From contig NZ_LFLS01000007.1 in assembly GCF_001189915.1 (NCBI RefSeq), positions 124,001 to 188,000 on the forward strand: a stretch of 64,000 nucleotides of DNA. The letters are read 5' to 3'. Below are positions 1-64,000 of this stretch, piece by piece. Made by a program: the position numbers and the translations under genes. Positions within the stretch are counted from its first letter, which is position 1, and every line of letters starts with the position of its first letter. This stretch comes from Herbaspirillum autotrophicum (GTDB lineage Bacteria; Pseudomonadota; Gammaproteobacteria; Burkholderiales; Burkholderiaceae_D). A model generated the notes under the pieces. It had not been told where the DNA came from and did not search any database. It saw nothing but the letters and a program-made list of their open reading frames with translations.

Positions 1-76
1 GACATGATCCTGCAGGCAGCCTGAGCTCAGCAACGCATCACGACCACACGATAAACCTTTACTTCGGGGCGCCATT

Positions 77-559
77 TTGACAGACGACAGACCATCCATT
101 ATCAACAAGACCGTACCGGATTTTTCGGCAGCCATGACCAGCGGCAAGACGTTCAGGCTGTCTGACTATCAAGGTAAAAATCTGGTGCTGTATTTTTATC
201 CCAAGGACAACACGCCCGGCTGTACCACCGAGGGTATCCAGTTCCGTGAACTGTACCCTCAGTTCCAGGCGGCCAATACCGAAATCTTCGGCATCAGCCG
301 TGACAGCCTGAAATCCCATGAAGGCTTCAAGGCCAAGCTGGACATGCCGTTCGAACTGATCTCGGACCCTGATGAAACGCAGTGCATCATGTTTGATGTC
401 ATGAAAATGAAGAACATGTACGGCAAGCAGGTACGCGGCGTCGAGCGCAGCACGTTTATCATTGACGGCGCCGGCACATTGGTGAAAGAATGGCGTGGAG
501 TGAAGGTGCCGGGACACGTGGATGACGTCTTGGCGTTTGTGAAAACCATTGCCGGGTAA
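77..559 (+). CDS. bcp: Bcp/AhpC-TSA family peroxiredoxin
   Basis: A 160-residue thiol peroxidase of the PrxQ/Bcp class, which reduces hydrogen peroxide and organic peroxides in the cytoplasm. The thioredoxin-like fold is recognisable from the strand LVLYFYPKDNTPGCTTEG. The peroxidatic cysteine is Cys49 in PGCT. Many Bcp proteins carry a resolving cysteine five residues later, but this one does not; the only other cysteine visible is Cys103. It may therefore work as a 1-Cys enzyme or resolve through Cys103 (inference). The start is TTG, with GGGG 7 nt upstream. The gene stands alone ahead of a strong terminator at 715-761. Confidence 0.9.
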   Translation: MTDDRPSIINKTVPDFSAAMTSGKTFRLSDYQGKNLVLYFYPKDNTPGCTTEGIQFRELYPQFQAANTEIFGISRDSLKSHEGFKAKLDMPFELISDPDETQCIMFDVMKMKNMYGKQVRGVERSTFIIDGAGTLVKEWRGVKVPGHVDDVLAFVKTIAG

Positions 560-942
560 TAACATCGCAACAGCAGCAAACAAGTTTCAGAACGTCTTGC
601 ACTGGCTGTGGCAAAATGGAGCGGCGTCTTACCCGCAGCCATTTTGCGGCAACCTGCCGAATTATGCGGTCAATTTATACAAGCCTTTGAATTCAAACAG
701 AAAATCGTTTTTTGAAAGCCGTTTATGGATTAGGTCACTGACCTTCCAAAACGGCTTTTTTACTTTGCGATTTAGCCCTCCCAACAAAACCCTGCTGCCG
801 CCGGCCACATTGCCGCATCGGCAACGTGAGTTGCAACAGGTTTTTCTTGGTGGCGGCCCCATGTTGTTTGCACCGCGGTACCTGATCGCTCTGACAAAGC
901 GGCATTTTTCCCGAGTTCTTTCCTTTTACTACCGAGGTTCTG
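560..942. other. Intergenic region, peroxiredoxin to phoH
   Basis: 383 bases with no convincing coding sequence. It holds a stem at 611-647 (GCAAAATGG pairing with CCATTTTGC, with an inner GCGG/CCGC pair), then the intrinsic terminator at 715-761, then the presumed promoter region of the PhoH gene. The PhoH ribosome site is GAGG, 5 nt before its ATG. The short open frames across the region have no ribosome site and no protein-like character. Confidence 0.6.
715..761 (+). terminator. Intrinsic terminator after peroxiredoxin
   Basis: A long hairpin. AAAGCCGTTT (715-724) pairs with AAACGGCTTT (749-758), TGGA (726-729) with TCCA (745-748), and AGGTC (732-736) with GACCT (740-744), leaving loop ACT. 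A run of six T follows the last G/C pairs. It lies about 155 bases after the peroxiredoxin stop, so the transcript would have a structured 3' region. Confidence 0.8.
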
Positions 943-2610
943 ATGCCCCTGCCCAAACTGCCAAGTAAACCAGCAGCCTTATTGGCTCCCAAAGATTATC
1001 CCAAGGCCGAACGCGGTAAAACTGTCAAACCCCATATCGCACTGGTAGAACCTGCGCCTGTGACGCCGGCAGCCAAGGCGCCGGCGGTTACCCAGCCGCG
1101 CGCCAAGATCAGCACCAAGAGCCCGGCGGAAAAACCGCGTGCCACGCCGAAAGTCACCGAGTCGCGCGTCAAGTCGACCACCAGCCGCACCGCCGACAAA
1201 CTGGGCGTATCCAAACTGTTCGTGCTGGATACCAATGTGCTGATGCATGACCCGACTTCCCTGTTCCGCTTCGAAGAGCATGACATCTATTTGCCGATGA
1301 TCACGCTGGAAGAATTGGACAACCACAAGAAAGGCATGTCCGAAGTCGCGCGCAATGCCCGCCAGATTTCGCGTTCGCTCGACGCGCTGGTCAGCGACAT
1401 CGCCGAAGATGCGATTGACCTCGGCATTCCGCTGTCGAAGCTCGGCAACAAGGATGCCAAGGGCCGTCTGTTCTTCCAGACCAAACTGCAAAATGCCAAG
1501 TTGCCGGACGGCCTGCCTGAAGGCAAGGCCGACAATCAGATTCTGGGCGTGGTACGCGCGCTGGATCAGCAGTATCCGGAGCGTCCGGTGGTGCTGGTGT
1601 CGAAAGACATCAACATGCGCCTCAAGGCCCGCGCCATCGGTCTGCCGGCGGAAGATTACTTCAACGATCACGTACTGGAAGATACCGACCTGCTGTATTC
1701 GGGCATCCAGCAATTGCCGGACGATTTCTGGAACAAGCACGGCAAGGGCATGGAATCGTGGCAGGAAAACAAGCACGGCACCAGCTATACCTATTACCGC
1801 GTGACCGGCCCGCACGTGCCGTCGATGCTGGTGAACCAGTTCGTCTTCATCGAGCCGAAGAATGGCGAAGCCGCCTTCTACGGCCAGGTCACGCAGATCA
1901 ACGGCAAGACTGCCGTGCTGCAGACCCTGCGTGATTACGGCCACGCCAAGAACAGCGTGTGGGGCATCACGGCGCGCAACCGCGAGCAGAATTTCGCGCT
2001 CAATCTGCTGATGAATCCGGAGTGTGATTTCGTCACGCTGCTGGGTCAGGCCGGCACCGGCAAAACACTGCTGGCACTGGCCGCCGGTCTGGCGCAGGTT
2101 CTGGAAAACAAGACCTACAACGAAATCATCGTCACCCGCGTCACGGTGCCGGTGGGCGAAGACATCGGCTTCCTGCCCGGCACCGAAGAAGAAAAGATGG
2201 GACCGTGGATGGGGGCCTTCGACGACAATCTGGAAGTCCTGAACAAGTCGGATGGCGATGCCGGCGAATGGGGTCGCGCGGCAACGCAAGACCTGATCCG
2301 TTCACGCATCAAGATCAAGTCGCTCAACTTCATGCGCGGCCGTACCTTCGTCAACAAGTTCCTGATCATCGACGAAGCGCAGAATCTGACGCCAAAGCAA
2401 ATCAAGACCCTGGTCACCCGTGCCGGCCCCGGCACCAAGATCATCTGTCTCGGCAATATCGCGCAGATCGATACGCCATATCTGACCGAAGGATCGAGCG
2501 GCCTGACTTACGTGGTTGACCGCTTCAAGGGTTGGTCGCACAGTGGTCACGTCACCCTCGCCAAGGGCGAGCGCTCACGTCTGGCGGATCATGCCAGCGA
2601 GGTGCTCTGA
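943..2610 (+). CDS. phoH: PIN-PhoH fusion ATPase
   Basis: A 555-residue cytoplasmic protein. Residues 1-90 form a Lys/Ala/Pro-rich tail. Residues 91-245 are a PIN nuclease-like domain with VLDTNVL (Asp96), LEEL and KADNQI (Asp197) as acidic metal ligands. Residues 340-555 are the PhoH P-loop ATPase, with Walker A GQAGTGKT at 368-375 and Walker B FLIIDEAQ at 473-480. Proteins of this PhoH2/YlaK layout are proposed RNA-acting helicase-nucleases; the exact role here is unknown. The ATG at 943 has GAGG at 5 nt. It is a single-gene unit ended by a strong terminator. Confidence 0.92.
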   Translation: MPLPKLPSKPAALLAPKDYPKAERGKTVKPHIALVEPAPVTPAAKAPAVTQPRAKISTKSPAEKPRATPKVTESRVKSTTSRTADKLGVSKLFVLDTNVLMHDPTSLFRFEEHDIYLPMITLEELDNHKKGMSEVARNARQISRSLDALVSDIAEDAIDLGIPLSKLGNKDAKGRLFFQTKLQNAKLPDGLPEGKADNQILGVVRALDQQYPERPVVLVSKDINMRLKARAIGLPAEDYFNDHVLEDTDLLYSGIQQLPDDFWNKHGKGMESWQENKHGTSYTYYRVTGPHVPSMLVNQFVFIEPKNGEAAFYGQVTQINGKTAVLQTLRDYGHAKNSVWGITARNREQNFALNLLMNPECDFVTLLGQAGTGKTLLALAAGLAQVLENKTYNEIIVTRVTVPVGEDIGFLPGTEEEKMGPWMGAFDDNLEVLNKSDGDAGEWGRAATQDLIRSRIKIKSLNFMRGRTFVNKFLIIDEAQNLTPKQIKTLVTRAGPGTKIICLGNIAQIDTPYLTEGSSGLTYVVDRFKGWSHSGHVTLAKGERSRLADHASEVL

Positions 2611-2629
2611 TCCCAGCAGGCAGACTCTC

Positions 2630-2674
2630 CGCAGTAAAGAAAAAGCCACCGCAAGGTGGCTTTTTCTTTGTCCG
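2630..2674 (+). repeat. Terminator-type direct repeat, copy 1
   Basis: A 45-base element identical to 8605-8650 except for one missing A in the loop. It consists of CGCAGT, the hairpin described in the terminator entry, and TTTGTCCG. The two copies are in direct orientation, about 5.9 kb apart, and flank the ABC transporter/amidohydrolase operon. Confidence 0.9.
2636..2669 (+). terminator. Intrinsic terminator of phoH
   Basis: AAGAAAAAGCCACC pairs with GGTGGCTTTTTCTTT around a GCAA tetraloop, giving a T-rich right arm and an A-rich left arm. It can act on either strand. It begins 25 bases after the PhoH stop. Confidence 0.88.
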
Positions 2675-2934
2675 TCACTTTCTGCCCGGGCGCCAAACCG
2701 TGGCGGACAACCACCGATTCGTCAGCGCAATTCATGCATATCAACATCATGATTTCGCATAAGGCATTAATCAGATTTGAATATCAAATATCGGTCTTTG
2801 ACCAAGTAAGTACGCGTTGTTTACCATCGTCAACACGATGGAAATGCGGCTCATATCTGTTTTAAGCATGCGTCATCAAACCCAAGTCGTTAAATTGAAT
2901 TTGGATCAAAAATTCCCAGGAAAGCAGCTTCGCC
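2675..2934. promoter_or_regulatory. Control region of the uptake/catabolic operon
   Basis: Non-coding. It contains two perfect inverted repeats: ATTTGA-ATA-TCAAAT at 2775-2789 and CCATCGT-CAAC-ACGATGG at 2824-2841. A TTGACC hexamer at 2798-2803 lies between them, but no good -10 follows at 17 bases. The repeats could be operator sites for an unlinked regulator. The first operon gene begins at 2935. No regulator gene lies next to the operon. Confidence 0.4.
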
Positions 2935-3783
2935 ATGTACGCAGCACTTAATCCCACCGCACCGACAACCGCGTCGTTTGATCCTGCTTCGGATCACGCC
3001 GCGACCAGGATTGTGCATGCAGACCAACAGCCGCAGGCATTGGTGAGTGCCCGCAACGTTTCCAAATTGTATGCGACCGCCACCGGGGTGAACTGGGCAC
3101 TGGATGACGTGAGTCTGGACATCGCGCCGGGCGAATTTGTCTGCGCGATTGGTGCCAGCGGCTGCGGCAAGACCACGCTGTTGAATATGCTCGCAGGATT
3201 TGTCGCGCCTTCGCAAGGCACACTGTCTTTCAATAATGCGCCATTACGTGCAGCAGGCCCCGACCGCGGCGTGGTGTTTCAAGAGTACGCCCTGTTCCCG
3301 TGGCTGACCGCCCGACGCAATGTTGAATTCGGGTTGCGCCTGAATGGCATGGACCGGAAAGCCAGACGCCTTGAAGCGGAGCGCTTGCTGGAACTGGTCG
3401 GACTCGCACGGGCGGCGGACAGCTATCCATTTGAATTGTCTGGCGGCATGCGTCAGCGCATTGCCGTGGCGCGTGCCTTGGCAACCAAACCAAAACTCTT
3501 GCTGATGGATGAACCGTTTGCCGCCATCGACGCGCTCACCCGCACGATGTTGCAAGAAGAGTTGATCAAGCTGTGGAAAGAACTCGGCATCAGTGTGTTC
3601 TTCATCACCCACAACATCGAAGAAGCGGTGTTTTTAGGTCAGCGCGTCGTGGTCATGAGTGCGCATCCGGGATGCATCAAGGAAATCGTCAAGGTCGATT
3701 TGCCGTATCCACGGCATCGTGAAGATCCGCAATTCGGCCGCTATTACGCACACATTTCCGAGGCGTTTGCCCATCATGCTTAA
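2935..3783 (+). CDS. ABC transporter ATPase, SsuB/TauB-like
   Basis: A 282-residue ATP-binding subunit of a nitrate/sulfonate/taurine-type importer. After a 35-residue tail come Walker A GASGCGKTT (near residue 67), a Q-loop in VFQEYALFPWL, the signature LSGGMRQRIAVARAL, Walker B LLLMDEPFAAID and the H-loop FITHNIEEA. It would drive import by the permease encoded next, whose ATG lies inside this gene's last codons (8-base overlap), implying translational coupling. The substrate cannot be read from the ATPase. Confidence 0.92.
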   Translation: MYAALNPTAPTTASFDPASDHAATRIVHADQQPQALVSARNVSKLYATATGVNWALDDVSLDIAPGEFVCAIGASGCGKTTLLNMLAGFVAPSQGTLSFNNAPLRAAGPDRGVVFQEYALFPWLTARRNVEFGLRLNGMDRKARRLEAERLLELVGLARAADSYPFELSGGMRQRIAVARALATKPKLLLMDEPFAAIDALTRTMLQEELIKLWKELGISVFFITHNIEEAVFLGQRVVVMSAHPGCIKEIVKVDLPYPRHREDPQFGRYYAHISEAFAHHA

Positions 3784-4618
3784 TGTCACGACAGCGGCTG
3801 AACGTACACGGCTCGAACAACATGTGCTGGCAGTGCGCCGCCAATCACAACATCAGGTACGACTGCGCAAACTGGTGCTGGGCGTGGTCGGCATGCTGGT
3901 GTTTTTGCTGACATGGGAAGTGGCGCCACGGGTGGTCGATGGCGTCAATATTCTGATGTTTCCACCACCGTCGGTGGTGGCCAAGACCTTCTGGTCGATG
4001 ACCGTCAGCGGCGAAATCTGGCCCCATATGCTGGCCAGCCTGTATCGCATCCTGATCGGCTTTGTGGTGGGCGCAAGCACCGGCGTGCTGGTCGGTGTGG
4101 TGACCGGCAGCAGTGCACTGGCGCGCTATGTCAGCGACCCGATATTGCACGGCTTGCGCGCGATTCCTGTCATCGCGATCGTGCCCTTGGCAATCGTCTG
4201 GCTGGGCCTGGGCGATATAGCGAAGATTGTCTTGATTGCCTGGGGCGTGTTTTTCCCGGTATGGGTCAACACCTTCATCGGGATTCGCAGCGTCTCCATT
4301 CTGTATCTGCGCTCCGCGACATCCATGGGAGCCAATGCACTGCAATTGATGTTTCTGGTCGCATTGCCGGCCGCACTGCCCTATGTCTTTGCAGGTTTGC
4401 GTCAGGCCACTTCGCTGGCATTTGTAGTGATGGTCGCCGCCGAGCTGGCGGGTGCCGAAACCGGATTGGGATTTCTGATTTCCTATTCACATCTGGTGTT
4501 TCGCATTGACATGATGTTTGTCGGATTGATTTATCTGGGCGCGCTGGGTTTTCTGTCGGATCAGTTTTTTGTTGCCATGCTGCATAAGTTCTTCCCTTGG
4601 TATCAGGAACGCCGGTAA
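3776..4618 (+). CDS. ABC transporter permease, SsuC/TauC-like
   Basis: A 280-residue inner-membrane permease of the SsuC/TauC family with about six hydrophobic segments, beginning with VLGVVGMLVFLLTWEV. The cytoplasmic EAA-like loop is around SATSMGANALQLMFLVALPAALP. An open frame extends upstream, but the ATG at 3776 is preferred because the protein then has normal family length and overlaps the ATPase stop by 8 bases. It pairs with the ATPase before it and the binding protein after it. Confidence 0.9.
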   Translation: MLNVTTAAERTRLEQHVLAVRRQSQHQVRLRKLVLGVVGMLVFLLTWEVAPRVVDGVNILMFPPPSVVAKTFWSMTVSGEIWPHMLASLYRILIGFVVGASTGVLVGVVTGSSALARYVSDPILHGLRAIPVIAIVPLAIVWLGLGDIAKIVLIAWGVFFPVWVNTFIGIRSVSILYLRSATSMGANALQLMFLVALPAALPYVFAGLRQATSLAFVVMVAAELAGAETGLGFLISYSHLVFRIDMMFVGLIYLGALGFLSDQFFVAMLHKFFPWYQERR

Positions 4619-4663
4619 GTGGATCACAGCTTATTAATTTAATTTATTTCGGGGAGTGGGAAT

Positions 4664-5674
4664 ATGGATCGTCGTCGTTTTCTGGCCGTGCAAGGTCTGG
4701 CAGCCGCAAGTCTGGTGGGTGGTTTGAGTTCACGTTTTGCTTTTGCGGCAGCCGGTACCGCGGTGACCATTGCTGAAAGTGAGGGACATAGCTGGGCCGT
4801 GCCGTTTGTCGCGGATGCCGAATCACTGTGGTCACGTCATGGCCTCAATGTCACCACCACCCACTTCACTTCCGGACGACTGACTGCGGAAGCGGTACTG
4901 GCAGGCAAGGCCGATTTTGCAACGACCACCGACAGCGTGGTGGCATTGGCGGCATTGCAAGGACACAAGCCGGTCGTGTTTGCGGAATTCGCCAATTCAT
5001 CGACGCAAATGCTGGTCGCCGCGCGCAAGGACAAAGGCGTACTGAAGCCGGCGGATCTGCGCGGCAAGCGCATCGGGACCTTCTTTGGCTCGGCCGGACA
5101 TTTTTATCTGAACCAGTATTTGAAGCTGCACGGCCTGACGCCAAAAGATGTATCGATCATCAATCTGCGCCCGCAAGACATGGTCACCGCGTTGGCCCAA
5201 GGCAGTATCGATGCCTTTAACTGGGACTGGTGGGCGGCAGATGCAGCCGCCAAACAAGAAGGCAAAGGCAATGTGCATGTACTGAGCACGGAAGGTATCG
5301 AGAAGGTATATACCAGCCACTTCCTGTTGATTACCAATGAAAAGACGGCCAAGGAAAAACCGGCGGCGTTGCAGGCCGCGATCCGGGCCCTGATCGATGC
5401 TGAAGGCGTGTTCAAGAAAGACTTCAACCGTGCAGTCGCCGTATTGGCAGAACGTACCAAGGGCACGCTCGAATCGTCACGCAACGGCCTCGAGCGCAAT
5501 CATACCGAGGTACAACTGGCGCCCCGTCTGATTACCGATCTGGTGGCCAACGGTGAATGGGCGATCAATGAAAAAATTGCCCAGGCACCTGCCGGCGACT
5601 TGCGTCAGTTATACGCAGGCTTGATTGATACATCGGCATTGAAAGCAGTCGATCCGGCGCGCGTCAAATCATGA
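4664..5674 (+). CDS. Tat-exported SsuA/NMT1-like binding protein
   Basis: A 336-residue periplasmic solute-binding protein of the SsuA/TauA/NMT1 superfamily. The N-terminus MDRRRFLAVQG fits a twin-arginine signal (Arg3-Arg4-x-Phe-Leu), with a likely cut after AFA near residue 28. The body has the family pattern of a binding lobe (TSGRLTAEAVLAGKADFATT), a second lobe (LRGKRIGTFFGSAGHFYL) and an aromatic-rich segment, FNWDWWAAD. Tat export suggests folding before export (inference). GGGGAG stands 6 nt before the ATG. The last four bases overlap the next gene. Confidence 0.88.
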   Translation: MDRRRFLAVQGLAAASLVGGLSSRFAFAAAGTAVTIAESEGHSWAVPFVADAESLWSRHGLNVTTTHFTSGRLTAEAVLAGKADFATTTDSVVALAALQGHKPVVFAEFANSSTQMLVAARKDKGVLKPADLRGKRIGTFFGSAGHFYLNQYLKLHGLTPKDVSIINLRPQDMVTALAQGSIDAFNWDWWAADAAAKQEGKGNVHVLSTEGIEKVYTSHFLLITNEKTAKEKPAALQAAIRALIDAEGVFKKDFNRAVAVLAERTKGTLESSRNGLERNHTEVQLAPRLITDLVANGEWAINEKIAQAPAGDLRQLYAGLIDTSALKAVDPARVKS

Positions 5675-7356
5675 GTCGTTCGTCAATCGGGTTGATACTG
5701 CACAATGCCAACATCATCACGATGAATGCGCAACAGCCTGCTGCTCAGGCAGTGGCTGTTGCCGGCGGCCATATTGTCGCCGTCGGTCGCGATGAGGACG
5801 TGCTACCGCTGGCCAATGATGCTACGCGCATTGTCAATCTGGGCGGGCAGACCGTCACGCCGGGCTTTATCGACGCCCATGCACACATGGAGCGCGAAGG
5901 CTTGAAAACGCTGCGGCCATCCTTGGCGCATGCGCGCACGATCAACGATGTGCTTGAGGTGGTGCGGCAAGAAGTCGCACGTCGTCCGCAAGGCGAATGG
6001 ATTATCACGATGCCCGTGGGCCAGCCGCCCTACTACTTCGGCGGCCCCGACAATCTGGTGGAAAAACGCATGCCGGATCGCTGGGAACTCGACGCGGTCG
6101 CCCCCGATCATCCGGTATACATCCCGGGGCTGTTTGGCAACTGGGGCGCGCCGCCGGGTTACAGCGCACTGAACTCGCTGGCACTGCAACACAATCACCT
6201 GCATCCGGATACCTGCCCTTGCTGCCAGGGGATCGACATCCAGCGCGCAGATAACGGTGAGCTGAACGGCATTATCGTCGAGACGAACAAACGACCGATG
6301 GTGGAGTTCGATGTGTTGTCGAAGGTCCCTGCATTTTCCTATGCCGACCGCATCGAAGGATTGCGCCGCTCCCTGAAAACCTATCATGCCTACGGCACTA
6401 CCAGTATTTATGAAGGCCATGGATCGGCCCCCGAAACACTCTCGGTGTATCGCAAGCTGTGGGAAGACGGTGAATTATCGATGCGCAGCCGCTTGTGCAT
6501 CAGCCCCACCTGGACCCGCGACAACGCTGACGTATTCTTGCGCGACAGTTATGCCTATGCGCGCGGCATTGGCCTCGGAGATGACTTCCTGCGCATTGGC
6601 GGCATCAATCTTGGGCTCGGGGGCGCTGCCGAATCTGCTGCGGCCTCACGCAACGCCTTGCCCAACACGGGCTGGGCCGGTTTTGTCGAGTGGCACAACT
6701 CGATTGACGATTACCGCTTTTATGCCACCGCAGCCGCCCGGCACAATATCCGCGTGCACAGCGTTGTCGATGATCGCCTGCCTGAGGTGCTGGATGTCTA
6801 CGAAGCGATTGACCGTCAGTATCCGCTGGCAGGACGTCGCTGGGTGGTGGAACATATCGGCAATGTCAGTCCTGAAGACATTGTGCGCCTGCGTCGCCTG
6901 GGCATATTCATCACCACCAATCCGCTGTACACCGTCTGGAAAAACGGCGCGCCCAAAGTCGATGCAGCGCATGGCGGAAACCGTTTCATGCCGTTAAAGA
7001 CATTGCTGGAAGAAGGTTTTCAGGTATCTGCCGGCAGCGACAATATTCCCGTGAATCCGTTTTATGCCGTGTGGACCAGTGTCGTGCGACAAGAGCGCAC
7101 TACCCAAAAGATCATTGGCGCAGAGCAGCGTTTGAGTCGTTTGCAAGCGCTCAGCCTGATTACCGCGCATGGCGCATGGTTAAGCTACGAAGAAGACCTC
7201 AAAGGGACGATTGCCGTCGGCAAGTTTGCCGACTTTGCGGTCCTGAGTGCCAATCCGTTAACGGTGGCGGATGATGCGTTGACAGACATTCATGCGCATC
7301 TGACCGTGGTGGGCGGCAAGGTCGTGCATGGCGAGCTTGCTTCATTTCCTGCGTGA
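5671..7356 (+). CDS. YtcJ-like metal-dependent amidohydrolase
   Basis: A 561-residue member of the amidohydrolase superfamily (YtcJ/NfdA-like). Metal and catalytic residues visible are His70 and His72 (GFIDAHAHME), His363 (RVHSVVDD), His395 (VVEHIGN) and Asp457 (SAGSDNIP). A CPCC cluster at residues 182-185 is unusual for the family. No signal peptide is present, so it should act in the cytoplasm on an imported amide, imide or ester-like compound; the substrate is unknown. ATGA overlap with the binding-protein gene shows operon membership. Confidence 0.88.
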   Translation: MSRSSIGLILHNANIITMNAQQPAAQAVAVAGGHIVAVGRDEDVLPLANDATRIVNLGGQTVTPGFIDAHAHMEREGLKTLRPSLAHARTINDVLEVVRQEVARRPQGEWIITMPVGQPPYYFGGPDNLVEKRMPDRWELDAVAPDHPVYIPGLFGNWGAPPGYSALNSLALQHNHLHPDTCPCCQGIDIQRADNGELNGIIVETNKRPMVEFDVLSKVPAFSYADRIEGLRRSLKTYHAYGTTSIYEGHGSAPETLSVYRKLWEDGELSMRSRLCISPTWTRDNADVFLRDSYAYARGIGLGDDFLRIGGINLGLGGAAESAAASRNALPNTGWAGFVEWHNSIDDYRFYATAAARHNIRVHSVVDDRLPEVLDVYEAIDRQYPLAGRRWVVEHIGNVSPEDIVRLRRLGIFITTNPLYTVWKNGAPKVDAAHGGNRFMPLKTLLEEGFQVSAGSDNIPVNPFYAVWTSVVRQERTTQKIIGAEQRLSRLQALSLITAHGAWLSYEEDLKGTIAVGKFADFAVLSANPLTVADDALTDIHAHLTVVGGKVVHGELASFPA

Positions 7357-7367
7357 CGGAGAAGAGT

Positions 7368-8591
7368 ATGTCGGATAAATATGTTCCTGTCGGTGAGCGA
7401 CATGTCTTTGACCACGATCTGGGCCCCTGGCATGACGCCGTCGAGGCATTGGCTGCCATTCTCGGCGAGACAGCCATTGCACGCGACAAAGCCGGCGGCA
7501 CAGCGTTGGCTGAACGCGGCGCGATACGTGACAGCGGCTTGCTGACCCTGCGCCTGCCGGATGCTGCCGGTGCCCCACGGGAGGCATGGCCACGCATTTT
7601 GCGCATTGTGCGACGTCTGGCTGCGGTGGACAGCTCGCTGGCGCATTTGCTGGCCTTCCAGCATTTGCAGGTGGAAACCCTGACGCTCTTTGGCACCCCG
7701 GCGCAGCAACAGCAGTTCTATGCGCTGACGCAACAAGGCTGGTTCTGGGGCAATGCCACCAACGACCGCGATATCCGGTTGAATCTGATCCAGGATGGCG
7801 GCCGTTACTATCTGGATGGCGAGCGGATGTTTTGTTCCGGTTCGGCCGACTCGGATGGTTTGATTATCAATGTTGCCCACCCGGCCTTGCCCGGCGCCCG
7901 CGTATTTATCGCATTGGCCACCAGGCAGCCCGGCATTGAGGTGGCAAATGACTGGGATGCCATCGGACAGCGTCAGACCGACAGCGGCACCGTGCGCTTC
8001 CATAAGGTATTGGTCGAAGAGCAGGCGTTTTTAGGATGGATTCCGGGCCAGCAACCATTGCAGCGTTCGCCCCGGCATTCATTGCGCGCCTGTCTGGCGC
8101 AATTGATCCTGGCAGAAATCTACCTCGGCAATACCGAAGGCGCCCTGGCGCATGCGCTGGACTACGTCGGCACCCGGCGTCGACCCTGGCCGTTACTGGG
8201 CGAGACGGATTTGCTCAATGACAGCGTATTGCAATTGCGCTTTGGTCAGTACTGGACCCAGTACCGTGGCGCGCGTGCCTTAACCGACCAGGCGGCAATT
8301 GCCTTGCAAGCCGCATGGGACAAGGGTGATGCATTGACAGCGCGGGAGCGCGGGCAACTGGCATTGCTGATTGCGGAGGCGCGCCTGGCCGCGGTGGAGG
8401 CGGGATTGACGATTACCAGCGGAATATTCGATCAGGCGGGTGCGAGCGCAACTTTATCGGCATTCGGACTTGACCGCTTCTGGCGCAATATTCGCGTGCA
8501 CAGCTTGCACGATCCGCTGGACAGCAAGCGTCAGGCCCTCGGTGCATGGCTGTTGAAAGATGAAATTCCGGCACCCTCCGGGTATAGCTGA
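7368..8591 (+). CDS. Acyl-CoA dehydrogenase-fold flavoprotein (SfnB/DszC-like)
   Basis: A 407-residue protein of the acyl-CoA dehydrogenase superfamily. It most resembles the branch containing SfnB and DszC, which are flavin-dependent monooxygenases or dehydrogenases acting on organosulfur and similar compounds. Supporting segments are WGNATNDRDIRLN (flavin/substrate region), GRYYLDGERMFCSGSADSDG and the helical C-terminal half. The ATG at 7368 is chosen over a GTG at 7353 because GGAGAAG precedes it at about 4 nt. It is the last gene of the operon, followed by a terminator. It probably acts with the amidohydrolase on one imported substrate (inference). Confidence 0.8.
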   Translation: MSDKYVPVGERHVFDHDLGPWHDAVEALAAILGETAIARDKAGGTALAERGAIRDSGLLTLRLPDAAGAPREAWPRILRIVRRLAAVDSSLAHLLAFQHLQVETLTLFGTPAQQQQFYALTQQGWFWGNATNDRDIRLNLIQDGGRYYLDGERMFCSGSADSDGLIINVAHPALPGARVFIALATRQPGIEVANDWDAIGQRQTDSGTVRFHKVLVEEQAFLGWIPGQQPLQRSPRHSLRACLAQLILAEIYLGNTEGALAHALDYVGTRRRPWPLLGETDLLNDSVLQLRFGQYWTQYRGARALTDQAAIALQAAWDKGDALTARERGQLALLIAEARLAAVEAGLTITSGIFDQAGASATLSAFGLDRFWRNIRVHSLHDPLDSKRQALGAWLLKDEIPAPSGYS

Positions 8592-8604
8592 AGTGAAGAC
8601 CGGG

Positions 8605-8650
8605 CGCAGTAAAGAAAAAGCCACCGCAAAGGTGGCTTTTTCTTTGTCCG
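8605..8650 (+). repeat. Terminator-type direct repeat, copy 2
   Basis: A 46-base copy of the element at 2630-2674, differing by one extra A in the hairpin loop. It marks the right end of the accessory operon and sits between convergent genes. Confidence 0.9.
8611..8648. terminator. Bidirectional intrinsic terminator
   Basis: AAAGAAAAAGCCACC pairs with GGTGGCTTTTTCTTT around a short GCAAA loop. Because of the A-rich and T-rich arms it can terminate both the catabolic operon and the convergent pit transcript, whose stop codon is about 28 bases away. Confidence 0.88.
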
Positions 8651-8675
8651 GCTGCACTGACGGCAACGCCATGCG

Positions 8676-9683
8676 TTACAGAATATGCTTGCCGATCCAC
8701 CACGCTACTGCCGCGACGAACGCCGAAGCGGGAATGGTGAAAATCCAGGCCCACACGATATTGCCGGCCACGCCCCAGCGCACGGCCGACATCTTGTGCG
8801 AAGCACCGACACCGACGATGGCACCGGTAATGGTATGCGTAGTCGATACCGGAACACCCATGGCAGTGGCGATGAACAAGGTGATGGCGCCACCGGTTTC
8901 CGCGCAAAAGCCACCGACCGGCTTGAGCTTGGTAATCTTCTGGCCCATGGTCTTGACGATCCGCCAGCCACCGAACAAGGTCCCCAGACTGATCGCACAG
9001 TAGCAGCTGATGATGACCCAGGTCGGCGGATTGTCGGTACCGGAATAGCCGGCTGCAATCAGCAGCATCCAGATGATACCGATGGTTTTCTGGGCATCAT
9101 TGCCACCGTGACCCAGACTGTACATCGACGCCGACACCAGTTGCAGACGCCGGAACCAGCCATCGATCTTGCGCGGCGTGGAGCGCACGAATATCCACGA
9201 GACCAGCAACATCATGATCGAGCCGAGAATGAAACCGAGCAGCGGCGACAACACAATGAACAGGATGATCTTGAGCAGACCTGACGAAATCAGCGCGCCG
9301 GTACCGGCCTTGGCCACTGCCGCGCCGACCAGGCCACCGATCAGTGCATGCGACGACGACGACGGGATCCCGTAATACCAGGTCACCAGATTCCAGAAGA
9401 TCGCGCCTACCAGCGCACCGAACACGACCACGTGATCGACCACTGCCGGATCAATCGTACCCTTGCCGACCGAGGCCGCCACGTGCAACTGGTGAAAGAC
9501 GAACACTGCCGCCAGATTGAAAAACGCCGCCATGGCGACTGCCGTCTGCGGCCGCAGCACGCCGGTAGAAACCACGGTGGCAATGGCATTGGCCGCATCA
9601 TGAAAACCATTCATGAAGTCGAACAGCAATGCCAGAACAATCAGCAAGGCAAGGATATGAAGGCTTATTTGGACTGTATGCAT
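8676..9683 (-). CDS. pit: PitA-family inorganic phosphate transporter
   Basis: A 335-residue polytopic membrane protein of the PiT family, which takes up metal-phosphate by proton symport. The duplicated family signatures are visible as FDFMNGFHDAANAIATVVSTG in the first half and GGNDAQKTIGIIWML in the second. A loop at GIPSSSSHALIGGLVGA is also typical, as is VPVSTTHTITGAIVGVG near the C-terminus. It is transcribed after the DUF47 gene, 74 bases upstream, a pairing common in bacteria. Confidence 0.93.
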   Translation of the reverse strand: MHTVQISLHILALLIVLALLFDFMNGFHDAANAIATVVSTGVLRPQTAVAMAAFFNLAAVFVFHQLHVAASVGKGTIDPAVVDHVVVFGALVGAIFWNLVTWYYGIPSSSSHALIGGLVGAAVAKAGTGALISSGLLKIILFIVLSPLLGFILGSIMMLLVSWIFVRSTPRKIDGWFRRLQLVSASMYSLGHGGNDAQKTIGIIWMLLIAAGYSGTDNPPTWVIISCYCAISLGTLFGGWRIVKTMGQKITKLKPVGGFCAETGGAITLFIATAMGVPVSTTHTITGAIVGVGASHKMSAVRWGVAGNIVWAWIFTIPASAFVAAVAWWIGKHIL

Positions 9684-9757
9684 GGAAAAATTCTTAGACA
9701 GACATCAACGACCCCGACGCCCGACCGGTCGCAACCGGTGACGTCAAGGCATGCGAA

Positions 9758-10384
9758 TCAGGCGTTCTCGACAATAATGCCTTCGATAATGTTGGCAACG
9801 TCTTCGCAACGGTCGGTGACGGTTTCCAGAATTTCGTAAATCGCCTTGAGCTTGATCAGGTTGCGCACATCGGGCTCATCCCGGAACAGCTTGGACATCG
9901 CGGCGCGCATGACGTGATCCGCATCCGATTCCAGACGGTCGATTTCTTCGCAGATCGACAGAATCTGACGCGAGTTGTCCATGTTGTGCAACAGGCCCAC
10001 TGCGGCCTTGACCTTCTCCGTACAGGCCAGGCACAACTCCGCCAGCCGTTTGGCTTCCGGCGTGATGGCCTTGATGTCGTACAGCGAAATGGTCTGCGCA
10101 CCATCCTCGAGCAGATCGAGAATGTCATCCATGCGCGTGATCAATTGATGGATGTCGTCGCGATCGAGAGGGGTAATGAAGGTCTTGTGCAACAGCTCGA
10201 TGGCATTGTGCGTGATCTTGTCGGCCTGTTTCTCCAGCGTCTCGATGGCATGCACGCGCAATTCCAGATCATCGAAATTGACCATCAGTGCGACCATTTC
10301 CTTGGCGCACTTTACGCCCAGTTCGGCGTGCTGATTGAAGAGGTCAAAGAATTTGCCCTCGGTGGGCATAAAGCGTCCAAACAT
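9758..10384 (-). CDS. DUF47/PhoU-like phosphate transport accessory protein
   Basis: A 208-residue, almost wholly alpha-helical protein of the DUF47 (YkaA/TIGR00153) family, related to PhoU. The start MFGRFMPTEGKFFDLFNQHAE and the helical repeats rich in Asp/Glu fit the family. Such proteins usually precede a Pit transporter gene, as here, and are thought to modulate phosphate uptake. The ATG at 10384 has GAGAG about 6 nt upstream. Confidence 0.9.
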   Translation of the reverse strand: MFGRFMPTEGKFFDLFNQHAELGVKCAKEMVALMVNFDDLELRVHAIETLEKQADKITHNAIELLHKTFITPLDRDDIHQLITRMDDILDLLEDGAQTISLYDIKAITPEAKRLAELCLACTEKVKAAVGLLHNMDNSRQILSICEEIDRLESDADHVMRAAMSKLFRDEPDVRNLIKLKAIYEILETVTDRCEDVANIIEGIIVENA

Positions 10385-10471
10385 GTTCCACTCTCTTGTA
10401 ATTTATCAATGCTTTTGATTCATGCGACGGCTGCATGGCGCAGTCGCCGGCACAACGGATTCGCTTCTACA

Positions 10472-11860
10472 TCAATCTCCGCCGTAAGGCGAAGCCAGAC
10501 TACCGGAATAATTGTCGAATTTGGTAAATTGGCCCAGGAATGCCAGCCGGATACTGCCGATAGGTCCGTTACGCTGCTTGCCGATGATAATTTCGGCCGT
10601 GCCTTTGTCCGGCGAGTCCTGATTGTAAACCTCATCGCGGTAAATGAACAAAATGACGTCGGCATCCTGCTCAATAGCGCCGGATTCACGCAAGTCGGAC
10701 ATCACGGGACGTTTATTGGGGCGTTGCTCGAGCGAGCGGTTCAACTGCGACAAGGCAATCACCGGGCAATTCAGCTCTTTCGCCAGCCCCTTCAGATTTC
10801 GCGAGATTTCGGAAATTTCAGTGGCGCGGTTTTCACCACCGGAGTTACCCGACATCAGTTGCAGGTAATCGATGATGATCAGACCGAGCTTGCCGCACTG
10901 GCGCGCCAGACGACGCGAACGCGCCCGCAATTCGATGGAACTGAGCGCCGGCGTTTCGTCGATATACAACTGGGCGTCGTTCATCTTTTGAATCGCATGC
11001 GTCAGACGCGGCCAGTCTTCATCGACCAGACGGCCGGTACGCAAGCGATGCTGATCGAGACGACCGACCGAACCCAGCATACGCATGGCCAGCTGGGCGC
11101 CACCCATTTCCATCGAAAACACGGCGACCGGCAAGCCACTGTCGATGGCGACGTTTTCACCGATGTTCAAGGAAAACGCGGTTTTACCCATCGACGGACG
11201 ACCGGCCACAATGATCAGGTCACCCGGCTGCAAGCCGGAGGTCATCTTGTCCAGATCCATGAAACCGGTCGGCACCCCGGTGATGTCGCTGGTGCTGTCG
11301 CGGTTGTACAGTTCATCGATACGTTCGACCACCTGCGTCAGCAGCGGCTGGATTTCCTGGAAACCCTGAGAGCCGCGCGAGCCCTCTTCGGCAATCGCAA
11401 AAATCTTGGACTCGGCTTCGTCCAGCATCTGCTTGACTTCCTTGCCCTGCGGATTGAAGGCATTGCCGGCAATCTCGTCGGACACGGTAATCAGTTTGCG
11501 CAAGATGCCGCGATCCCGCACGATCTCGGCGTAACGACGGATATTGGCGGCCGACGGCGTGTTTTGCGCCAGCGCATTGAGATAAGTCAGGCCACCGACT
11601 TCTTCGGCCTTGCCGGTACTCGACAAGGCTTCATAGACAGTGATCACGTCAGCCGGCTTGGTTTCATTGATCAGCTTGACGATATGCTGAAAAATGATGC
11701 GATGGTCGTAGCGATAGAAATCGTCAGCACTCACGAAATCGGCGATCCGGTCCCAGGCCGCATTATCCAGCAGCAAACCGCCCAGGACGGATTGTTCGGA
11801 TTCGATGGAGTGCGGGGGAACACGGAGTGCGTCTAGTTGCGGATCGGAAGGTGCATTCAT
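10472..11860 (-). CDS. dnaB: Replicative DNA helicase DnaB
   Basis: The 462-residue hexameric helicase that unwinds DNA ahead of the replisome. The N-terminal helical domain (PPHSIESEQSVLGGLLLDN) binds primase. The C-terminal RecA-like domain has Walker A AGRPSMGKT and Walker B LIIIDYLQLM, followed by a typical SQLNRSLEQR segment. The ATG at 11860 is chosen because upstream residues in the same frame are non-conserved. It follows the rpsF-priB-rpsR-rplI operon on the same strand, the usual proteobacterial order, with a terminator between. Confidence 0.96.
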   Translation of the reverse strand: MNAPSDPQLDALRVPPHSIESEQSVLGGLLLDNAAWDRIADFVSADDFYRYDHRIIFQHIVKLINETKPADVITVYEALSSTGKAEEVGGLTYLNALAQNTPSAANIRRYAEIVRDRGILRKLITVSDEIAGNAFNPQGKEVKQMLDEAESKIFAIAEEGSRGSQGFQEIQPLLTQVVERIDELYNRDSTSDITGVPTGFMDLDKMTSGLQPGDLIIVAGRPSMGKTAFSLNIGENVAIDSGLPVAVFSMEMGGAQLAMRMLGSVGRLDQHRLRTGRLVDEDWPRLTHAIQKMNDAQLYIDETPALSSIELRARSRRLARQCGKLGLIIIDYLQLMSGNSGGENRATEISEISRNLKGLAKELNCPVIALSQLNRSLEQRPNKRPVMSDLRESGAIEQDADVILFIYRDEVYNQDSPDKGTAEIIIGKQRNGPIGSIRLAFLGQFTKFDNYSGSLASPYGGD

Positions 11861-11996
11861 GGCGCGAATTATAACCGCTAAGCGCAATTGCTTCGGCGGC
11901 GAGTGTGAAATTAGCCGATAAGTATTTGATTAAATTGCCGATGATCATGCACCGCCGGCACCGGGCCGGCGACTTGTCGAGAAAGCATCAGACGAC

Positions 11997-12025
11997 AAAA
12001 AAGCCAGGCGAACCCGGCTTTTTTT
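11997..12025 (-). terminator. Intrinsic terminator after rplI
   Basis: Read on the minus strand, AGCCGGG pairs with CCTGGCT around TTCG (one G-T pair), followed by a T run complementary to 11997-12002. It lies 23 bases beyond the rplI stop and separates the ribosomal operon from dnaB. Confidence 0.85.
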
Positions 12026-12047
12026 GCACTGCGGCAATACAACGCGA

Positions 12048-12500
12048 TTAAGCGTGCTCACCTGTAACGGCAACGGTGACATCCACAACGACGTCAGTGT
12101 GCAATGCCACCGACACGGCGTGTTCGCCAACAATCTTCAACGGACCTTGCGGCAGGCGAATTTGCGCCTTCTCGACCGCGAAACCTTGCTTGACCAGGGC
12201 TTCCGCGATATCGGCATTGGTAACGGAACCGAACAGACGGCCGTCAACACCCGATTTTTGCGAGATCTGAACGGTCAGACCGCTCAGCTTTTCGCCTTGC
12301 GCCTGCGAAGCTGCCAGCTTTTCAGCTGCTGCTTTTTCCAGCTCTGCGCGCTTTGCTTCGAACTCGGCGATTGCCGTGGTGGTAGCACGGCGTGCCTTGC
12401 GTTGCGGGATCAGGAAGTTACGTGCATAACCGTCCTTGACGCGAACTACTTCGCCCAGACCACCGAGATTAACGACTTTTTCCAACAGAATGACTTGCAT
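12048..12500 (-). CDS. rplI: 50S ribosomal protein L9
   Basis: 150 residues. The N-terminal domain [19 protein letters not shown] with [13 protein letters not shown] is the 23S rRNA-binding signature. A long connecting helix rich in Ala/Lys/Glu and the C-terminal domain ending [12 protein letters not shown] follow. It is the last gene of the S6 operon. Confidence 0.97.
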
Positions 12501-12526
12501 GTTTTTCTCCTATATCCAGTCGTCAA

Positions 12527-12811
12527 TTAAGCGTTGTGCAGATCAGTGTATGGCAGCAACGCGAGGTAACGTGCGCGCTTGATCGCAGTGTCAACTTGAC
12601 GCTGATAGTGTGCCTTGGTGCCGGTCAGGCGTGCTGGCATGATCTTGCCGTTTTCCTGAACGAAATCTTTCAGCGTGTCGACATCCTTGTAGTCGACTTG
12701 CTCAACACCAGCCGCGGTGAAGCGGCAGAATTTTTTACGCTTGAACAGCGGATTTTGCTGTTGACGCTTTTGCTTCAACTTGCTTTTATCGAATTTTTTA
12801 CCGAATGCCAT
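12527..12811 (-). CDS. rpsR: 30S ribosomal protein S18
   Basis: 94 residues, slightly longer than the E. coli protein because of a basic N-terminal extension ([15 protein letters not shown]). The core [20 protein letters not shown] and the basic [20 protein letters not shown] match S18, which assembles with S6 on the 30S platform. It sits between priB and rplI. Confidence 0.97.
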
Positions 12812-12844
12812 TTGGGGCTCCTGATATCTGAATTGGGTGAAAAC

Positions 12845-13138
12845 CTAAACTACTGGTTCAAAATCAACGATGTGAAACACGAGGCTTTTGCTGTTACGAT
12901 TTTTTTTCGCCAGAAAACCGGAAAACCGGAACTGACTGCCGAGAGCCGCCTGATTGAATCGCCCTGAAATCTCGCCCGCAGCAACTGCGGCAATATCCAG
13001 CTCAACCAATCTCTTGATACCGGCTTCCATCTGTTCCGACTGATGCTGCAATCTCGCTGCAACGATCGGTATGCCGGCCGGGGTGTAACGGACTACGTCA
13101 CGTTCGGCAATGCTGGCATCAAACTGAAGCTGGTTCAC
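12845..13138 (-). CDS. priB: Primosomal replication protein PriB
   Basis: A 97-residue single-stranded DNA-binding OB-fold protein that acts with PriA in replication restart. RYTPAGIPIVAARLQHQ and FSGFLAKKNRNSKSLVFHI are the recognisable OB-fold strands. It lies between rpsF and rpsR, where beta- and gammaproteobacteria carry it. It probably arose by duplication of ssb. Confidence 0.94.
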   Translation of the reverse strand: MNQLQFDASIAERDVVRYTPAGIPIVAARLQHQSEQMEAGIKRLVELDIAAVAAGEISGRFNQAALGSQFRFSGFLAKKNRNSKSLVFHIVDFEPVV

Positions 13139-13170
13139 TCTCCGGGTACTTTTATCGTCATCAAAGGCAA

Positions 13171-13539
13171 TTAAGCTGCTGGTGCTTCAGAACGGCTGCT
13201 CTTTGCAGCGTCTTCCTTCTGGACAGCCTTCAGGATTGGCGAAGGACCGGTTTCGGCCTTCTTCAACTTGACTGTCAGGTGACGCAGCACGGCATCATTG
13301 AACTTGAAGCCGGTTTCGATTTCAGCCAGCGTTTCGCTGTCGACTTCGATGTTCAGGCAAACGTAATGTGCTTTAGCCAGTTTCTGGATTTGATAAGCCA
13401 GTTGGCGACGGCCCCAATCTTCAACACGGTGAACCTTGCCGCCGCGTGCAGTAACGATACCCTTGTAACGCTCGATCATCGCAGGTACTTGCTCGCTTTG
13501 GTCCGGATGGACGATAAATACGATTTCATAATGACGCAT
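13171..13539 (-). CDS. rpsF: 30S ribosomal protein S6
   Basis: 122 residues starting [19 protein letters not shown], with the basic [14 protein letters not shown] segment of S6 and an acidic/Ala-rich tail. The ATG at 13539 has GGAG at 6 nt. The frame stays open further upstream, but those residues are not S6-like. It is the first gene of rpsF-priB-rpsR-rplI. S6 binds 16S rRNA with S18, and a leader hairpin upstream may allow feedback control by that complex. Confidence 0.97.
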
Positions 13540-13571
13540 GTAGACTCCTTTTTGGACTATTAACAAATTTG

Positions 13572-13599
13572 CCCACCTCGGCGTCAAGACGAGTGTGGG
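13572..13599 (-). promoter_or_regulatory. Putative S6:S18-binding leader of rpsF mRNA
   Basis: On the minus strand, 33 nt before the rpsF start, CCCAC pairs with GTGGG, then CT pairs with AG, leaving an unpaired CCG next to a small CGTC/GACG tip. A CCG in an asymmetric bulge beneath a short hairpin is the hallmark of the known rpsF leader motif bound by the S6:S18 complex, which mimics its 16S rRNA site. An alternative pairing (CTCG with CGAG) would hide the CCG. The assignment rests on the fold and position only. Confidence 0.5.
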
Positions 13600-13708
13600 A
13601 AGAGGAAAACGCGAGATCATACAGGACTGTGGCGAAAAACTCAATCACTTCAAGGATTTACTGGCAGCAGCCCCGCAATGTCCCGGTGAAATAGTCGGGG
13701 TTGGCACA

Positions 13709-13741
13709 TTGACAGCGCCACACAACTGTATAAAAATACAG
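13709..13741 (+). promoter_or_regulatory. lexA promoter with SOS box
   Basis: A TTGACA hexamer at 13709-13714 precedes CTGT-ATAAAAAT-ACAG at 13726-13741, a perfect match to the LexA box CTGT-N8-ACAG. The AT-rich core of the box would overlap the -10 region, so bound LexA would block its own promoter. A weaker half-match, CTGT-N8-CCAG, follows at 13743-13758. Confidence 0.85.
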
Positions 13742-13783
13742 ACTGTTTATGCACCCAGCATAATTCCAGGACCCGCCCACACC

Positions 13784-14425
13784 ATGCTCAAACTGACCGC
13801 CCGCCAGGAACAGATCCTCAATCTCATCAAGGATGCCATCGAAAACACCGGCTTCCCGCCGACGCGGGCGGAAATTGCAACAGAACTCGGTTTTCGCTCG
13901 GCCAATGCCGCCGAAGAACATTTGCAGGCACTGGCCCGCAAAGGCGCCATCGAAATCTCGCCGGGCACGTCACGCGGCATCCGCCTGCGCGAGAACGGCA
14001 TCACCGGCCACCGGCAAATGGCCCTGCCCCACCCGGCCCTGATGCAACTGAGTCTGCCGCTGGTGGGCCGGGTTGCCGCCGGCTCGCCGATCCTGGCGCA
14101 GGAACATATAGAGAGCAACTACAACGTCGACCCTGCGCTGTTCTCCTCCAAACCGGACTATCTGCTCAAGGTGCGCGGCATGTCGATGCGCGACGCCGGC
14201 ATCCTCGACGGCGACCTGCTGGCCGTCAAGAAGACCGATCAGGCGCGCAATGGCCAGATCGTGGTCGCCCGCATGGGAGATGACGTTACCGTCAAACGCT
14301 ACCGCAAGACCGGCACCCTGATTGAACTGATCCCGGAAAACCCGGATTTCAACATCATCAAGGTCGAACAGGATGATTTTGCGCTCGAAGGCCTGGCCGT
14401 CGGCCTGCTGCGCAGCTGGCACTGA
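13784..14425 (+). CDS. lexA: LexA repressor
   Basis: The 213-residue repressor of the SOS response. The N-terminal winged helix ([19 protein letters not shown]) binds operators. The S24 peptidase domain carries the Ala99-Gly100 self-cleavage bond (GRVAAGSP), nucleophile Ser134 (GMSMRD) and general base Lys171 (VTVKRY). RecA on single-stranded DNA triggers cleavage. The ATG at 13784 is chosen by family length, since the upstream in-frame residues are not LexA. It is autoregulated by the box at 13726-13741 and divergent from rpsF. Confidence 0.97.
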
Positions 14426-14473
14426 AGGCAGCGGTGACACCCGAATCGCGCCGCCCGCTACCGCACGAACCCG

Positions 14474-14499
14474 AAAGCCTGCCATGCGCAGGCTTTTTT
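14474..14499 (+). terminator. Intrinsic terminator of lexA
   Basis: AAAGCCTGC (14474-14482) pairs with GCAGGCTTT (14488-14496) around a five-base loop, followed by T residues. It lies about 50 bases after the lexA stop. Confidence 0.88.
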
Positions 14500-14678
14500 A
14501 TTGGCACAACAACATCGCAACGAGACGAATTACCTGTTTTTTTCTGCCTGTTCCTGCATTCGAATCCGGAATCGGCCCCTTATGATGGAGCCTCAAATTA
14601 TTCTGTCCGCCAGTAACGATCTGCCAGTACATGCCCGGATCGACTGTCCGGAACCATCATCAAGCCAAGGAAATGCAG

Positions 14679-16634
14679 ATGTCCACGCGCAACAGCAAGA
14701 AACCGGTGAAGAACAACGGCCATGACCTGAAAGATCTGCTGGCGGTCAGGGAATGCCTGAATTTACTGGAGCAGCACAAGCTGGCAGAGGCAAAAAAAAT
14801 CTGCCAGGAAATCCTCAAGCGCGCACCGAGGCTGGTCTTTGCCAATCATGCGATGGGCTTGATTGCGATGGAAGAGGAAGATTTCAGCACCGCAGAAACT
14901 GAATTGCGCAAAGCGCTCGCCGCCGACCCCGACAATGCCGGCTACCTCACCAACCTCGGCAAGGCGGTTCTGAAATCCAATCGCATTGATGATGCCATCA
15001 AGCTGTTCGAGCAGGCGATTGCCATTGATACCGACAGCAAGGAAGCACGTATCGGCCTGGCCAATGCGCTGCACGAAAAAAACGACCCCGATGCCTCGAT
15101 CGCCTATTTTGAAGATGCGGTCCGCCGCGCACCCGATGCGCCCGGCCCCCTGTCGCACCTCGGCAGCGCCCTGATTGATGCCAAACGCTATCAGGAAGCA
15201 GTCGCCACGTTGCTCAAGGCACTCGAACTGCAAATCAACTTCGCTCCCGCCCACACCAATCTGGGCACCGCATTCCAGGAAATGGGCATGCTCAACGAAG
15301 CAATTGAATGCCACAAGACTTCGCTGCTGCTGGATCCCAAGGATATTTTTGCGCACAACAAAATGGCAGATACCTACGCCAAGCTCAAAGACTACGACAA
15401 GGTCCATGAAATATATCAACAGGTAATCGAACTGGCGCCTCTCGATGCCAACAGCTACGCCAAACTTGCCTCCAGCTACTTTGAGAAACAGGATCGCTAC
15501 GACGACGCCATACAGTTATTTCACAAAGCACTGGAAATTGCCCCCAGACACGCCCTGACACACAACAACATCGGCGCAGTCATGCACGACCACGGCGACA
15601 CCGATGCCGCAATGGTCTACTTCAAACAGGCACTGCAACTCAAGCCCGACTACACCACTGCCCTGCACAACCTGGCGCTGGGCCAGTTGCTGGCAGGCGA
15701 CTTTGCCGAAGGCTGGAAGAATCACGAAAGCCGGCTTGAAGTCAAGGAGCGGCGCGCGGTATACCGGGTCATCCACAAATTGTTCGCGCTCATCCCGAAA
15801 TGGGATGGAACATCCTCGCTCAAAGGCAAATACATCCTGCTGATGCATGAACAGGGCTTTGGCGACAGCATTCAATTCGTGCGCTATGTGCGCATCTTGC
15901 TGGAGCAGGGAGCACGCGTGGCGCTGCACGTCAAAGATCCGCTGGCGCGCCTGTTTCGCAGCGTTTCCGACCAAATTACCCTGGTCCGGGAGTCCGACCC
16001 TATTCCCCAATGCGATTGCGCCTATGTGTTGATGAGCCTGCCGCAAGCACTCGGCACCAATCGCATCGAAGACATTCCGGCCTACCCGTCCTATCTCCGC
16101 GCCAACCCGGCAGAACGCGCACGCTGGGCGGAAAAAATAGACAGACTAACAAATGACAAAAAGGCATTGCGCGTGGGCGTAGTCTGGGCCGGCAATCCCG
16201 AGCACGGCAACGATCGCCGCCGCTCAATCCCGTTGACCACCTTTGCAGAGCTGTTCAAGGTTCCGGGCGTACAGTTCTACTCCCTGCAAAAGGGCAAGCC
16301 GAGTGAAGAATTGCAGACATTGCCGGCAGCAGCGGAGGTTATCAGCCTGGGCGAAGAATTCACCGATTTTGCAGTAACGGCCGCCGCCATGGACAATCTT
16401 GACCTGATCATCAGCGTCGACACCTCGGTCGTGCATCTGGCCGGCGCCCTCGGCAAACCGACCTGGACCCTGCTGTCGGATCCGCCAGACTGGCGCTGGC
16501 TCAAGGAGCGCAGTGACTCCCCCTGGTACCCGAGCATGCGCCTGATCCGGCAAACGACCCAGGGCGACTGGGCCAGCGTCATTGCCAAAACAGCATCAGA
16601 TCTGGCTGCGCTGCGCGACAGCCGCGCTCAATAA
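14679..16634 (+). CDS. TPR protein with GT9-like glycosyltransferase domain
   Basis: A 651-residue cytoplasmic protein. The first ~350 residues are about nine tetratricopeptide repeats, with periodic motifs such as YLTNLGKAVLKSNRIDDAI and AHTNLGTAFQEMGMLNEAI. The C-terminal ~280 residues resemble the heptosyltransferase/GT9 fold: MHEQGFGDSIQFVRY, VGVVWAGNPEHGND and a sugar-nucleotide-binding end, LDLIISVDTSVVHLAGALG. This domain pair is common in proteins near flagellin genes, and flagellin is the next gene, so O-glycosylation of flagellin is a reasonable guess. The ATG at 14679 is favoured over 14673 and 14631 because AAGGA lies 7 nt before it. Confidence 0.8.
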   Translation: MSTRNSKKPVKNNGHDLKDLLAVRECLNLLEQHKLAEAKKICQEILKRAPRLVFANHAMGLIAMEEEDFSTAETELRKALAADPDNAGYLTNLGKAVLKSNRIDDAIKLFEQAIAIDTDSKEARIGLANALHEKNDPDASIAYFEDAVRRAPDAPGPLSHLGSALIDAKRYQEAVATLLKALELQINFAPAHTNLGTAFQEMGMLNEAIECHKTSLLLDPKDIFAHNKMADTYAKLKDYDKVHEIYQQVIELAPLDANSYAKLASSYFEKQDRYDDAIQLFHKALEIAPRHALTHNNIGAVMHDHGDTDAAMVYFKQALQLKPDYTTALHNLALGQLLAGDFAEGWKNHESRLEVKERRAVYRVIHKLFALIPKWDGTSSLKGKYILLMHEQGFGDSIQFVRYVRILLEQGARVALHVKDPLARLFRSVSDQITLVRESDPIPQCDCAYVLMSLPQALGTNRIEDIPAYPSYLRANPAERARWAEKIDRLTNDKKALRVGVVWAGNPEHGNDRRRSIPLTTFAELFKVPGVQFYSLQKGKPSEELQTLPAAAEVISLGEEFTDFAVTAAAMDNLDLIISVDTSVVHLAGALGKPTWTLLSDPPDWRWLKERSDSPWYPSMRLIRQTTQGDWASVIAKTASDLAALRDSRAQ

Positions 16635-16722
16635 TCCCCGCCTGACAAGCCCGGCAAGGCAGGCCGCAAGCGCATTTGCGGCCTGCCTTGTGCAATCGGC
16701 ACAAAATCCCGCCCGCCATCGC

Positions 16723-16749
16723 TAAAGTTTTCTTCAATCGCGTCGAAAT
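16723..16749 (+). promoter_or_regulatory. Possible upstream sigma-28 promoter of fliC
   Basis: TAAAGTTT matches the -35 consensus perfectly, and after 11 bases GTCGAAAT matches the -10 GCCGATAA at five of eight positions. It is weaker than the downstream site at 16823-16849 and could be a second start or a relic. Confidence 0.45.
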
Positions 16750-16822
16750 AGGATGTGCTTGACGTATGAAGCACGCAGTTTTGGTTCGGACAGCAAGGGA
16801 AAAAGAATTTTGGCGAAACCTC

Positions 16823-16849
16823 TAAACTTTTTCCGATACCGTCCGATAA
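16823..16849 (+). promoter_or_regulatory. Sigma-28 (FliA) promoter of fliC
   Basis: TAAACTTT, 11 bases, TCCGATAA: seven of eight matches in each element to TAAAGTTT-N11-GCCGATAA. It implies a leader of about 90 nt before the fliC ATG. The rest of the 313-base gap (16635-16947) holds the second candidate promoter, a leader pairing TGAGGC (16873-16878) with GCCTCA (16924-16929), and the ribosome site AGGAG at 16936-16940. Confidence 0.88.
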
Positions 16850-16947
16850 AGCATACAACAGCGGTGAACGCCTGAGGCTTTTAGGTAAAAACCAAAGTTA
16901 AGCACTAAAACTCGGATTTATCGGCCTCAAATTTTAGGAGAACTAAT

Positions 16948-18036
16948 ATGGCATCAGTAATTAACACCAATATTGCGTCGCTTAACACGCAACGCAACCT
17001 GAACACATCGCAATCGTCGCTGAATACTTCGATCCAACGTTTGTCCTCCGGTTTGCGTGTCAACAGCGCCAAGGACGATGCAGCCGGCCTGGCAATTGCC
17101 GACCGCATGAATTCGCAGATCAAGGGTCTGGCCGTTGCGCAACGCAACGCCAACGACGGTATCTCGCTGGCACAAACTGCTGAAGGCGCACTGAGCAAGG
17201 TTACTGACAACCTGCAACGTATGCGTGAACTGGCTGTGCAAGCAACCAACGGTTCCAACGGTGCACAAGACCGCGCCACACTGAACAACGAATACAAGCA
17301 ACTGTCGGACGAAGTGTTCCGCGTCCTGAACGGCACTACATTCAACGGCCAGAACCTGTTCACAGGTACCGGTTCGGGCGCCAGCGCTGGCGTCGGCTCC
17401 GACAACACATCCGCCTCCGCAGCACTGTCGCTGACCTTCCAGGTCGGCGCCAACGTGGTCGACGGCAAACTGAATGACCAGATCAGCATTTCGCTGGGCG
17501 ACCTGTCCAACGATAAATCGATCGCTGATGTCGTTGGTACCAGCGCCAAGGGCCTGATCGGTCTGGGCGACCAAACCAGCGTCACGACCGCGCAAACCGC
17601 TTACACAACTGCCAAGGCAGCTCTGGATAATCTGTTTGCAACCGGTTCGACACTGACTTCGACAGCGCTGGCTTCGTCGGCTGTGTCACTGCAAGCGACT
17701 ATCGACAGCGCCAAGCTGACACTGGACAAGGCAATTGCCGATCCGACAGCACAAAGCGATGCCGCCAAGGCGATCAAGAACCTGGACAAGGCCATCAGCG
17801 TGATTTCGTCCAAGCGCGCAGAGTTCGGTGCAGTACAAAACCGTTTCGACGCCGTGATCAGCAACTTGCAAATTTCCAGCGAAAACATCACATCGTCGCG
17901 CAGCCGTATCATGGATGCCGACTTCGCTTCGGAAACTGCCAACCTGACCCGCGCGCAGATTCTGCAACAAGCTGGTACGGCAATGTTGGCGCAGGCGAAC
18001 TCTGCTCCTAACAACGTCCTGTCGCTGCTGAAGTAA
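16948..18036 (+). CDS. fliC: Flagellin
   Basis: The 362-residue filament subunit, exported unfolded through the flagellar type III system. The N-terminal D0/D1 helices (ASVINTNIASLNTQRNLN, then SSGLRVNSAKDDAAGLAIAD) and the C-terminal D1/D0 helices (FASETANLTRAQILQQAG, ending NVLSLLK) are highly conserved. The variable central part (about residues 150-270) is short and rich in Ser/Thr/Ala, which could be glycosylated. AGGAG precedes the ATG by 7 nt, and transcription is from a sigma-28 promoter. This is the only flagellin gene in the window. Confidence 0.97.
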   Translation: MASVINTNIASLNTQRNLNTSQSSLNTSIQRLSSGLRVNSAKDDAAGLAIADRMNSQIKGLAVAQRNANDGISLAQTAEGALSKVTDNLQRMRELAVQATNGSNGAQDRATLNNEYKQLSDEVFRVLNGTTFNGQNLFTGTGSGASAGVGSDNTSASAALSLTFQVGANVVDGKLNDQISISLGDLSNDKSIADVVGTSAKGLIGLGDQTSVTTAQTAYTTAKAALDNLFATGSTLTSTALASSAVSLQATIDSAKLTLDKAIADPTAQSDAAKAIKNLDKAISVISSKRAEFGAVQNRFDAVISNLQISSENITSSRSRIMDADFASETANLTRAQILQQAGTAMLAQANSAPNNVLSLLK

Positions 18037-18060
18037 TTCTGAGCAATATGTAGGATGATG

Positions 18061-18088
18061 TGCGGAGAATATGCAAGTATTCTCCGCA
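18061..18088 (+). terminator. Hairpin between fliC and flaG
   Basis: TGCGGAGAATA (18061-18071) pairs perfectly with TATTCTCCGCA (18078-18088) around a six-base loop, 25 bases after the fliC stop. The following bases are only moderately T-rich, so it may be a partial terminator or an mRNA 3'-end stabiliser that lets some transcription reach flaG. Confidence 0.65.
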
Positions 18089-18113
18089 TATTCCTTTAAC
18101 AAGGAGTCATGCC

Positions 18114-18473
18114 ATGTCAATTTCCCCACTCAACATCACTACTTCCGGCGACGCCGGGGCCTATGCGCCAGCACCAGTTGCCGGCAACCGCCCTGACCCG
18201 ATCGTTTCGGCAGGTGCGCCGGCTGCCACTCCGCAAGTCAAGCGCTCTACCGAAGCCGATGTCGCCAATGCCGTAGATACACTCAACAGCTTTGCCGCCA
18301 CTGCTGCTGCTGCACTGAATTTCTCGACCGACAAGGAATCGGGCAAGACCATTGTGAAAGTCGTCGATACCGCGACCGACCAATTGATCCGCCAGATCCC
18401 GAGTGAAGAAGCGATTGCAATTTCACACTCGATCGACAAGATGCAGGGTTTGCTGGTGAATCAAAAAGCCTGA
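18114..18473 (+). CDS. flaG: FlaG family protein
   Basis: A 119-residue protein of the FlaG family. It has a disordered Ala/Pro-rich N-terminus, then the conserved core (LNFSTDKESGKTIVKVVD followed by TDQLIRQIPSEEAI). FlaG proteins are encoded between flagellin and fliD in many bacteria and influence filament length. The ATG at 18114 follows AAGGAG at 7 nt; an earlier in-frame ATG lies inside the fliC hairpin region and is rejected. Confidence 0.9.
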   Translation: MSISPLNITTSGDAGAYAPAPVAGNRPDPIVSAGAPAATPQVKRSTEADVANAVDTLNSFAATAAAALNFSTDKESGKTIVKVVDTATDQLIRQIPSEEAIAISHSIDKMQGLLVNQKA

Positions 18474-18730
18474 GTCTGCTACGAACTACTGCGGCAATGG
18501 AGGCCTGATGGACGGTTTGAACCGTTCAGCGAGGCCGGCTATGCCCAGCGACGGTAGTTCATAACAGATTTGCAATGCTTTTTGCCATCTGTTCACGCCT
18601 TTGACCGGATGGCAAATTATGACCATAGCGGTTATTCTCGGAGGATAATGCCTGCGCACAATATCGACGCGGCAACCTCGGCAGAGGTCCGCCCGACATG
18701 ACCGTGGCACGCGTAAAACAGGAGAATTAA

Positions 18731-20779
18731 ATGGCATCAGGGACAATTTCCTCACCAGGGGCCGGCAACACCGGCCTCGACGTCGCTGGCATCGTCGCCA
18801 AACTGATGCAGGCGGAGAACACCAAGCTGGATCCGCTCACCAAGCAGGCAACCAGCTACAACACGCTCCTGTCGGCCTACGGCAACCTGAAAAGCGCGCT
18901 GTCGACTTATCAGTCCGCCATCAAAGGCCTGACCAGCGCCACCTTCAGCGCCCAGAAATCCACCGTCAACAATACCGGTACTGCCCCCACCGGCAGCACC
19001 CTGACGACCGACGCCTTCACTGCGGACGTCAACACCGATGACGCCACCAAGATCAAATCGCAGAAATTGCAGAGCAAGGGCTTTCCCAGCTCGGCCGTTT
19101 TCAACGCCGGTGATTCGATGGCCATCAAGATCGGCACCAACCAGCCGGTGTTCATCACTTTGGGCGGCGATGCCACACTGACCGGCCTGCGCGACACCAT
19201 CAACAATTCCAAAGCCGGCGTCAGCGCCTCGATCGTCACGGATGACCAGGGCAGCCATCTGGTGTTCGAATCGCAGACCGGCGGCACCGCCAACACCATC
19301 AAGATCACCTCGAACAACAGCCTGTCGGATTTTGCCTATGGCGGTGCCAGCGACACCACCACCTCGGTCAAACAGATTCAGGCCGCGCAAGACCAGACGG
19401 CAGCAGCCTCCGGCAATTACGACATCAGCATTTCACAGCTGGCATCGGCGCAGAAACTGAAATCGCCTGGCTACGATGCCGGCGCGACTTTCGATACCGG
19501 TATTCTGGCGATCAAGACCGGCGCCAATTCCACTGCCATCATCAAGCCAGCCTCCAACACACTGGCTGGTATCCGCGATGCGATCAATGCCAGTACCGAT
19601 GCCGGCGTAACCGCCACCATCGTCAATGACGGCTCCAAATCCCATCTGGTTCTGACAGCCAAGGATTCGGGCGCAGTGAATTCGGTCAAGATCACCGGCA
19701 CCGAAAGCTTTGCCGGCCTGTCATTCGACCCGAGCGCCACCATCACTTCGCCGGGCATCACGCCAGGACAAGCATTCGCCAGCGGCGCACTGACACTCAA
19801 CGTCGGCGGCAGCGACATCACCATCAATCCGGGCGTCACACCGCCGGCCACGCAGCCGGCGCTGGCCGACATCATGGCCGCGATCAATACCGCCGGCAAC
19901 GGCGCCGTTACCGCCAGCATCACCAACGACGGCACCAACGACCATCTGGTCCTCAAGCCCACCGGCAGCAACTCGGTATCGCTCAACGGCAGCGGCGACT
20001 ATACCGCCCTGACCGGCAACCAGATGGGCCAGCTGTCGGCCGCGCAGGACGCCAAGCTGACCATTGACGGCGTAGCCGTCACCAGCAAGTCGAACAAGGT
20101 CACCGATGCCATTTCCGGCGTGACGCTGAATCTGTCCAAGGTCACCACCGCCAATGACAAGATGTCGCTCAATATCGCCAACGACAATACCGGCGTACAA
20201 ACCACCGCGACCAGTTTCGTCACTGCCTACAACACGCTGGTCAAGACCATCAATGGCATGATGACCTACACTCCGGCAGCCAACCTCGGCGATGCCGGCA
20301 CCTCCGGACCGCTGTATGGCGAAACCTCGGTATCGTCACTGATCGGCCAGATGCGTCAGGCACTGATCCAGTCGGTGCCGGGCGGCGGCTCGATCCAGAC
20401 CTTGTCCGACATCGGCATTTCGTTCCAGAAAGATGGCACGCTGGCAAGCGATGCCACCAAATTGCTGAAAGCCACGACCGACAACTTCGCTGGTATACAG
20501 AATTTGTTTACGTCGACCAACGGCATCGTCACCAAATTGAATACGTTCATGACGGGCGTACTGGCAGACGATGGTATGATCGCTACCAAGACCAATGGCA
20601 TCAAAACCAGTCTCAAGATCAATACGGATCGCACCACTGCCATGCAGGCGCGACTGAATTCGCTGCAAGACTCCTACACCACGCAATTCAACAATCTGAA
20701 TTTGACACTGGCCAACATGAACAGCACGCAAAGCTACCTGACTCAGCAGCTGGCAGCATTGGCAAAGAGCACCGGATAA
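18731..20779 (+). CDS. fliD: Filament cap protein FliD (HAP2)
   Basis: 682 residues, clearly longer than the ~470 of E. coli. FliD caps the growing filament and helps flagellin fold into it. The N-terminal SPGAGNTGLDVAGIVAKLMQ and the C-terminal coiled region (TTAMQARLNSLQDSYTTQFN) are family hallmarks. The extra length comes from three similar segments, roughly residues 112-205, 241-335 and 339-428, each with a LxxIxDAIN-like helix followed by AxIVxDxxxxHLV. AGGAG precedes the ATG. The 257-base gap before it carries no clear sigma-28 site. Confidence 0.95.
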   Translation: MASGTISSPGAGNTGLDVAGIVAKLMQAENTKLDPLTKQATSYNTLLSAYGNLKSALSTYQSAIKGLTSATFSAQKSTVNNTGTAPTGSTLTTDAFTADVNTDDATKIKSQKLQSKGFPSSAVFNAGDSMAIKIGTNQPVFITLGGDATLTGLRDTINNSKAGVSASIVTDDQGSHLVFESQTGGTANTIKITSNNSLSDFAYGGASDTTTSVKQIQAAQDQTAAASGNYDISISQLASAQKLKSPGYDAGATFDTGILAIKTGANSTAIIKPASNTLAGIRDAINASTDAGVTATIVNDGSKSHLVLTAKDSGAVNSVKITGTESFAGLSFDPSATITSPGITPGQAFASGALTLNVGGSDITINPGVTPPATQPALADIMAAINTAGNGAVTASITNDGTNDHLVLKPTGSNSVSLNGSGDYTALTGNQMGQLSAAQDAKLTIDGVAVTSKSNKVTDAISGVTLNLSKVTTANDKMSLNIANDNTGVQTTATSFVTAYNTLVKTINGMMTYTPAANLGDAGTSGPLYGETSVSSLIGQMRQALIQSVPGGGSIQTLSDIGISFQKDGTLASDATKLLKATTDNFAGIQNLFTSTNGIVTKLNTFMTGVLADDGMIATKTNGIKTSLKINTDRTTAMQARLNSLQDSYTTQFNNLNLTLANMNSTQSYLTQQLAALAKSTG

Positions 20780-20821
20780 TACAAGCAGACTGTTTATTTC
20801 TGTCTACGCGAGGAGAATACA

Positions 20822-21286
20822 ATGTTCGGATCGACACAACGCGGTGCCAATGCGTACGCCAACATCGGCGTCGAGACCGGCGTGATCGCGGCCAGCCCGC
20901 ACAAGTTGATCACCATGTTGCTCGATGGCGCGCTGGTGGCCATTGCCATGAGCCAGAAATACATGAAAGCCGGCGACATCAAGAACAAGGGCGAGTCGAT
21001 TACCAAGGCCATCCTGATCGTTGACAATGGCCTGCGTGCCAGCCTGAACAAGGCGGTCGGCGGCGAAATTGCCCTTAATCTGGACTCACTGTATGAATAC
21101 ATGAGCCGCCAGCTGTTTACCGCAAATCTGAAGAACTCGCCGGAAATTCTGGATGAAGTGCATGGTTTGCTGGAAGAACTGCGCGGCGCGTGGGAAGCCA
21201 TTGGCCCCAACGGCGGCGCATCGCAACCATCAACAGCCGGCATGGCCGCCAATCAGGAAAACCAGATCAGCTACGCGAAAGCATAA
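20822..21286 (+). CDS. fliS: Flagellin export chaperone FliS
   Basis: A 154-residue cytoplasmic chaperone that binds the C-terminus of flagellin and delivers it to the export gate. Family signatures are ANIGVETGVIAASPHKLI and LITMLLDGALVAI near the start, with the NLDSLYEYMSRQL helix. The C-terminal tail (GGASQPSTAG onward) is longer than in E. coli. GAGGAG lies before the ATG. It is followed 5 bases later by the FliT-like gene. Confidence 0.95.
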   Translation: MFGSTQRGANAYANIGVETGVIAASPHKLITMLLDGALVAIAMSQKYMKAGDIKNKGESITKAILIVDNGLRASLNKAVGGEIALNLDSLYEYMSRQLFTANLKNSPEILDEVHGLLEELRGAWEAIGPNGGASQPSTAGMAANQENQISYAKA

Positions 21287-21291
21287 TCATA

Positions 21292-21627
21292 ATGGACAGC
21301 GCCGAAGTCCTCGCCCTCTACGAATCCGTGGCCGACCTGACCAATCAGATGCTGGTGGCGGCCCGCGACAGCAAATGGAATGTGCTGGCTGAGCTCGAAG
21401 TGCGTTGCGCACAACACGTCAACCGCCTCAAGCAACATGAATCTCTGGTCACGATGTCCGACGACAACCGTGAACGCAAGGTTGCCATCATCAAGAAAAT
21501 CCTCGAACACGACCGCGACATCCGCGATCTGACCGAACCGGGACTCAAGCAGTTATCGGCCCTGATCCAAAATACCAGCACTGAGCGCAAACTGGCCAAA
21601 ACTTACGGCATGACGCCCGGAGGTTGA
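21292..21627 (+). CDS. fliT: FliT-like flagellar chaperone
   Basis: A 111-residue, all-helical, charged protein starting MDSAEVLALYESVADLTNQM. Size, helix pattern and position directly after fliS match FliT, the export chaperone of FliD that in enterobacteria also represses FlhDC. Sequence similarity to FliT is always weak, so the call rests partly on context. The ATG at 21292 is preferred to an earlier frame opening inside fliS. Confidence 0.8.
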   Translation: MDSAEVLALYESVADLTNQMLVAARDSKWNVLAELEVRCAQHVNRLKQHESLVTMSDDNRERKVAIIKKILEHDRDIRDLTEPGLKQLSALIQNTSTERKLAKTYGMTPGG

Positions 21628-21629
21628 CG

Positions 21630-22790
21630 ATGCTGCCGCGGGTCGATGTCGCCAATATCGTGCAGCCGGTGGCCGCGATTGAGGCGCCCACCGCGACGCT
21701 GGCCGTTGCCGATGCCAAGCAGGAGGCGTTCAGCCGCCTCGCGCAGATTGCCATCGGACAGCAAATGCAAGGCAAGGTACTGTCCTTGTTCAATGACGGC
21801 ACTTATCTGGTGCGCATTGCCAATACCGCCGCCCGCATGGTGCTGCCCACCAGCACCCGCACCGGCGACTCGATGCTGCTGACGCTGGTCAGCAAAGACC
21901 CCCGCCCGACCTTTCTGATGGGCGAAAGCCAGCCCGCCGAAGAAGGTGACACCGTCACGCTCAGCCCGGGCGGACGGCAAATGGAAAAAGACCTGCAATC
22001 GTTGCGCACCGCCCAGCGCGACATGACCGGAACGATCGGCAAAAACGATGCACTGGAAGTGGTGGATGGCAAGTCAGGGCAAGCACCGGCCAACAATCCG
22101 CAAGCCAGCAGCACCACCTCACTGAGCGCCGCCGGCAAACTGATCGATACGCTGTTGCAAGCGTCCCAGCACGGCAATGTCTCCAATGCCATTGCAGGCA
22201 AAACGCCGCTGATCCCCTCACCTGCCGTCAGCACCACGCAACTGGCAGGCGCGCTGCATGATGGCGTGACGCTGAGCGGCGTCTTTTACGAGTCGCACGT
22301 TGCAGCCTGGAGCGAAGGCAAACGCCCGGTCGCCGAACTGCTCAAGGAGCCCCAGGCGCAACTCGGCCCCAAGACCGGCGCCACCAGCGACCTGCTCACC
22401 AGCAACGATCCGGCCCACACCCAGCTCGGGCAAATCATCAATCTGCAGCTCAATGCACTGGAACAACATCGCGTTACCTGGCAAGGCGAAGTCTGGCCCG
22501 GTCAGCACATGGAATGGGACATCAGCCAGGAGCATCGGCAAGAGAACGGCGCTCAGGAAGATGAAACAGCACCGACCTGGCACAGCGTGGTGCGCTTCAA
22601 CTTCGAACACCTGGGTGCGGTCTCCGCTTCCATTCGCCTGGTTGGGCAACAGATTCACATGCAGGTAAGCACCAGTAATGACAATGCCGCCGCGGCGCTG
22701 CGCGCCAATGGCAATTTGCTGACCGAGGCCATGAGCGCGGCCGGCACCTCGCTGGACTCACTGATTGTGAAGCAGGATGGAGAAGCCTAA
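21630..22790 (+). CDS. Second FliK-like protein (Flg_hook C-terminal domain)
   Basis: A 386-residue protein with a low-complexity middle and a C-terminal region resembling the FliK type III specificity-switch domain (VVRFNFEHLGAVSASIRLVG and LTEAMSAAGTSLDSLIV). A standard fliK lies at 30140-31402, so this is an additional member. It is encoded directly before an FlhB-C-terminal-like protein (14-base overlap), an arrangement like Bacillus ylqG-ylqH. Its function is unknown; competition with or fine-tuning of the hook-to-filament switch is conceivable. The ATG at 21630 has GGAGG at 6 nt. Confidence 0.75.
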   Translation: MLPRVDVANIVQPVAAIEAPTATLAVADAKQEAFSRLAQIAIGQQMQGKVLSLFNDGTYLVRIANTAARMVLPTSTRTGDSMLLTLVSKDPRPTFLMGESQPAEEGDTVTLSPGGRQMEKDLQSLRTAQRDMTGTIGKNDALEVVDGKSGQAPANNPQASSTTSLSAAGKLIDTLLQASQHGNVSNAIAGKTPLIPSPAVSTTQLAGALHDGVTLSGVFYESHVAAWSEGKRPVAELLKEPQAQLGPKTGATSDLLTSNDPAHTQLGQIINLQLNALEQHRVTWQGEVWPGQHMEWDISQEHRQENGAQEDETAPTWHSVVRFNFEHLGAVSASIRLVGQQIHMQVSTSNDNAAAALRANGNLLTEAMSAAGTSLDSLIVKQDGEA

Positions 22791-23058
22791 GTATCAGTCG
22801 GCGGTAGCGCTGGCCTACAACACCACGCAAGCGGCCCCCAAAGTGGTGGCCAAAGGCAGCGGGCTGGTAGCCGAGGCAATCATCACGCGCGCCCGGGACA
22901 GCGGCGTTTTCATCCACGAATCGAAAGAGCTGGTGTCGTTGCTGATGCAAGTCGAACTTGACCAGCAAATTCCGCCGGCACTTTATCGTGCCGTAGCGGA
23001 ACTTTTGGCATGGTTATATCGTATTGAAAATATGCAATTAGACCAGCATGATGTATGA
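22777..23058 (+). CDS. FlhB C-terminal-like protein
   Basis: A 93-residue soluble protein matching only the cytoplasmic domain of FlhB: YQSAVALAYNTTQAAPKVVAKG, then ITRARDSGVFIHESKELVSLL and LYRAVAELLAWLYRIEN. The full FlhB in this window (58650-59819) has the self-cleaving NPTH at the equivalent point; here it is NTTQ (residues 15-18), so cleavage is not expected. Homologues (FhlB, YlqH) can partly replace the FlhB C-terminus in some bacteria. It is co-translated with the FliK-like gene. Confidence 0.88.
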   Translation: MEKPKYQSAVALAYNTTQAAPKVVAKGSGLVAEAIITRARDSGVFIHESKELVSLLMQVELDQQIPPALYRAVAELLAWLYRIENMQLDQHDV

Positions 23059-23070
23059 TACGAGGCTACT

Positions 23071-23892
23071 TTGAATCTGCCCGTCACAGGCAGAAATCAT
23101 CCCTTAATACCGATTTTCGACGCACAGCAAGTACAGATGGCAACCAATAACGACACCCCAGACGACAGCCCCTTCCGCGTGCACTCGCGCAGGGAAATCG
23201 TGTCCCTGCTGAGCAGCATGATGGACCGCAATCAATTGCTCAGCCTGCTGATCAAAGGTGGATCAGAGTCTGTCATCACTTCCATTCTTGATGTCGACGA
23301 CGGTCAAGATTATGTCGTTATCGACGCTGCACCGAGCGCCACGCTGAACGACCATATCCTGCAGAGCAACCGGATCGGCTTCGAAGCGCTGTACAACAAT
23401 ATCCGCATCACCTTTACCGTCACACAGGCCAAGCAGCACATGTTCCAGGGACGCCCGGCGTTCAAGGTGCAGATTCCCGAAAGTCTGGTGCGCCTGCAAC
23501 GCCGCGAGTACTTCCGTATTGCCACGCCGATTGCCAAACCGCTGCGCTGCACGTTTCGTGTCGACAATCCGGACGGTACTTTCACGACGGTGGTCACACT
23601 GCTCAACAACATCAGTGCCGGCGGCGTCGGCCTGACCGATGAAAAAAAAGTGCTGGACACCACACTGGGCCGCATCTACGACAACTGCCAGATTGAAATG
23701 ACCGACAACACGGTGGTCACCGTCAAACTGCAGGTACGCGACTGCAAGGAACTCAAGCTGGCGAGCGGCAAGACCGTCAATCGCTTCGGCTGCGAATTCA
23801 TTGATATTCCGCGCGCAATCCTGGCGGCGATTCAGCGCTTCATCACCAAGCTGGAACGCGAACAGAACGCCAAGGCATCCGGCATGCTCTGA
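23071..23892 (+). CDS. ycgR: Cyclic-di-GMP flagellar brake YcgR
   Basis: A 273-residue protein with an N-terminal YcgR domain (FRVHSRREIVSLLSSMMDRN onward) and a C-terminal PilZ domain. The c-di-GMP-binding signature is visible as RLQRREYFRI (RxxxR) and later NNISAGGVGLTD (D/NxSxxG). When loaded with c-di-GMP such proteins slow or bias the motor. The TTG at 23071 has GAGG at 5 nt; an ATG at 23137 would also give a complete family protein but lacks a ribosome site. A strong hairpin follows. Confidence 0.9.
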   Translation: MNLPVTGRNHPLIPIFDAQQVQMATNNDTPDDSPFRVHSRREIVSLLSSMMDRNQLLSLLIKGGSESVITSILDVDDGQDYVVIDAAPSATLNDHILQSNRIGFEALYNNIRITFTVTQAKQHMFQGRPAFKVQIPESLVRLQRREYFRIATPIAKPLRCTFRVDNPDGTFTTVVTLLNNISAGGVGLTDEKKVLDTTLGRIYDNCQIEMTDNTVVTVKLQVRDCKELKLASGKTVNRFGCEFIDIPRAILAAIQRFITKLEREQNAKASGML

Positions 23893-23943
23893 CCTGATCA
23901 GCGCCGCCCGGAATCCTGAGCGACGCGATCACGGCAACATAAA

Positions 23944-23978
23944 AAAGGCTGCTCTGCATTTTCATGCAGGCAGCCTTT
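23944..23978. terminator. Terminator between ycgR and fliE
   Basis: AAAGGCTGC (23944-23952) pairs with GCAGCCTTT (23970-23978), and inside it CTGCAT with ATGCAG around TTTC. The run of A before it (from 23941) gives a T tract for the leftward fliE transcript. It probably serves both convergent transcripts. Confidence 0.85.
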
Positions 23979-24011
23979 CACTTCCCACCCCTGAGTACCT
24001 TCTGCAGCGCG

Positions 24012-24362
24012 CTACACCTGCATTGTCATAATGTCACGATAGGCCGACACCAGCTTGTTGCGCACCTGGATGCTGGTTTGAAAGGAAATGCTCGCCTTTT
24101 GCATTGCGATCATGACATCCGACAGATTGACGTTGTCGTCACCCATCGAAAAACTTTGAGACATGTCCGACGATTTCTTTTGCGCGGCACTGACCTGATC
24201 CAGCGAGGATTTCAGCACGTTGGCAAAATCCACGCGCGGCGCAGGCTTTTCGGCACCGGCCACCGCCGCCACGCCCTCGACCGGCGCTACGCCACCCTGC
24301 GCCCGGGCAGCAGCAGCCTTCAACTGCGCCACCATTGCTTCGATTCTGCTGGTATCAATCAT
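24012..24362 (-). CDS. fliE: Flagellar hook-basal body protein FliE
   Basis: A 116-residue rod/MS-ring adapter, among the first export substrates. The conserved C-terminal half reads VNLSDVMIAMQKASISFQTS and IQVRNKLVSAYRDIM. The ATG at 24362 starts MIDTSRIEAMVAQL; the longer frame upstream is Cys/Arg-rich and unlike FliE. It is divergent from fliF, and the 279-base gap must hold both promoters; I see no sigma-28 site there. Confidence 0.94.
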   Translation of the reverse strand: MIDTSRIEAMVAQLKAAAARAQGGVAPVEGVAAVAGAEKPAPRVDFANVLKSSLDQVSAAQKKSSDMSQSFSMGDDNVNLSDVMIAMQKASISFQTSIQVRNKLVSAYRDIMTMQV

Positions 24363-24641
24363 GCTTACTGCCACTGTGCACCTCACTGTATTCGTCTGAA
24401 TTCGGATCCTGCCCTGCGCCTGTCCGGGACAATCGCAATTACCGCTTCTACAACGGCAGATTAGCACGCCCCAAATCCCGCCTCACCGCAATAAGCGGGG
24501 GAATTGCCATTCTGTTCCATAGATCAAATTCGCCCTCTGGCCTGACAATCCAGACTGGGCAAAAAACCTATATTCGGGCAGGGAAGCAGTGAAGCAAACA
24601 ATACATAGTCAAACATCCAGCGGCAAACGCGGGGGGAAATC

Positions 24642-26411
24642 ATGGCGGTAGCAGCAGATGGCACGCTGACGAACGACAGCAATGCCGCCAATTCCAACGA
24701 CGGCGTGGCCGGCGGCGACAATACTGTCGCGGCACCGGTGCGTAGCGGGCCGCTAGGCTATATCCAGTCGCCTCAGGGGCGCAGGGTGGCGCTGATGGTG
24801 GCGGCGGCGGCCGTGATCGCGCTGATGGTCGGGATCTGGATGTGGGGGCAAAAAACCGAATATCGCGTGCTGTTCTCCAATTTCTCCGATCGTGACGGCG
24901 GCGCCATCGTCGCCTCGCTGCAGCAGATGAACGTGCCCTACAAGTACTCCGAAGGCGGCAGCGCCATTCTGGTACCCGAAACCATGGTGCATGACGCCCG
25001 CCTCAAGCTGGCGGCGCAAGGCTTGCCCAAGGGCGGCAACGTCGGCTTCGAGCTGATGGAAAATCAGAAGCTCGGCGTCTCCCAGTTTCTGGAGCAGGTC
25101 AATTTTCAACGCGCCCTCGAAGGTGAGCTGGCGCGTTCGATCCAGTCATTGTCGGCAGTACAGGCTTCCCGCATTCACCTCGCCTTGCCCAAGGCATCCG
25201 TCTTTGTCCGCGACCAGCAAAAACCGACCGCCTCGGTCATTCTGAGCCTGTATCCGGGCCGCATGCTCGACAGTCAGCAAGTCAGCGCCATCGTCCATCT
25301 GGTCGCCAGCAGCGTACCGGAGCTGTCCCCCAAAAATGTGACCGTGGTTGATCAGAACGGCAATCTGCTGTCCGACACCACCAAGCAAACCGCCAACGGC
25401 CTTGATCCGAGCCAGCTCAAATACGTGCAGGACCTGCAGCAGGATATCGTCAAGCGGGTCGAATCGATCATCTCGCCTATCGTCGGCAGCGGCAACGTCC
25501 GCGCCGAAGCGACTGCCGATGTCGATTTCTCGCGCAGCGAACAGGCTGCGGAAACCTACAAGCCGAATCAGACGCCTGACAGCGCTGCCGTGCGCAGCAA
25601 GCAAAACAGCGAGTCGCAGAATGGCAGCGCCAGCGCTTCCGGCGTTCCCGGCGCCCTGACCAATCAGCCGCCGGCCCCGGCCACGGCGCCGATCGTCAAT
25701 CCGCCGGTTGCCGGCGCTCCCGGCGCGGTGCCAGGCCAGCCAGCCGCCACACCGGCTACCACCAGCGGCACGTCGCACAAGGACGCCACCGTCAATTACG
25801 AGGTGGACAAGACCGTACGCTACGTACAGCAACCGATGGGCGGCATCAAGCGCCTGACCGTGGCGGTGGTCGTCAACTACAAGCGCACCACCGACAACAC
25901 GGGCAAAGTGGTGATGAAACCGCTGACCGATGCTGAAAAGAACCAGATCGGCGATCTGGTCAAAGAAGCAATGGGTTACAACAAGGATCGCGGCGATTCG
26001 CTCAACGTCGTCAATACCCAGTTCAGCAATCAGGTCGAACCGGAATTGCCGTTGTGGAAACAACCGGACATGATCCAGCTGGCCAAGGAAATCGGCAAGT
26101 ATGTCTTGCTTGGCGCCGTCCTGCTGTACCTCTACTTCGGCGTATTGCGTCCGCTGATCTGGAAGATCACCGGCAAGGAAGAGAAAGAAGCCAAGGCAAA
26201 GGCCGAAGCCGAAGCCGCCGCTGCTGCCGAAGCCGCTGCCAACGCCATGTACGATCCCGACAATCCGGACGCCGTGGTGCAGTTGTCCGGCGAAGACGAG
26301 CCCGACGAACGCGCGATCTACAAGCAAAATCTCGAAACCGCCAAGCAATGGGCCAAGAATGATCCTAAACTGGTGGCCAGCATCATTAAGACATGGGTGA
26401 ACAATGAGTAA
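24642..26411 (+). CDS. fliF: MS-ring protein FliF
   Basis: The 589-residue inner-membrane ring protein on which the flagellum is built. Two transmembrane segments are visible, near residues 45-67 (VALMVAAAAVIALMVGIWMW) and 484-505 (YVLLGAVLLYLYFGVLRPLI). The ring-building domains lie between (FSDRDGGAIVASLQQMNVPY; VEQVNFQRALEGELARSIQ as usual). A Pro/Ala-rich spacer occupies about residues 330-375. The C-terminus (ERAIYKQNLETAKQWAKNDP) binds FliG. It overlaps fliG by 8 bases. Confidence 0.96.
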   Translation: MAVAADGTLTNDSNAANSNDGVAGGDNTVAAPVRSGPLGYIQSPQGRRVALMVAAAAVIALMVGIWMWGQKTEYRVLFSNFSDRDGGAIVASLQQMNVPYKYSEGGSAILVPETMVHDARLKLAAQGLPKGGNVGFELMENQKLGVSQFLEQVNFQRALEGELARSIQSLSAVQASRIHLALPKASVFVRDQQKPTASVILSLYPGRMLDSQQVSAIVHLVASSVPELSPKNVTVVDQNGNLLSDTTKQTANGLDPSQLKYVQDLQQDIVKRVESIISPIVGSGNVRAEATADVDFSRSEQAAETYKPNQTPDSAAVRSKQNSESQNGSASASGVPGALTNQPPAPATAPIVNPPVAGAPGAVPGQPAATPATTSGTSHKDATVNYEVDKTVRYVQQPMGGIKRLTVAVVVNYKRTTDNTGKVVMKPLTDAEKNQIGDLVKEAMGYNKDRGDSLNVVNTQFSNQVEPELPLWKQPDMIQLAKEIGKYVLLGAVLLYLYFGVLRPLIWKITGKEEKEAKAKAEAEAAAAAEAAANAMYDPDNPDAVVQLSGEDEPDERAIYKQNLETAKQWAKNDPKLVASIIKTWVNNE

Positions 26412-27399
26412 CGAAGGCGTTGAAAAAGGTGCCATCCTCATGTTGGCGCTGGGCGAAGACGAGGCCGCCGAGGTCATGAAATATCTCGGCCCGCGCGAAG
26501 TCCAGAAGCTCGGCGCGGCCATGTCGGCGATGAAGAACATCAGTTTTGAACAAATCAACGACGTGCTCATCGAGTTCGTCGGCGAAACCGGCCAGGCATC
26601 GTCGCTCGGCCTCGATTCCGACGACTACATCCGCAGCGTGCTGACCAAGGCCCTCGGCGACGACAAGGCCACTTCCCTGCTCAACCGCATTCTCGGCGGT
26701 CGCGATGCCAGCGGCATCGAAAGTCTGAAGTGGATGGATGCGCAATCGGTGGCCGAACTGATCCGCAACGAACACCCGCAGATCATTGCCACCATTCTGG
26801 TCCATCTGGAGCGCTATCACGCCTGCGACATCATCAATCACTTCACCGAGCGCCTGCGCAACGACGTGGTGTTGCGGATTGCCACGCTGGACGGCGTGCA
26901 GCCGGCCGCACTGCGCGAACTCAACGACGTGTTGACCAAGCTGCTGACCGGTAACGAAAGCCTGAAGAAACAGCAAATGGGCGGCATCCGCACTGCTGCT
27001 GAAATTCTCAACTTCCTGTCCGGCGAAAATGAAACTTCGGTGATGAACAATCTGCGCGCCTACGATGAAGACATGGCGCAAAAGATCATGGACGAAATGT
27101 TCGTGTTCGAAAACATCATCGACATCGACGGCCGCGGCATCCAGTTGCTGCTGCGCGAAGTCCAGTCGGAGTCGCTGATCGTCGCCCTCAAGGGTGCTTC
27201 GCAAGGTCTGCGCGACAAGATCTTCAGCAACATGTCGCAACGTGCGGCGGAAATGATGCGCGAAGATCTGGAATCCAAGGGTCCGGTACGGCTGTCGGAA
27301 GTCGATGCACAGCAAAAGGCAATTCTGCTGATCGTGCGTCGTCTGGCCGACGAAGGACAGATCGTGCTCGGCGCGAAGGGCGAAGATGCATTCATCTGA
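26404..27399 (+). CDS. fliG: Motor switch protein FliG
   Basis: A 331-residue rotor protein linking FliF to the C ring and meeting the stator protein MotA. The N-terminal FliF-binding domain (GAILMLALGEDEAAEVMKYL), the middle EHPQ-containing domain (IRNEHPQIIATILVHL) and the C-terminal torque helix with charged residues (KIFSNMSQRAAEMMREDLES) are all present. Translation is coupled to fliF. Confidence 0.97.
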   Translation: MSNEGVEKGAILMLALGEDEAAEVMKYLGPREVQKLGAAMSAMKNISFEQINDVLIEFVGETGQASSLGLDSDDYIRSVLTKALGDDKATSLLNRILGGRDASGIESLKWMDAQSVAELIRNEHPQIIATILVHLERYHACDIINHFTERLRNDVVLRIATLDGVQPAALRELNDVLTKLLTGNESLKKQQMGGIRTAAEILNFLSGENETSVMNNLRAYDEDMAQKIMDEMFVFENIIDIDGRGIQLLLREVQSESLIVALKGASQGLRDKIFSNMSQRAAEMMREDLESKGPVRLSEVDAQQKAILLIVRRLADEGQIVLGAKGEDAFI

Positions 27400-27476
27400 T
27401 GTCCGCAGCACTCGCCTGAACGCCGCTGCTGCGGTGTCGGCGCTGCACGCCGGATGCCGCACGCAACGGATCTGAC

Positions 27477-28175
27477 ATGGCGGTCAAGCCTAACATTCTG
27501 CCCAAGGAACTGATGACGCCCTACCAGCGCTGGGAGCTGGCGTCATTTGATGAAGAAGAGATCGTGCCGGAGCCGACGGCAGAACAGATCGCCGAACCCG
27601 AACCGCCACCACCGGTCCTGAGCCAGGAAGAACTGGATGCCATCCGCGAGCAAGCGCGCCAGGAAGGCTATGCCGAAGGCCAGGAGCGCGGATTCAATGC
27701 CGGCCGCACCGAAGGCTACATGGCCGGCCTGCAACAAGGGCAAAAGGAAGTCACCGAAACCGTTCAGCATTTGCGGCAGATCGCCGCCGCATTCGGCACC
27801 GAAGTGGCGCAAGCAAGCGAAACCATGGCGCCGGAAATGCTCAATGTCGCGCTCGATATCAGCAAAGCCATGCTGAAGACCGCGATCACGGCCCGCCCCG
27901 AACTGCTGCTGCCAACCATCAGCAATGCCATCCACGCCCTGCCGTGCCTGCAATTGCCGGCCCTGATGTATCTGCATCCCGAAGACGCGGCACTGGTCAA
28001 GGAGCACATGGGTGAAGAACTGACGCAAAACGGCTGGCGCCTGGTCGAAGATCCGGAACTGGAACGCGGCAGCTGCCGCATCGAAACCGGTACCAATCAA
28101 ATCGATGCCACGCTGCCAACGCGCTGGCGCCGGATCGGCGAATCACTCAGCAAGCAACTTGACTGGCTCGACTGA
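27477..28175 (+). CDS. fliH: Flagellar export regulator FliH
   Basis: A 232-residue cytoplasmic protein that dimerises and restrains the FliI ATPase, tethering it to FliN and the export gate. The hallmark is the GxxxG-type stretch with Glu/Gln-rich spacing (EGYAEGQERGFNAGRTEGY). The C-terminal globular domain is of the V-ATPase E-subunit type. Gene order fliG-fliH-fliI-fliJ supports it. Confidence 0.93.
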   Translation: MAVKPNILPKELMTPYQRWELASFDEEEIVPEPTAEQIAEPEPPPPVLSQEELDAIREQARQEGYAEGQERGFNAGRTEGYMAGLQQGQKEVTETVQHLRQIAAAFGTEVAQASETMAPEMLNVALDISKAMLKTAITARPELLLPTISNAIHALPCLQLPALMYLHPEDAALVKEHMGEELTQNGWRLVEDPELERGSCRIETGTNQIDATLPTRWRRIGESLSKQLDWLD

Positions 28176-28232
28176 CATGGCACGCCCGCCCTTCGCCGGC
28201 TGCCAGGCCATGCATTTACCCGGGGTGACACG

Positions 28233-29639
28233 ATGAATTCCCCGATGCCCTCGCACAACGGCCGCTGGCAAGCTTATCTGCACAATTGCCAGAGCCTGAT
28301 CACGATGACCGAGCCGATGCAGGTATCGGGCCGGATTACCCGCGTAGCCGGCCTGGTGATGGAAGCCATCGGTCTCAAGCTGCCGGTTGGCAGCCCGTGC
28401 ACGGTACCGCTGCCCAACGGCAAACTGATCGAGGCTGAAGTCGTCGGCTTTCAGGATGAACGTCTGTTTCTGATGCCGCAAAGCGATGTCGAAGGCATTG
28501 TGCCGGGCACCCCGGTATATCCGGTGGAGCCGGCCAAGCCGCCGCCACGCACCGGCCCGCTGGCCTTTGTCGCACGCCGTGCCGAAGATCAGAGCCGGCG
28601 GCTGCCGGTCGGCTGGGAATTGCTGGGACGCGTGCTGGATGGCGCCGGCCGGCCGCTCGATACCTTGGGGCCGCTACATACGGAAAACTCGGCGCCACTG
28701 AGCGTGCGCGCGGCCAATCCGCTCACGCGCGCGCCCATCGTCGACATCCTCGACGTCGGCGTGCGTGCCATCAACAGCATGCTGACCGTCGGACGTGGTC
28801 AGCGCATGGGACTGTTCGCCGGCTCCGGCGTCGGTAAAAGCGTGTTGCTCGGCATGATGGCCCGCTATACCAGCGCCGATGTCATCGTGGTCGGCCTGAT
28901 CGGCGAGCGCGGACGCGAAGTCAAGGAATTCATTGAACAGATTCTCGGCCCTGAAGGTCTGGCGCGCTCCGTGGTGGTGGCCGCACCGGCCGATACGCCG
29001 CCGCTGATGCGGCTGCAAGGTGCCGCCTATGCCACCGCGATTGCCGAATATTTCCGCGATCAGGGCAAGAATGTCTTGCTGATCATGGATTCACTGACGC
29101 GCTATGCCATGGCGCAACGCGAAATCGCCCTCGCCATCGGCGAACCGCCCGCTACCAAGGGCTATCCGCCCTCCGTCTTTGCCAAGTTGCCGGCACTGGT
29201 GGAACGCGCCGGTAACGGCGATGACGGCGGCGGCTCCATTACCGCGTTCTATACCGTACTGACCGAGGGTGACGACCAGCAAGATCCGATTGCCGATGCC
29301 GCGCGCGCGATTCTGGACGGCCATATCGTGCTCAACCGGGTCCTGGCGGAAGCCGGCCACTATCCGGCCATTGATATCGAGCAATCGATCAGCCGCGCCA
29401 TGCACAGCATCACCTCGCCCGAGCACCAGCAACACACGCGCCGGCTCAAACAGTTGTATTCCCGCTATCAACGCAATCGCGACCTGATCAATGTCGGCGC
29501 CTACAGTGCCGGCAGCGACCCGGTGCTGGATCAGGCGATCCAGCTGCTGCCCCGGATCGAAGCTTTTTTGCAACAAGGCATTCCCGAAAGAGCAAGTGTT
29601 ACCGAGAGCTTGGGGCAACTTACCGCTCTGTTCGAATGA
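28233..29639 (+). CDS. fliI: Flagellum-specific ATPase FliI
   Basis: The 468-residue hexameric ATPase of the flagellar type III export system, related to F1 beta. Walker A is GSGVGKS at residues 197-203. Walker B is in [20 protein letters not shown], and the ATPase signature [13 protein letters not shown] follows. The N-terminal ~130 residues form the beta-barrel and FliH-binding part. Confidence 0.97.
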
Positions 29640-29675
29640 TTGAGAAACTGAGCGCAAAAATATAATCGAGCTACC

Positions 29676-30119
29676 ATGGCTACGACCTCCGCACTTGATA
29701 CGCTGATCGAATTGGCGACCAAAGAGACTGACGAAGCGACCAAGCGCTTGGGCAGAGCCGTACGCACGCATGACGAAGCACAGCAGAAACTCGGCATTCT
29801 GGAACAATACCGCGATGACTACGCGGTCCGTTTTCAGAACGGCCTGACGGCAGGATTGACGGCAATGAGCTATCGCAATTTTCAGTTGTTCATTGAAAAG
29901 ATCGACAGCGCCATCACCGGCCAGCAAGATGTAGTACGCAGTTCGCAGCAACGCGTCGCCGAAGCGCGCGCGGCATGGCAGGCGTGTGAACGCAAGCGCA
30001 TGTCGTACGGCACCCTGGCGACCCGTGCACGACAGACTGAACAGCTGCGCGAAAGCCGGCGCGATCAAAAGCAGACGGATGAGCATGCCTCGCGCATTTC
30101 GTTCTACAAACAACGGTAG
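29676..30119 (+). CDS. fliJ: Flagellar export protein FliJ
   Basis: A 147-residue coiled-coil protein with heptad-like charged helices (TKETDEATKRLGRAVRTHDE; SRRDQKQTDEHASRISFYKQ). FliJ acts as the central stalk in the FliI hexamer and escorts chaperones. Identification relies on position between fliI and fliK and on the helical pattern. Confidence 0.9.
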   Translation: MATTSALDTLIELATKETDEATKRLGRAVRTHDEAQQKLGILEQYRDDYAVRFQNGLTAGLTAMSYRNFQLFIEKIDSAITGQQDVVRSSQQRVAEARAAWQACERKRMSYGTLATRARQTEQLRESRRDQKQTDEHASRISFYKQR

Positions 30120-30139
30120 GCACTGAACTGGCGGATATC

Positions 30140-31402
30140 ATGAATACACCTTTTATACTGAATACGGTAGCCAGTACCCAGCAAGCGGCCCGTCCGGCGA
30201 CGATGGCCGATTCCTTCAGCGCGGATGTACCGTTCAATCAGGTCCTCAACAAAGAAGTCAGCAACCGCAACAACGACACCCGCGACAAACCGCGTGACGT
30301 TGTCAGGGAAGCCACACCCGACCCGGTGAAAGCCGGCACCCCGGTCGCCAGCAACCAGACCGCTGCCGCCCAGACTGCGCAGCCAGCCAAGAGCAGCGAC
30401 AAGGATGTCGCAAAAAAAGCCGGGGACGACGAAGACGGCGACAGTGACAGCGCCACTGCTGCCTCGGCACAACTGCTGGCACTGGTTGCCAATCTCGAAC
30501 AGAAGCCGGTCCGGCCGGAAGTCAGGGACGGCGACGCTCAGGCCGCACTGGCAGCGCAACTTGCCGCCAGGACCGTCGGCAAGATCGACCAGACCGCGGC
30601 CAAACCGGCCAGCGATGGCATCGAAGCCGCCGGCGACGATGACGGCAAACAGCAAAAACCCGATTTTTCCGGTCTGCTGAGCGGCAAGGAAAAGAGCACC
30701 GACAAGCCGCAGGCGGAAGCTGCCGTGGCGGAGCATCCTGCCGCTGCAAAGAAAGCGCCCGAACCGGCGTTGCAAAATACCAAACCGGCGGCCGTTCAGG
30801 GGCAGGATGCAACTGCCGCCGCACCGCGCCAGGCCGACGTCAAACCGGTACCGGAATTGTCCGCCAAAATCCAGGAAGCGCTGCCGGCCGCACCCGTGTC
30901 TGCTACACCGGCCTTGCAGCAAGCCATGGCACTGACACAGGCTCAGGGCAGCGCCATGACCAAACTGACGCAGCCCGTGGGCAGCCAGGGCTGGGATCAG
31001 GCGCTCGGTCAGAAAATCGTCTGGATGGCAAGCGGCGCACAGCAATCCGCTACCCTGACCTTGAATCCGCCGGACCTGGGTCCGCTGCAAGTGGTTCTGC
31101 ACGTCACCAATTCTCACGCCGATGCTGCATTCATGACGGCACAACCGGAAGTCAAACAGGCGCTCGAAGCCGCCATGCCAAAACTGCGTGAAATGCTCGA
31201 TCAGGCCGGCATTCAACTGGGGCAGGCCACCGTCAGCACCGGCACGCCCAACCAGCAGCAAAATGCCGGCAACCAGACCCCGGGCCACACGGGCCGCAAT
31301 ACTGGCTCAGGTACTGGCAACGACAGCGATATCGCCCTCACCGCCGCGCCGGCGACACAGATCACCAGCACCGGGCAGGGACTCGTCGACACATTCGCAT
31401 AA
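30140..31402 (+). CDS. fliK: Flagellar hook-length control protein FliK
   Basis: 420 residues. The secreted N-terminal ruler part is Ala/Pro/Lys-rich and disordered. The C-terminal switch domain (QGWDQALGQKIVWMASGAQQ, then LTLNPPDLGPLQVVLHV and AMPKLREMLDQAGIQLGQAT) is typical and contacts FlhB to change export specificity when the hook is complete. It is the canonical FliK by position; a second FliK-like gene lies at 21630-22790. Confidence 0.94.
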   Translation: MNTPFILNTVASTQQAARPATMADSFSADVPFNQVLNKEVSNRNNDTRDKPRDVVREATPDPVKAGTPVASNQTAAAQTAQPAKSSDKDVAKKAGDDEDGDSDSATAASAQLLALVANLEQKPVRPEVRDGDAQAALAAQLAARTVGKIDQTAAKPASDGIEAAGDDDGKQQKPDFSGLLSGKEKSTDKPQAEAAVAEHPAAAKKAPEPALQNTKPAAVQGQDATAAAPRQADVKPVPELSAKIQEALPAAPVSATPALQQAMALTQAQGSAMTKLTQPVGSQGWDQALGQKIVWMASGAQQSATLTLNPPDLGPLQVVLHVTNSHADAAFMTAQPEVKQALEAAMPKLREMLDQAGIQLGQATVSTGTPNQQQNAGNQTPGHTGRNTGSGTGNDSDIALTAAPATQITSTGQGLVDTFA

Positions 31403-31457
31403 GCTCGCTGAACAAATCACACATACGCACGCAGAAGTCTGAGCAGGGATCACTCAA

Positions 31458-31479
31458 TATCGGCAACTTGTTGCCGATA
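31458..31479 (+). promoter_or_regulatory. Inverted repeat ahead of fliL
   Basis: TATCGGCAA (31458-31466) pairs perfectly with TTGCCGATA (31471-31479) around CTTG, in the 121-base gap between fliK and fliL. The right arm runs into GCCGATAA (31473-31480), the sigma-28 -10 consensus, but the matching -35 position has only four of eight bases. It may be a hairpin separating fliEFGHIJK from fliLMNOPQR expression, or a regulator site. Confidence 0.45.
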
Positions 31480-31523
31480 AGTGAATACAAGTGAAACCAC
31501 AGACGCGCACGAAAGGGAATTAG

Positions 31524-32039
31524 ATGGCAACAAAAGCACCAGCAAAGGCCGCACCGGCAGCAGAGGCACCCGCAGCAAAATCGAGCAAGAAGATGCTGTT
31601 CATCATTATTGGCCTGGTGCTGGTACTGGTGATTGGCGGCGGTGCAGCGGCTTTCATGCTGATGGGAAAATCGAAGAAAGCCAGCGACGACCACGTCGAA
31701 GAAAAAGCCGTTTCCAAAGTACCCGTCTTCGTGGTGATCGAACCGTTCGTGGTGAATCTGATGTCGGAAACCAGCGGCGACCAGTTCCTGCAAATTGCGA
31801 TGACGCTGCAAGTGCCCAATCAGGAAACTTCCGATGCCATCAAACTGTTCATGCCGCAAGTGCGCAGCCGCCTGCTGATGGTATTGTCGAGCAAGAAAGC
31901 ATCCGAACTGCTCAGCAATGACGGCAAAAAGGCATTGACCGAAGAAATCATCGATCAACTCGGCGAGCCGTTTGCCAGTGGCAAGGGCCCCAACATCACG
32001 GACGTGTTCTACACTTCCTTTGTGATTCAACAGCAATAA
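31524..32039 (+). CDS. fliL: Flagellar basal body-associated protein FliL
   Basis: A 171-residue single-pass inner-membrane protein with an Ala/Pro/Lys-rich cytoplasmic start. The membrane helix is near residues 24-46 (MLFIIIGLVLVLVIGGGAAA). The periplasmic domain (VFVVIEPFVVNLMSETSGDQ and ending DVFYTSFVIQQ) surrounds and supports the stator. It is the first gene of fliLMNOPQR. Confidence 0.95.
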   Translation: MATKAPAKAAPAAEAPAAKSSKKMLFIIIGLVLVLVIGGGAAAFMLMGKSKKASDDHVEEKAVSKVPVFVVIEPFVVNLMSETSGDQFLQIAMTLQVPNQETSDAIKLFMPQVRSRLLMVLSSKKASELLSNDGKKALTEEIIDQLGEPFASGKGPNITDVFYTSFVIQQQ

Positions 32040-32045
32040 GCGACC

Positions 32046-33059
32046 ATGGCTGAACATTTTCTCTCTCAGGAAGAAGTTGATGCCCTGCTCAAGGGCGTCA
32101 CCGGGGATGAAGACGACGAAAAAGTTGTCGAAGAAGCGCCCGGTACGGTACGTACCTACAATCTGGCGACGCAAGAGCGTATCGTCCGTGGGCGCATGCC
32201 AACGCTGGAAATCATCAACGAGCGTTTTGCCCGGCTGTTCCGTATCGGCCTGTTCAACTTCATTCACCGCACCGCAGAAATTTCGGTCGGTCCGGTCAAG
32301 GTATCCAAGTACAGCGAATTCATCCGCAACCTGGTGGTCCCGACCAATCTGAATCTGGTGCACATCAAGCCGTTTCGCGGGATTGGTCTGGTAGTGTTCG
32401 ACCCGCAACTGGTATTTCTGCTGGTCGACAACATGTTCGGTGGCGACGGCCGCTTCCACACCCGCATCGAAGGTCGTGAATTCACGCCGACCGAGCAGCG
32501 CATCATCATGCGCGTGCTGGAAATCTGTTTCGAAAATTACGCCAAGTCGTGGGAGCCGATCTATCCGATCGAGTTTGAATATATCCGCTCCGAAATGAAT
32601 ACCCAGTTCGCCAATATCGCCACCCCCAACGAGGTCGTGGTATCGACGACATTTACGGTCGAGCTTGGACCGGTCAGCGGCGAACTGCATATCTGCACGC
32701 CCTACTCCATGATCGAACCGGTGCGCGACCGCCTGACCAGCAGCATGCAGGGCGAAGCGCTGGAAGTTGACAAGCGCTGGATCCGCCTGATGAAGCAGCA
32801 GATCCAGACCGCAGAAGTGGAGCTGATCGCCAACTTCGGCACGGCCCGCGTGACCTTTACTGATTTATTGAATATGCAGGCGGGCGATGTGATTCCGCTG
32901 CAAACCACCAATCCGGTGACAGCGCAGGTAGATGGCGTACCCGTGATGGAATGCAGCTACGGAAAATTGAACGGCCAGTACGCCTTGCGCGTTGAAAAAC
33001 TGCTATCCATCTCGCAAAACGAAACACCGGAAAGCATACAAGGAGAATTAAATGGCTGA
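32046..33059 (+). CDS. fliM: Motor switch protein FliM
   Basis: The 337-residue C-ring protein. The N-terminal CheY-P-binding peptide (FLSQEEVDALLKGV) is intact. The CheC-like middle domain and the FliN-like C-terminal domain (MQAGDVIPLQTTNPVTAQVD) follow. The CheY that would bind it is encoded at 60720-61115. It overlaps fliN by 8 bases. Confidence 0.97.
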   Translation: MAEHFLSQEEVDALLKGVTGDEDDEKVVEEAPGTVRTYNLATQERIVRGRMPTLEIINERFARLFRIGLFNFIHRTAEISVGPVKVSKYSEFIRNLVVPTNLNLVHIKPFRGIGLVVFDPQLVFLLVDNMFGGDGRFHTRIEGREFTPTEQRIIMRVLEICFENYAKSWEPIYPIEFEYIRSEMNTQFANIATPNEVVVSTTFTVELGPVSGELHICTPYSMIEPVRDRLTSSMQGEALEVDKRWIRLMKQQIQTAEVELIANFGTARVTFTDLLNMQAGDVIPLQTTNPVTAQVDGVPVMECSYGKLNGQYALRVEKLLSISQNETPESIQGELNG

Positions 33060-33504
33060 AGACAACGTTGACCAGACAGCGGCGGAAGACGATCCGTGGG
33101 GTGCCGCGCTGGCCGAACAGACACAGGCAGAAGACGCGCAGAAAAAAGCGGTAATGGACGATGAAGAAGGCATCAGTGCCAAGCCGGCGCAGGCCACGAT
33201 TTTCAAGGATTTGAGCGCATCGGACCTGCAAACCAATACACCGAACGATATCGATTTCATCCTCGATATTCCGGTGCAGCTGACGGTAGAGCTGGGCCGG
33301 ACCAAGATTGCCATCAAGAATCTGCTGCAACTGGCGCAAGGTTCGGTAGTGGAACTCGACGGCATGGCCGGCGAGCCAATGGACGTGCTGGTCAATGGCT
33401 GCCTGATTGCCCAGGGCGAAGTGGTGGTGGTCAACGACAAGTTCGGTATCCGTCTGACCGACATCATTACGCCGGCAGAACGCATTCGCAAGCTCAACAG
33501 ATGA
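33052..33504 (+). CDS. fliN: Motor switch protein FliN
   Basis: A 150-residue C-ring protein. An acidic N-terminal tail precedes the SpoA domain (FILDIPVQLTVELGRTKIAI, then LLQLAQGSVVELDGMAGEPM and LVNGCLIAQGEVVVVNDKFG). It forms the C-ring base with FliM and docks FliH. The gene overlaps both neighbours. Confidence 0.97.
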   Translation: MAEDNVDQTAAEDDPWGAALAEQTQAEDAQKKAVMDDEEGISAKPAQATIFKDLSASDLQTNTPNDIDFILDIPVQLTVELGRTKIAIKNLLQLAQGSVVELDGMAGEPMDVLVNGCLIAQGEVVVVNDKFGIRLTDIITPAERIRKLNR

Positions 33505-34004
33505 GCTGCAACAAACGCTTCACCGGTATTGGTCGTCCGACCTTGATGGCAGGCATTGCACTGCTGGCGGCAGCGACGGCGCATGCTGCCGATACCGTCA
33601 CCGCCGCCAGCGCACCGGCAGTTGCCGCTGCGGCGGCTGCGACCTCCTCCGCGCCATCTGCCACCGGCAGCGTCTTCACCATGCTGTTTGGCCTGATCGC
33701 CGTACTGGCCCTGATGGCGGCGATTGCCTGGCTGTTCAAGCGCAGCGGCCTGACACCGGGCGGCAGCAGCAATGCGGTCGCCAAAATCATCGGCGGCGTC
33801 AGCGTCGGCTCACGCGAACGGGTCATGGTGATCGAAGTCGCCGATCAATGGATTGTGGTCGGCGTCGCTCCCGGCCGCGTCAACACACTGGCCACCATGC
33901 CACGTCAGGAACACACGCCGGCAGCAGGCAGCGCCCACGCCCACGCCGGCAATTTCTCTGCGTGGCTGAAACAGACTATCGAAAAACGCAATGGCGGTAA
34001 TTAA
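33501..34004 (+). CDS. fliO: Flagellar biosynthesis protein FliO
   Basis: 167 residues. A hydrophobic N-terminal segment ([19 protein letters not shown]) looks like a signal sequence or first helix, and a second membrane helix lies near residues 52-75 ([20 protein letters not shown]). The short cytoplasmic domain [20 protein letters not shown] is the FliO hallmark. It assists assembly of the FliP pore. There is a 4-base overlap with fliN and a 14-base overlap with fliP. Confidence 0.93.
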
Positions 34005-34767
34005 ATCACTTTCTTCCCCGGCAGCAGCGCGCCGCTGGCGCGGCCTGCTGTCGCTGGTACTGCTATGCCTGCCGCTGGCAGCAGCGGCCCAGCAAGGTTT
34101 GCCGGCGCTGACCAGCACCCCCGCTCCGGGCGGCGGCCAGACCTACAATCTGAGCCTGCAAACGCTGATTCTGCTGACGTCGCTGTCGTTCATTCCGGCC
34201 GCATTGCTGATGATGACCAGCTTCACCCGCATCGTGATTGTGCTGTCGCTGCTGCGACAGGCACTCGGTACGCAGTCGGCACCGCCGACCCAGGTGATCG
34301 TGGGACTGTCGCTGTTCCTGACATTTTTCGTCATGGGACCGGTATTCGACAAGATCTATGTCGAAGCCTATCAGCCGTTTTCGGAAAACAAGATTTCGAT
34401 TCTCGATGCGATGGAAAAGGGTTCGGGTCCGCTCAAGGAGTTCATGCTCAAGCAAACCCGGCAAGCCGATCTGGCGCTGTACGTCAAACTGTCCAACAGT
34501 CCCGATCTGCAAGGCCCGGAAGATGTACCGCTGCGCCTGCTGATTCCGGCGTTCGTCACCAGTGAACTGAAGACCGCGTTTCAGATCAGCTTTGCGGTGT
34601 TCATTCCATTCCTGATCATCGATATGGTGGTCGCCAGTATCCTGATGTCGATGGGGATGATGATGATGTCCCCCGCCATCGTCTCACTGCCGTTCAAGCT
34701 GATGTTGTTCGTGCTGGTCGATGGCTGGCAGTTGCTGATCGGCTCGCTGGCACAAAGTTTTTATTAG
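33991..34767 (+). CDS. fliP: Flagellar export gate protein FliP
   Basis: A 258-residue export-gate subunit with a cleavable signal ([17 protein letters not shown]) and the characteristic transmembrane segments ([33 protein letters not shown]-like region; [20 protein letters not shown]). Five FliP, four FliQ and one FliR form the gate. Confidence 0.96.
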
Positions 34768-34775
34768 GGCTCCCC

Positions 34776-35045
34776 ATGACACCTGAAAGCGTAATGACAC
34801 TGGGCCGTCACGCCATGGAAGTGACGCTGATGATTGCCGCGCCAATGCTGCTGACGGCGCTGTTCATCGGTTTGATGGTCAGTATTTTCCAGGCCGCCAC
34901 GCAAATCAACGAAGCCACGCTGTCGTTCATTCCGAAACTGGTCGGCGTCTTTCTTGCGCTCATCATCGCCGGCCCGTGGATGCTGGGCATCATGGTCGAC
35001 TACATGCGACTGATGTTCAGCGGCATTCCGGCGATGGTGCAATAA
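34776..35045 (+). CDS. fliQ: Flagellar export gate protein FliQ
   Basis: An 89-residue protein with two membrane helices, beginning MTPESVMTLGRHAMEVTL and containing MLLTALFIGLMVSIFQAATQ and INEATLSFIPKLVGVFLALI. It packs around FliP/FliR. AGGG lies 5 nt before the ATG. Confidence 0.96.
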   Translation: MTPESVMTLGRHAMEVTLMIAAPMLLTALFIGLMVSIFQAATQINEATLSFIPKLVGVFLALIIAGPWMLGIMVDYMRLMFSGIPAMVQ

Positions 35046-35071
35046 GCTTGTCACGCCGGCGCGCAACCCCT

Positions 35072-35087
35072 CGTGATCTGCATCACG
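35072..35087 (+). promoter_or_regulatory. Hairpin abutting the fliR start codon
   Basis: CGTGAT (35072-35077) pairs perfectly with ATCACG (35082-35087) around CTGC, ending one base before the fliR ATG at 35089. No Shine-Dalgarno sequence is visible in the preceding 43-base gap, so the stem occupies the place where a ribosome site would be. Confidence 0.6.
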
Positions 35088-35088
35088 C

Positions 35089-35883
35089 ATGATTTCGGTC
35101 ACCAGCGCCCAGCTCTATGTCTGGGTTGCTTCCTTTATCTGGCCGCTGACGCGGGTACTGGGCTTGCTGGCGATTGCACCGCCGTTCAGCAGCGCCAGCG
35201 TACCGCTGCTGGTCAAGGTAGTGCTGGGCGTCATGATCGCCACCGTCATCGCACCCAATGTACCGTTGCCGGCGGCACTCGACCCGATGTCCAGCGGCGG
35301 CATGCTGATTCTGGCGCAGCAGTTGCTGATCGGTCTGTCGATGGGATTTGCCATGCGCATCGTGTTCGCCGCCGTAGAAATGTCCGGCGAACTGGTCAGC
35401 ATGACCATGGGTCTGGGCTTCGCCATTTTCTTCGATCCGCAAACGCAAGGCCGCACCTCGGCCATCAGCCAGATGTTTTCCTTGCTGGCCACCATGGTGT
35501 TCCTGAGCATCAACGGTCATCTGATTCTGCTGTCGGTGCTGGCCGACAGCTTCAATACCCTGCCGATCAGTGCCGTGCCGATCACCGCCGAAGGCTTTCA
35601 TCAACTGGCACTGTGGGGGTCACGCGTATTCAGCATGGGCTTGCAATTGTCATTGCCGATTCTGGTGGCATTGCTGATCACCAACATGGCATTGGGCATT
35701 CTGACCCGCGCCGCGCCGCAATTGAATTTATTCGGCATCGGCTTTCCCATTACGCTGCTGACCGGCTTTGTGCTGATCGCCATTACGCTGCCTTATATCG
35801 TCACGCCGATGCAGAATTTCATGAGTCAATCGATAGAAATGATTCGACTTCTGGGTGCTGTTCCGCCTGTTCCGGTACGCTGA
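35089..35883 (+). CDS. fliR: Flagellar export gate protein FliR
   Basis: A 264-residue polytopic membrane protein starting MISVTSAQLYVWVASFIWPL, which aligns with the E. coli FliR start and fixes the ATG. Conserved internal segments include FAMRIVFAAVEMSGELVSMT and GLGFAIFFDPQTQGRTSAIS. It is present as one copy in the gate, fits its low-efficiency start, and ends the fliLMNOPQR run. Confidence 0.95.
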   Translation: MISVTSAQLYVWVASFIWPLTRVLGLLAIAPPFSSASVPLLVKVVLGVMIATVIAPNVPLPAALDPMSSGGMLILAQQLLIGLSMGFAMRIVFAAVEMSGELVSMTMGLGFAIFFDPQTQGRTSAISQMFSLLATMVFLSINGHLILLSVLADSFNTLPISAVPITAEGFHQLALWGSRVFSMGLQLSLPILVALLITNMALGILTRAAPQLNLFGIGFPITLLTGFVLIAITLPYIVTPMQNFMSQSIEMIRLLGAVPPVPVR

Positions 35884-35941
35884 AACGCCAGCCCGGAACC
35901 ATCCGGCAGCCTCGTCATCCAACCAGCCACTTGCATTTACA

Positions 35942-35975
35942 CCGGGCTTACAAATACTTTGCCCGGCTTTACAAT
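35942..35975 (+). promoter_or_regulatory. Putative promoter/operator of macAB
   Basis: CTTACA (35947-35952), 17 bases, TACAAT (35970-35975) makes a fair sigma-70 promoter. An inverted repeat, CCGGGC (35942-35947) and GCCCGG (35961-35966), covers the -35 and spacer and could be an operator. The same repeat could instead act as a weak terminator after fliR. Confidence 0.4.
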
Positions 35976-36033
35976 GTGCACTGCTGATTACGGGGCACAC
36001 TCTCGAACATCTTTCAGGACCAGACATGATGTC

Positions 36034-37245
36034 ATGTCACAACCTTTTCGCATGAACGTATCCAAAACTACCAAATACAGCGTCGCCGCTCTTGCCCTCA
36101 TCGCCGTCATTGTCGTCATCAAGGTCAAATTCTTCACGTCGCCGCCGGCCCCGACCTATCTGACCGCCACTGCTGCCACTACCGATATTGAAGATACCGT
36201 GCTGGCCAGCGGCACCGTCAAGGCATTCAAGCAAGTCAGTGTCGGCGCCCAGGCTTCGGGTCAGGTCAAGTCGCTCAAGGTGGCGCTCGGCGATACCGTC
36301 AAAAAAGGCCAGCTGATTGCTGAAATCGACGCCCTGGCGCAAGAAAATGCACTCAAGACCGCCGCCGCCGAACTCGACAATATCCGCGCCCAGCTGCGCG
36401 CCAAGGAAGCCACGCTGAAACAAGCCACGCTGGCCTACCAGCGCCAGCAGCAAATGCTGTCGCAGGACGCCAGTTCGCGCGAAAACTTTGAAACGGCCGA
36501 GGCCACCCTCAACACCACCAGCGCCGATATCGCCGCGCTCAAGACCCAGATCGACAAGGCCATGATTTCGGCCGACACGGCCCGCCTCAACCTCAGCTAC
36601 ACCAAAATCACGGCGCCGATGGATGGCGTGGTGGTCGCGGTGGTCACACAGGAAGGCCAGACCGTCAACGCCAATCAAAGTACACCGACCATCATCAAAC
36701 TGGCGCGTATGGATACCGTCACCGTCAAGGCACAGATTTCGGAAGCCGATGTGACCCGCGTGCATGCCGGCCAGAAGGTCTGGTTCACCATTCTCGGCGA
36801 ACCGGACAAACGGTATGAGAGCACCTTGCGGGCAGTGGAACCGGCGCCCGACTCGATCCTGCAGGATGACACCGCGGCCTCCACCGCAGCCAGCTCGGTC
36901 ACCGCCACGGCAATTTATTACAACGGCCAGCTCGACGTCCCCAACCCGGAAGGCAAGCTGCGCATTTCAATGACGGCGCAAGTGCACATCATCCTGAGCG
37001 CAGCCAAAAATGCCGTCGTGATTCCGTCCACCGCCCTCGGCACGCGCGGTGCCGACGGCCAGTATGAGGTCAGCGTGGTCGACGCCAAGGGCCAGGTCAG
37101 CAAGCGCAAAGTACGGGCCGGCATCAACACCAATGCCAGCGTGCAGATACTGGAAGGCCTCAAGGCCGGCGAAAAAGTCATCATTGGCGACGCTGACGGC
37201 AGCGCCGATCAGAATACCCACCGCGGTCCGCCGCCGGCGATGTAA
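36034..37245 (+). CDS. macA: MacA-like periplasmic adaptor protein
   Basis: A 403-residue membrane-fusion protein. An N-terminal membrane anchor ([17 protein letters not shown]) is followed by the split lipoyl/barrel-sandwich motif ([20 protein letters not shown] and [15 protein letters not shown]). Between them lies a long coiled-coil hairpin (residues about 105-200), and beta-barrel domains follow. It joins MacB to an outer-membrane channel, here encoded two genes on. The start is uncertain between 36034 and 36052; neither has a strong ribosome site. Confidence 0.9.
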
Positions 37246-37256
37246 GCGGGCCGCGC

Positions 37257-39206
37257 ATGACGACTCCTTTGCTGGAACTGAAAGATCTGCGCCGGGAATT
37301 TCCGGCCGGCGACCAGACCCTGACGGTACTCAACAATATCAACCTGCGCATTGATGCCGGTGAGATGGTGGCGATTGTGGGTGCGTCAGGCTCGGGCAAA
37401 TCGACGCTGATGAACATCCTCGGCTGCCTCGACAAACCGAGCGCCGGCACCTATCACGTGGCCGGCCGGGAAACCGGCAAACTGGATGCCGATGAGCTGG
37501 CCCAATTGCGGCGGGAGCATTTCGGCTTCATCTTTCAGCGCTATCACCTGCTGTCGGACCTCAGTGCGCTGGGCAATGTGGAAATACCGGCGATCTATGC
37601 CGGCGTCACCGGTGCTGCACGCCATGCCCGCGCCAGCGCCCTGCTGCAACGCCTGGGTCTGAGCGAGCGCATGCACCACCGGCCCGGGCAATTGTCCGGC
37701 GGCCAGCAACAACGCGTCAGTATCGCGCGCGCCCTGATGAACGGCGGCGAAGTGATTCTGGCCGATGAACCGACCGGCGCCCTCGATACCCACAGCGGCC
37801 ACGAAGTCATCAATATCCTCAAAGAGCTGAACGCCGACGGCCACACCATCATCATCGTCACGCATGACATGCAGGTGGCCGAACACGCACGCCGCATCAT
37901 CGAAATCCGCGATGGCGAAATCATCGCCGACAATGTGCGCGACGCCAGCGCCGCGCCGGTCCCACGCAGCAAGCCGCAGGCAGCGTCCGGGCCACGCATC
38001 GGCGCCGCCCTGGACCGGCTCAGGGAAGCGTTCCGCATGTCCTTGCTGGCAATGAACGCGCACCGGCTGCGGACCTTTCTGACCATGCTCGGCATCATCA
38101 TCGGCATTGCCTCGGTGGTGTCGGTGGTGGCGCTCGGTGCCGGCTCGCGCGAACGCATTCTGCAAGACATCAGCTCGATGGGCACCAATACGATTGATGT
38201 CTTTCCGGGCAGCGACTTCGGCGACATGAAAGCGGCTGCCATACGCACCCTGGTGCCGGCCGATGCCGATGCCCTGGCGCAGCAAAATTATGTCGACAGC
38301 GTCACGCCCAGTGTCGTCACCGCCTCTTCGGTACGTTATCGCAACGTCTCGATCAATGCCCAGATCAACGGCGTCGGCGAACAATATTTCCGGGTGCGCG
38401 GCATGACCATGGCCGAAGGCCAGAGCTTCAACCGCGACAGCGTGCGGCAACGATTGCAAGACGTCGTCATCGACGCCAACACGCGCAAGAAACTGTTTGC
38501 CGATGACGTCAATCCGATTGGTGCGGTGATCTTGCTCGGCAGCGTGCCCTGTCGTGTGATCGGCGTGGCCAGGAAACAGGAAAGCGGCTTCGGCAACAAT
38601 GACAGCCTGCGCGTGTGGGTGCCCTACACCACGGCCATGAGCCGCATGCTGGGTCAGAACTATCTGCAATCGCTGACGGTGCGCATCAGCGACAAGGTAT
38701 CGAGCAGCGCCGCCGAACAAGGCATCATCAAGCTGCTGACGCTGCGCCATCGCACCAAGGATTTCTATGTCTTCAATACCGACAGCATCCGTCAGACCAT
38801 CGAAAAAACTACTGCCACGCTGACCTTGCTGGTATCGATGATTGCCGTGATTTCGCTGATCGTCGGCGGTATCGGCGTCATGAATATCATGCTGGTATCG
38901 GTCACCGAACGCACCCGTGAAATCGGCGTACGCATGGCAGTTGGCGCACGCCAGAGCGATATCCTGCAACAGTTTCTGATCGAGGCGATTCTGGTCTGTC
39001 TGACCGGCGGCATGCTCGGGGTGTTGCTGGCGCTCGGCATCGGCGTGCTGTTTTCAAGTCTGGTCAGCAGCTTCAGCATGGTGTATTCGACGACCTCCAT
39101 CGTGACCGCATTTGCCTGCTCGACGCTGATCGGCGTGATCTTCGGTTTTCTGCCGGCACGCAACGCAGCCCGGCTCGATCCGGTCGATGCCCTGGCCCGA
39201 GAATAA
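37257..39206 (+). CDS. macB: MacB-like ABC efflux ATPase/permease
   Basis: 649 residues with an N-terminal ABC domain (Walker A GASGSGKS at 42-49, signature [15 protein letters not shown], Walker [13 protein letters not shown]). A C-terminal FtsX-like membrane domain ([20 protein letters not shown], periplasmic domain, then [20 protein letters not shown]) follows. MacB-type mechanotransmission pumps export macrolides, peptides, siderophores or lipids from the periplasm; which applies here is unknown. Confidence 0.93.
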
Positions 39207-40624
39207 TGAAAAAAATGACCTTACTTTCTACCCGCCCCGCACTGCTCGCCGCGCTGTCGGCCATGATCCTGTTATCCGGCTGCGGGGCATTGCTGCATAC
39301 ATCGTATGTGACGCCGGCCACGACCGTGCCAAGCCATTGGCAACAAGATACCCCGGCTGGCGACGGCTTGCCGGCGGATCAGTGGTGGCGCCGGTTTGGC
39401 GACAGCCAGCTCGATCATCTGATCGATGAAGCGTTACGACGCAACAATAATCTGGCCGCCGCCAGCATCAAGGTCCGGCGCGCCCAGCTCAGCGCCGGCT
39501 TGGCTGCGGATCAGCAATGGCCGGTGCTGAGCGCCAGTATCGGCACCAACAACAACCGCAATTTGCGCGGCAGTCCGAATGCCTACAACACCAGTTCGGC
39601 CAACATCTCGCTCAGTTACGAAGCCGACTTGTGGGGCCGCCTGGGCAGTCAGTACGATGCAAAAAAATGGGAAGCGCAAGCAACCATTGAAGACCGGGAA
39701 AGCACTGCCCTGACCCTGATCGGCACCACCGCCAATCTTTACTGGCAAAGCGCTTATCTGAATCAGCGGCTGGCGCTCAGCAGTCAAAGCATTGCGTATG
39801 CCGAGAAAACGCAAGAACTGGTAAGAGTGCAATATCAGGCCGGCGCCGTGTCGTCGCTGGAGATGCTGGAAGCGGAACAGAATCTGGCCGCGCAACAAGC
39901 CAGCCGCACCGATCTGCTGCGGCAACAGGTGGAAACTGCCAATGCACTGGCACTGTTATTCGATAATCCTCCCGGCCAAGGCTATGCGATACCGGCGACC
40001 TTGCCTGCCCGGCCGCTGCCGCCGTTACAGGCCGGCATGCCGACTCAATTGCTGAGCCGTCGTCCCGACCTGCGCGCCGCCGAATTGCGGCTGCGCGGAT
40101 CGCTGGCGACCGTCGATGCCACGCGTGCCAGTTACTATCCGACCCTGACGCTGACGGCCGCCGCCGGCGGCAGCAGCAATGCCTTGCGGGATGTATTGCA
40201 AAACCCGATTGCGACGCTCGGTGCCGGTCTGGTGCTGCCGTTCCTGCAATGGAATCAGATGCAATTGAACATCAAGGTGTCACAGGCCGACTATGAACTG
40301 GCCGTGGTCAATTTCCGCAGCACGCTGTATTCCGCATTTGGTGATGTCGAAAACGCCTTGTCGGCACGCCGCCAGTATGCCGACCAGACCGTGTTGCTGG
40401 AACGCAATCTGCAAGCGGCGCAAGCGGCTGAGCGTTTGTATGAGTTGCGTTACCGCAGCGGCTCCGTAGCGTTGAAATCCTGGCTCGATGCGCAGGAAAA
40501 ACGCCGCACCGCAGAAATCACGCTGGCGCAGAACCGCCTCGATGCCTTGAAAAATCAAGTCACCTTGTATCAGGCATTGGGTGGGGATATGCAGACTGCA
40601 ACGACGAGTGTCGCCGCACCATGA
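39206..40624 (+). CDS. NodT-family outer membrane efflux lipoprotein
   Basis: A 472-residue TolC/OprM-type channel. The lipobox LLSGC places the lipidated cysteine at residue 26. Two repeats of the outer-membrane efflux domain are recognisable (LIDEALRRNNNLAAASIKVR; ADYELAVVNFRSTLYSAFGD). Its ATG overlaps the macB stop by one base, making a complete tripartite pump operon with macA and macB. Confidence 0.92.
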   Translation: MKKMTLLSTRPALLAALSAMILLSGCGALLHTSYVTPATTVPSHWQQDTPAGDGLPADQWWRRFGDSQLDHLIDEALRRNNNLAAASIKVRRAQLSAGLAADQQWPVLSASIGTNNNRNLRGSPNAYNTSSANISLSYEADLWGRLGSQYDAKKWEAQATIEDRESTALTLIGTTANLYWQSAYLNQRLALSSQSIAYAEKTQELVRVQYQAGAVSSLEMLEAEQNLAAQQASRTDLLRQQVETANALALLFDNPPGQGYAIPATLPARPLPPLQAGMPTQLLSRRPDLRAAELRLRGSLATVDATRASYYPTLTLTAAAGGSSNALRDVLQNPIATLGAGLVLPFLQWNQMQLNIKVSQADYELAVVNFRSTLYSAFGDVENALSARRQYADQTVLLERNLQAAQAAERLYELRYRSGSVALKSWLDAQEKRRTAEITLAQNRLDALKNQVTLYQALGGDMQTATTSVAAP

Positions 40625-40664
40625 GGCGCGACCTGCTGCGAGCTTGCCGCTCGCAGCAGGCGCC
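40625..40664. terminator. Hairpin between convergent OMF gene and flgL
   Basis: CCTGCTGCGAGC (40632-40643) pairs perfectly with GCTCGCAGCAGG (40649-40660) around TTGCC, with outer GGCG/CGCC pairs. It fills the 46-base gap between convergent stops. There is no clean T tract on either side, so it may act as a stabilising 3' hairpin or factor-assisted terminator for both transcripts. Confidence 0.65.
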
Positions 40665-40670
40665 AAATGA

Positions 40671-41804
40671 TTATTTCAGATAGTTCAGCAGCGACAGGCT
40701 GCTGGTGGACACGAAGGTCTTTTGTGCTGCCTGCAGGAAAGTCTGTTGCAGCGCCAGCTGGCTGATCATCGCGGTCAGGTCGCCAGGAGTACGCCCCAAC
40801 AAATTGTTGGTGGTATCCGTGTACATCACATTCTTGGCAGCACCGGAATCGTTGAGGTTATCGATTTCGGTTTGACGTGCGCCCACCGATGCCTTGACCG
40901 CACCGATATTATTCATTTGCGTATCCAGACTGGTGCCGATCTGGCCGAGCGCCTTGACCAGTGCCGCCTGGCTGCCAGGAATCGGAGTCCGGGCGGCATT
41001 GGCGGCATCGGCGCCGAGCTTGGCTTGCGCGGCCTGCGTGAACAAGGTGCCGTAATTCGGATCGGTCGGCGATGCCGCATCCAGATTGGCTTGTGCGGTC
41101 TTGTAGGCAGCAATCGGCGTCTGGCCGCTGCCGGCCGGGTAGACAAACGACAACGCTGCCGCATTGTCGGCGTTATTGGCGGCTTCCGTGACCGGCACTG
41201 CCAGGGTATTGATCAGGTTCTGGATGGTCTTGAAGGTATCTTGTCCGTTACCCTGGAACACGGTCTGACCGGAAGCGCTGATTTCCATTTGCCGGGTCGA
41301 ATCGACCTGCAACGTTTGCTGGCCCTGATCACCGTTGTAGACAATCGCGCCGGAAGGATCGGTAGTAAACGGCTGAGTAGTGCTCTTGAAACCCGAAAAC
41401 AGGTAATTGCCCAGCGCATCGGTCGCATTGGCGTAACCCAGGATTTCCTTGAGATTGCCTTGCAGTTCGGTCGCCATGTTGGCGCGCTCGGCATTGCTGA
41501 ATGAGGCATTGCCGGCTGAAATCACGTTCGATTTGATCTTGGTCAGCATGGCAGTCATGCTTTCCAGCGTGTTATTGACTTGCGACAGCGACGCATCCGC
41601 ATTGTTGCGGTTGGTCTGATACTGCGCATTCATCACCTGCGATTGCGTCACGTCCAGCGCGCGTGCCGCCGCTACCGGGTCGTCGGACGGCGTCAGCACG
41701 CGTTGCTGAGCATCGATCTGCTGTTGCAATTTGATGAGTGACCCTTGCATGCTGGTCAAATCGTTATTGCTCAACTGATACAACATATTGGTGCTGATAC
41801 GCAT
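40671..41804 (-). CDS. flgL: Hook-filament junction protein FlgL (HAP3)
   Basis: A 377-residue junction protein with flagellin-like ends: MRISTNMLYQLSNNDLTSMQ at the start and a C-terminal QTFLQAAQKTFVSTSSLSLL helix. A variable middle domain separates them. It follows flgK by 25 bases and shares its sigma-28 promoter. Confidence 0.95.
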   Translation of the reverse strand: MRISTNMLYQLSNNDLTSMQGSLIKLQQQIDAQQRVLTPSDDPVAAARALDVTQSQVMNAQYQTNRNNADASLSQVNNTLESMTAMLTKIKSNVISAGNASFSNAERANMATELQGNLKEILGYANATDALGNYLFSGFKSTTQPFTTDPSGAIVYNGDQGQQTLQVDSTRQMEISASGQTVFQGNGQDTFKTIQNLINTLAVPVTEAANNADNAAALSFVYPAGSGQTPIAAYKTAQANLDAASPTDPNYGTLFTQAAQAKLGADAANAARTPIPGSQAALVKALGQIGTSLDTQMNNIGAVKASVGARQTEIDNLNDSGAAKNVMYTDTTNNLLGRTPGDLTAMISQLALQQTFLQAAQKTFVSTSSLSLLNYLK

Positions 41805-41829
41805 TTTATTCTTCCTTCAATTCTCTGGA

Positions 41830-44094
41830 CTAGCGGAGCGCCAACAAGGTGTTGAGCATGTCGCTGGCGGCCTGAATCACTTTCGATGCAGCCTGGTACT
41901 GCAATTGATTCTTGATCATGTTGGCCAGTTCTTCATCCTGATTGACGCCGGATTCGGATTGCTGCTCCAGTGTGATCGCCTGCAAGCGTGCGTTTTCCGC
42001 CTTGTTGGTGACCGAGATTTCATTGGTCTTGTTACCGATCATGCTGACCAGTTGCGAATACGATCCCTGGAACGAGGTATTGCCAACCGTATTGGCGGTC
42101 TGCAAGGCATTCAGCGCCTGCGCATTGCGGTTGTCATTGACACCGTTGGTATTCGGACCGACAAAGAACTGGTCGCCGTTGGCCGGTTGGCCGGTCAGTG
42201 TGAACGTGACGCCCGACACCGTATAAGTGTCACCGGCAACGTAAGGAACCGGCGAACCCGATGCCGCCGTCGTGGTGCTGCCGTCAGCATGCTTGATGCT
42301 GACCGCTGCTGCCGGCGACATGGCAAACGAGCCGCTGGCGCTGTCGAAGGTGAAGCCGATCTTGCTGCCCGGTGCCATCGGCGTATAAGTGGAATCGATT
42401 GATCCCGGGCTGATGGTGGCAGTACCGTTGTTGGCAGGTACCGGCGCAAACTTGAAGGTGTCGCCGTTGGCTGGCGCACCGCCAAGGATGAAGCTGACAC
42501 CGCCGCTGGAAATCGTGGCACCGGCCGAATATGGCACCGGCACACCGGCGGCATAAGTGGTCGTGACACCATCCGTTCCGGTGACATTGACGCTGGCGGG
42601 AGGCGTCAGTGCCAAGGTATTGGGCGTGCCGGTAGCATAGGTATACGTTTGATTCGGGCTGCCCGCAGCCAGAAAGGCGGCCTTGTCGAGGGTGGCGGCA
42701 CTCACGACGCCGGTACCGGTACCGGTGGTCGATGCGCCCATCGTGGTCACGGCGTTGGTCGATGTCAGGATGGGCGAACCGGCCGCGATTTTCTGCGTAT
42801 TGGTAATCGCCACACCAATCGAGGCAGCGCCGTTGACGGTTGGCTTGATCAGGAAACTGTCATTGGCGTTCATGGTCGGCGACGAATAGGTCACGCCATC
42901 AAGCACGACCGGGAACGTGCCGGCCGGCGTTGCCAGCGGATCAACCACGGTCTTGCTGTTATCCGACAGGCGCGTGAACGTATATTTGCTGCCGTCGTAA
43001 TCAAGACGGTAATCGCTGGTCGTCAGCTTGCTGGCATCTGTGATGGTAGCCGTCACCGTTGCTGCTGCCGAATTGCTGGTGCTGCTATTGACGATCGGCG
43101 AACCGATCTTGAAAAAGTCGGTGCCGATATCGCCGTTCTGATCCTGCCCCAGCTTGTGCTGCGCATTGAAGCTGTTGGCCAGCGCAATCGCCACGCGTCC
43201 CAGCGTATTTTGCGCCACGTCCAGTGTTTCGCTGCGATAGCTCATGATGCCGCCGAGTGCACCGCCGGCAAAGCTGCCGTCGGGAATCAATACATTATTG
43301 CCATTGGCCTGATACGACACTTGCAGACGGGTCGGATCGTCGGCAGCCGGCGTTGTCACCAGTGTGGTGGCCTGATTGCCCAGTACCAGCGGCTGGCCGG
43401 TGCCGATAAACACGCTCAGCGAACCATTGTCCTGCGGCAAGGTGGTGACCTTGACGATCTTGTTCAGATTGGCGATGACCTGATCGCGCTGATCCAGCAA
43501 GTCGTTCGGCGCATTGCCGCCGCTGCCGCCCTGCACCTTGAGAATCGCATTGTTCAGTTCCACCAGTTGCGCGGCATAGGAATTGATGGCCGTCACATTC
43601 GAAGTGATCTGGCTGTTGACCGCGGTGCGGCTTTCCGCCATCTGGTCATTCAGGCTCTGAAAACGTGCCGACAGTGACTGCGCGGCCGACAATACGGCCT
43701 GCCGGGCGCCATCGTTGTTCGGGGTCGATGCCAGATTCTGGGTCGCCTTGAAAAAGCTTTGCAATGCCGGCGACAGGCCGGCCGAAGTATCGGCCACCAG
43801 ATTGTCGAGCTGACTGATCTGGGCGTAATACGAATTGAGCGAACTGGCCGAAGTCTGCGACGCCAGCAATTGCGTATTCAGGAAATCGTTGTAGACGCGC
43901 TTGATTTCTGCGACCTGGGTACCTTGGCCGACGAAACCGTAACCGTAGTTGATGCCGCCGGCCGTGCTTTGCACGACTACCTGACGGTTATAGCCCGGCG
44001 TAGTTGCGTTCGAAATATTGTGGCTGGTAGTGGCTTGCGCTGCCTGAGCGGCTGCAAGTGCACTCTGCCCGATACTGAAGATATTGGTCGCCAT
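41830..44094 (-). CDS. flgK: Hook-filament junction protein FlgK (HAP1)
   Basis: 754 residues, long for FlgK (E. coli has 547). The start (NIFSIGQSALAAAQAAQATT, then SHNISNATTPGYNRQ) and the end (MIKNQLQYQAASKVIQAASD) are conserved. The extra length includes two similar ~70-residue segments, residues 481-551 and 577-647, both with VPYxAG, GVxFxLxGxPANGD and a final GP/AP, plus a weaker third near 395-418. A sigma-28 promoter lies directly upstream. Confidence 0.95.
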   Translation of the reverse strand: MATNIFSIGQSALAAAQAAQATTSHNISNATTPGYNRQVVVQSTAGGINYGYGFVGQGTQVAEIKRVYNDFLNTQLLASQTSASSLNSYYAQISQLDNLVADTSAGLSPALQSFFKATQNLASTPNNDGARQAVLSAAQSLSARFQSLNDQMAESRTAVNSQITSNVTAINSYAAQLVELNNAILKVQGGSGGNAPNDLLDQRDQVIANLNKIVKVTTLPQDNGSLSVFIGTGQPLVLGNQATTLVTTPAADDPTRLQVSYQANGNNVLIPDGSFAGGALGGIMSYRSETLDVAQNTLGRVAIALANSFNAQHKLGQDQNGDIGTDFFKIGSPIVNSSTSNSAAATVTATITDASKLTTSDYRLDYDGSKYTFTRLSDNSKTVVDPLATPAGTFPVVLDGVTYSSPTMNANDSFLIKPTVNGAASIGVAITNTQKIAAGSPILTSTNAVTTMGASTTGTGTGVVSAATLDKAAFLAAGSPNQTYTYATGTPNTLALTPPASVNVTGTDGVTTTYAAGVPVPYSAGATISSGGVSFILGGAPANGDTFKFAPVPANNGTATISPGSIDSTYTPMAPGSKIGFTFDSASGSFAMSPAAAVSIKHADGSTTTAASGSPVPYVAGDTYTVSGVTFTLTGQPANGDQFFVGPNTNGVNDNRNAQALNALQTANTVGNTSFQGSYSQLVSMIGNKTNEISVTNKAENARLQAITLEQQSESGVNQDEELANMIKNQLQYQAASKVIQAASDMLNTLLALR

Positions 44095-44123
44095 ACTATA
44101 TTTTCTCTAACGGAATACCTGTG

Positions 44124-44150
44124 TCATCGGCACATCGCGGCAAAACTTTA
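44124..44150 (-). promoter_or_regulatory. Sigma-28 promoter of flgK-flgL
   Basis: On the minus strand, TAAAGTTT (perfect -35) is followed after 11 bases by GCCGATGA (seven of eight at -10). It lies between flgJ and flgK, 30 bases before the flgK ATG, so junction proteins can be made late, separately from the rod-hook genes upstream. Confidence 0.85.
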
Positions 44151-44184
44151 GCACTGCATGCAGCGCCCGGCCCGGAGACCGGAT

Positions 44185-45123
44185 TCAGGCCAGCGATTGC
44201 CGGATGATGCGGGAAAGTTTCTCGGCGTAATGCGGGTCGGTAGCGTAGCCGGCGCGCTGCAACCCATACGCAAAGCCATGTACGTCCTGGGCATTGGCCA
44301 GCACTTTTTCGTAGCGCGGATTGCTGCGCAGCAAGTTGCCATAGTCGCGGAAGGCGTCGGCATACGAATCGTAGGCACGGAATTTCTCGACCCGGCGTTG
44401 CGGCACGCCATTGATATATTCAATCGTGGTCGCCTCGACAACTTTGCCGGTCCAGTTGCCGGTGGCCTTGATGCCGAACAGATTGTGGCTGTTGGACCCA
44501 TCCCGGGTGCGGATCTGTTTCTTGCCCCAGCCGGTTTCCAGTGCCGCCTGCGCCAGCATGAACTTGGCCGGAATCCCGGTCACCTTGCTGGCCTCATCGG
44601 CCTCGGCCTGCAGACGCTGCTGGAAGGCCTCGACATGGGCCGGCCGCGGCGCGCGCCGCTTGTCCCGCGACTGTGCGTCGTCAGTGGCACTGCCGATCCC
44701 CTGCTGTACCAGCCTCGCCTTGTCGGCATCGTTGAGCAAGCCGTTGGCCAGCGGAATCGGCAATGGCATGCCATCCTCATCCTGCACGCCGGGCGGTTTG
44801 GTCAGGCTGTTCGACAACTGCCGGATCAGCACATCAGCCAGACCGACGCCACGCTGCGCCAGATTCTGGCTCATCTGCTGGTCCAGCATGCTGGTAAACA
44901 TCTTGGTTTGCTGATTGTCGAACGGACCATCCTGCGGCGTCGCATCGCGCATGCTTTTCATGACCATGTTCAGGAACATGGCTTCGAATTGCTTGGCTGC
45001 CCCCTTCAACGCTTCCGGCGAATTCTGCTTGGCCGAACTGCGCAAACCATTGATGCTGTTGGCATCAATGGCCAGACCATCGGCCGCATTGCTGACGCTG
45101 CTGTTGAGGGGGTTATTGATCAT
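44185..45123 (-). CDS. flgJ: Rod-cap peptidoglycan hydrolase FlgJ
   Basis: A 312-residue two-domain protein. The N-terminal rod-cap part (EALKGAAKQFEAMFLNMVMK) scaffolds rod assembly. The C-terminal glucosaminidase domain has catalytic Glu196 in AQAALETGWG plus the conserved NLFGIKATGNW and YDSYADAFRDYGNLL. It opens the murein layer for the rod. It starts one base downstream of the flgI stop. Confidence 0.95.
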   Translation of the reverse strand: MINNPLNSSVSNAADGLAIDANSINGLRSSAKQNSPEALKGAAKQFEAMFLNMVMKSMRDATPQDGPFDNQQTKMFTSMLDQQMSQNLAQRGVGLADVLIRQLSNSLTKPPGVQDEDGMPLPIPLANGLLNDADKARLVQQGIGSATDDAQSRDKRRAPRPAHVEAFQQRLQAEADEASKVTGIPAKFMLAQAALETGWGKKQIRTRDGSNSHNLFGIKATGNWTGKVVEATTIEYINGVPQRRVEKFRAYDSYADAFRDYGNLLRSNPRYEKVLANAQDVHGFAYGLQRAGYATDPHYAEKLSRIIRQSLA

Positions 45124-45124
45124 C

Positions 45125-46264
45125 TTAGATGACTTCCAGTTCTGCGCGTAATGAGCCGGCGGCTTTCATCGCCTGCAAGATGGCCAGCAAATCCTGCGGT
45201 GAAGCGCCAATTGCATTGAGCGCCTTGACCACGTCCGCCAGCGACGCTCCGCCCTTGAGCAACATCACCTTGCCGGGCTCCTTGTTGATCGATATCTGGG
45301 CATTCTGATTGGCGGCGGTTTGTCCGCCCGACAATGCGCCCGGCTGACTGATGCTGTTGTCGGCATTGATCACGACCGACAGATTGCCGTGCGACACCGC
45401 GCACGAGTCGAGGGTCACGGTCTGGTTCATGACCACCGAACCGGTACGCGCATTCAGAATCACCTTGGCCGGCAGTTTGGCCGGCACCACGTCAATGCTT
45501 TCCAGCGCACCGAGGAACGACACCCGGTCGCTACTGCCGATCGGTGCCCGCACCCGGATCACCCGGCCATCTTGCGCCATGGCGGTATCGGAGCCGAAGC
45601 GTTTGTTGACGGCTTCAACCACCCGGCTGGCGGTGGAAAAATCGGTATCGTTGAGTTCGAGGCTGATAATGTCACCCTGTCCCAGCACCGACGGCACGGC
45701 ACGTTCCACCGTGGCGCCACCCGAAATGCGGCCGACACTCAAATGATTGATGGTGGCGCTGCTGCCGGCAGCCGAGGCGCCGGCACCGCCGACCACCACG
45801 TTGCCTTGGGCAATCGCATAAATCTGGCCATCGGCGCCTTTGAGCGGCGCCATCAGCAAGGTACCGCCGCGCAAGCTTTTGGCGTTACCGATGGAGGACA
45901 CCGTGACATCCAGCGTCTGCCCCGGTTGCGCAAACGCCGGCAGCGAGGTGGTCACCATCACGGCCGCCACGTTTTTCAATTGCATGTTGCTGGTGGTGGT
46001 GCTGGGCAGATTGACGCCCAGTTGCTGCAACATGCTGACCACGCTCTGTACCGTAAACGGTGTTTGCGTGGTCTGGTCACCGCTGCCGTCGAGACCGACC
46101 GCCAGCCCGTAGCCGACCAGTTGGTTGGCGCGCACGCCCTGAATGCTGGCCAGGTCCCGGAGGCGCTCCGCATGACTGACATTGCTCCAGCACAAGGCCG
46201 ACAATGCCAGCAAGACCGAAATCCGGCCCGTGGTGCGCAACAAGGAAAATTTACTTATATTCAT
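45125..46264 (-). CDS. flgI: Flagellar P-ring protein FlgI
   Basis: A 379-residue periplasmic ring protein with a Sec signal (ISVLLALSALCWSNVSHA) and the typical mature start ERLRDLASIQGVRANQLVGY. GLAVGLDGSGDQT and the C-terminal LNAIGASPQDLLAILQAMK are conserved. FlgA, its chaperone, is encoded at 51772-52476. Confidence 0.96.
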   Translation of the reverse strand: MNISKFSLLRTTGRISVLLALSALCWSNVSHAERLRDLASIQGVRANQLVGYGLAVGLDGSGDQTTQTPFTVQSVVSMLQQLGVNLPSTTTSNMQLKNVAAVMVTTSLPAFAQPGQTLDVTVSSIGNAKSLRGGTLLMAPLKGADGQIYAIAQGNVVVGGAGASAAGSSATINHLSVGRISGGATVERAVPSVLGQGDIISLELNDTDFSTASRVVEAVNKRFGSDTAMAQDGRVIRVRAPIGSSDRVSFLGALESIDVVPAKLPAKVILNARTGSVVMNQTVTLDSCAVSHGNLSVVINADNSISQPGALSGGQTAANQNAQISINKEPGKVMLLKGGASLADVVKALNAIGASPQDLLAILQAMKAAGSLRAELEVI

Positions 46265-46279
46265 GTGGTCATGCCCTGC

Positions 46280-46939
46280 TTAAAACGGTGACACGCTGAA
46301 GAAAAAGCGTCCCAGGGATGACATGAATTCTGCCATGTCGAGTCGGGTATTGGTGCGGTACTCCACCTTGGCATCAGCCACCAGTGTGGAAGACACGGTA
46401 TTGCCGGTGACGATGTTGTCGGGGCTGACGGTGCCGGAAAAGCGCACGTATTCAACCCCCTTGTCCAATGCCACCTGCTTTTCGCCACTGACCACCATAT
46501 TGCCGTTGGGCAGTACTTCAATCACGGTCACGCCGATGGTGCCGGTAAAGTTGTTGCTGGAAGTGATGGCACCCTTTTCATCGAACTTGCTGGTGCTGCC
46601 ACCGCTGCCCGACAATTCATTGACCTTGAAGCCAAAGATGGTCGGCGCCACGGCGCTGGCGCTGCCGGTCTTGCTCGAGGAACTGCCCGCCGCCTTGCCG
46701 GCGCTGGTCTTTTCATTGATGATGATCGTCAGCGTATCGCCCACCAGACGCGCGCGACGATCTTCCAGCAACGGCCGGTAAGCCGCCGACTGGAAAATCG
46801 CACCACTGGTCGGCGGCGGATAGGACGCCGGCTGCGGCTTGGCCGTCAGCGGCGCGGTGACAATCGATTCCGGGACCGTACTGCACCCGGCGAGGAAAAC
46901 TGCTGCGACGATGGCGGCAAGTTGCAACAGACTTTTCAT
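46280..46939 (-). CDS. flgH: Flagellar L-ring lipoprotein FlgH
   Basis: A 219-residue outer-membrane lipoprotein with lipobox LAGC (Cys19). The core DRRARLVGDTLTIIINEKTS and the end FMSSLGRFFFSVSPF are typical. The ATG at 46939 is chosen because the lipoprotein signal then starts MKSLLQ; an in-frame start 10 codons earlier would spoil it. Confidence 0.95.
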   Translation of the reverse strand: MKSLLQLAAIVAAVFLAGCSTVPESIVTAPLTAKPQPASYPPPTSGAIFQSAAYRPLLEDRRARLVGDTLTIIINEKTSAGKAAGSSSSKTGSASAVAPTIFGFKVNELSGSGGSTSKFDEKGAITSSNNFTGTIGVTVIEVLPNGNMVVSGEKQVALDKGVEYVRFSGTVSPDNIVTGNTVSSTLVADAKVEYRTNTRLDMAEFMSSLGRFFFSVSPF

Positions 46940-46968
46940 TTTTGCCTCACCCAATTCAACAAAACGCA

Positions 46969-47751
46969 TTACAACTGCGACAGCTTGGCCAGCATCTGAT
47001 CCGATGTCGTAATTGCCTTGCTGTTGATTTCATACGCGCGCTGGGTCTGGATCATGTTGACCAGTTCTTCCACCACGTTCACGTTCGAGGTTTCGACATA
47101 GCCTTGCCACAAGGCGCCGGCGCCATTGGTCCCCGGCGTATTCGGATTCGGCGTGCCGGAGGCGGCAGTTTCCACGTACAGATTCTCGCCGCGGCTTTCG
47201 AGGCCGGCCGGATTGATGAACGTCGATACCTGCAAGGTACCGATCTGGGTATTGGCAGCCGTGCCCGGTTGCGTGATCGAGACCGTACCGTCACGTCCCA
47301 CGGTCAGCTTGGTGGCATTGGCCGGCACGGTGATCGGCGGCTGCACCACATAACCGCTGGACGTCACCAGCTGGCCCTGGCTGTCCGTTTGAAACGCGCC
47401 GTCGCGCGTGTAGGCCGAGGTGCCGTCCGGCATCAATACCTGGAAAAAGCCGGCGCCCTGAATCGCCACATCCTTGTCATTGCTGGTCTGATTGACGTTA
47501 CCCTGCGTGAAGATGCGCTCGGTTGCCACCGGACGCACACCGGTACCCAGTTGCAGACCGGATGGCAATTGCGTTTGCTGCGACGACTGCGCGCCAGGCT
47601 GACGCACGGTCTGGTACAGCAGATCCTCGAATACCGCGCGCGAGCGCTTGAAGCCGTTGGTGCTGACGTTGGCCAGGTTATTGGAAATCACATCCAGCTG
47701 CGTTTGTTGCGCGTCCAGACCGGTTTTGGAAATCCACAAGGAACGAATCAT
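46969..47751 (-). CDS. flgG: Distal rod protein FlgG
   Basis: 260 residues. The start [20 protein letters not shown] and the [20 protein letters not shown] rod signature are present. The C-terminal [20 protein letters not shown] helix is diagnostic. It forms the drive-shaft part spanning the P and L rings. Confidence 0.97.
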
Positions 47752-47806
47752 ATTTTCTCCAGTAATCCTGTTGGCAGCCTGAATTCAGGCTGCGCATTCA
47801 ATGCGA

Positions 47807-48547
47807 TCAACCGACCGACAGCAACTGCGTTGCCTTGGTGGCATCGCTCTCGGCGGTTTGCACGACTTTCATATTCAGTTCGAACTGACGCGACAGATTG
47901 ATCATGTTGACCATCGCTTCGACCACGTTGACATTGCTGCCTTCGAGCGCGCCGCCGATCAGCTTGACGTTGGCATCCGCCGGTGCCTGGGCACCGACGG
48001 TGACGCGGAACAGACCGTCATCACCGCGCTTGAGCGATTTTTCGTCGGGGTTGACCAGCTTGATGCGCCCCAGAATGTTGACCGCATTCGGCGTACCGTT
48101 GGTCGGAATCGCCGATACCGTGCCATCCGGCGCGACCGCTACCGTGACATCGGCCGGAATGCTGATCGGGCCGCCGTCACCGGCGACATTGAGCCCGCGC
48201 TGTGTTTGCAGGATGCCGTTTTCGCTGAGCCTGAAACTGCCGTTGCGGGTATACGCTTCGCCGCCATCGGCGGTTTGCACGGCAATCCAGCCCGGACCTT
48301 GCACCGCGACGTCGAGCGCACGGCCGGTGTCCTGCACCGGACCGGCGGCGAAATTGGTGCCGGCAGTGGAATCGACCACAAACGCACGGGTCGCCAATCC
48401 TTCGCCGACAACCGGCGCCGAACGGAACGTATTGAGCTGCTCCCGGAAGCCGGTCGTGGTGGCATTCGCCAGATTGTTGCTGGCGTTGGCCTGCTGCTCC
48501 ATCGAGTGCTTGGCGCCCGACATTGCGGTGTAAATCACGCGATCCAT
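47807..48547 (-). CDS. flgF: Proximal rod protein FlgF
   Basis: 246 residues from MDRVIYTAMSGAKHSMEQQA, with the rod motif NLANATTTGFREQLNTFRSA and the C-terminal SNVNVVEAMVNMINLSRQFE. Two adjacent ATGs exist; the second (48547) has GGGGA at a better spacing of about 5 nt. Confidence 0.95.
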   Translation of the reverse strand: MDRVIYTAMSGAKHSMEQQANASNNLANATTTGFREQLNTFRSAPVVGEGLATRAFVVDSTAGTNFAAGPVQDTGRALDVAVQGPGWIAVQTADGGEAYTRNGSFRLSENGILQTQRGLNVAGDGGPISIPADVTVAVAPDGTVSAIPTNGTPNAVNILGRIKLVNPDEKSLKRGDDGLFRVTVGAQAPADANVKLIGGALEGSNVNVVEAMVNMINLSRQFELNMKVVQTAESDATKATQLLSVG

Positions 48548-48606
48548 CATTTCCCCTTTGCTGGCGTATGGCACAAGCGCCATACGCGTCCCCCGTCACA
48601 CAATGA

Positions 48607-49872
48607 CTATCGCAGGCTGACCAAGGTCTGCAGCACGCTGTCCTGCACCTTGATGGTTTGCGAGTTGGCCTGATAAATACGCTGCGCCACGATCATGTTG
48701 ACCAGTTCGCTGGTCAGGTCGACGTTGGAATCTTCCACCGCGCGCGCCTGCAGCAAACCGAACTGACCGGTAGTCGGCACGCCGACCAGCGGCTGACCGG
48801 CATCCGGACCAGCCGTGTACAGGTTATTGCCGAGCGGTTGCAGACCATTGGGATTGGCGAAATTGACCAGCAACACCTGACCCAGTGTCTTGGTCTGGCC
48901 GTTGCTATAACTGCCGATGATCTTGCCGTCCTTGCCGATGGCAAAGCTCGACAGCACGCCGGGCGACATGCCGTCCTGCGATTGCGCCACCGGGGCGAAC
49001 GCGGCGCCGGTTTGCGTGGTGCCGGTGTAGTCCATTGCAATCGGACCGGTAAAAGAGGCGCCCAGCTTGGGCGTCAGCGTCAGCGGCGGAATGACCGAAG
49101 TGGCCGGCACCAGCACGCCCGAACTGTTGAAATGCAGCGCGCCGATAGGGGCTTGCGTGGCTGGCGCCACAAACGCCGGATACGGCGCGCCATCAACGGT
49201 CGCATATACGTCCCATTGGGTGTCGGTTGCTGTCGACGTGACAGTGTTCTTGACATAGTAAGTCTGAACGTTATAGGTATTGCCCAGACTGTCATAGACC
49301 GTTACGCCGGTAGAGCCGCTGTAGCTGGCCGTATTGGTGGCACTGAACGGCGTGACAACCGGCACGGTCGGCGGACGCGAATCCAGATTCAGCTTGGTCT
49401 TGACACCGGTCGTCGACACCGCCGGAATGTTCGACGTATCGATTTGCAGCGGCACCGGATCGCCGCCGTTCACCGTACCGGGCCAGCCGGTCAGATAAGC
49501 ACCGCGCTCGCTCGGATTGATGATGTAGCCGTTCTTGTCGAGCTGGAACTGGCCATTGCGACCATACAGCGGCGACGCATCGGTCAGGCTGCCCTGCATG
49601 CGGAAGAAGCCGTCACCATTGATCGCGATATCGAGCGGGTTATTGGTGGTGGTGACATTACCCTGGGTGAATGCCTGCTGCACATTGGCCACGGCGACGC
49701 CGATACCGACCGGCGAATTGCCGGAACGGTTCATCGAATTGGCGTACATGTCGGCGAACTGCGCCTGCGATTGCTTGAAACCTACCGTGCTGGCATTGGC
49801 GACGTTGTTGCCGATGGTGTCCAGACTCTTCGCCGCGCCATTCAGGCCGCTCAGTCCTTGTTGAAAACTCAT
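48607..49872 (-). CDS. flgE: Flagellar hook protein FlgE
   Basis: The 421-residue hook subunit. It starts MSFQQGLSGLNGAAKSLDTI with IGNNVANASTVGFKQSQAQF, and ends in SNVDLTSELVNMIVAQRIYQ. The length is close to E. coli FlgE. It polymerises under the FlgD cap to a length measured by FliK. Confidence 0.97.
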   Translation of the reverse strand: MSFQQGLSGLNGAAKSLDTIGNNVANASTVGFKQSQAQFADMYANSMNRSGNSPVGIGVAVANVQQAFTQGNVTTTNNPLDIAINGDGFFRMQGSLTDASPLYGRNGQFQLDKNGYIINPSERGAYLTGWPGTVNGGDPVPLQIDTSNIPAVSTTGVKTKLNLDSRPPTVPVVTPFSATNTASYSGSTGVTVYDSLGNTYNVQTYYVKNTVTSTATDTQWDVYATVDGAPYPAFVAPATQAPIGALHFNSSGVLVPATSVIPPLTLTPKLGASFTGPIAMDYTGTTQTGAAFAPVAQSQDGMSPGVLSSFAIGKDGKIIGSYSNGQTKTLGQVLLVNFANPNGLQPLGNNLYTAGPDAGQPLVGVPTTGQFGLLQARAVEDSNVDLTSELVNMIVAQRIYQANSQTIKVQDSVLQTLVSLR

Positions 49873-49905
49873 GTGATTCTCCTTGTGCGGAATTGGGTCG
49901 GTGGC

Positions 49906-50619
49906 TTAGAGGATTTGGACAACGTCCGAAACTTTGATGGTGCCGATATTGGACACGTTGAGCCTGACGCCGTCGGCACCCGACGTGACGCTCAGCACGG
50001 TGCCGAATGCCAGCGGCGTGGCATCGACCTTGGTGCCGTCGGAAGTGGCGGCGGCAACGTCAAAGGTATAGCTGCCATTGGGCGCCTTGGTGCCGTCGTC
50101 CTGGGTACCGTCCCAGATGACTGGCAAGGTGCCGGCGCTTTGCTTGCCCAGATCGATCTGATGCACAGCCTTGCCGGTCGAGTCGCGCACGGTGATCTTG
50201 AGGCTGGCGCTGTCACTGGCCAGTTGCACGCCGAACACTGCATTCTGGGTAGTGGTTTCGGTGCCGTCAGCGGCCTTGGTGGTGTTCGATGTCAGTTGCA
50301 CGCTGTTGCCAGGTGCCAGCACGCTGCGCTGGATCATGCTGGCGGCCTGCAACGGTTGCTGCACCGCCAGGCTCGACATCAGCGTACCGAGCGTCGAATT
50401 GAGTTGCGAGATGCCCTGCACCGTCGACAATTGCGCCAGTTGCGACGTCAGTTGCGAGTTATCCATCGGATTGGTCGGGTCCTGATTCTTCATCTGCACG
50501 GTCAGCAATTTCAGAAAGCGATTCTGAATCGCTTCAGCGCTGTTGTCGTTGAGACTGCCTGTCGAACTTGAGGTTGCCGGGTTCATTGTCGACAACAAGT
50601 CGTTGGATACGGTGGTCAT
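49906..50619 (-). CDS. flgD: Hook-capping protein FlgD
   Basis: 237 residues. The N-terminal FLKLLTVQMKNQDPTNPMDN motif is the FlgD hallmark, followed by the Tudor/Fn3-like domain (GTLPVIWDGTQDDGTKAPNG). It caps the growing hook and is discarded afterwards. Confidence 0.95.
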   Translation of the reverse strand: MTTVSNDLLSTMNPATSSSTGSLNDNSAEAIQNRFLKLLTVQMKNQDPTNPMDNSQLTSQLAQLSTVQGISQLNSTLGTLMSSLAVQQPLQAASMIQRSVLAPGNSVQLTSNTTKAADGTETTTQNAVFGVQLASDSASLKITVRDSTGKAVHQIDLGKQSAGTLPVIWDGTQDDGTKAPNGSYTFDVAAATSDGTKVDATPLAFGTVLSVTSGADGVRLNVSNIGTIKVSDVVQIL

Positions 50620-50695
50620 GAGTAAGCTCTTTCTTCTTGGCCGGCGATATAAGGGGTATCAGGAAATATCAGGGGATAACAGGAAAATCCGGGTA

Positions 50696-51100
50696 TTACT
50701 GACCAATGGTCAGCGTCTTCATCAACAGATTCTTGGCGGTATTCATGGTTTCGACGTTGGTCTGGTAAGAGCGCGACGCCGAAATCATGTTGACCATTTC
50801 TTCCACCGGATTGACGTTCGGCATGGCGACATAGCCATTGGCGTCCGCCATCGGGTGCTTGGGGTCATAGACCAGCTTGGGCGGAGCCTGATCTTCGACC
50901 ACCTGATCCACCTTGACACCGCTCGATTCGACATCGCCGAACGGGATCGCCTTGAATACCACCTGCTTGGCCTTGTAGGGCTGACCGCTGGGGCTGGTGG
51001 CGCTGTCGGCGTTGGCGATATTGCTGGCGACGGTATTGAGACGCTGCGATTGCGCGCTCATGGCCGAACCGGCAACATTGAAAATATTGGACAAGGACAT
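50696..51100 (-). CDS. flgC: Proximal rod protein FlgC
   Basis: 134 residues starting [20 protein letters not shown], with [20 protein letters not shown] and the C-terminal [20 protein letters not shown]. It begins 5 bases after the flgB stop. Confidence 0.96.
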
Positions 51101-51105
51101 GACGA

Positions 51106-51528
51106 TTACCCTGGTTGAATAGCGTTGAGCAAACCTTTGAGCTGGGCGCTCACGGCAGTGACACCGGCTTCATAGCGCACGGCGTTGTCGGTGAATTGAT
51201 TGCGTTCGACATCCATGTCGACCGTATTGCCGTCGACACTGCCCTGCGTGACCGTGCGATACAGCAGCGGTGCGCCGCCGATACCGGCATCGCCGCTGCT
51301 CTTGCCGGCGATGTGCGCGCCGGAAGTACGGGCCAGCTCAACCGGCGGCAGGCCGCCCTGGCGGCCTTCGATCGCCCCTTGCAGCGCCTTGCCGAAATCG
51401 ACGTCGCGCGCCTTGTAGTTCGGCGTGTCGGCGTTGGCGATGTTCGATGCCAGCACCTGCTGACGCTGGGCGCGCAAGTTCAGCGCGGTTTCGTTGAATC
51501 GCAGATAATCATCAAGTTTTCCAGCCAT
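51106..51528 (-). CDS. flgB: Proximal rod protein FlgB
   Basis: 140 residues with the rod motif [20 protein letters not shown] and a short C-terminal helix. It is the first gene of the flgBCDEFGHIJ(KL) operon, divergent from flgA. The 243-base divergent gap holds no sigma-28 match, consistent with early/middle-class control. Confidence 0.96.
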
Positions 51529-51771
51529 CTCATCCTCCTGACGTACCCAACCGCAGCACGAAGTGATAACAATTCGGGTAGCAATTCGAGCAACAGCTAC
51601 ACCGGTAATCGGATTTACATACCGTTGATCATACGACCCCGCCCCGATCTTGATTGAGTGAGAAGGCGATAAAACTATGCCTTGTTCCTCCTTTTGCCCG
51701 CGCGTATCGACAGTACTATTGCTGGCAAGATAACGCGCCTCCGGCTATAGCCAGCTCTACACGATTCCACG

Positions 51772-52476
51772 ATGAAATCACTGCTTACCGCACTTGCCAT
51801 GCTGTCGCTCCTGTTTGCACAGCCAACACTTGCCCAATCAACAACACCGCCACGCCAGGATCTCGGGGCTTTGCAGCAAGCCGCCCAGGATTTCATGCAA
51901 GTGCAAGCCACCGGCCTGCCCGGCACGGTCACCATCGCGGTAGACCCGGTTGATCCGCGTCTGATCCTGCCGGCCTGCGCCGCACCTCAGGCCTTCATGC
52001 CCAACGGCGGCCGCCTGTGGGGCAAAACCTCGATCGGCATCAAATGCACCGCCCCCTCGCCGTGGGTGATTTACGTCCGTGCTACCGTGCAGGTGATCGC
52101 CGAATACATCGTGACCTCGGCGCCGCTGGCGCAAGGCCAGACCATCGGCCCCAACGACATCAGCAAGGTCAGGGGCGACCTGTCGGCCTTGCCGAATGGC
52201 ATCATTACCGAAGAATCGCAAGCCATCGGCCGCACCGTCGCCACTTCGCTGGCGCTGGGCACGCCGCTGCGGCAAGACACTCTGCGCAGCCAGCGCGTGG
52301 TGCAGCAAGGTCAGGCCGTGCGGGTCGTTTCGATTGGCCCCGGCTTCCAGATCAGTACCGAAGCGCGCGCCATGAGCAATGCCACCGAAGGACAACTGGC
52401 GCAGGCCAGAACGCCGGCCGGACAAGTCGTCAGCGGCATCGCCAAGGCCGGCGGCATCCTTGAAATCAATTATTGA
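51772..52476 (+). CDS. flgA: P-ring assembly chaperone FlgA
   Basis: A 234-residue periplasmic protein with a Sec signal (LLTALAMLSLLFAQPTLAQS) followed by a SAF domain (YIVTSAPLAQGQTIGPNDIS). The end GQVVSGIAKAGGILEINY is typical. It assists FlgI assembly into the P ring. Confidence 0.94.
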   Translation: MKSLLTALAMLSLLFAQPTLAQSTTPPRQDLGALQQAAQDFMQVQATGLPGTVTIAVDPVDPRLILPACAAPQAFMPNGGRLWGKTSIGIKCTAPSPWVIYVRATVQVIAEYIVTSAPLAQGQTIGPNDISKVRGDLSALPNGIITEESQAIGRTVATSLALGTPLRQDTLRSQRVVQQGQAVRVVSIGPGFQISTEARAMSNATEGQLAQARTPAGQVVSGIAKAGGILEINY

Positions 52477-52532
52477 ATCGTCAAGTTGCGCCCGCGATTT
52501 TCACAGTTACGCCAGAGTAACTATAAATAGAT

Positions 52533-52559
52533 TAAAGTTTGCGTCGCAATGACCGATAA
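52533..52559 (+). promoter_or_regulatory. Sigma-28 promoter of flgM-flgN
   Basis: TAAAGTTT (perfect -35), 11 bases, ACCGATAA (seven of eight at -10), located 50 bases before the flgM GTG. FlgM made from this site would feed back on FliA. Confidence 0.9.
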
Positions 52560-52609
52560 TCTTAGCGACAGGTGTGCTGAACCAGCCCCAACCAGACAAG
52601 GATGATGCC

Positions 52610-52918
52610 GTGAACGTTAATGACGCCCTCAAGAATGGCGCCGGATTGCCGGAACAACTGGCTTCGGCACAGAACAAACCCGGCGCAGCCAAAGCCAATA
52701 CCCCAAGTGCCAGCACGCCGGCCTCGTCCAGCGTGCAGTTGTCCACCCAATATCAGGCGCTGGGCACCAAGGTCAGCGGCAACAGCAGTTTCGACGCCAA
52801 GAAAGTCGCCGACATCAAGGCCGCCATTGCCAACGGTGAATTTCAGGTTGATCCGGAAAAAGTTGCCTCCGGCCTGCTTGATACCGTCAAGGATCTGATC
52901 GGCTCGCGCAAAGGTTAA
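52610..52918 (+). CDS. flgM: Anti-sigma-28 factor FlgM
   Basis: A 102-residue protein, mostly disordered, that holds FliA until the hook is complete and is then exported. The start is GTG at 52610 (reads MNVNDALKNG), with AAGGA at 7 nt; a longer frame from 52574 would begin inside the leader. The C-terminal FliA-binding helices (ADIKAAIANGEFQVDPEKVA, then GLLDTVKDLI) are conserved. Confidence 0.93.
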   Translation: MNVNDALKNGAGLPEQLASAQNKPGAAKANTPSASTPASSSVQLSTQYQALGTKVSGNSSFDAKKVADIKAAIANGEFQVDPEKVASGLLDTVKDLIGSRKG

Positions 52919-52924
52919 TCCGCC

Positions 52925-53392
52925 ATGACAACCGCTACTCCCGCCTTTACCCTGACCGAAGAACAACAGGCAACCCAGCGCCTGGTGCTCGTCTTGCAAC
53001 AGGAGCAGGATGCATTGGCGGCCGGCCAGCCGGAAGAAATAGCGGAACTGATCACGGCAAAAGCCACCATCATTGCCACCATGGCAACATTGGCCGAGCA
53101 ACGCCATCACACCCTCGCAGCACTGAATTTCGACGCCAGCGAAGGCGGCATGCAATCCTGGCTGGACCAGAATGGCAGCGATACGGACAAACAGATCTGG
53201 GACGACTTGTTTGCGTCGGCGCAAACCGCAAGAGAACTCAACCGCCTCAATGGCGTATTGATCGGCAAGCAAATGTCGATCAATCAGAATGCCCTGCAAA
53301 TCCTGCAAGGCAAGAGTCAGACCGGCAACTTCTACGGTCCCGACGGCCAGTCCAGCATGTCCACCACCGGTCGCCGGCTTGGCGTGGTCTGA
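52925..53392 (+). CDS. flgN: FlgK/FlgL chaperone FlgN
   Basis: A 155-residue helical export chaperone for the junction proteins FlgK and FlgL. The FlgN-like pattern is seen in LVLVLQQEQDALAAGQPEEI and the later ELNRLNGVLIGKQMSINQNA. It starts 6 bases after flgM, the usual pairing. Confidence 0.9.
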   Translation: MTTATPAFTLTEEQQATQRLVLVLQQEQDALAAGQPEEIAELITAKATIIATMATLAEQRHHTLAALNFDASEGGMQSWLDQNGSDTDKQIWDDLFASAQTARELNRLNGVLIGKQMSINQNALQILQGKSQTGNFYGPDGQSSMSTTGRRLGVV

Positions 53393-53502
53393 GCATCAAC
53401 CCTGCCATATCCATCGCACTGCACCCGCCGCACCGAAGCACCGCCTGAAGCAAAACCTTCCGCCTCACACCGGCTGCCAGCAGCCACATTATCCGATTTG
53501 AT

Positions 53503-53560
53503 GACGGCACCGCCATTGTGCGGGCACGCGTGCCGTCCGGAATTTTCTGCGTGGCGCAGA
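53503..53560. other. Folded gap between convergent flgN and fliA
   Basis: Within this 200-base convergent gap, GACGGCAC (53503-53510) pairs with GTGCCGTC (53530-53537), a GGCACGCGTGCC palindrome lies at 53523-53534, and TCTGCG/CGCAGA forms a stem at 53546-53560. No T tract follows, so this is a possible but unproven shared termination region. Confidence 0.4.
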
Positions 53561-53592
53561 CCCGGGCCTGCGGAACCGGCCCATGCGCCGCC

Positions 53593-54330
53593 TCAGGCGA
53601 CGCCGGTCCAAGCCTTTTCTTTGAGATTGGAACGCATGCGGGCAATCGCCTGGCTATGCAACTGACATACGCGCGACTCGGACACGCCCATGACGGCGCC
53701 GATTTCCTTGAGGTTCATTTCCTGCTCGTAATACAAACCCATCAGAATCTTCTCGCGCTCGGGCAAAGCCCGGATCGACTCCACCACCGCTTCGCGGAAA
53801 CCGCCATTGATCAGATTCTGCAACGGGTCTTCGCCTTGCTGCCCGGTTTGATAGCGATCCAGAAAATGCTCATGACCGCCATCGGCGTCATGAAAGTCTT
53901 CGTAATAGATCAATTGATGACCGCCGCAATCGCTCAGCAAGTCCTGATACTCGGTCAGACTCATCTTCAATTGCCCGGCCACCTCGGTTTCATGCGGCGG
54001 CCGGCCCAGTTGCTGCAACAGCACGTGAATCGCCTCTTCCACCTTGCGCGCGTTCTGGCGAATGCTGCGCGGCAGCCAGTCGCTGCTGCGCAATTCATCC
54101 AGCATGGCGCCGCGAATCCGTTGCACGGCATACGTTTCAAACTGCGCGCCATGCGTTTCTTCATAGCGATTGATGGCATCCAGCAAACCAATCATGCCGG
54201 CCTGAATCAGATCATCCACTTCGACACTGGGCGGCAACTTGGCTTTCATTTGATGCGCCAACTTCTTGACCAGCTGCGCGTGCAGAGTCAGCAAATCATT
54301 CTTGTCCGTCTTGCCGTTGACGTTATACAT
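53593..54330 (-). CDS. fliA: Flagellar sigma factor FliA (sigma-28)
   Basis: A 245-residue sigma-70 family protein. Region 2 (VDDLIQAGMIGLLDAINRYE, then FETYAVQRIRGAMLDELR), region 3 and the region 4 helix-turn-helix (EIGAVMGVSESRVCQLHSQA) are intact. It directs RNA polymerase to the late promoters found here at fliC, flgK, flgM and cheY, and is held by FlgM. It is the last gene of the flhB-flhA-flhF-flhG-fliA run. Confidence 0.97.
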   Translation of the reverse strand: MYNVNGKTDKNDLLTLHAQLVKKLAHQMKAKLPPSVEVDDLIQAGMIGLLDAINRYEETHGAQFETYAVQRIRGAMLDELRSSDWLPRSIRQNARKVEEAIHVLLQQLGRPPHETEVAGQLKMSLTEYQDLLSDCGGHQLIYYEDFHDADGGHEHFLDRYQTGQQGEDPLQNLINGGFREAVVESIRALPEREKILMGLYYEQEMNLKEIGAVMGVSESRVCQLHSQAIARMRSNLKEKAWTGVA

Positions 54331-54336
54331 AAAACG

Positions 54337-55170
54337 TCACACTCCGAGACTGGCACCATCGGTTGCCATACCGTACGTGCTTTTGGTTAAATTCGGCAAT
54401 TTGCTGGCCAGCCGCATGAATGCAATCGATGCCCCTGCCAGCGGAAATGCCTCCAGTACCGTACGTCCTTGTCCGGTCGCCCGCCGGATATGATCGTCGG
54501 CCGGCACCGAACCGATGAAATGCAATTGCGCCGCCAGATAGCGGCTGGCGGCCTGCGCCATGTTGGCATACACCATCTGTGCCTCGGCTTCGGAACCGCC
54601 GGTCACCAACAAGCCGAACGGGCGGCGACCAAGGCGGTCACTCAGATTCTTGAGCAACACGTAGGCAGCCTTGATCGATCCCGGATTGGTCGACACGTGA
54701 ATCACGATCTCGCCGGTTTCCATGGCCGGCACCGCCAGCGAATCTTCCTCGCCCAGCTCGGCACTCACCAGCGTGATGTCGGAGTCGGTGGTCAGCGAAT
54801 CAAAAATCTCTGCCAGCCGGGCTGCCTGCGGATGCGTAGCCGACGGCACCACCTTGCGCGACAGCCGCGCCAATGCAAAACCTTCCGGCACAATGCGCAC
54901 GGCATCGCACAGATCGCGCTCGCGCCGCGCCACATCGAGCAAGGTTGCCACCGCCACACCGCCAAAGCGCGACAGCACGCCGGACGGTGCAACACAGGCA
55001 TCCACCAGCAGCACATTGTTACTCTTGACTGCCAGCGAGGCCGCCAGATTGACCAGCATGGCGCCTTTTTCCGCATCCGGCAAGACCGAGAAAAAACTGA
55101 AAACCCTGGGAATCGGGCGCTCCAGCATGCGCCGCAATCCTTCTGCCTGATCTACTTCATGACTAGCCAA
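54337..55170 (-). CDS. flhG: FlhG/FleN-like MinD-type protein with degenerate P-loop
   Basis: 277 residues. Position after flhF, and a DQAEGLR motif at residues 7-13 (the FlhF-activating DQAxxLR signature), identify FlhG, which controls flagellar number and place. Where FleN/MinD proteins have GGKGGVGKT, this protein reads SVLPDAEKG (residues 28-36): the glycines, the deviant lysine and the Thr are lost. Downstream strands (VLLVDACVAPSG) still follow the fold. ATP binding is doubtful, so it may act only as an FlhF partner (inference). Confidence 0.88.
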   Translation of the reverse strand: MASHEVDQAEGLRRMLERPIPRVFSFFSVLPDAEKGAMLVNLAASLAVKSNNVLLVDACVAPSGVLSRFGGVAVATLLDVARRERDLCDAVRIVPEGFALARLSRKVVPSATHPQAARLAEIFDSLTTDSDITLVSAELGEEDSLAVPAMETGEIVIHVSTNPGSIKAAYVLLKNLSDRLGRRPFGLLVTGGSEAEAQMVYANMAQAASRYLAAQLHFIGSVPADDHIRRATGQGRTVLEAFPLAGASIAFMRLASKLPNLTKSTYGMATDGASLGV

Positions 55171-56569
55171 GGATCACCTCCCTCAAGCCCTTGTCATTCA
55201 TGACAGTGGCGGTTGGGCCGACGACTACCGGCAATTCGGCGTCACGAAATTCAAACGGCGCGGTTTCGCGCTTGAGCTTGAACGCACGATCAGCCAGATA
55301 CAGCTTGTTGGCCACGTGCAGATCTTCCGGCACGCGCTGGCCGTTGGCGACGTAATACAGATTGAGCTTTTGACGGATCACCACATCGAGCACATTGCCG
55401 ATGGTGGCGGCCTCATCCAGCTTGGTCACGATGCAACCGGCCAGGCCGTCACCGGAATACGCGTGCACCACTTCATTGAGCGTACCGCCCGTGGCAGTGG
55501 CGTTGAGGCACAGCAAGCGCTTGATTTCGGTACCGGCGCCGGACAGCATGGCCGCCTGTTCCGCCACCATCTGATCGCGCTGGCCAACGCCGGCGGTATC
55601 GATCAGCACGGTATGCTTGCCCTTCAGTTCTTCCAGTGCGATGCGCAGATCGGACTCATCCTTGACCGAGTGCACCATGACACCGAGAATCTTGCCGTAG
55701 ATGCGCAATTGTTCGTAGCCGCCGATACGATAGCCATCGGTGGTGATCAGCGCCAGCTTGCCGGGACCATGACGCATGACGCAACGCGCAGCCAGCTTGG
55801 CCGTGGTAGTGGTCTTGCCGACGCCGGTCGGGCCGACCAGGGCATACACGCCGCCCTTTTCCAGCAATTCATTTTCATTGGCCATGGTCATCAGGTTGCG
55901 CGCCAATACCGACTTCACCCAAAACAAACCATCCTCGGTCTTGGCATTGGCCGGCAGATTTTCGGTAATCAGACGCGACAGGCTGGCGCTGAAACCGGCG
56001 GCCAGCAATTCCTTCATCACCGCTGCCTTGACCGGCTCCCGCTTTTGCGTGCTGCCCCAGGAAATTTCTGCCAGCTGGGTTTCCAGCACCCCGCGCATGG
56101 AACGGATTTCCGTCATCACATCGCACAGAATTTCGTCGTAATCCTTGCCGTCGAATTCAGCCATGATGCTTTGCTGACGGCTGCTGCTGGCCGAGGTCGA
56201 CGGTACCGCACCGGGCTGGGCGCCACTGCGGTTGCGCCAGACCCGCGCCTCCACCACATTGGCGGCAGGCTCTGCCGCTGCCGGCTCCGGCCGCACTTCC
56301 TGCTGCACCGGGGCCTGGAACAGGCGCGCGGCAGTATTCGGCACGGCCGCCGCGGTTGGCAATGGCCGTCGCGGCGCCGGTCGCGGCATCGCTTCGCGCG
56401 CCATCGCCGGCACCACCAGCGAGGTCATATCCTCGTTGGCCATCGCCAGAATTTCCACCCCATCCTCGGTATTGCGATTGGAGAGGATGACCGCATCCGG
56501 ACCGAGTGACTCACGAACCTGACGCCACGCTTCACGCGATGAATTCGCAATAAATTTTTTAACGTTCAT
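55163..56569 (-). CDS. flhF: SRP-type GTPase FlhF
   Basis: 468 residues. The B domain is a low-complexity Ala/Pro/Arg-rich stretch (about 60-135) after the conserved start MNVKKFIANSSREAWRQVRE. The NG domain has Walker A GPTGVGKT at 246-253, and G-motifs such as LIDTAGVGQRD and TKLDEA. FlhF sets the site, and with FlhG the number, of polar flagella. It overlaps flhG by 8 bases and flhA by 4. Confidence 0.96.
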   Translation of the reverse strand: MNVKKFIANSSREAWRQVRESLGPDAVILSNRNTEDGVEILAMANEDMTSLVVPAMAREAMPRPAPRRPLPTAAAVPNTAARLFQAPVQQEVRPEPAAAEPAANVVEARVWRNRSGAQPGAVPSTSASSSRQQSIMAEFDGKDYDEILCDVMTEIRSMRGVLETQLAEISWGSTQKREPVKAAVMKELLAAGFSASLSRLITENLPANAKTEDGLFWVKSVLARNLMTMANENELLEKGGVYALVGPTGVGKTTTTAKLAARCVMRHGPGKLALITTDGYRIGGYEQLRIYGKILGVMVHSVKDESDLRIALEELKGKHTVLIDTAGVGQRDQMVAEQAAMLSGAGTEIKRLLCLNATATGGTLNEVVHAYSGDGLAGCIVTKLDEAATIGNVLDVVIRQKLNLYYVANGQRVPEDLHVANKLYLADRAFKLKRETAPFEFRDAELPVVVGPTATVMNDKGLREVILG

Positions 56570-58653
56570 GCTTGCCCTCCAACTAGGCTGGTAACTTTAA
56601 TCGTTTTCGAATCAGGAACTTCAGCGTGAGACAGCACGCGCAACTGAGGCAATGCCCGTCGCAAGAAGCGCGCCAGCAAAGCACGCAACGGTGCCGGCAC
56701 CAACAATACCGGGGTCAGGCCCAATTGCTCCTGATGACGCGTGGCCTGCTCGGTTTGCATCACCAGCGTATCGGCCAGCCCCGGCTCGATACCGCCGCCA
56801 TCCGGACCACTGGCTTGCAACGCTTGCATCAGCAAACGCTCCAGCTTGCCATCCAGCGTCATCACCGACAACTCACCTTCGGTCGGGAAAATCTGCTGCA
56901 CGATGGCGCGGCCGAGCGCGATACGCACAATGGCCGTCAATTCATTCGGTTCCTGCGTGCGCGGCGCATGTTCGGCCAGCGTCTCGATAATGGTGCGCAT
57001 ATCGCGGATATGCACGCCTTCGCTCAACAGGTTTTGCAACACTTTTTGCAACGTACCCAGCGGCAGCAGCTTGGGCACCAGATCTTCGATCAGCTTCGGC
57101 GCGTCCTTGGCGATATGATCCAGCAATTGCTGCACTTCCTGCCGTCCCAGCAATTCGGCCGCGTGGTTGGTAATCAGATGGTTCAGATGGGTGGCCACGA
57201 CGGTACCGGCATCCACCACGGTATAGCCCATGGTCTGCGCCTGCTCCCGCAAATTGCTGTCGATCCAGATGGCCGGCAAACCGAATGCCGGATCGGTCGT
57301 CATCAACCCCGGCAAAGGCCCGGTGACCATCCCCGGATTGATCGCCAGATACTGACCGAAATTGGCTTCGCCCTTGCCCACTTCGACCCCCTTGAGCGAG
57401 ATGCGGTAAGCCGACGGTTTCAATTCGAGATTGTCGCGAATGTGCACCGGCGGCGACAGAAAGCCGACTTCTTGTGCGAATTTCTTGCGAATACCCTTGA
57501 TCCGCCGCAGCAGTTCGCCGCCCTGCCCCTTGTCGACCAGCGGAATCAAGCGGTAACCGACTTCCAGGCCCAGCGTATCGACCGGCACGATGTCTTGCCA
57601 GGTCGCTTCTTCCGGCTCCGGCAGCGCGGCTGCCTGCGGCGGCGGCGCGGCGGCCTCTTGCACGGTCTTTTCAATGCGTTTGCTGATCACATAACCGCAA
57701 CCGCCCAGCAAGGCGCCCAGCAGCAGGAAAGCAATGTGCGGCATGCCGGGAATCATCCCCATGCCGCCAATAATCATGCCGGTCAGGTACAACACCTGCG
57801 GCTTGGCAAACAATTGGCTGATCAGCTGACCGCCGACGTCCTGATCATTGGCCACGCGCGATACCACCACACCGGCCGCAGTCGAAATGATCAGCGACGG
57901 AATCTGCGCCACCAGGCCGTCACCAATGGCCAGCAAGGTGTAGTTCTTGAGCGCCATGTCGAACGCCAGATCATGCTGCACCATCCCCACCACCAGACCG
58001 CCGACGATATTGACGATGGTGACGATGATGCCGGCAATCGCATCACCGCGTACGTATTTGCTGGCACCATCCATGGCGCCGTAGAATTCGGCTTCCTGCC
58101 CGACTTCCTTGCGGCGCGCACGTGCTTCCGGCTCGCCAATCAGCCCGGCATTGAGATCGGCGTCAATCGCCATCTGCTTGCCCGGCATCGCATCCAGCGT
58201 AAAACGCGCGCCGACTTCAGCGATACGTCCGGCGCCCTTGGTCACCACCGTGAAGTTGATGATGGTCAAAATGACGAACACCACGATACCGACCGTATAG
58301 TTACCGCCGATCAGGAAGTGACCGAAAGCTTCGATCACCTTGCCGGCGGCGTCCGGACCGGTATGCCCTTCGGTCAGCACGATCCGGGTCGAGGCGACGT
58401 TGAGCGACAGCCGCAGCATGGTACTGACCAGCAGCACCGCAGGAAACGCCACGAAATCCAGCGGCTTGACGGTGTACAGCGCGGTCAGCAAGACGATGAT
58501 CGACAAGGCAATGTTGAAACTGAACAGCACATCCAGCGCAAACGACGGCAGCGGCAAGATCATCATTGCCAGCATCATCACGATGATGATCGGCGCTGCC
58601 AGCGCCCTGGAATGCTGAATCGGGAACCACGCAGGCAATTTCATACTGTTCAT
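56566..58653 (-). CDS. flhA: Flagellar export gate protein FlhA
   Basis: A 695-residue proton-driven export-gate protein with eight predicted membrane helices in the first ~330 residues. The FHIPEP-type cytoplasmic loop (TKGAGRIAEVGARFTLDAMP, then GKQMAIDADLNAGLI) is clear. The large cytoplasmic domain docks chaperone-substrate complexes. It overlaps flhB by 4 bases. Confidence 0.97.
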   Translation of the reverse strand: MNSMKLPAWFPIQHSRALAAPIIIVMMLAMMILPLPSFALDVLFSFNIALSIIVLLTALYTVKPLDFVAFPAVLLVSTMLRLSLNVASTRIVLTEGHTGPDAAGKVIEAFGHFLIGGNYTVGIVVFVILTIINFTVVTKGAGRIAEVGARFTLDAMPGKQMAIDADLNAGLIGEPEARARRKEVGQEAEFYGAMDGASKYVRGDAIAGIIVTIVNIVGGLVVGMVQHDLAFDMALKNYTLLAIGDGLVAQIPSLIISTAAGVVVSRVANDQDVGGQLISQLFAKPQVLYLTGMIIGGMGMIPGMPHIAFLLLGALLGGCGYVISKRIEKTVQEAAAPPPQAAALPEPEEATWQDIVPVDTLGLEVGYRLIPLVDKGQGGELLRRIKGIRKKFAQEVGFLSPPVHIRDNLELKPSAYRISLKGVEVGKGEANFGQYLAINPGMVTGPLPGLMTTDPAFGLPAIWIDSNLREQAQTMGYTVVDAGTVVATHLNHLITNHAAELLGRQEVQQLLDHIAKDAPKLIEDLVPKLLPLGTLQKVLQNLLSEGVHIRDMRTIIETLAEHAPRTQEPNELTAIVRIALGRAIVQQIFPTEGELSVMTLDGKLERLLMQALQASGPDGGGIEPGLADTLVMQTEQATRHQEQLGLTPVLLVPAPLRALLARFLRRALPQLRVLSHAEVPDSKTIKVTSLVGGQA

Positions 58654-59819
58654 GAGGCGGCCCGGGGTTGTTCAGCGGCGTTGTTCTTGTACAAGGGATC
58701 CAGCTCCTTCGGCACATTCAGGTTTTCAGGTGTACCCGGGCGCACGCCGCCCTGCTTGTTATAGGCACGCAACTGGAATACATAAGCCAGCACTTCGGCC
58801 ACGGCGGTATACAGCGATTCAGGGATTTCTTCACCGATTTCGGTATGAAAATGCAAGGCCCGCGCCAGCGGCGGCGCTTCCAGCAATGCCACCTTGTTTT
58901 CGAGCGCGACTTCACGAATTCTGGCGGCCACCGCGCCGGTGCCCTTGGCCACCACTTGCGGCGCGCCCATGCGACCTTCGGTATATTTGAGCGCCACCGC
59001 ATAGTGGGTCGGGTTGGTCACCACGACATCGGCGGTCGGTACGTTGGACATCATGCGCCGCCGCGCCATGGCCCGCTGCATCGCGCGAATCTTGCCCTTG
59101 ATGTGGGGATCGCCTTCGGATTCCTTGTTTTCCTGCTTCACGTCCTGGCGCGTCATCTTCAGCTTGCGGGTATAACTCCAGATCTGATAGGGAACGTCAA
59201 GGATGGCAATGAAGATCAGCGCGCATGCCATCGTGATGAAACTCGACCACAGCAGTTGCGCGGCATGGCTGGTGCTGGTCTTGAGTGATTCGACGCCGAG
59301 TCCGAGCACCGCCTCGATATGGCTGCGCATGACCATCCAGGCAATGGTGCCGACCAGCAGCGTCTTGGCAATCGCCTTGCCAAGGTCAACCAGCGAGTTG
59401 AGGGAAAACATCCGTGCCACGCCACTGATCGGACTCAGGCGGCTGATCTTCGGCATCAGCCCTTTGGTATTGAACAGCCAGCCGCCCAGGATCAGCGGCG
59501 AAGCAACTGCCGCCAGCAGCATCAGAAACGCAATCGGAATCAGGGATTGGGCAATTTCGATAAAGTGGCCGCTGAGGCTGGCAAACAGCAAGGCCGGATC
59601 GTAAGCCTGCTCGCGCTCGAAGGTCAGCACCGACACCAGGATCCGGTTCAGGCTGGTGACCAGCGGTCCGGTGAACATCCAGATGGTGCTGCCGCCGACC
59701 AGCAACAGCACGCAGGTTGCCATCTCGCGCGAACGCGGCACGTCACCATCCTCACGGGCACGCTCAATGCGTTTGCTCGTGGGCTGCTCGGTACGTTCCA
59801 GATCGCTGTCTTCGGCCAT
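58650..59819 (-). CDS. flhB: Flagellar export gate protein FlhB
   Basis: A 389-residue specificity-switch protein with four membrane helices. The self-cleaving motif NPTH is at residues 269-272 (VVVTNPTHYAVALKY), and the conserved VVAKGTGAVAARIREVALEN follows. FliK triggers its switch to filament-type substrates. A separate short FlhB-like protein without NPTH is encoded at 22777-23058. Confidence 0.97.
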   Translation of the reverse strand: MAEDSDLERTEQPTSKRIERAREDGDVPRSREMATCVLLLVGGSTIWMFTGPLVTSLNRILVSVLTFEREQAYDPALLFASLSGHFIEIAQSLIPIAFLMLLAAVASPLILGGWLFNTKGLMPKISRLSPISGVARMFSLNSLVDLGKAIAKTLLVGTIAWMVMRSHIEAVLGLGVESLKTSTSHAAQLLWSSFITMACALIFIAILDVPYQIWSYTRKLKMTRQDVKQENKESEGDPHIKGKIRAMQRAMARRRMMSNVPTADVVVTNPTHYAVALKYTEGRMGAPQVVAKGTGAVAARIREVALENKVALLEAPPLARALHFHTEIGEEIPESLYTAVAEVLAYVFQLRAYNKQGGVRPGTPENLNVPKELDPLYKNNAAEQPRAAS

Positions 59820-59925
59820 CGCCGACCCCCAATTATTTCAATGCCCCGGAATGAATACGGATTTTGAGGGCATTAGACAGGATTATTCGCGAGTCGGGCT
59901 CGACATCATCGGGGGAATAAGGGCG

Positions 59926-59947
59926 AAAACGCCCCGTAATTCGGGGC
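59926..59947 (-). terminator. Intrinsic terminator after cheZ
   Basis: On the minus strand, GCCCCG pairs with CGGGGC around a five-base loop and is followed by GTTTT. It is 106 bases after the cheZ stop, inside the 233-base gap before flhB, so flhB and the genes after it may have their own promoter. Confidence 0.7.
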
Positions 59948-60052
59948 AGGACACAGACCAGAAGTCTGCCTTGGAGGAGCCTCCCGTCAGAACAAGAGGA
60001 CAACCTGAGGGCAATCCGAGGCGAGTCGCTGCGGATCGTCAGTGACAGTTAA

Positions 60053-60733
60053 CTAAAAACCAAGACTTTCCAGCAAGTCGTCAACCTGACTCTGATTGGC
60101 AATCACATCCTTGCCGGCCGGGTTGATTTGCGGCCCATTAAGCAAGCCGCTGTCTTCGCGGCGCGCTTCCGGCGGCGTGTAATCCACCAGCAATTGCACC
60201 AATTGACTTTCGATATCGTGCGCCACCTTGGTCACGCGCTTGATCACCTGCCCGGTCAGATCCTGGAAATCCTGCGCCATCATGATATCCATGAGCTGCT
60301 GCTTGGTCTGATGCGCATCCTGCCGGGTCGCCGCCAGATACGCCTGGGTGCGGATCGCCATGGCACGATAGTCGGCCTCGGCGAACGGCTGTTCGCTCAA
60401 GGCAGTCCAGGCCGCCGCCAACGCAGCGGCCTGATCACTGATCCGGTCCTGAAGCGGGCCGGCGATTTCAGTCGCATTGAGCACGCGCTGCGCTGCCTGC
60501 TCGGTCATCTGCGCTACATATTCAAGCCGGTCGCGGGCGTCCGGCATGTCACTGGCCGCCTTTTCCAGCAAACGATCAAAGCCCAGACCGCGCAAATTGT
60601 CATGCAAGCTGCGCGTCATGTGCCCGATCCGGGTCAGGAACTGATCTTGCTGCTCCGCGCCCAAAGCCGGCGCCACTGCGCCGTCAGCATTTATATTTTC
60701 CTGATGCCCGGTCGCCACATCACCCTCCGGCAT
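60053..60733 (-). CDS. cheZ: CheY-P phosphatase CheZ
   Basis: 226 residues forming a long helical hairpin. The catalytic segment [17 protein letters not shown] contains Asp158 and Gln162, equivalent to the E. coli active-site pair. The C-terminal peptide [13 protein letters not shown] is the conserved CheY-binding tail. The ATG overlaps the end of cheY by 14 bases; a GTG five codons later is an alternative start with a better-placed GGAGGG. Confidence 0.95.
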
Positions 60734-61115
60734 TCATCTTCTCGAAAATCTTGCTGAGTTTTTCGTCGAGTGTCGCCGCGGTAAATGGCTTGACGACATA
60801 ACCGTTGGCACCGGCCTGCGCCGCCGCCACAATATTTTCCTTCTTGGCTTCGGCGGTCACCATCAACACCGGCAACTTGGACAAGGCCGGATCCTTGCGG
60901 ATTTCCTGCAACATTGTCAAACCGTCCATGTTCGGCATATTCCAGTCCGACACTACGAAATCAAATTTATCGCTACGCAATTTTTGCAAGCCCTGCACAC
61001 CGTCTTCAGCCTCGTCGACGTTGGTATATCCCAGCTCCTTGAGCAGATTGCGCACAATCCGGCGCATTGTCGAAAAATCATCAACAACTAAAAATTTGAT
61101 ATTTGCATCAGCCAT
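60720..61115 (-). CDS. cheY: Chemotaxis response regulator CheY
   Basis: A 131-residue single receiver domain. Asp12 and Asp13 (LVVDDFS), phospho-acceptor Asp57 (VVSDWNMP), Thr87 and Lys109 are all present. Phosphorylated by CheA, it binds FliM (FLSQEEVDALLKG at its N-terminus) to reverse the motor. A sigma-28-like promoter lies just upstream. Confidence 0.97.
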
Positions 61116-61152
61116 GCCTGTAGCTCCATTGATTCAAAAACGATTGTTGTCT

Positions 61153-61180
61153 TTATCGGCACTCTCGCACTCAAACTTGA
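61153..61180 (-). promoter_or_regulatory. Probable sigma-28 promoter of cheY-cheZ
   Basis: On the minus strand, TCAAGTTT (seven of eight) and GCCGATAA (perfect -10) are separated by 12 bases instead of 11. It lies in the 142-base gap between the cheB stop and the cheY start, suggesting cheYZ can be transcribed apart from cheRDB. Confidence 0.65.
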
Positions 61181-61257
61181 GCCCGATCCGGCTGATTCTT
61201 CTCTGATGCATGCAACACTGACATTGCGCTCCTGCCCCGGCAACGACGCAGAGCGGA

Positions 61258-62334
61258 TTACACCCGCAATGCGCGACTGCCGTGTTCTGCCAGATAACTC
61301 AATACTCGCGCCGGCATGGCCTGCAATGCAAGCACTTCTTGCGCAGCGCCGACGGCAATCGCTTCGCGCGGCATGCCGAACACCACGCAAGACGCCTCGT
61401 CTTGTGCAAAATTGTAAGCCCCGGCTTTGCGCATCTCCAGCATGCCCAGCGCGCCATCCTTGCCCATGCCGGTCATGATGACGCCGACCGCATTCTTGCC
61501 GGCGCATACCGCCGCGGAGTTGAACAGGACATCGACCGATGGCCGGTGGCGGTTCACCGGCGGCCCCTGATCCAGCTGCGTCATGTAGTTAGCGCCGCTG
61601 CGCACCAGCTTGAGGTGCGAATGACCGGGCGCAATGTAGGCATGGCCCGGCAAGATCCGCTCATTGCCCGCTGCTTCACTGACCGAGATCTTGCACAGGT
61701 TATCGAGCCGCTGCGCAAAAGAACGCGTAAATCCTTCCGGCATATGCTGCGTGATCAGGATGCCGGGACAGTCCGACGGCATGCGGATCAGGAATTCCTT
61801 GATGGCTTCGGTGCCACCGGTAGAAGCACCGATGATGATCAGCTTTTCACTACTGGTCAGCGGATTGCGGATTTGCGGCAACGCTTCGCCGGCCACCTTG
61901 ACTGCGTTGGGATTCGGAATCGCGCGCGGCCGGATGCTGGCCTTGGCGGCACCCCGGATTTTATCGGCGATCATTTCGGTATATTCCTGCATGCCGCTCT
62001 GGATCGAGATCTTGGGCTTGGTCACGAAATCGACGGCACCGAGTTCCAGTGCCCGCAACGTGATTTCAGAGCCGCGCTCGGTCAGCGACGACACCATCAC
62101 CACCGGCATCGGCCGCAGCCGCATCAGCTTTTCCAGGAAATCCAGACCATCCATGCGCGGCATTTCAACATCCAGTGTCAGCACGTCGGGATTGGTCGCC
62201 TTGATCATGTCGCGCGCAATGATCGGATCAGGCGCGACACCCACTACCTCCATATCGGGCTGGCTGCCGATGATTTCCTTCATCACGCTGCGGATCAGCG
62301 CAGAGTCATCCACAACGAGTACTTTGATTTTCAT
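61258..62334 (-). CDS. cheB: Chemoreceptor methylesterase CheB
   Basis: 358 residues. The receiver domain has phospho-site Asp55 (LTLDVEMP). The methylesterase domain carries Ser171 ([10 protein letters not shown]), His197 (TQHMPEGF) and Asp293 (MTGMGKDGA) as the catalytic triad. It demethylates and deamidates receptors. The ATG at 62334 gives [18 protein letters not shown]; the frame upstream is not conserved. Confidence 0.97.
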
Positions 62335-62426
62335 ACAAACACTTCCCTGACATTCCGGCCATCCCCTGATGGCGCCGGATAAATTGCACAAATGACATCA
62401 ACCGCAGATCACCCGCAGCAAAACCG

Positions 62427-63035
62427 TCAGAACAGATCGACGGCGCCGCCCACCGGCTTGGTGGTGAGCTTGTTGGCGTAATCCTGCTCGCGGTTGACCA
62501 GCGTATTGTTGTGCAGTTGTTTCAGCTTCTTGACCAGCACCTTGCCGGTGCGCGGGAAGAAATATACCTTGCGCGGATAGATATCGTTCAGATCTTCCGC
62601 CACCACGCGGATATTTTCCGCTTTCAGATAACTGCGCACAAACTGCGCATTGCGTTCGCCGACATTGATCGCAATGAAGCCGCGCAGCACATTGCCGCCG
62701 CCGAATACCTTGGCTTCCAGGTTTTCCCGGCGGGCGCCGGCCTTGAGTACGTCATTGATCAGAATTTCCATCGCATACGTACCGTACCGCATGGAAGCCG
62801 AAATCGGGCTGTCGGCATCGTTGCCGCCATCCGGTAACATGAAGTGGTTCATGCCGCCGATGCCATTGACGCGGTCGCGAATACAGGCCGACACGCAAGA
62901 GCCGAGCACCGTGACAATCATCATGTCTTTGTGCGTGAAGTAATACTCGCCCGGCAAAATCTTGGCGGCGTCGCAGTCGAATGTGCGGTCGTAGTAGACG
63001 TTGGAGGCGAACTGATCGTGTCCTTGCTGGCTCAT
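62427..63035 (-). CDS. cheD: Chemoreceptor glutamine deamidase CheD
   Basis: 202 residues. The catalytic Cys47 (VTVLGSCVSACIRD) and His64 (GGMNHFMLPDGG) are clear. CheD deamidates receptor glutamines and, in some bacteria, partners CheC (none is seen here). It begins 2 bases after the cheR stop. Confidence 0.96.
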   Translation of the reverse strand: MSQQGHDQFASNVYYDRTFDCDAAKILPGEYYFTHKDMMIVTVLGSCVSACIRDRVNGIGGMNHFMLPDGGNDADSPISASMRYGTYAMEILINDVLKAGARRENLEAKVFGGGNVLRGFIAINVGERNAQFVRSYLKAENIRVVAEDLNDIYPRKVYFFPRTGKVLVKKLKQLHNNTLVNREQDYANKLTTKPVGGAVDLF

Positions 63036-63037
63036 GG

Positions 63038-63904
63038 TTATTTCCCCGGCTTGCGCGGTGACGCGCCACTCAACTCGTAGACTGTCTTGCCTTTCAAGCG
63101 CAAGGCATCCGACACATACAGGAAGTTTTCGGAGTGGCCGGCAAACAGCAAGGCATGCGGCTTCATCAGCGGCACAAACCGCGACAGGATTTTGCTTTGC
63201 GTCGGCTTATCGAAATAAATCATGACATTGCGACAGAAAATCACGTCGAATGGACCACTCAGCGGCCAGCCATCGGCCAGCAGATTGAGCTGCTTGAAGG
63301 TCACCAGCTTGCGCAATTCAGGCCGCACGCGGACATAGCCCTCCTGATTGCCTTTGCCGCGCAAAAAGAATTTCTTGATGCGTTCGGGCGACAACTTGTC
63401 GATGCGCTCCAGCGGATAGACACCATTGGCGCCGGTTGCCAGCACGTTGGTATCAATATCGGTGGCGATGATCTGGACCGGCGGCGTCAGCGTGCCATAG
63501 GCTTCGCATACGGTCATGGCGATCGTGTACGGCTCCTCGCCGGTAGATGCCGCGGAACACCAGATGGTGGCGGGCTCTTTGAGCGTCTTGACGAAGTCGG
63601 CAAGAATCGGGAAATGATGCGATTCGCGAAAGAATGACGTCAGATTGGTGGTCAGCGCATTGGTAAAGGCTTCCCACTCATCGGCATCATGGCCGCGCTC
63701 AAGACCGTCCAGGTATTGTACGAAGGAGCCGATGCCGGTTGCGCGCAAACGGCGCGCCAGCCGGCTGTAGACCATTTCTTGCTTGCTTTCTGCTAGCGCA
63801 ATTCCCGCCCGGCGATAGATCAGGTCGCGTACCCGGTCGAAGTCCCGGTTGGTAAAATCGAACTCTTTGACAGAATCAAGTTTATTCTGCGGTGCTGGCT
63901 TCAA
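63038..63904 (-). CDS. cheR: Chemoreceptor methyltransferase CheR
   Basis: A 288-residue SAM-dependent methyltransferase. The N-terminal helical domain (FDRVRDLIYRRAGIALAESK), the SAM-binding region (TIWCSAASTGEEPYTIAMTV) and the FDVIFCRNVMIYFDK motif are present. The TTG at 63904 has AAGGAA about 8 nt upstream and is preferred to a GTG at 63958. That TTG overlaps a TGA closing an open frame that reaches the window edge, so it may be coupled to an upstream chemotaxis gene. Confidence 0.93.
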   Translation of the reverse strand: MKPAPQNKLDSVKEFDFTNRDFDRVRDLIYRRAGIALAESKQEMVYSRLARRLRATGIGSFVQYLDGLERGHDADEWEAFTNALTTNLTSFFRESHHFPILADFVKTLKEPATIWCSAASTGEEPYTIAMTVCEAYGTLTPPVQIIATDIDTNVLATGANGVYPLERIDKLSPERIKKFFLRGKGNQEGYVRVRPELRKLVTFKQLNLLADGWPLSGPFDVIFCRNVMIYFDKPTQSKILSRFVPLMKPHALLFAGHSENFLYVSDALRLKGKTVYELSGASPRKPGK

Positions 63905-64000
63905 GTTGATTTTCCTTTTCTCATGCTGCCCGATACAAACTCGGGCAGATACCCCCACCGCACATAATCTATCAACCAGCCTGACCCGGTCAAGATGTTC

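Follow-up and report, generated by a model that had tools for sequence, protein, structure and literature searches.

In the window, i.e., the whole stretch of 64,000 nucleotides from Herbaspirillum autotrophicum analyzed here, a variant flhG gene is located between the gene of its partner FlhF, an SRP-type GTPase, and a sigma factor gene read in the same direction (Table 1). The latter is presumably fliA. As the start of flhG overlaps the end of flhF by 8 nt, both genes are probably translated together. Relatives of FlhF and FliA adjoin flhG at all 55 loci of the bacterial family compared below, the fliA relative being on the same strand in every case, and TTG occupies the start position of flhG (55170 in the window) in 54 of the 55 family loci L001-L055. 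The conserved TTG and the 8-base overlap suggest a conserved translational coupling at low rate. The FlhF of the window bears the motifs GPTGVGKT (at 246), DGYR, DTAG (at 324), TKLDE (at 382) and GQRVPED, and the G1 motif is found in all 54 family FlhF frames of at least 380 aa. At one same-family locus (L102:4-1380, genome G060), a frame apparently bearing the FlhF C-terminus extends, as judged by eye, about 400 residues before flhG, and this FlhF seems to be unusually long.

Table 1. Features at the flhG locus; positions are those of the window and residues those of the encoded protein.
Feature	Position	Residues	Strand	Remark
flhG variant	54337..55170		minus	ORF of 277 aa, TTG start
flhF, SRP-type GTPase, partner of FlhG	55163..56569		minus	ORF and motifs
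fliA-like sigma factor gene	53593..54330		minus	downstream of flhG, same direction
DQAEGLR, FlhF-activating (enhancer) helix motif	55132..55152	7-13	minus	
Former P-loop, VLPDAEKG where FleN/MinD have GKGGVGKT	55063..55086	29-36	minus	codons read directly
Former switch I, DACVA in place of DADLG	54988..55002	57-61	minus	hydrolysis Asp lost
Former switch II, SAELG versus DTAAG in intact FlhG	54751..54765	136-140	minus	
C-terminal tail without LEFFVERLI-type membrane-targeting helix	54340..54384	263-277	minus	

Motifs and predicted structure of the window FlhG

Among titled genome records, the nearest relatives of the window FlhG are those of H. lusitanum and Herbaspirillum strain CF444 (77% identity to each), whereas its best relative in the sequence search is FleN of Pseudomonas aeruginosa (E 2e-21), a local match which covers residues 37-259 and leaves the P-loop region outside. 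With its adjacency to flhF, its N-terminal DQAxxLR helix and, in the predicted model, a FleN/FlhG-type MinD-like SIMIBI fold, the protein has the features of an FlhG orthologue. Those of a MinD/ParA-type ATPase are missing, as the deviant Walker A motif GKGGxGK[ST] is absent, the switch Asp residues are replaced and the scores stay below the curated thresholds of Pfam CbiA (15 bits versus a cut-off of 25.4) and NCBIfam minD_arch (49.7 versus 201.75). Likewise, the C-terminal amphipathic membrane-targeting helix characteristic of the MinD/FlhG membrane cycle is not present.

A previous sequence-only reading had claimed that VLPDAEKG stands at the site of GKGGVGKT, that switch I has changed from DADxG to DACVA and that the N-terminal DQAEGLR is kept. 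All three statements are borne out, since codons 29-36 of the ORF fall exactly at 55086-55063, residues 57-61 read as proposed and DQAEGLR is intact at residues 7-13. The ungapped alignment of the P-loop region is secure, with nearby positions (N41 and D57, among others) matching in the 55 family rows as well as in class relatives. The window protein no longer has the glycines of the P-loop, the signature Lys at position 30 or the Thr/Ser behind the Walker A Lys, and Cys59 and Ser136 are found at the sites of the second Asp of switch I and of the Asp of switch II, respectively. The former description of the P-loop as destroyed is correct for the glycines, Lys30 and the Thr/Ser, but goes too far in that the loop is not wholly erased: the Walker A lysine (position 35, 55066-55068) is still Lys in 54 of the 55 family rows (Arg in L052) and is under constraint. 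Lys35 thus stands out as persisting in the family although the other P-loop residues have changed.

An AlphaFold2 model of the window FlhG as single chain, calculated from 20 aligned family sequences (mean pLDDT 82.5, pTM 0.81), shows strand 22-28 followed by a helix at 32-48. In the control model, obtained by the same procedure from 20 intact FlhGs, strand 22-28 is followed by a loop at 29-34 and a helix at 35-48, and a C-terminal helix is formed by residues 274-290. The first helix of the window model accordingly begins at residue 32 after a 3-residue loop instead of at residue 35 after a 6-residue loop, i.e., three residues earlier and inside the former P-loop; mean pLDDT values of residues 21-40 are 89-91 in the models. 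The C-terminal tail of the window model has low pLDDT and no helix, and the DQA helix is modeled with low confidence. In the fold comparison, the model matches FleN 5j1j_B with Z 26.1 (rmsd 2.6 over 241 residues, 27% identity) and the FlhG structures 4rz2_B (Z 25.9) and 4rz3 (Z 25.6), the latter two being from Bacillus/Geobacillus. The fold is predicted to be retained, with the phosphate-binding loop replaced by an extended helix start.

Conservation and selection in genus and family

In all 34 genomes of the genus, flhG is present, open and free of stops. At the family level, 263 of 294 genomes give an FlhG match at E 1e-3 or better, the weakest of these being too weak to be called FlhG. The family set employed for comparison comprises 55 rows, the window plus 54 loci (automatically returned loci and 20 hand-chosen ones). 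GK[TS] is absent from all 55 family FlhGs and DQAxx[LM]R present in each of them, a uniformity which places the loss of the P-loop alongside a kept DQAxxLR far beyond chance. The switches are more variable: position 59 of switch I is Asp in 10 of the 55 rows, and position 136 of switch II is Asn in 32, Asp in 21 and Ser in two. Among 80 loci from titled genome records, including 21 of Massilia, 11 of Janthinobacterium, six of Duganella, five of Herbaspirillum, two of Sulfuriferula and others, of which some organisms probably overlap with the 55-row set, DQAxxLR is found in 80 and GK[ST] in none, while 79 have an acidic residue followed by Lys at positions 34-35. The relatives, for which a check had been proposed with the sequence-only reading, consequently share the change, with all 55 family and all 80 titled-record loci having DQAxxLR without a P-loop.

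The Herbaspirillum-type FlhG is also encountered in Sulfuriferula (L173 and L232), a member of the Nitrosomonadales by NCBI, and in the tree described below the f34 rows (L058, L060, L071) sit in the starred clade of the window. From their near-identical starts, we guess that the f34 loci L058, L060, L063-L066 and L071 are Sulfuriferula, and a horizontal transfer of the flhF-flhG-fliA block of the Sulfuriferula/f34 type is possible.

Selection was estimated from 29 Herbaspirillum sequences in 161 pairs with dS of 0.05 to 1.0, the pairs not being independent. Across the whole gene, dN/dS amounts to 0.105; it falls to 0.042 in the DQA helix (residues 7-16) and to 0.048 in the former P-loop (residues 28-37), but reaches 0.163 and 0.153, respectively, in switches I and II and 0.147 in the tail. 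Val29, Leu30 and Lys35 are invariant in all 29 sequences, each being encoded by several synonymous codons. While the switches are under weaker constraint than the gene overall, the replaced loop is under stronger constraint, a pattern that speaks against decay and would permit a new role.

FlhG across order, class and phylum

GTDB nests the beta-proteobacteria within the Gammaproteobacteria, and order and class are used here in the GTDB sense; family, order and class of the window probably correspond to Oxalobacteraceae, Burkholderiales and Gammaproteobacteria. The order sample consists of 108 rows, 28 new loci and 80 hand-chosen stretches (one a duplicate), which cover part of the 172 genomes with a match; seven rows belong to the family of the window (L056, L057, L059, L061, L062, L102 and L103). 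From these, 103 FlhGs were counted as FlhF-adjacent, a number including one locus twice (L070 and L123). The rows L113, L115 and L116 were left out of these counts as paralogues, as they have intact SGKGGVGKT and DADLG, lack DQAxxLR and have no flhF alongside. L115 adjoins ORFs which by eye do not look flagellar but resemble those of a rhodanese-type and a GGDEF protein. Also outside the FlhF-adjacent counts are L102, L249 and L312, where an FlhF match is absent from the fetched stretch, though that of L102, judged by eye, does contain the terminal part of an FlhF-like frame. Outside the order, 69 class rows were compared (29 best-scoring places and 40 hand-chosen).

The catalytic triad of signature Lys30, Walker A Lys35 and switch I Asp59 is complete in none of the 55 family rows and none of the 103 FlhF-adjacent FlhGs of the order but in 68 of 68 sampled from the class outside it, where positions 59 and 136 are Asp throughout (68/68). 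Conversely, DQAxx[LM]R is found in 103 of 103 order FlhGs versus 45 of 68 outside. Omitting the family of the window and the duplicate gives the same picture (triad 0/96, DQAxxLR 96/96, GK[TS] in 29). As the order keeps DQAxxLR without the triad, and the rest of the class the triad with DQAxxLR in part of the cases, the two halves of FlhG are kept and lost in opposite ways. G-K-[TS] still stands at the Walker A place in 29 of the 103 order FlhGs; L241 and L260 have GKS at the signature place, not at the Walker A place.

In the phylum sample, all 30 FlhGs have the full GKGGxGK[ST], and DQAxxLR occurs in six of the 29 FlhF-adjacent ones; of these 30, 23 belong to the same class (two already among the 69 class rows) and seven to other classes, and the query, built from intact FlhGs, leans toward intact ones. 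Outside the order, DQAxxLR is often absent despite the presence of FlhF (L124-L153, L274-L313, L321-L350), that is in 23 of 68 class and 23 of 29 phylum cases, and FlhFs beside such FlhGs may be switched off in some other way.

The C-terminal membrane helix differs as well. With a strict pattern, the LEFFVERLI-type tail motif is detected in 0 of 55 family rows versus 58 of 69 rows outside the order, where 68 of 69 tails also reach a profile score of at least 5 bits, a figure that is partly circular because 68 of the same tails had served to build the profile. Within the order, an FMQRLI-type tail is found in 26 of 29 FlhF-adjacent rows with GK[TS] versus 19 of 74 without, and the corresponding comparison over order rows (26/29 versus 20/76) gives a raw p of 4e-9. 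Tested phylogenetically, the tendency of GK[TS] and the membrane helix to be lost together is not significant, there being only three supported independent pairs.

A tree was constructed from 126 rows after identity thinning, with the P-loop, switch, helix and tail columns excluded. On one side of it, the 31 rows that do not belong to the order group together (support 100, starred). Order rows show a gradient, many having GVGKT with an altered signature and others VGQT, TGAS, GVT or VGCT, and a starred clade of 28 rows (18 of the family and 10 others), which contains the window, is devoid of GK[TS]. On this tree, GK[TS] requires at least eight changes, while DQAxxLR requires at least 11, all of which lie outside the order since every row inside it has the motif. 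As the tree is the result of a quick search and 46 of its 123 inner branches are weakly supported, the order of losses is not firm.

Probable function and evolution of an FlhG without P-loop

The P-loop and switch motifs of the window FlhG are lost, its DQAxxLR helix is retained and the protein is under selective constraint. Probably, it is a pseudo-ATPase that acts independently of ATP and has the stimulation of FlhF as its remaining task; it would neither bind ATP nor form an ATP-dependent dimer, would be soluble and would still activate its partner. On a MinD-like scaffold, the nucleotide site would have been lost by stepwise replacement and the membrane anchor would be gone, leaving the N-terminal DQAEGLR helix as the constrained output. 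This helix would complete the catalytic site of the GTP-bound FlhF dimer and speed up GTP hydrolysis, returning FlhF to the inactive monomer, so that flagellar number would be set by the amount of FlhG and by contacts of its remaining surface, with no ATP-driven cycle between monomer and dimer or between cytosol and membrane. Flagellar control in Herbaspirillum and its relatives then probably works without ATP, although flagella are normally counted by this protein through an ATP-driven switch. A pseudo-ATPase with FlhF-activating helix, as the sequence-only reading had already suggested, is strongly supported by the comparative sequence data, structure prediction and selection, yet is not peculiar to this genome but a lineage-wide state. 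For the proposed absence of the ATP-driven membrane cycle, the missing C-terminal membrane-targeting helix provides a second line of support. A second, intact FlhG supplying the ATPase was not found in the genome, where the protein search gave one FlhG-like match. A broad profile added seven hits, none better than E 1e-14; five of these do not match a simple P-loop pattern, and the other two look like MinD and Mrp.

FleN is not known to carry DQAxxLR. While FleN of P. aeruginosa (5j1j, 7ejw, 8pb9) shares its fold with the window FlhG, it differs in having GKGGVGKT and DADLG, and in terms of sequence motifs the window protein is its mirror image, with the helix kept and the ATPase motifs lost. 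According to the titles of 5j1j and 7ejw and a 2025 review (PMC12826062), FleN can take up an ATP analogue, forms a dimer with ATP and holds FleQ in check. FlhG/YlxH of Bacillus/Geobacillus (4rz2, 4rz3) has the fold and, as in the window FlhG, the N-terminal FlhF-stimulating DQAxxLR helix, but is described as also having ATP binding, a dimer and a C-terminal membrane helix (PMC12826062, PMC12327844), unlike the window protein. The other FlhGs of the order likewise have DQAxxLR without a complete triad (all 103 sampled), although 29 of them still have GK[TS], 26 with an FMQRLI-type tail, neither of which is found in the clade of the window. A comparable case is the N-terminal domain of BcsE, a secretion-linked RecA-like ATPase fold whose Walker A motif, according to PMC7439463, has diverged and is lost as here, though fold family and partner are unrelated.

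The same 2025 review (PMC12826062) presents FlhG as an ATPase whose ATP-dependent dimer shuttles between cytoplasm and membrane, with its DQA helix stimulating FlhF through the glutamine. In Bacillus subtilis, as reported in PMC12327844, the Q8A replacement in DQAxxLR closely resembles an flhG deletion, while FlhG without its membrane sequence shows a modest effect and the ATPase-dead D65A variant has no discernible effect on hook distribution; from this, the authors deduced that stimulation of FlhF is the central FlhG function. Because D65A is a constitutive dimer in B. subtilis, this experiment does not prove the dimer dispensable. By analogy, the window protein would have evolved the same way as these mutants point, with helix and scaffold remaining.

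Conservation of Lys35 in 54 of 55 family rows, under constraint, leaves room for another ligand or a residual nucleotide contact. Rather doubtful, but worth considering, is a repurposed pocket in which the conserved (D/E)(D/E)(E/D)K helix cap together with Lys35 would create a novel surface that binds another ligand or a protein such as FlhF, a component of the C-ring or a pole protein. This would agree with a dN/dS of residues 28-37 as low as that of the DQA helix (0.048 versus 0.042), with the invariance of Val29, Leu30 and Lys35 despite several synonymous codons and with the acidic residue plus Lys in 79 of 80 titled-record loci; however, the constraint could also be structural, the segment capping a helix beside the central sheet. 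Much less credible is weak, non-canonical ATP binding via Lys35 with FleN-like cycling, in favor of which stands the lysine at the Walker A position in 54 of 55 family rows. The window protein has lost every glycine of the P-loop as well as the signature Lys, Thr36 and the acids of switches I and II, the former loop is modeled as helix, the membrane helix needed for the cycle is absent, and K36A alone abolishes ATP binding in the otherwise intact FlhG of Geobacillus (PMC12327844). Gene decay or an error in sequencing or assembly has practically no chance of accounting for the observations: sequencing error, frameshift and pseudogene formation are ruled out by stop-free frames throughout the genus and the low dN/dS over residues 28-37, and the whole-gene value and the identical state in the 80 titled-record loci point the same way.

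Compatible with an ATP-independent FlhG, and proposing a cause for the change, would be the idea that ATPase loss followed the swap of the FleQ-type master regulator, which is restrained by FleN, for FlhDC. In favor of this, FlhC (its presence being scored by hand with a threshold of about E 1e-50) is found in the genome of the window and in eight of the nine further family members sampled within the order, and the order yields weak, generic-looking FleQ-domain hits, the best at 38.5 bits. Matches to PF06490 were obtained in 138 of 300 genomes, all with at most 38.5 bits, and in 0 of 14 control genomes, but this domain does not separate FleQ from other receiver domains. However, GK[TS] is lost in 33 of 42 rows with FlhC versus 43 of 63 without (Fisher p 0.27), so that FlhDC replacement as the cause of P-loop loss is unsupported. 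The raw counts support a link to the membrane helix only, whose motif is missing in 36 of 42 rows with FlhC versus 23 of 63 without (raw p 4e-7), though with only two supported phylogenetic pairs. Altogether, we consider this scenario unlikely.

In the open-licence literature, searched by titles and abstract openings, no earlier report of a beta-proteobacterial FlhG without P-loop was found. Taking the comparisons together, it is about an even chance that the whole beta-proteobacterial branch, i.e., the order of the window in the GTDB sense, runs the FlhF/FlhG switch without an FlhG ATPase cycle. In such a course of events, the catalytic triad would have been lost first, then the P-loop lysine several times and finally the glycines together with the membrane helix, while the FlhF-activating helix would have stayed invariant and the former P-loop of the window's family turned into a new conserved functional surface; in the rest of the class, the reverse would apply, with the ATPase kept and the helix lost repeatedly, making them two separable modules, each sufficient alone. 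The label "FlhG ATPase" is likely wrong about the enzyme in beta-proteobacteria. These FlhGs would represent a natural separation-of-function series, in which one large lineage has only the FlhF-activating helix and part of its relatives only the ATPase, and the question of which activity sets flagellar place and number would become directly testable with natural proteins instead of point mutants.
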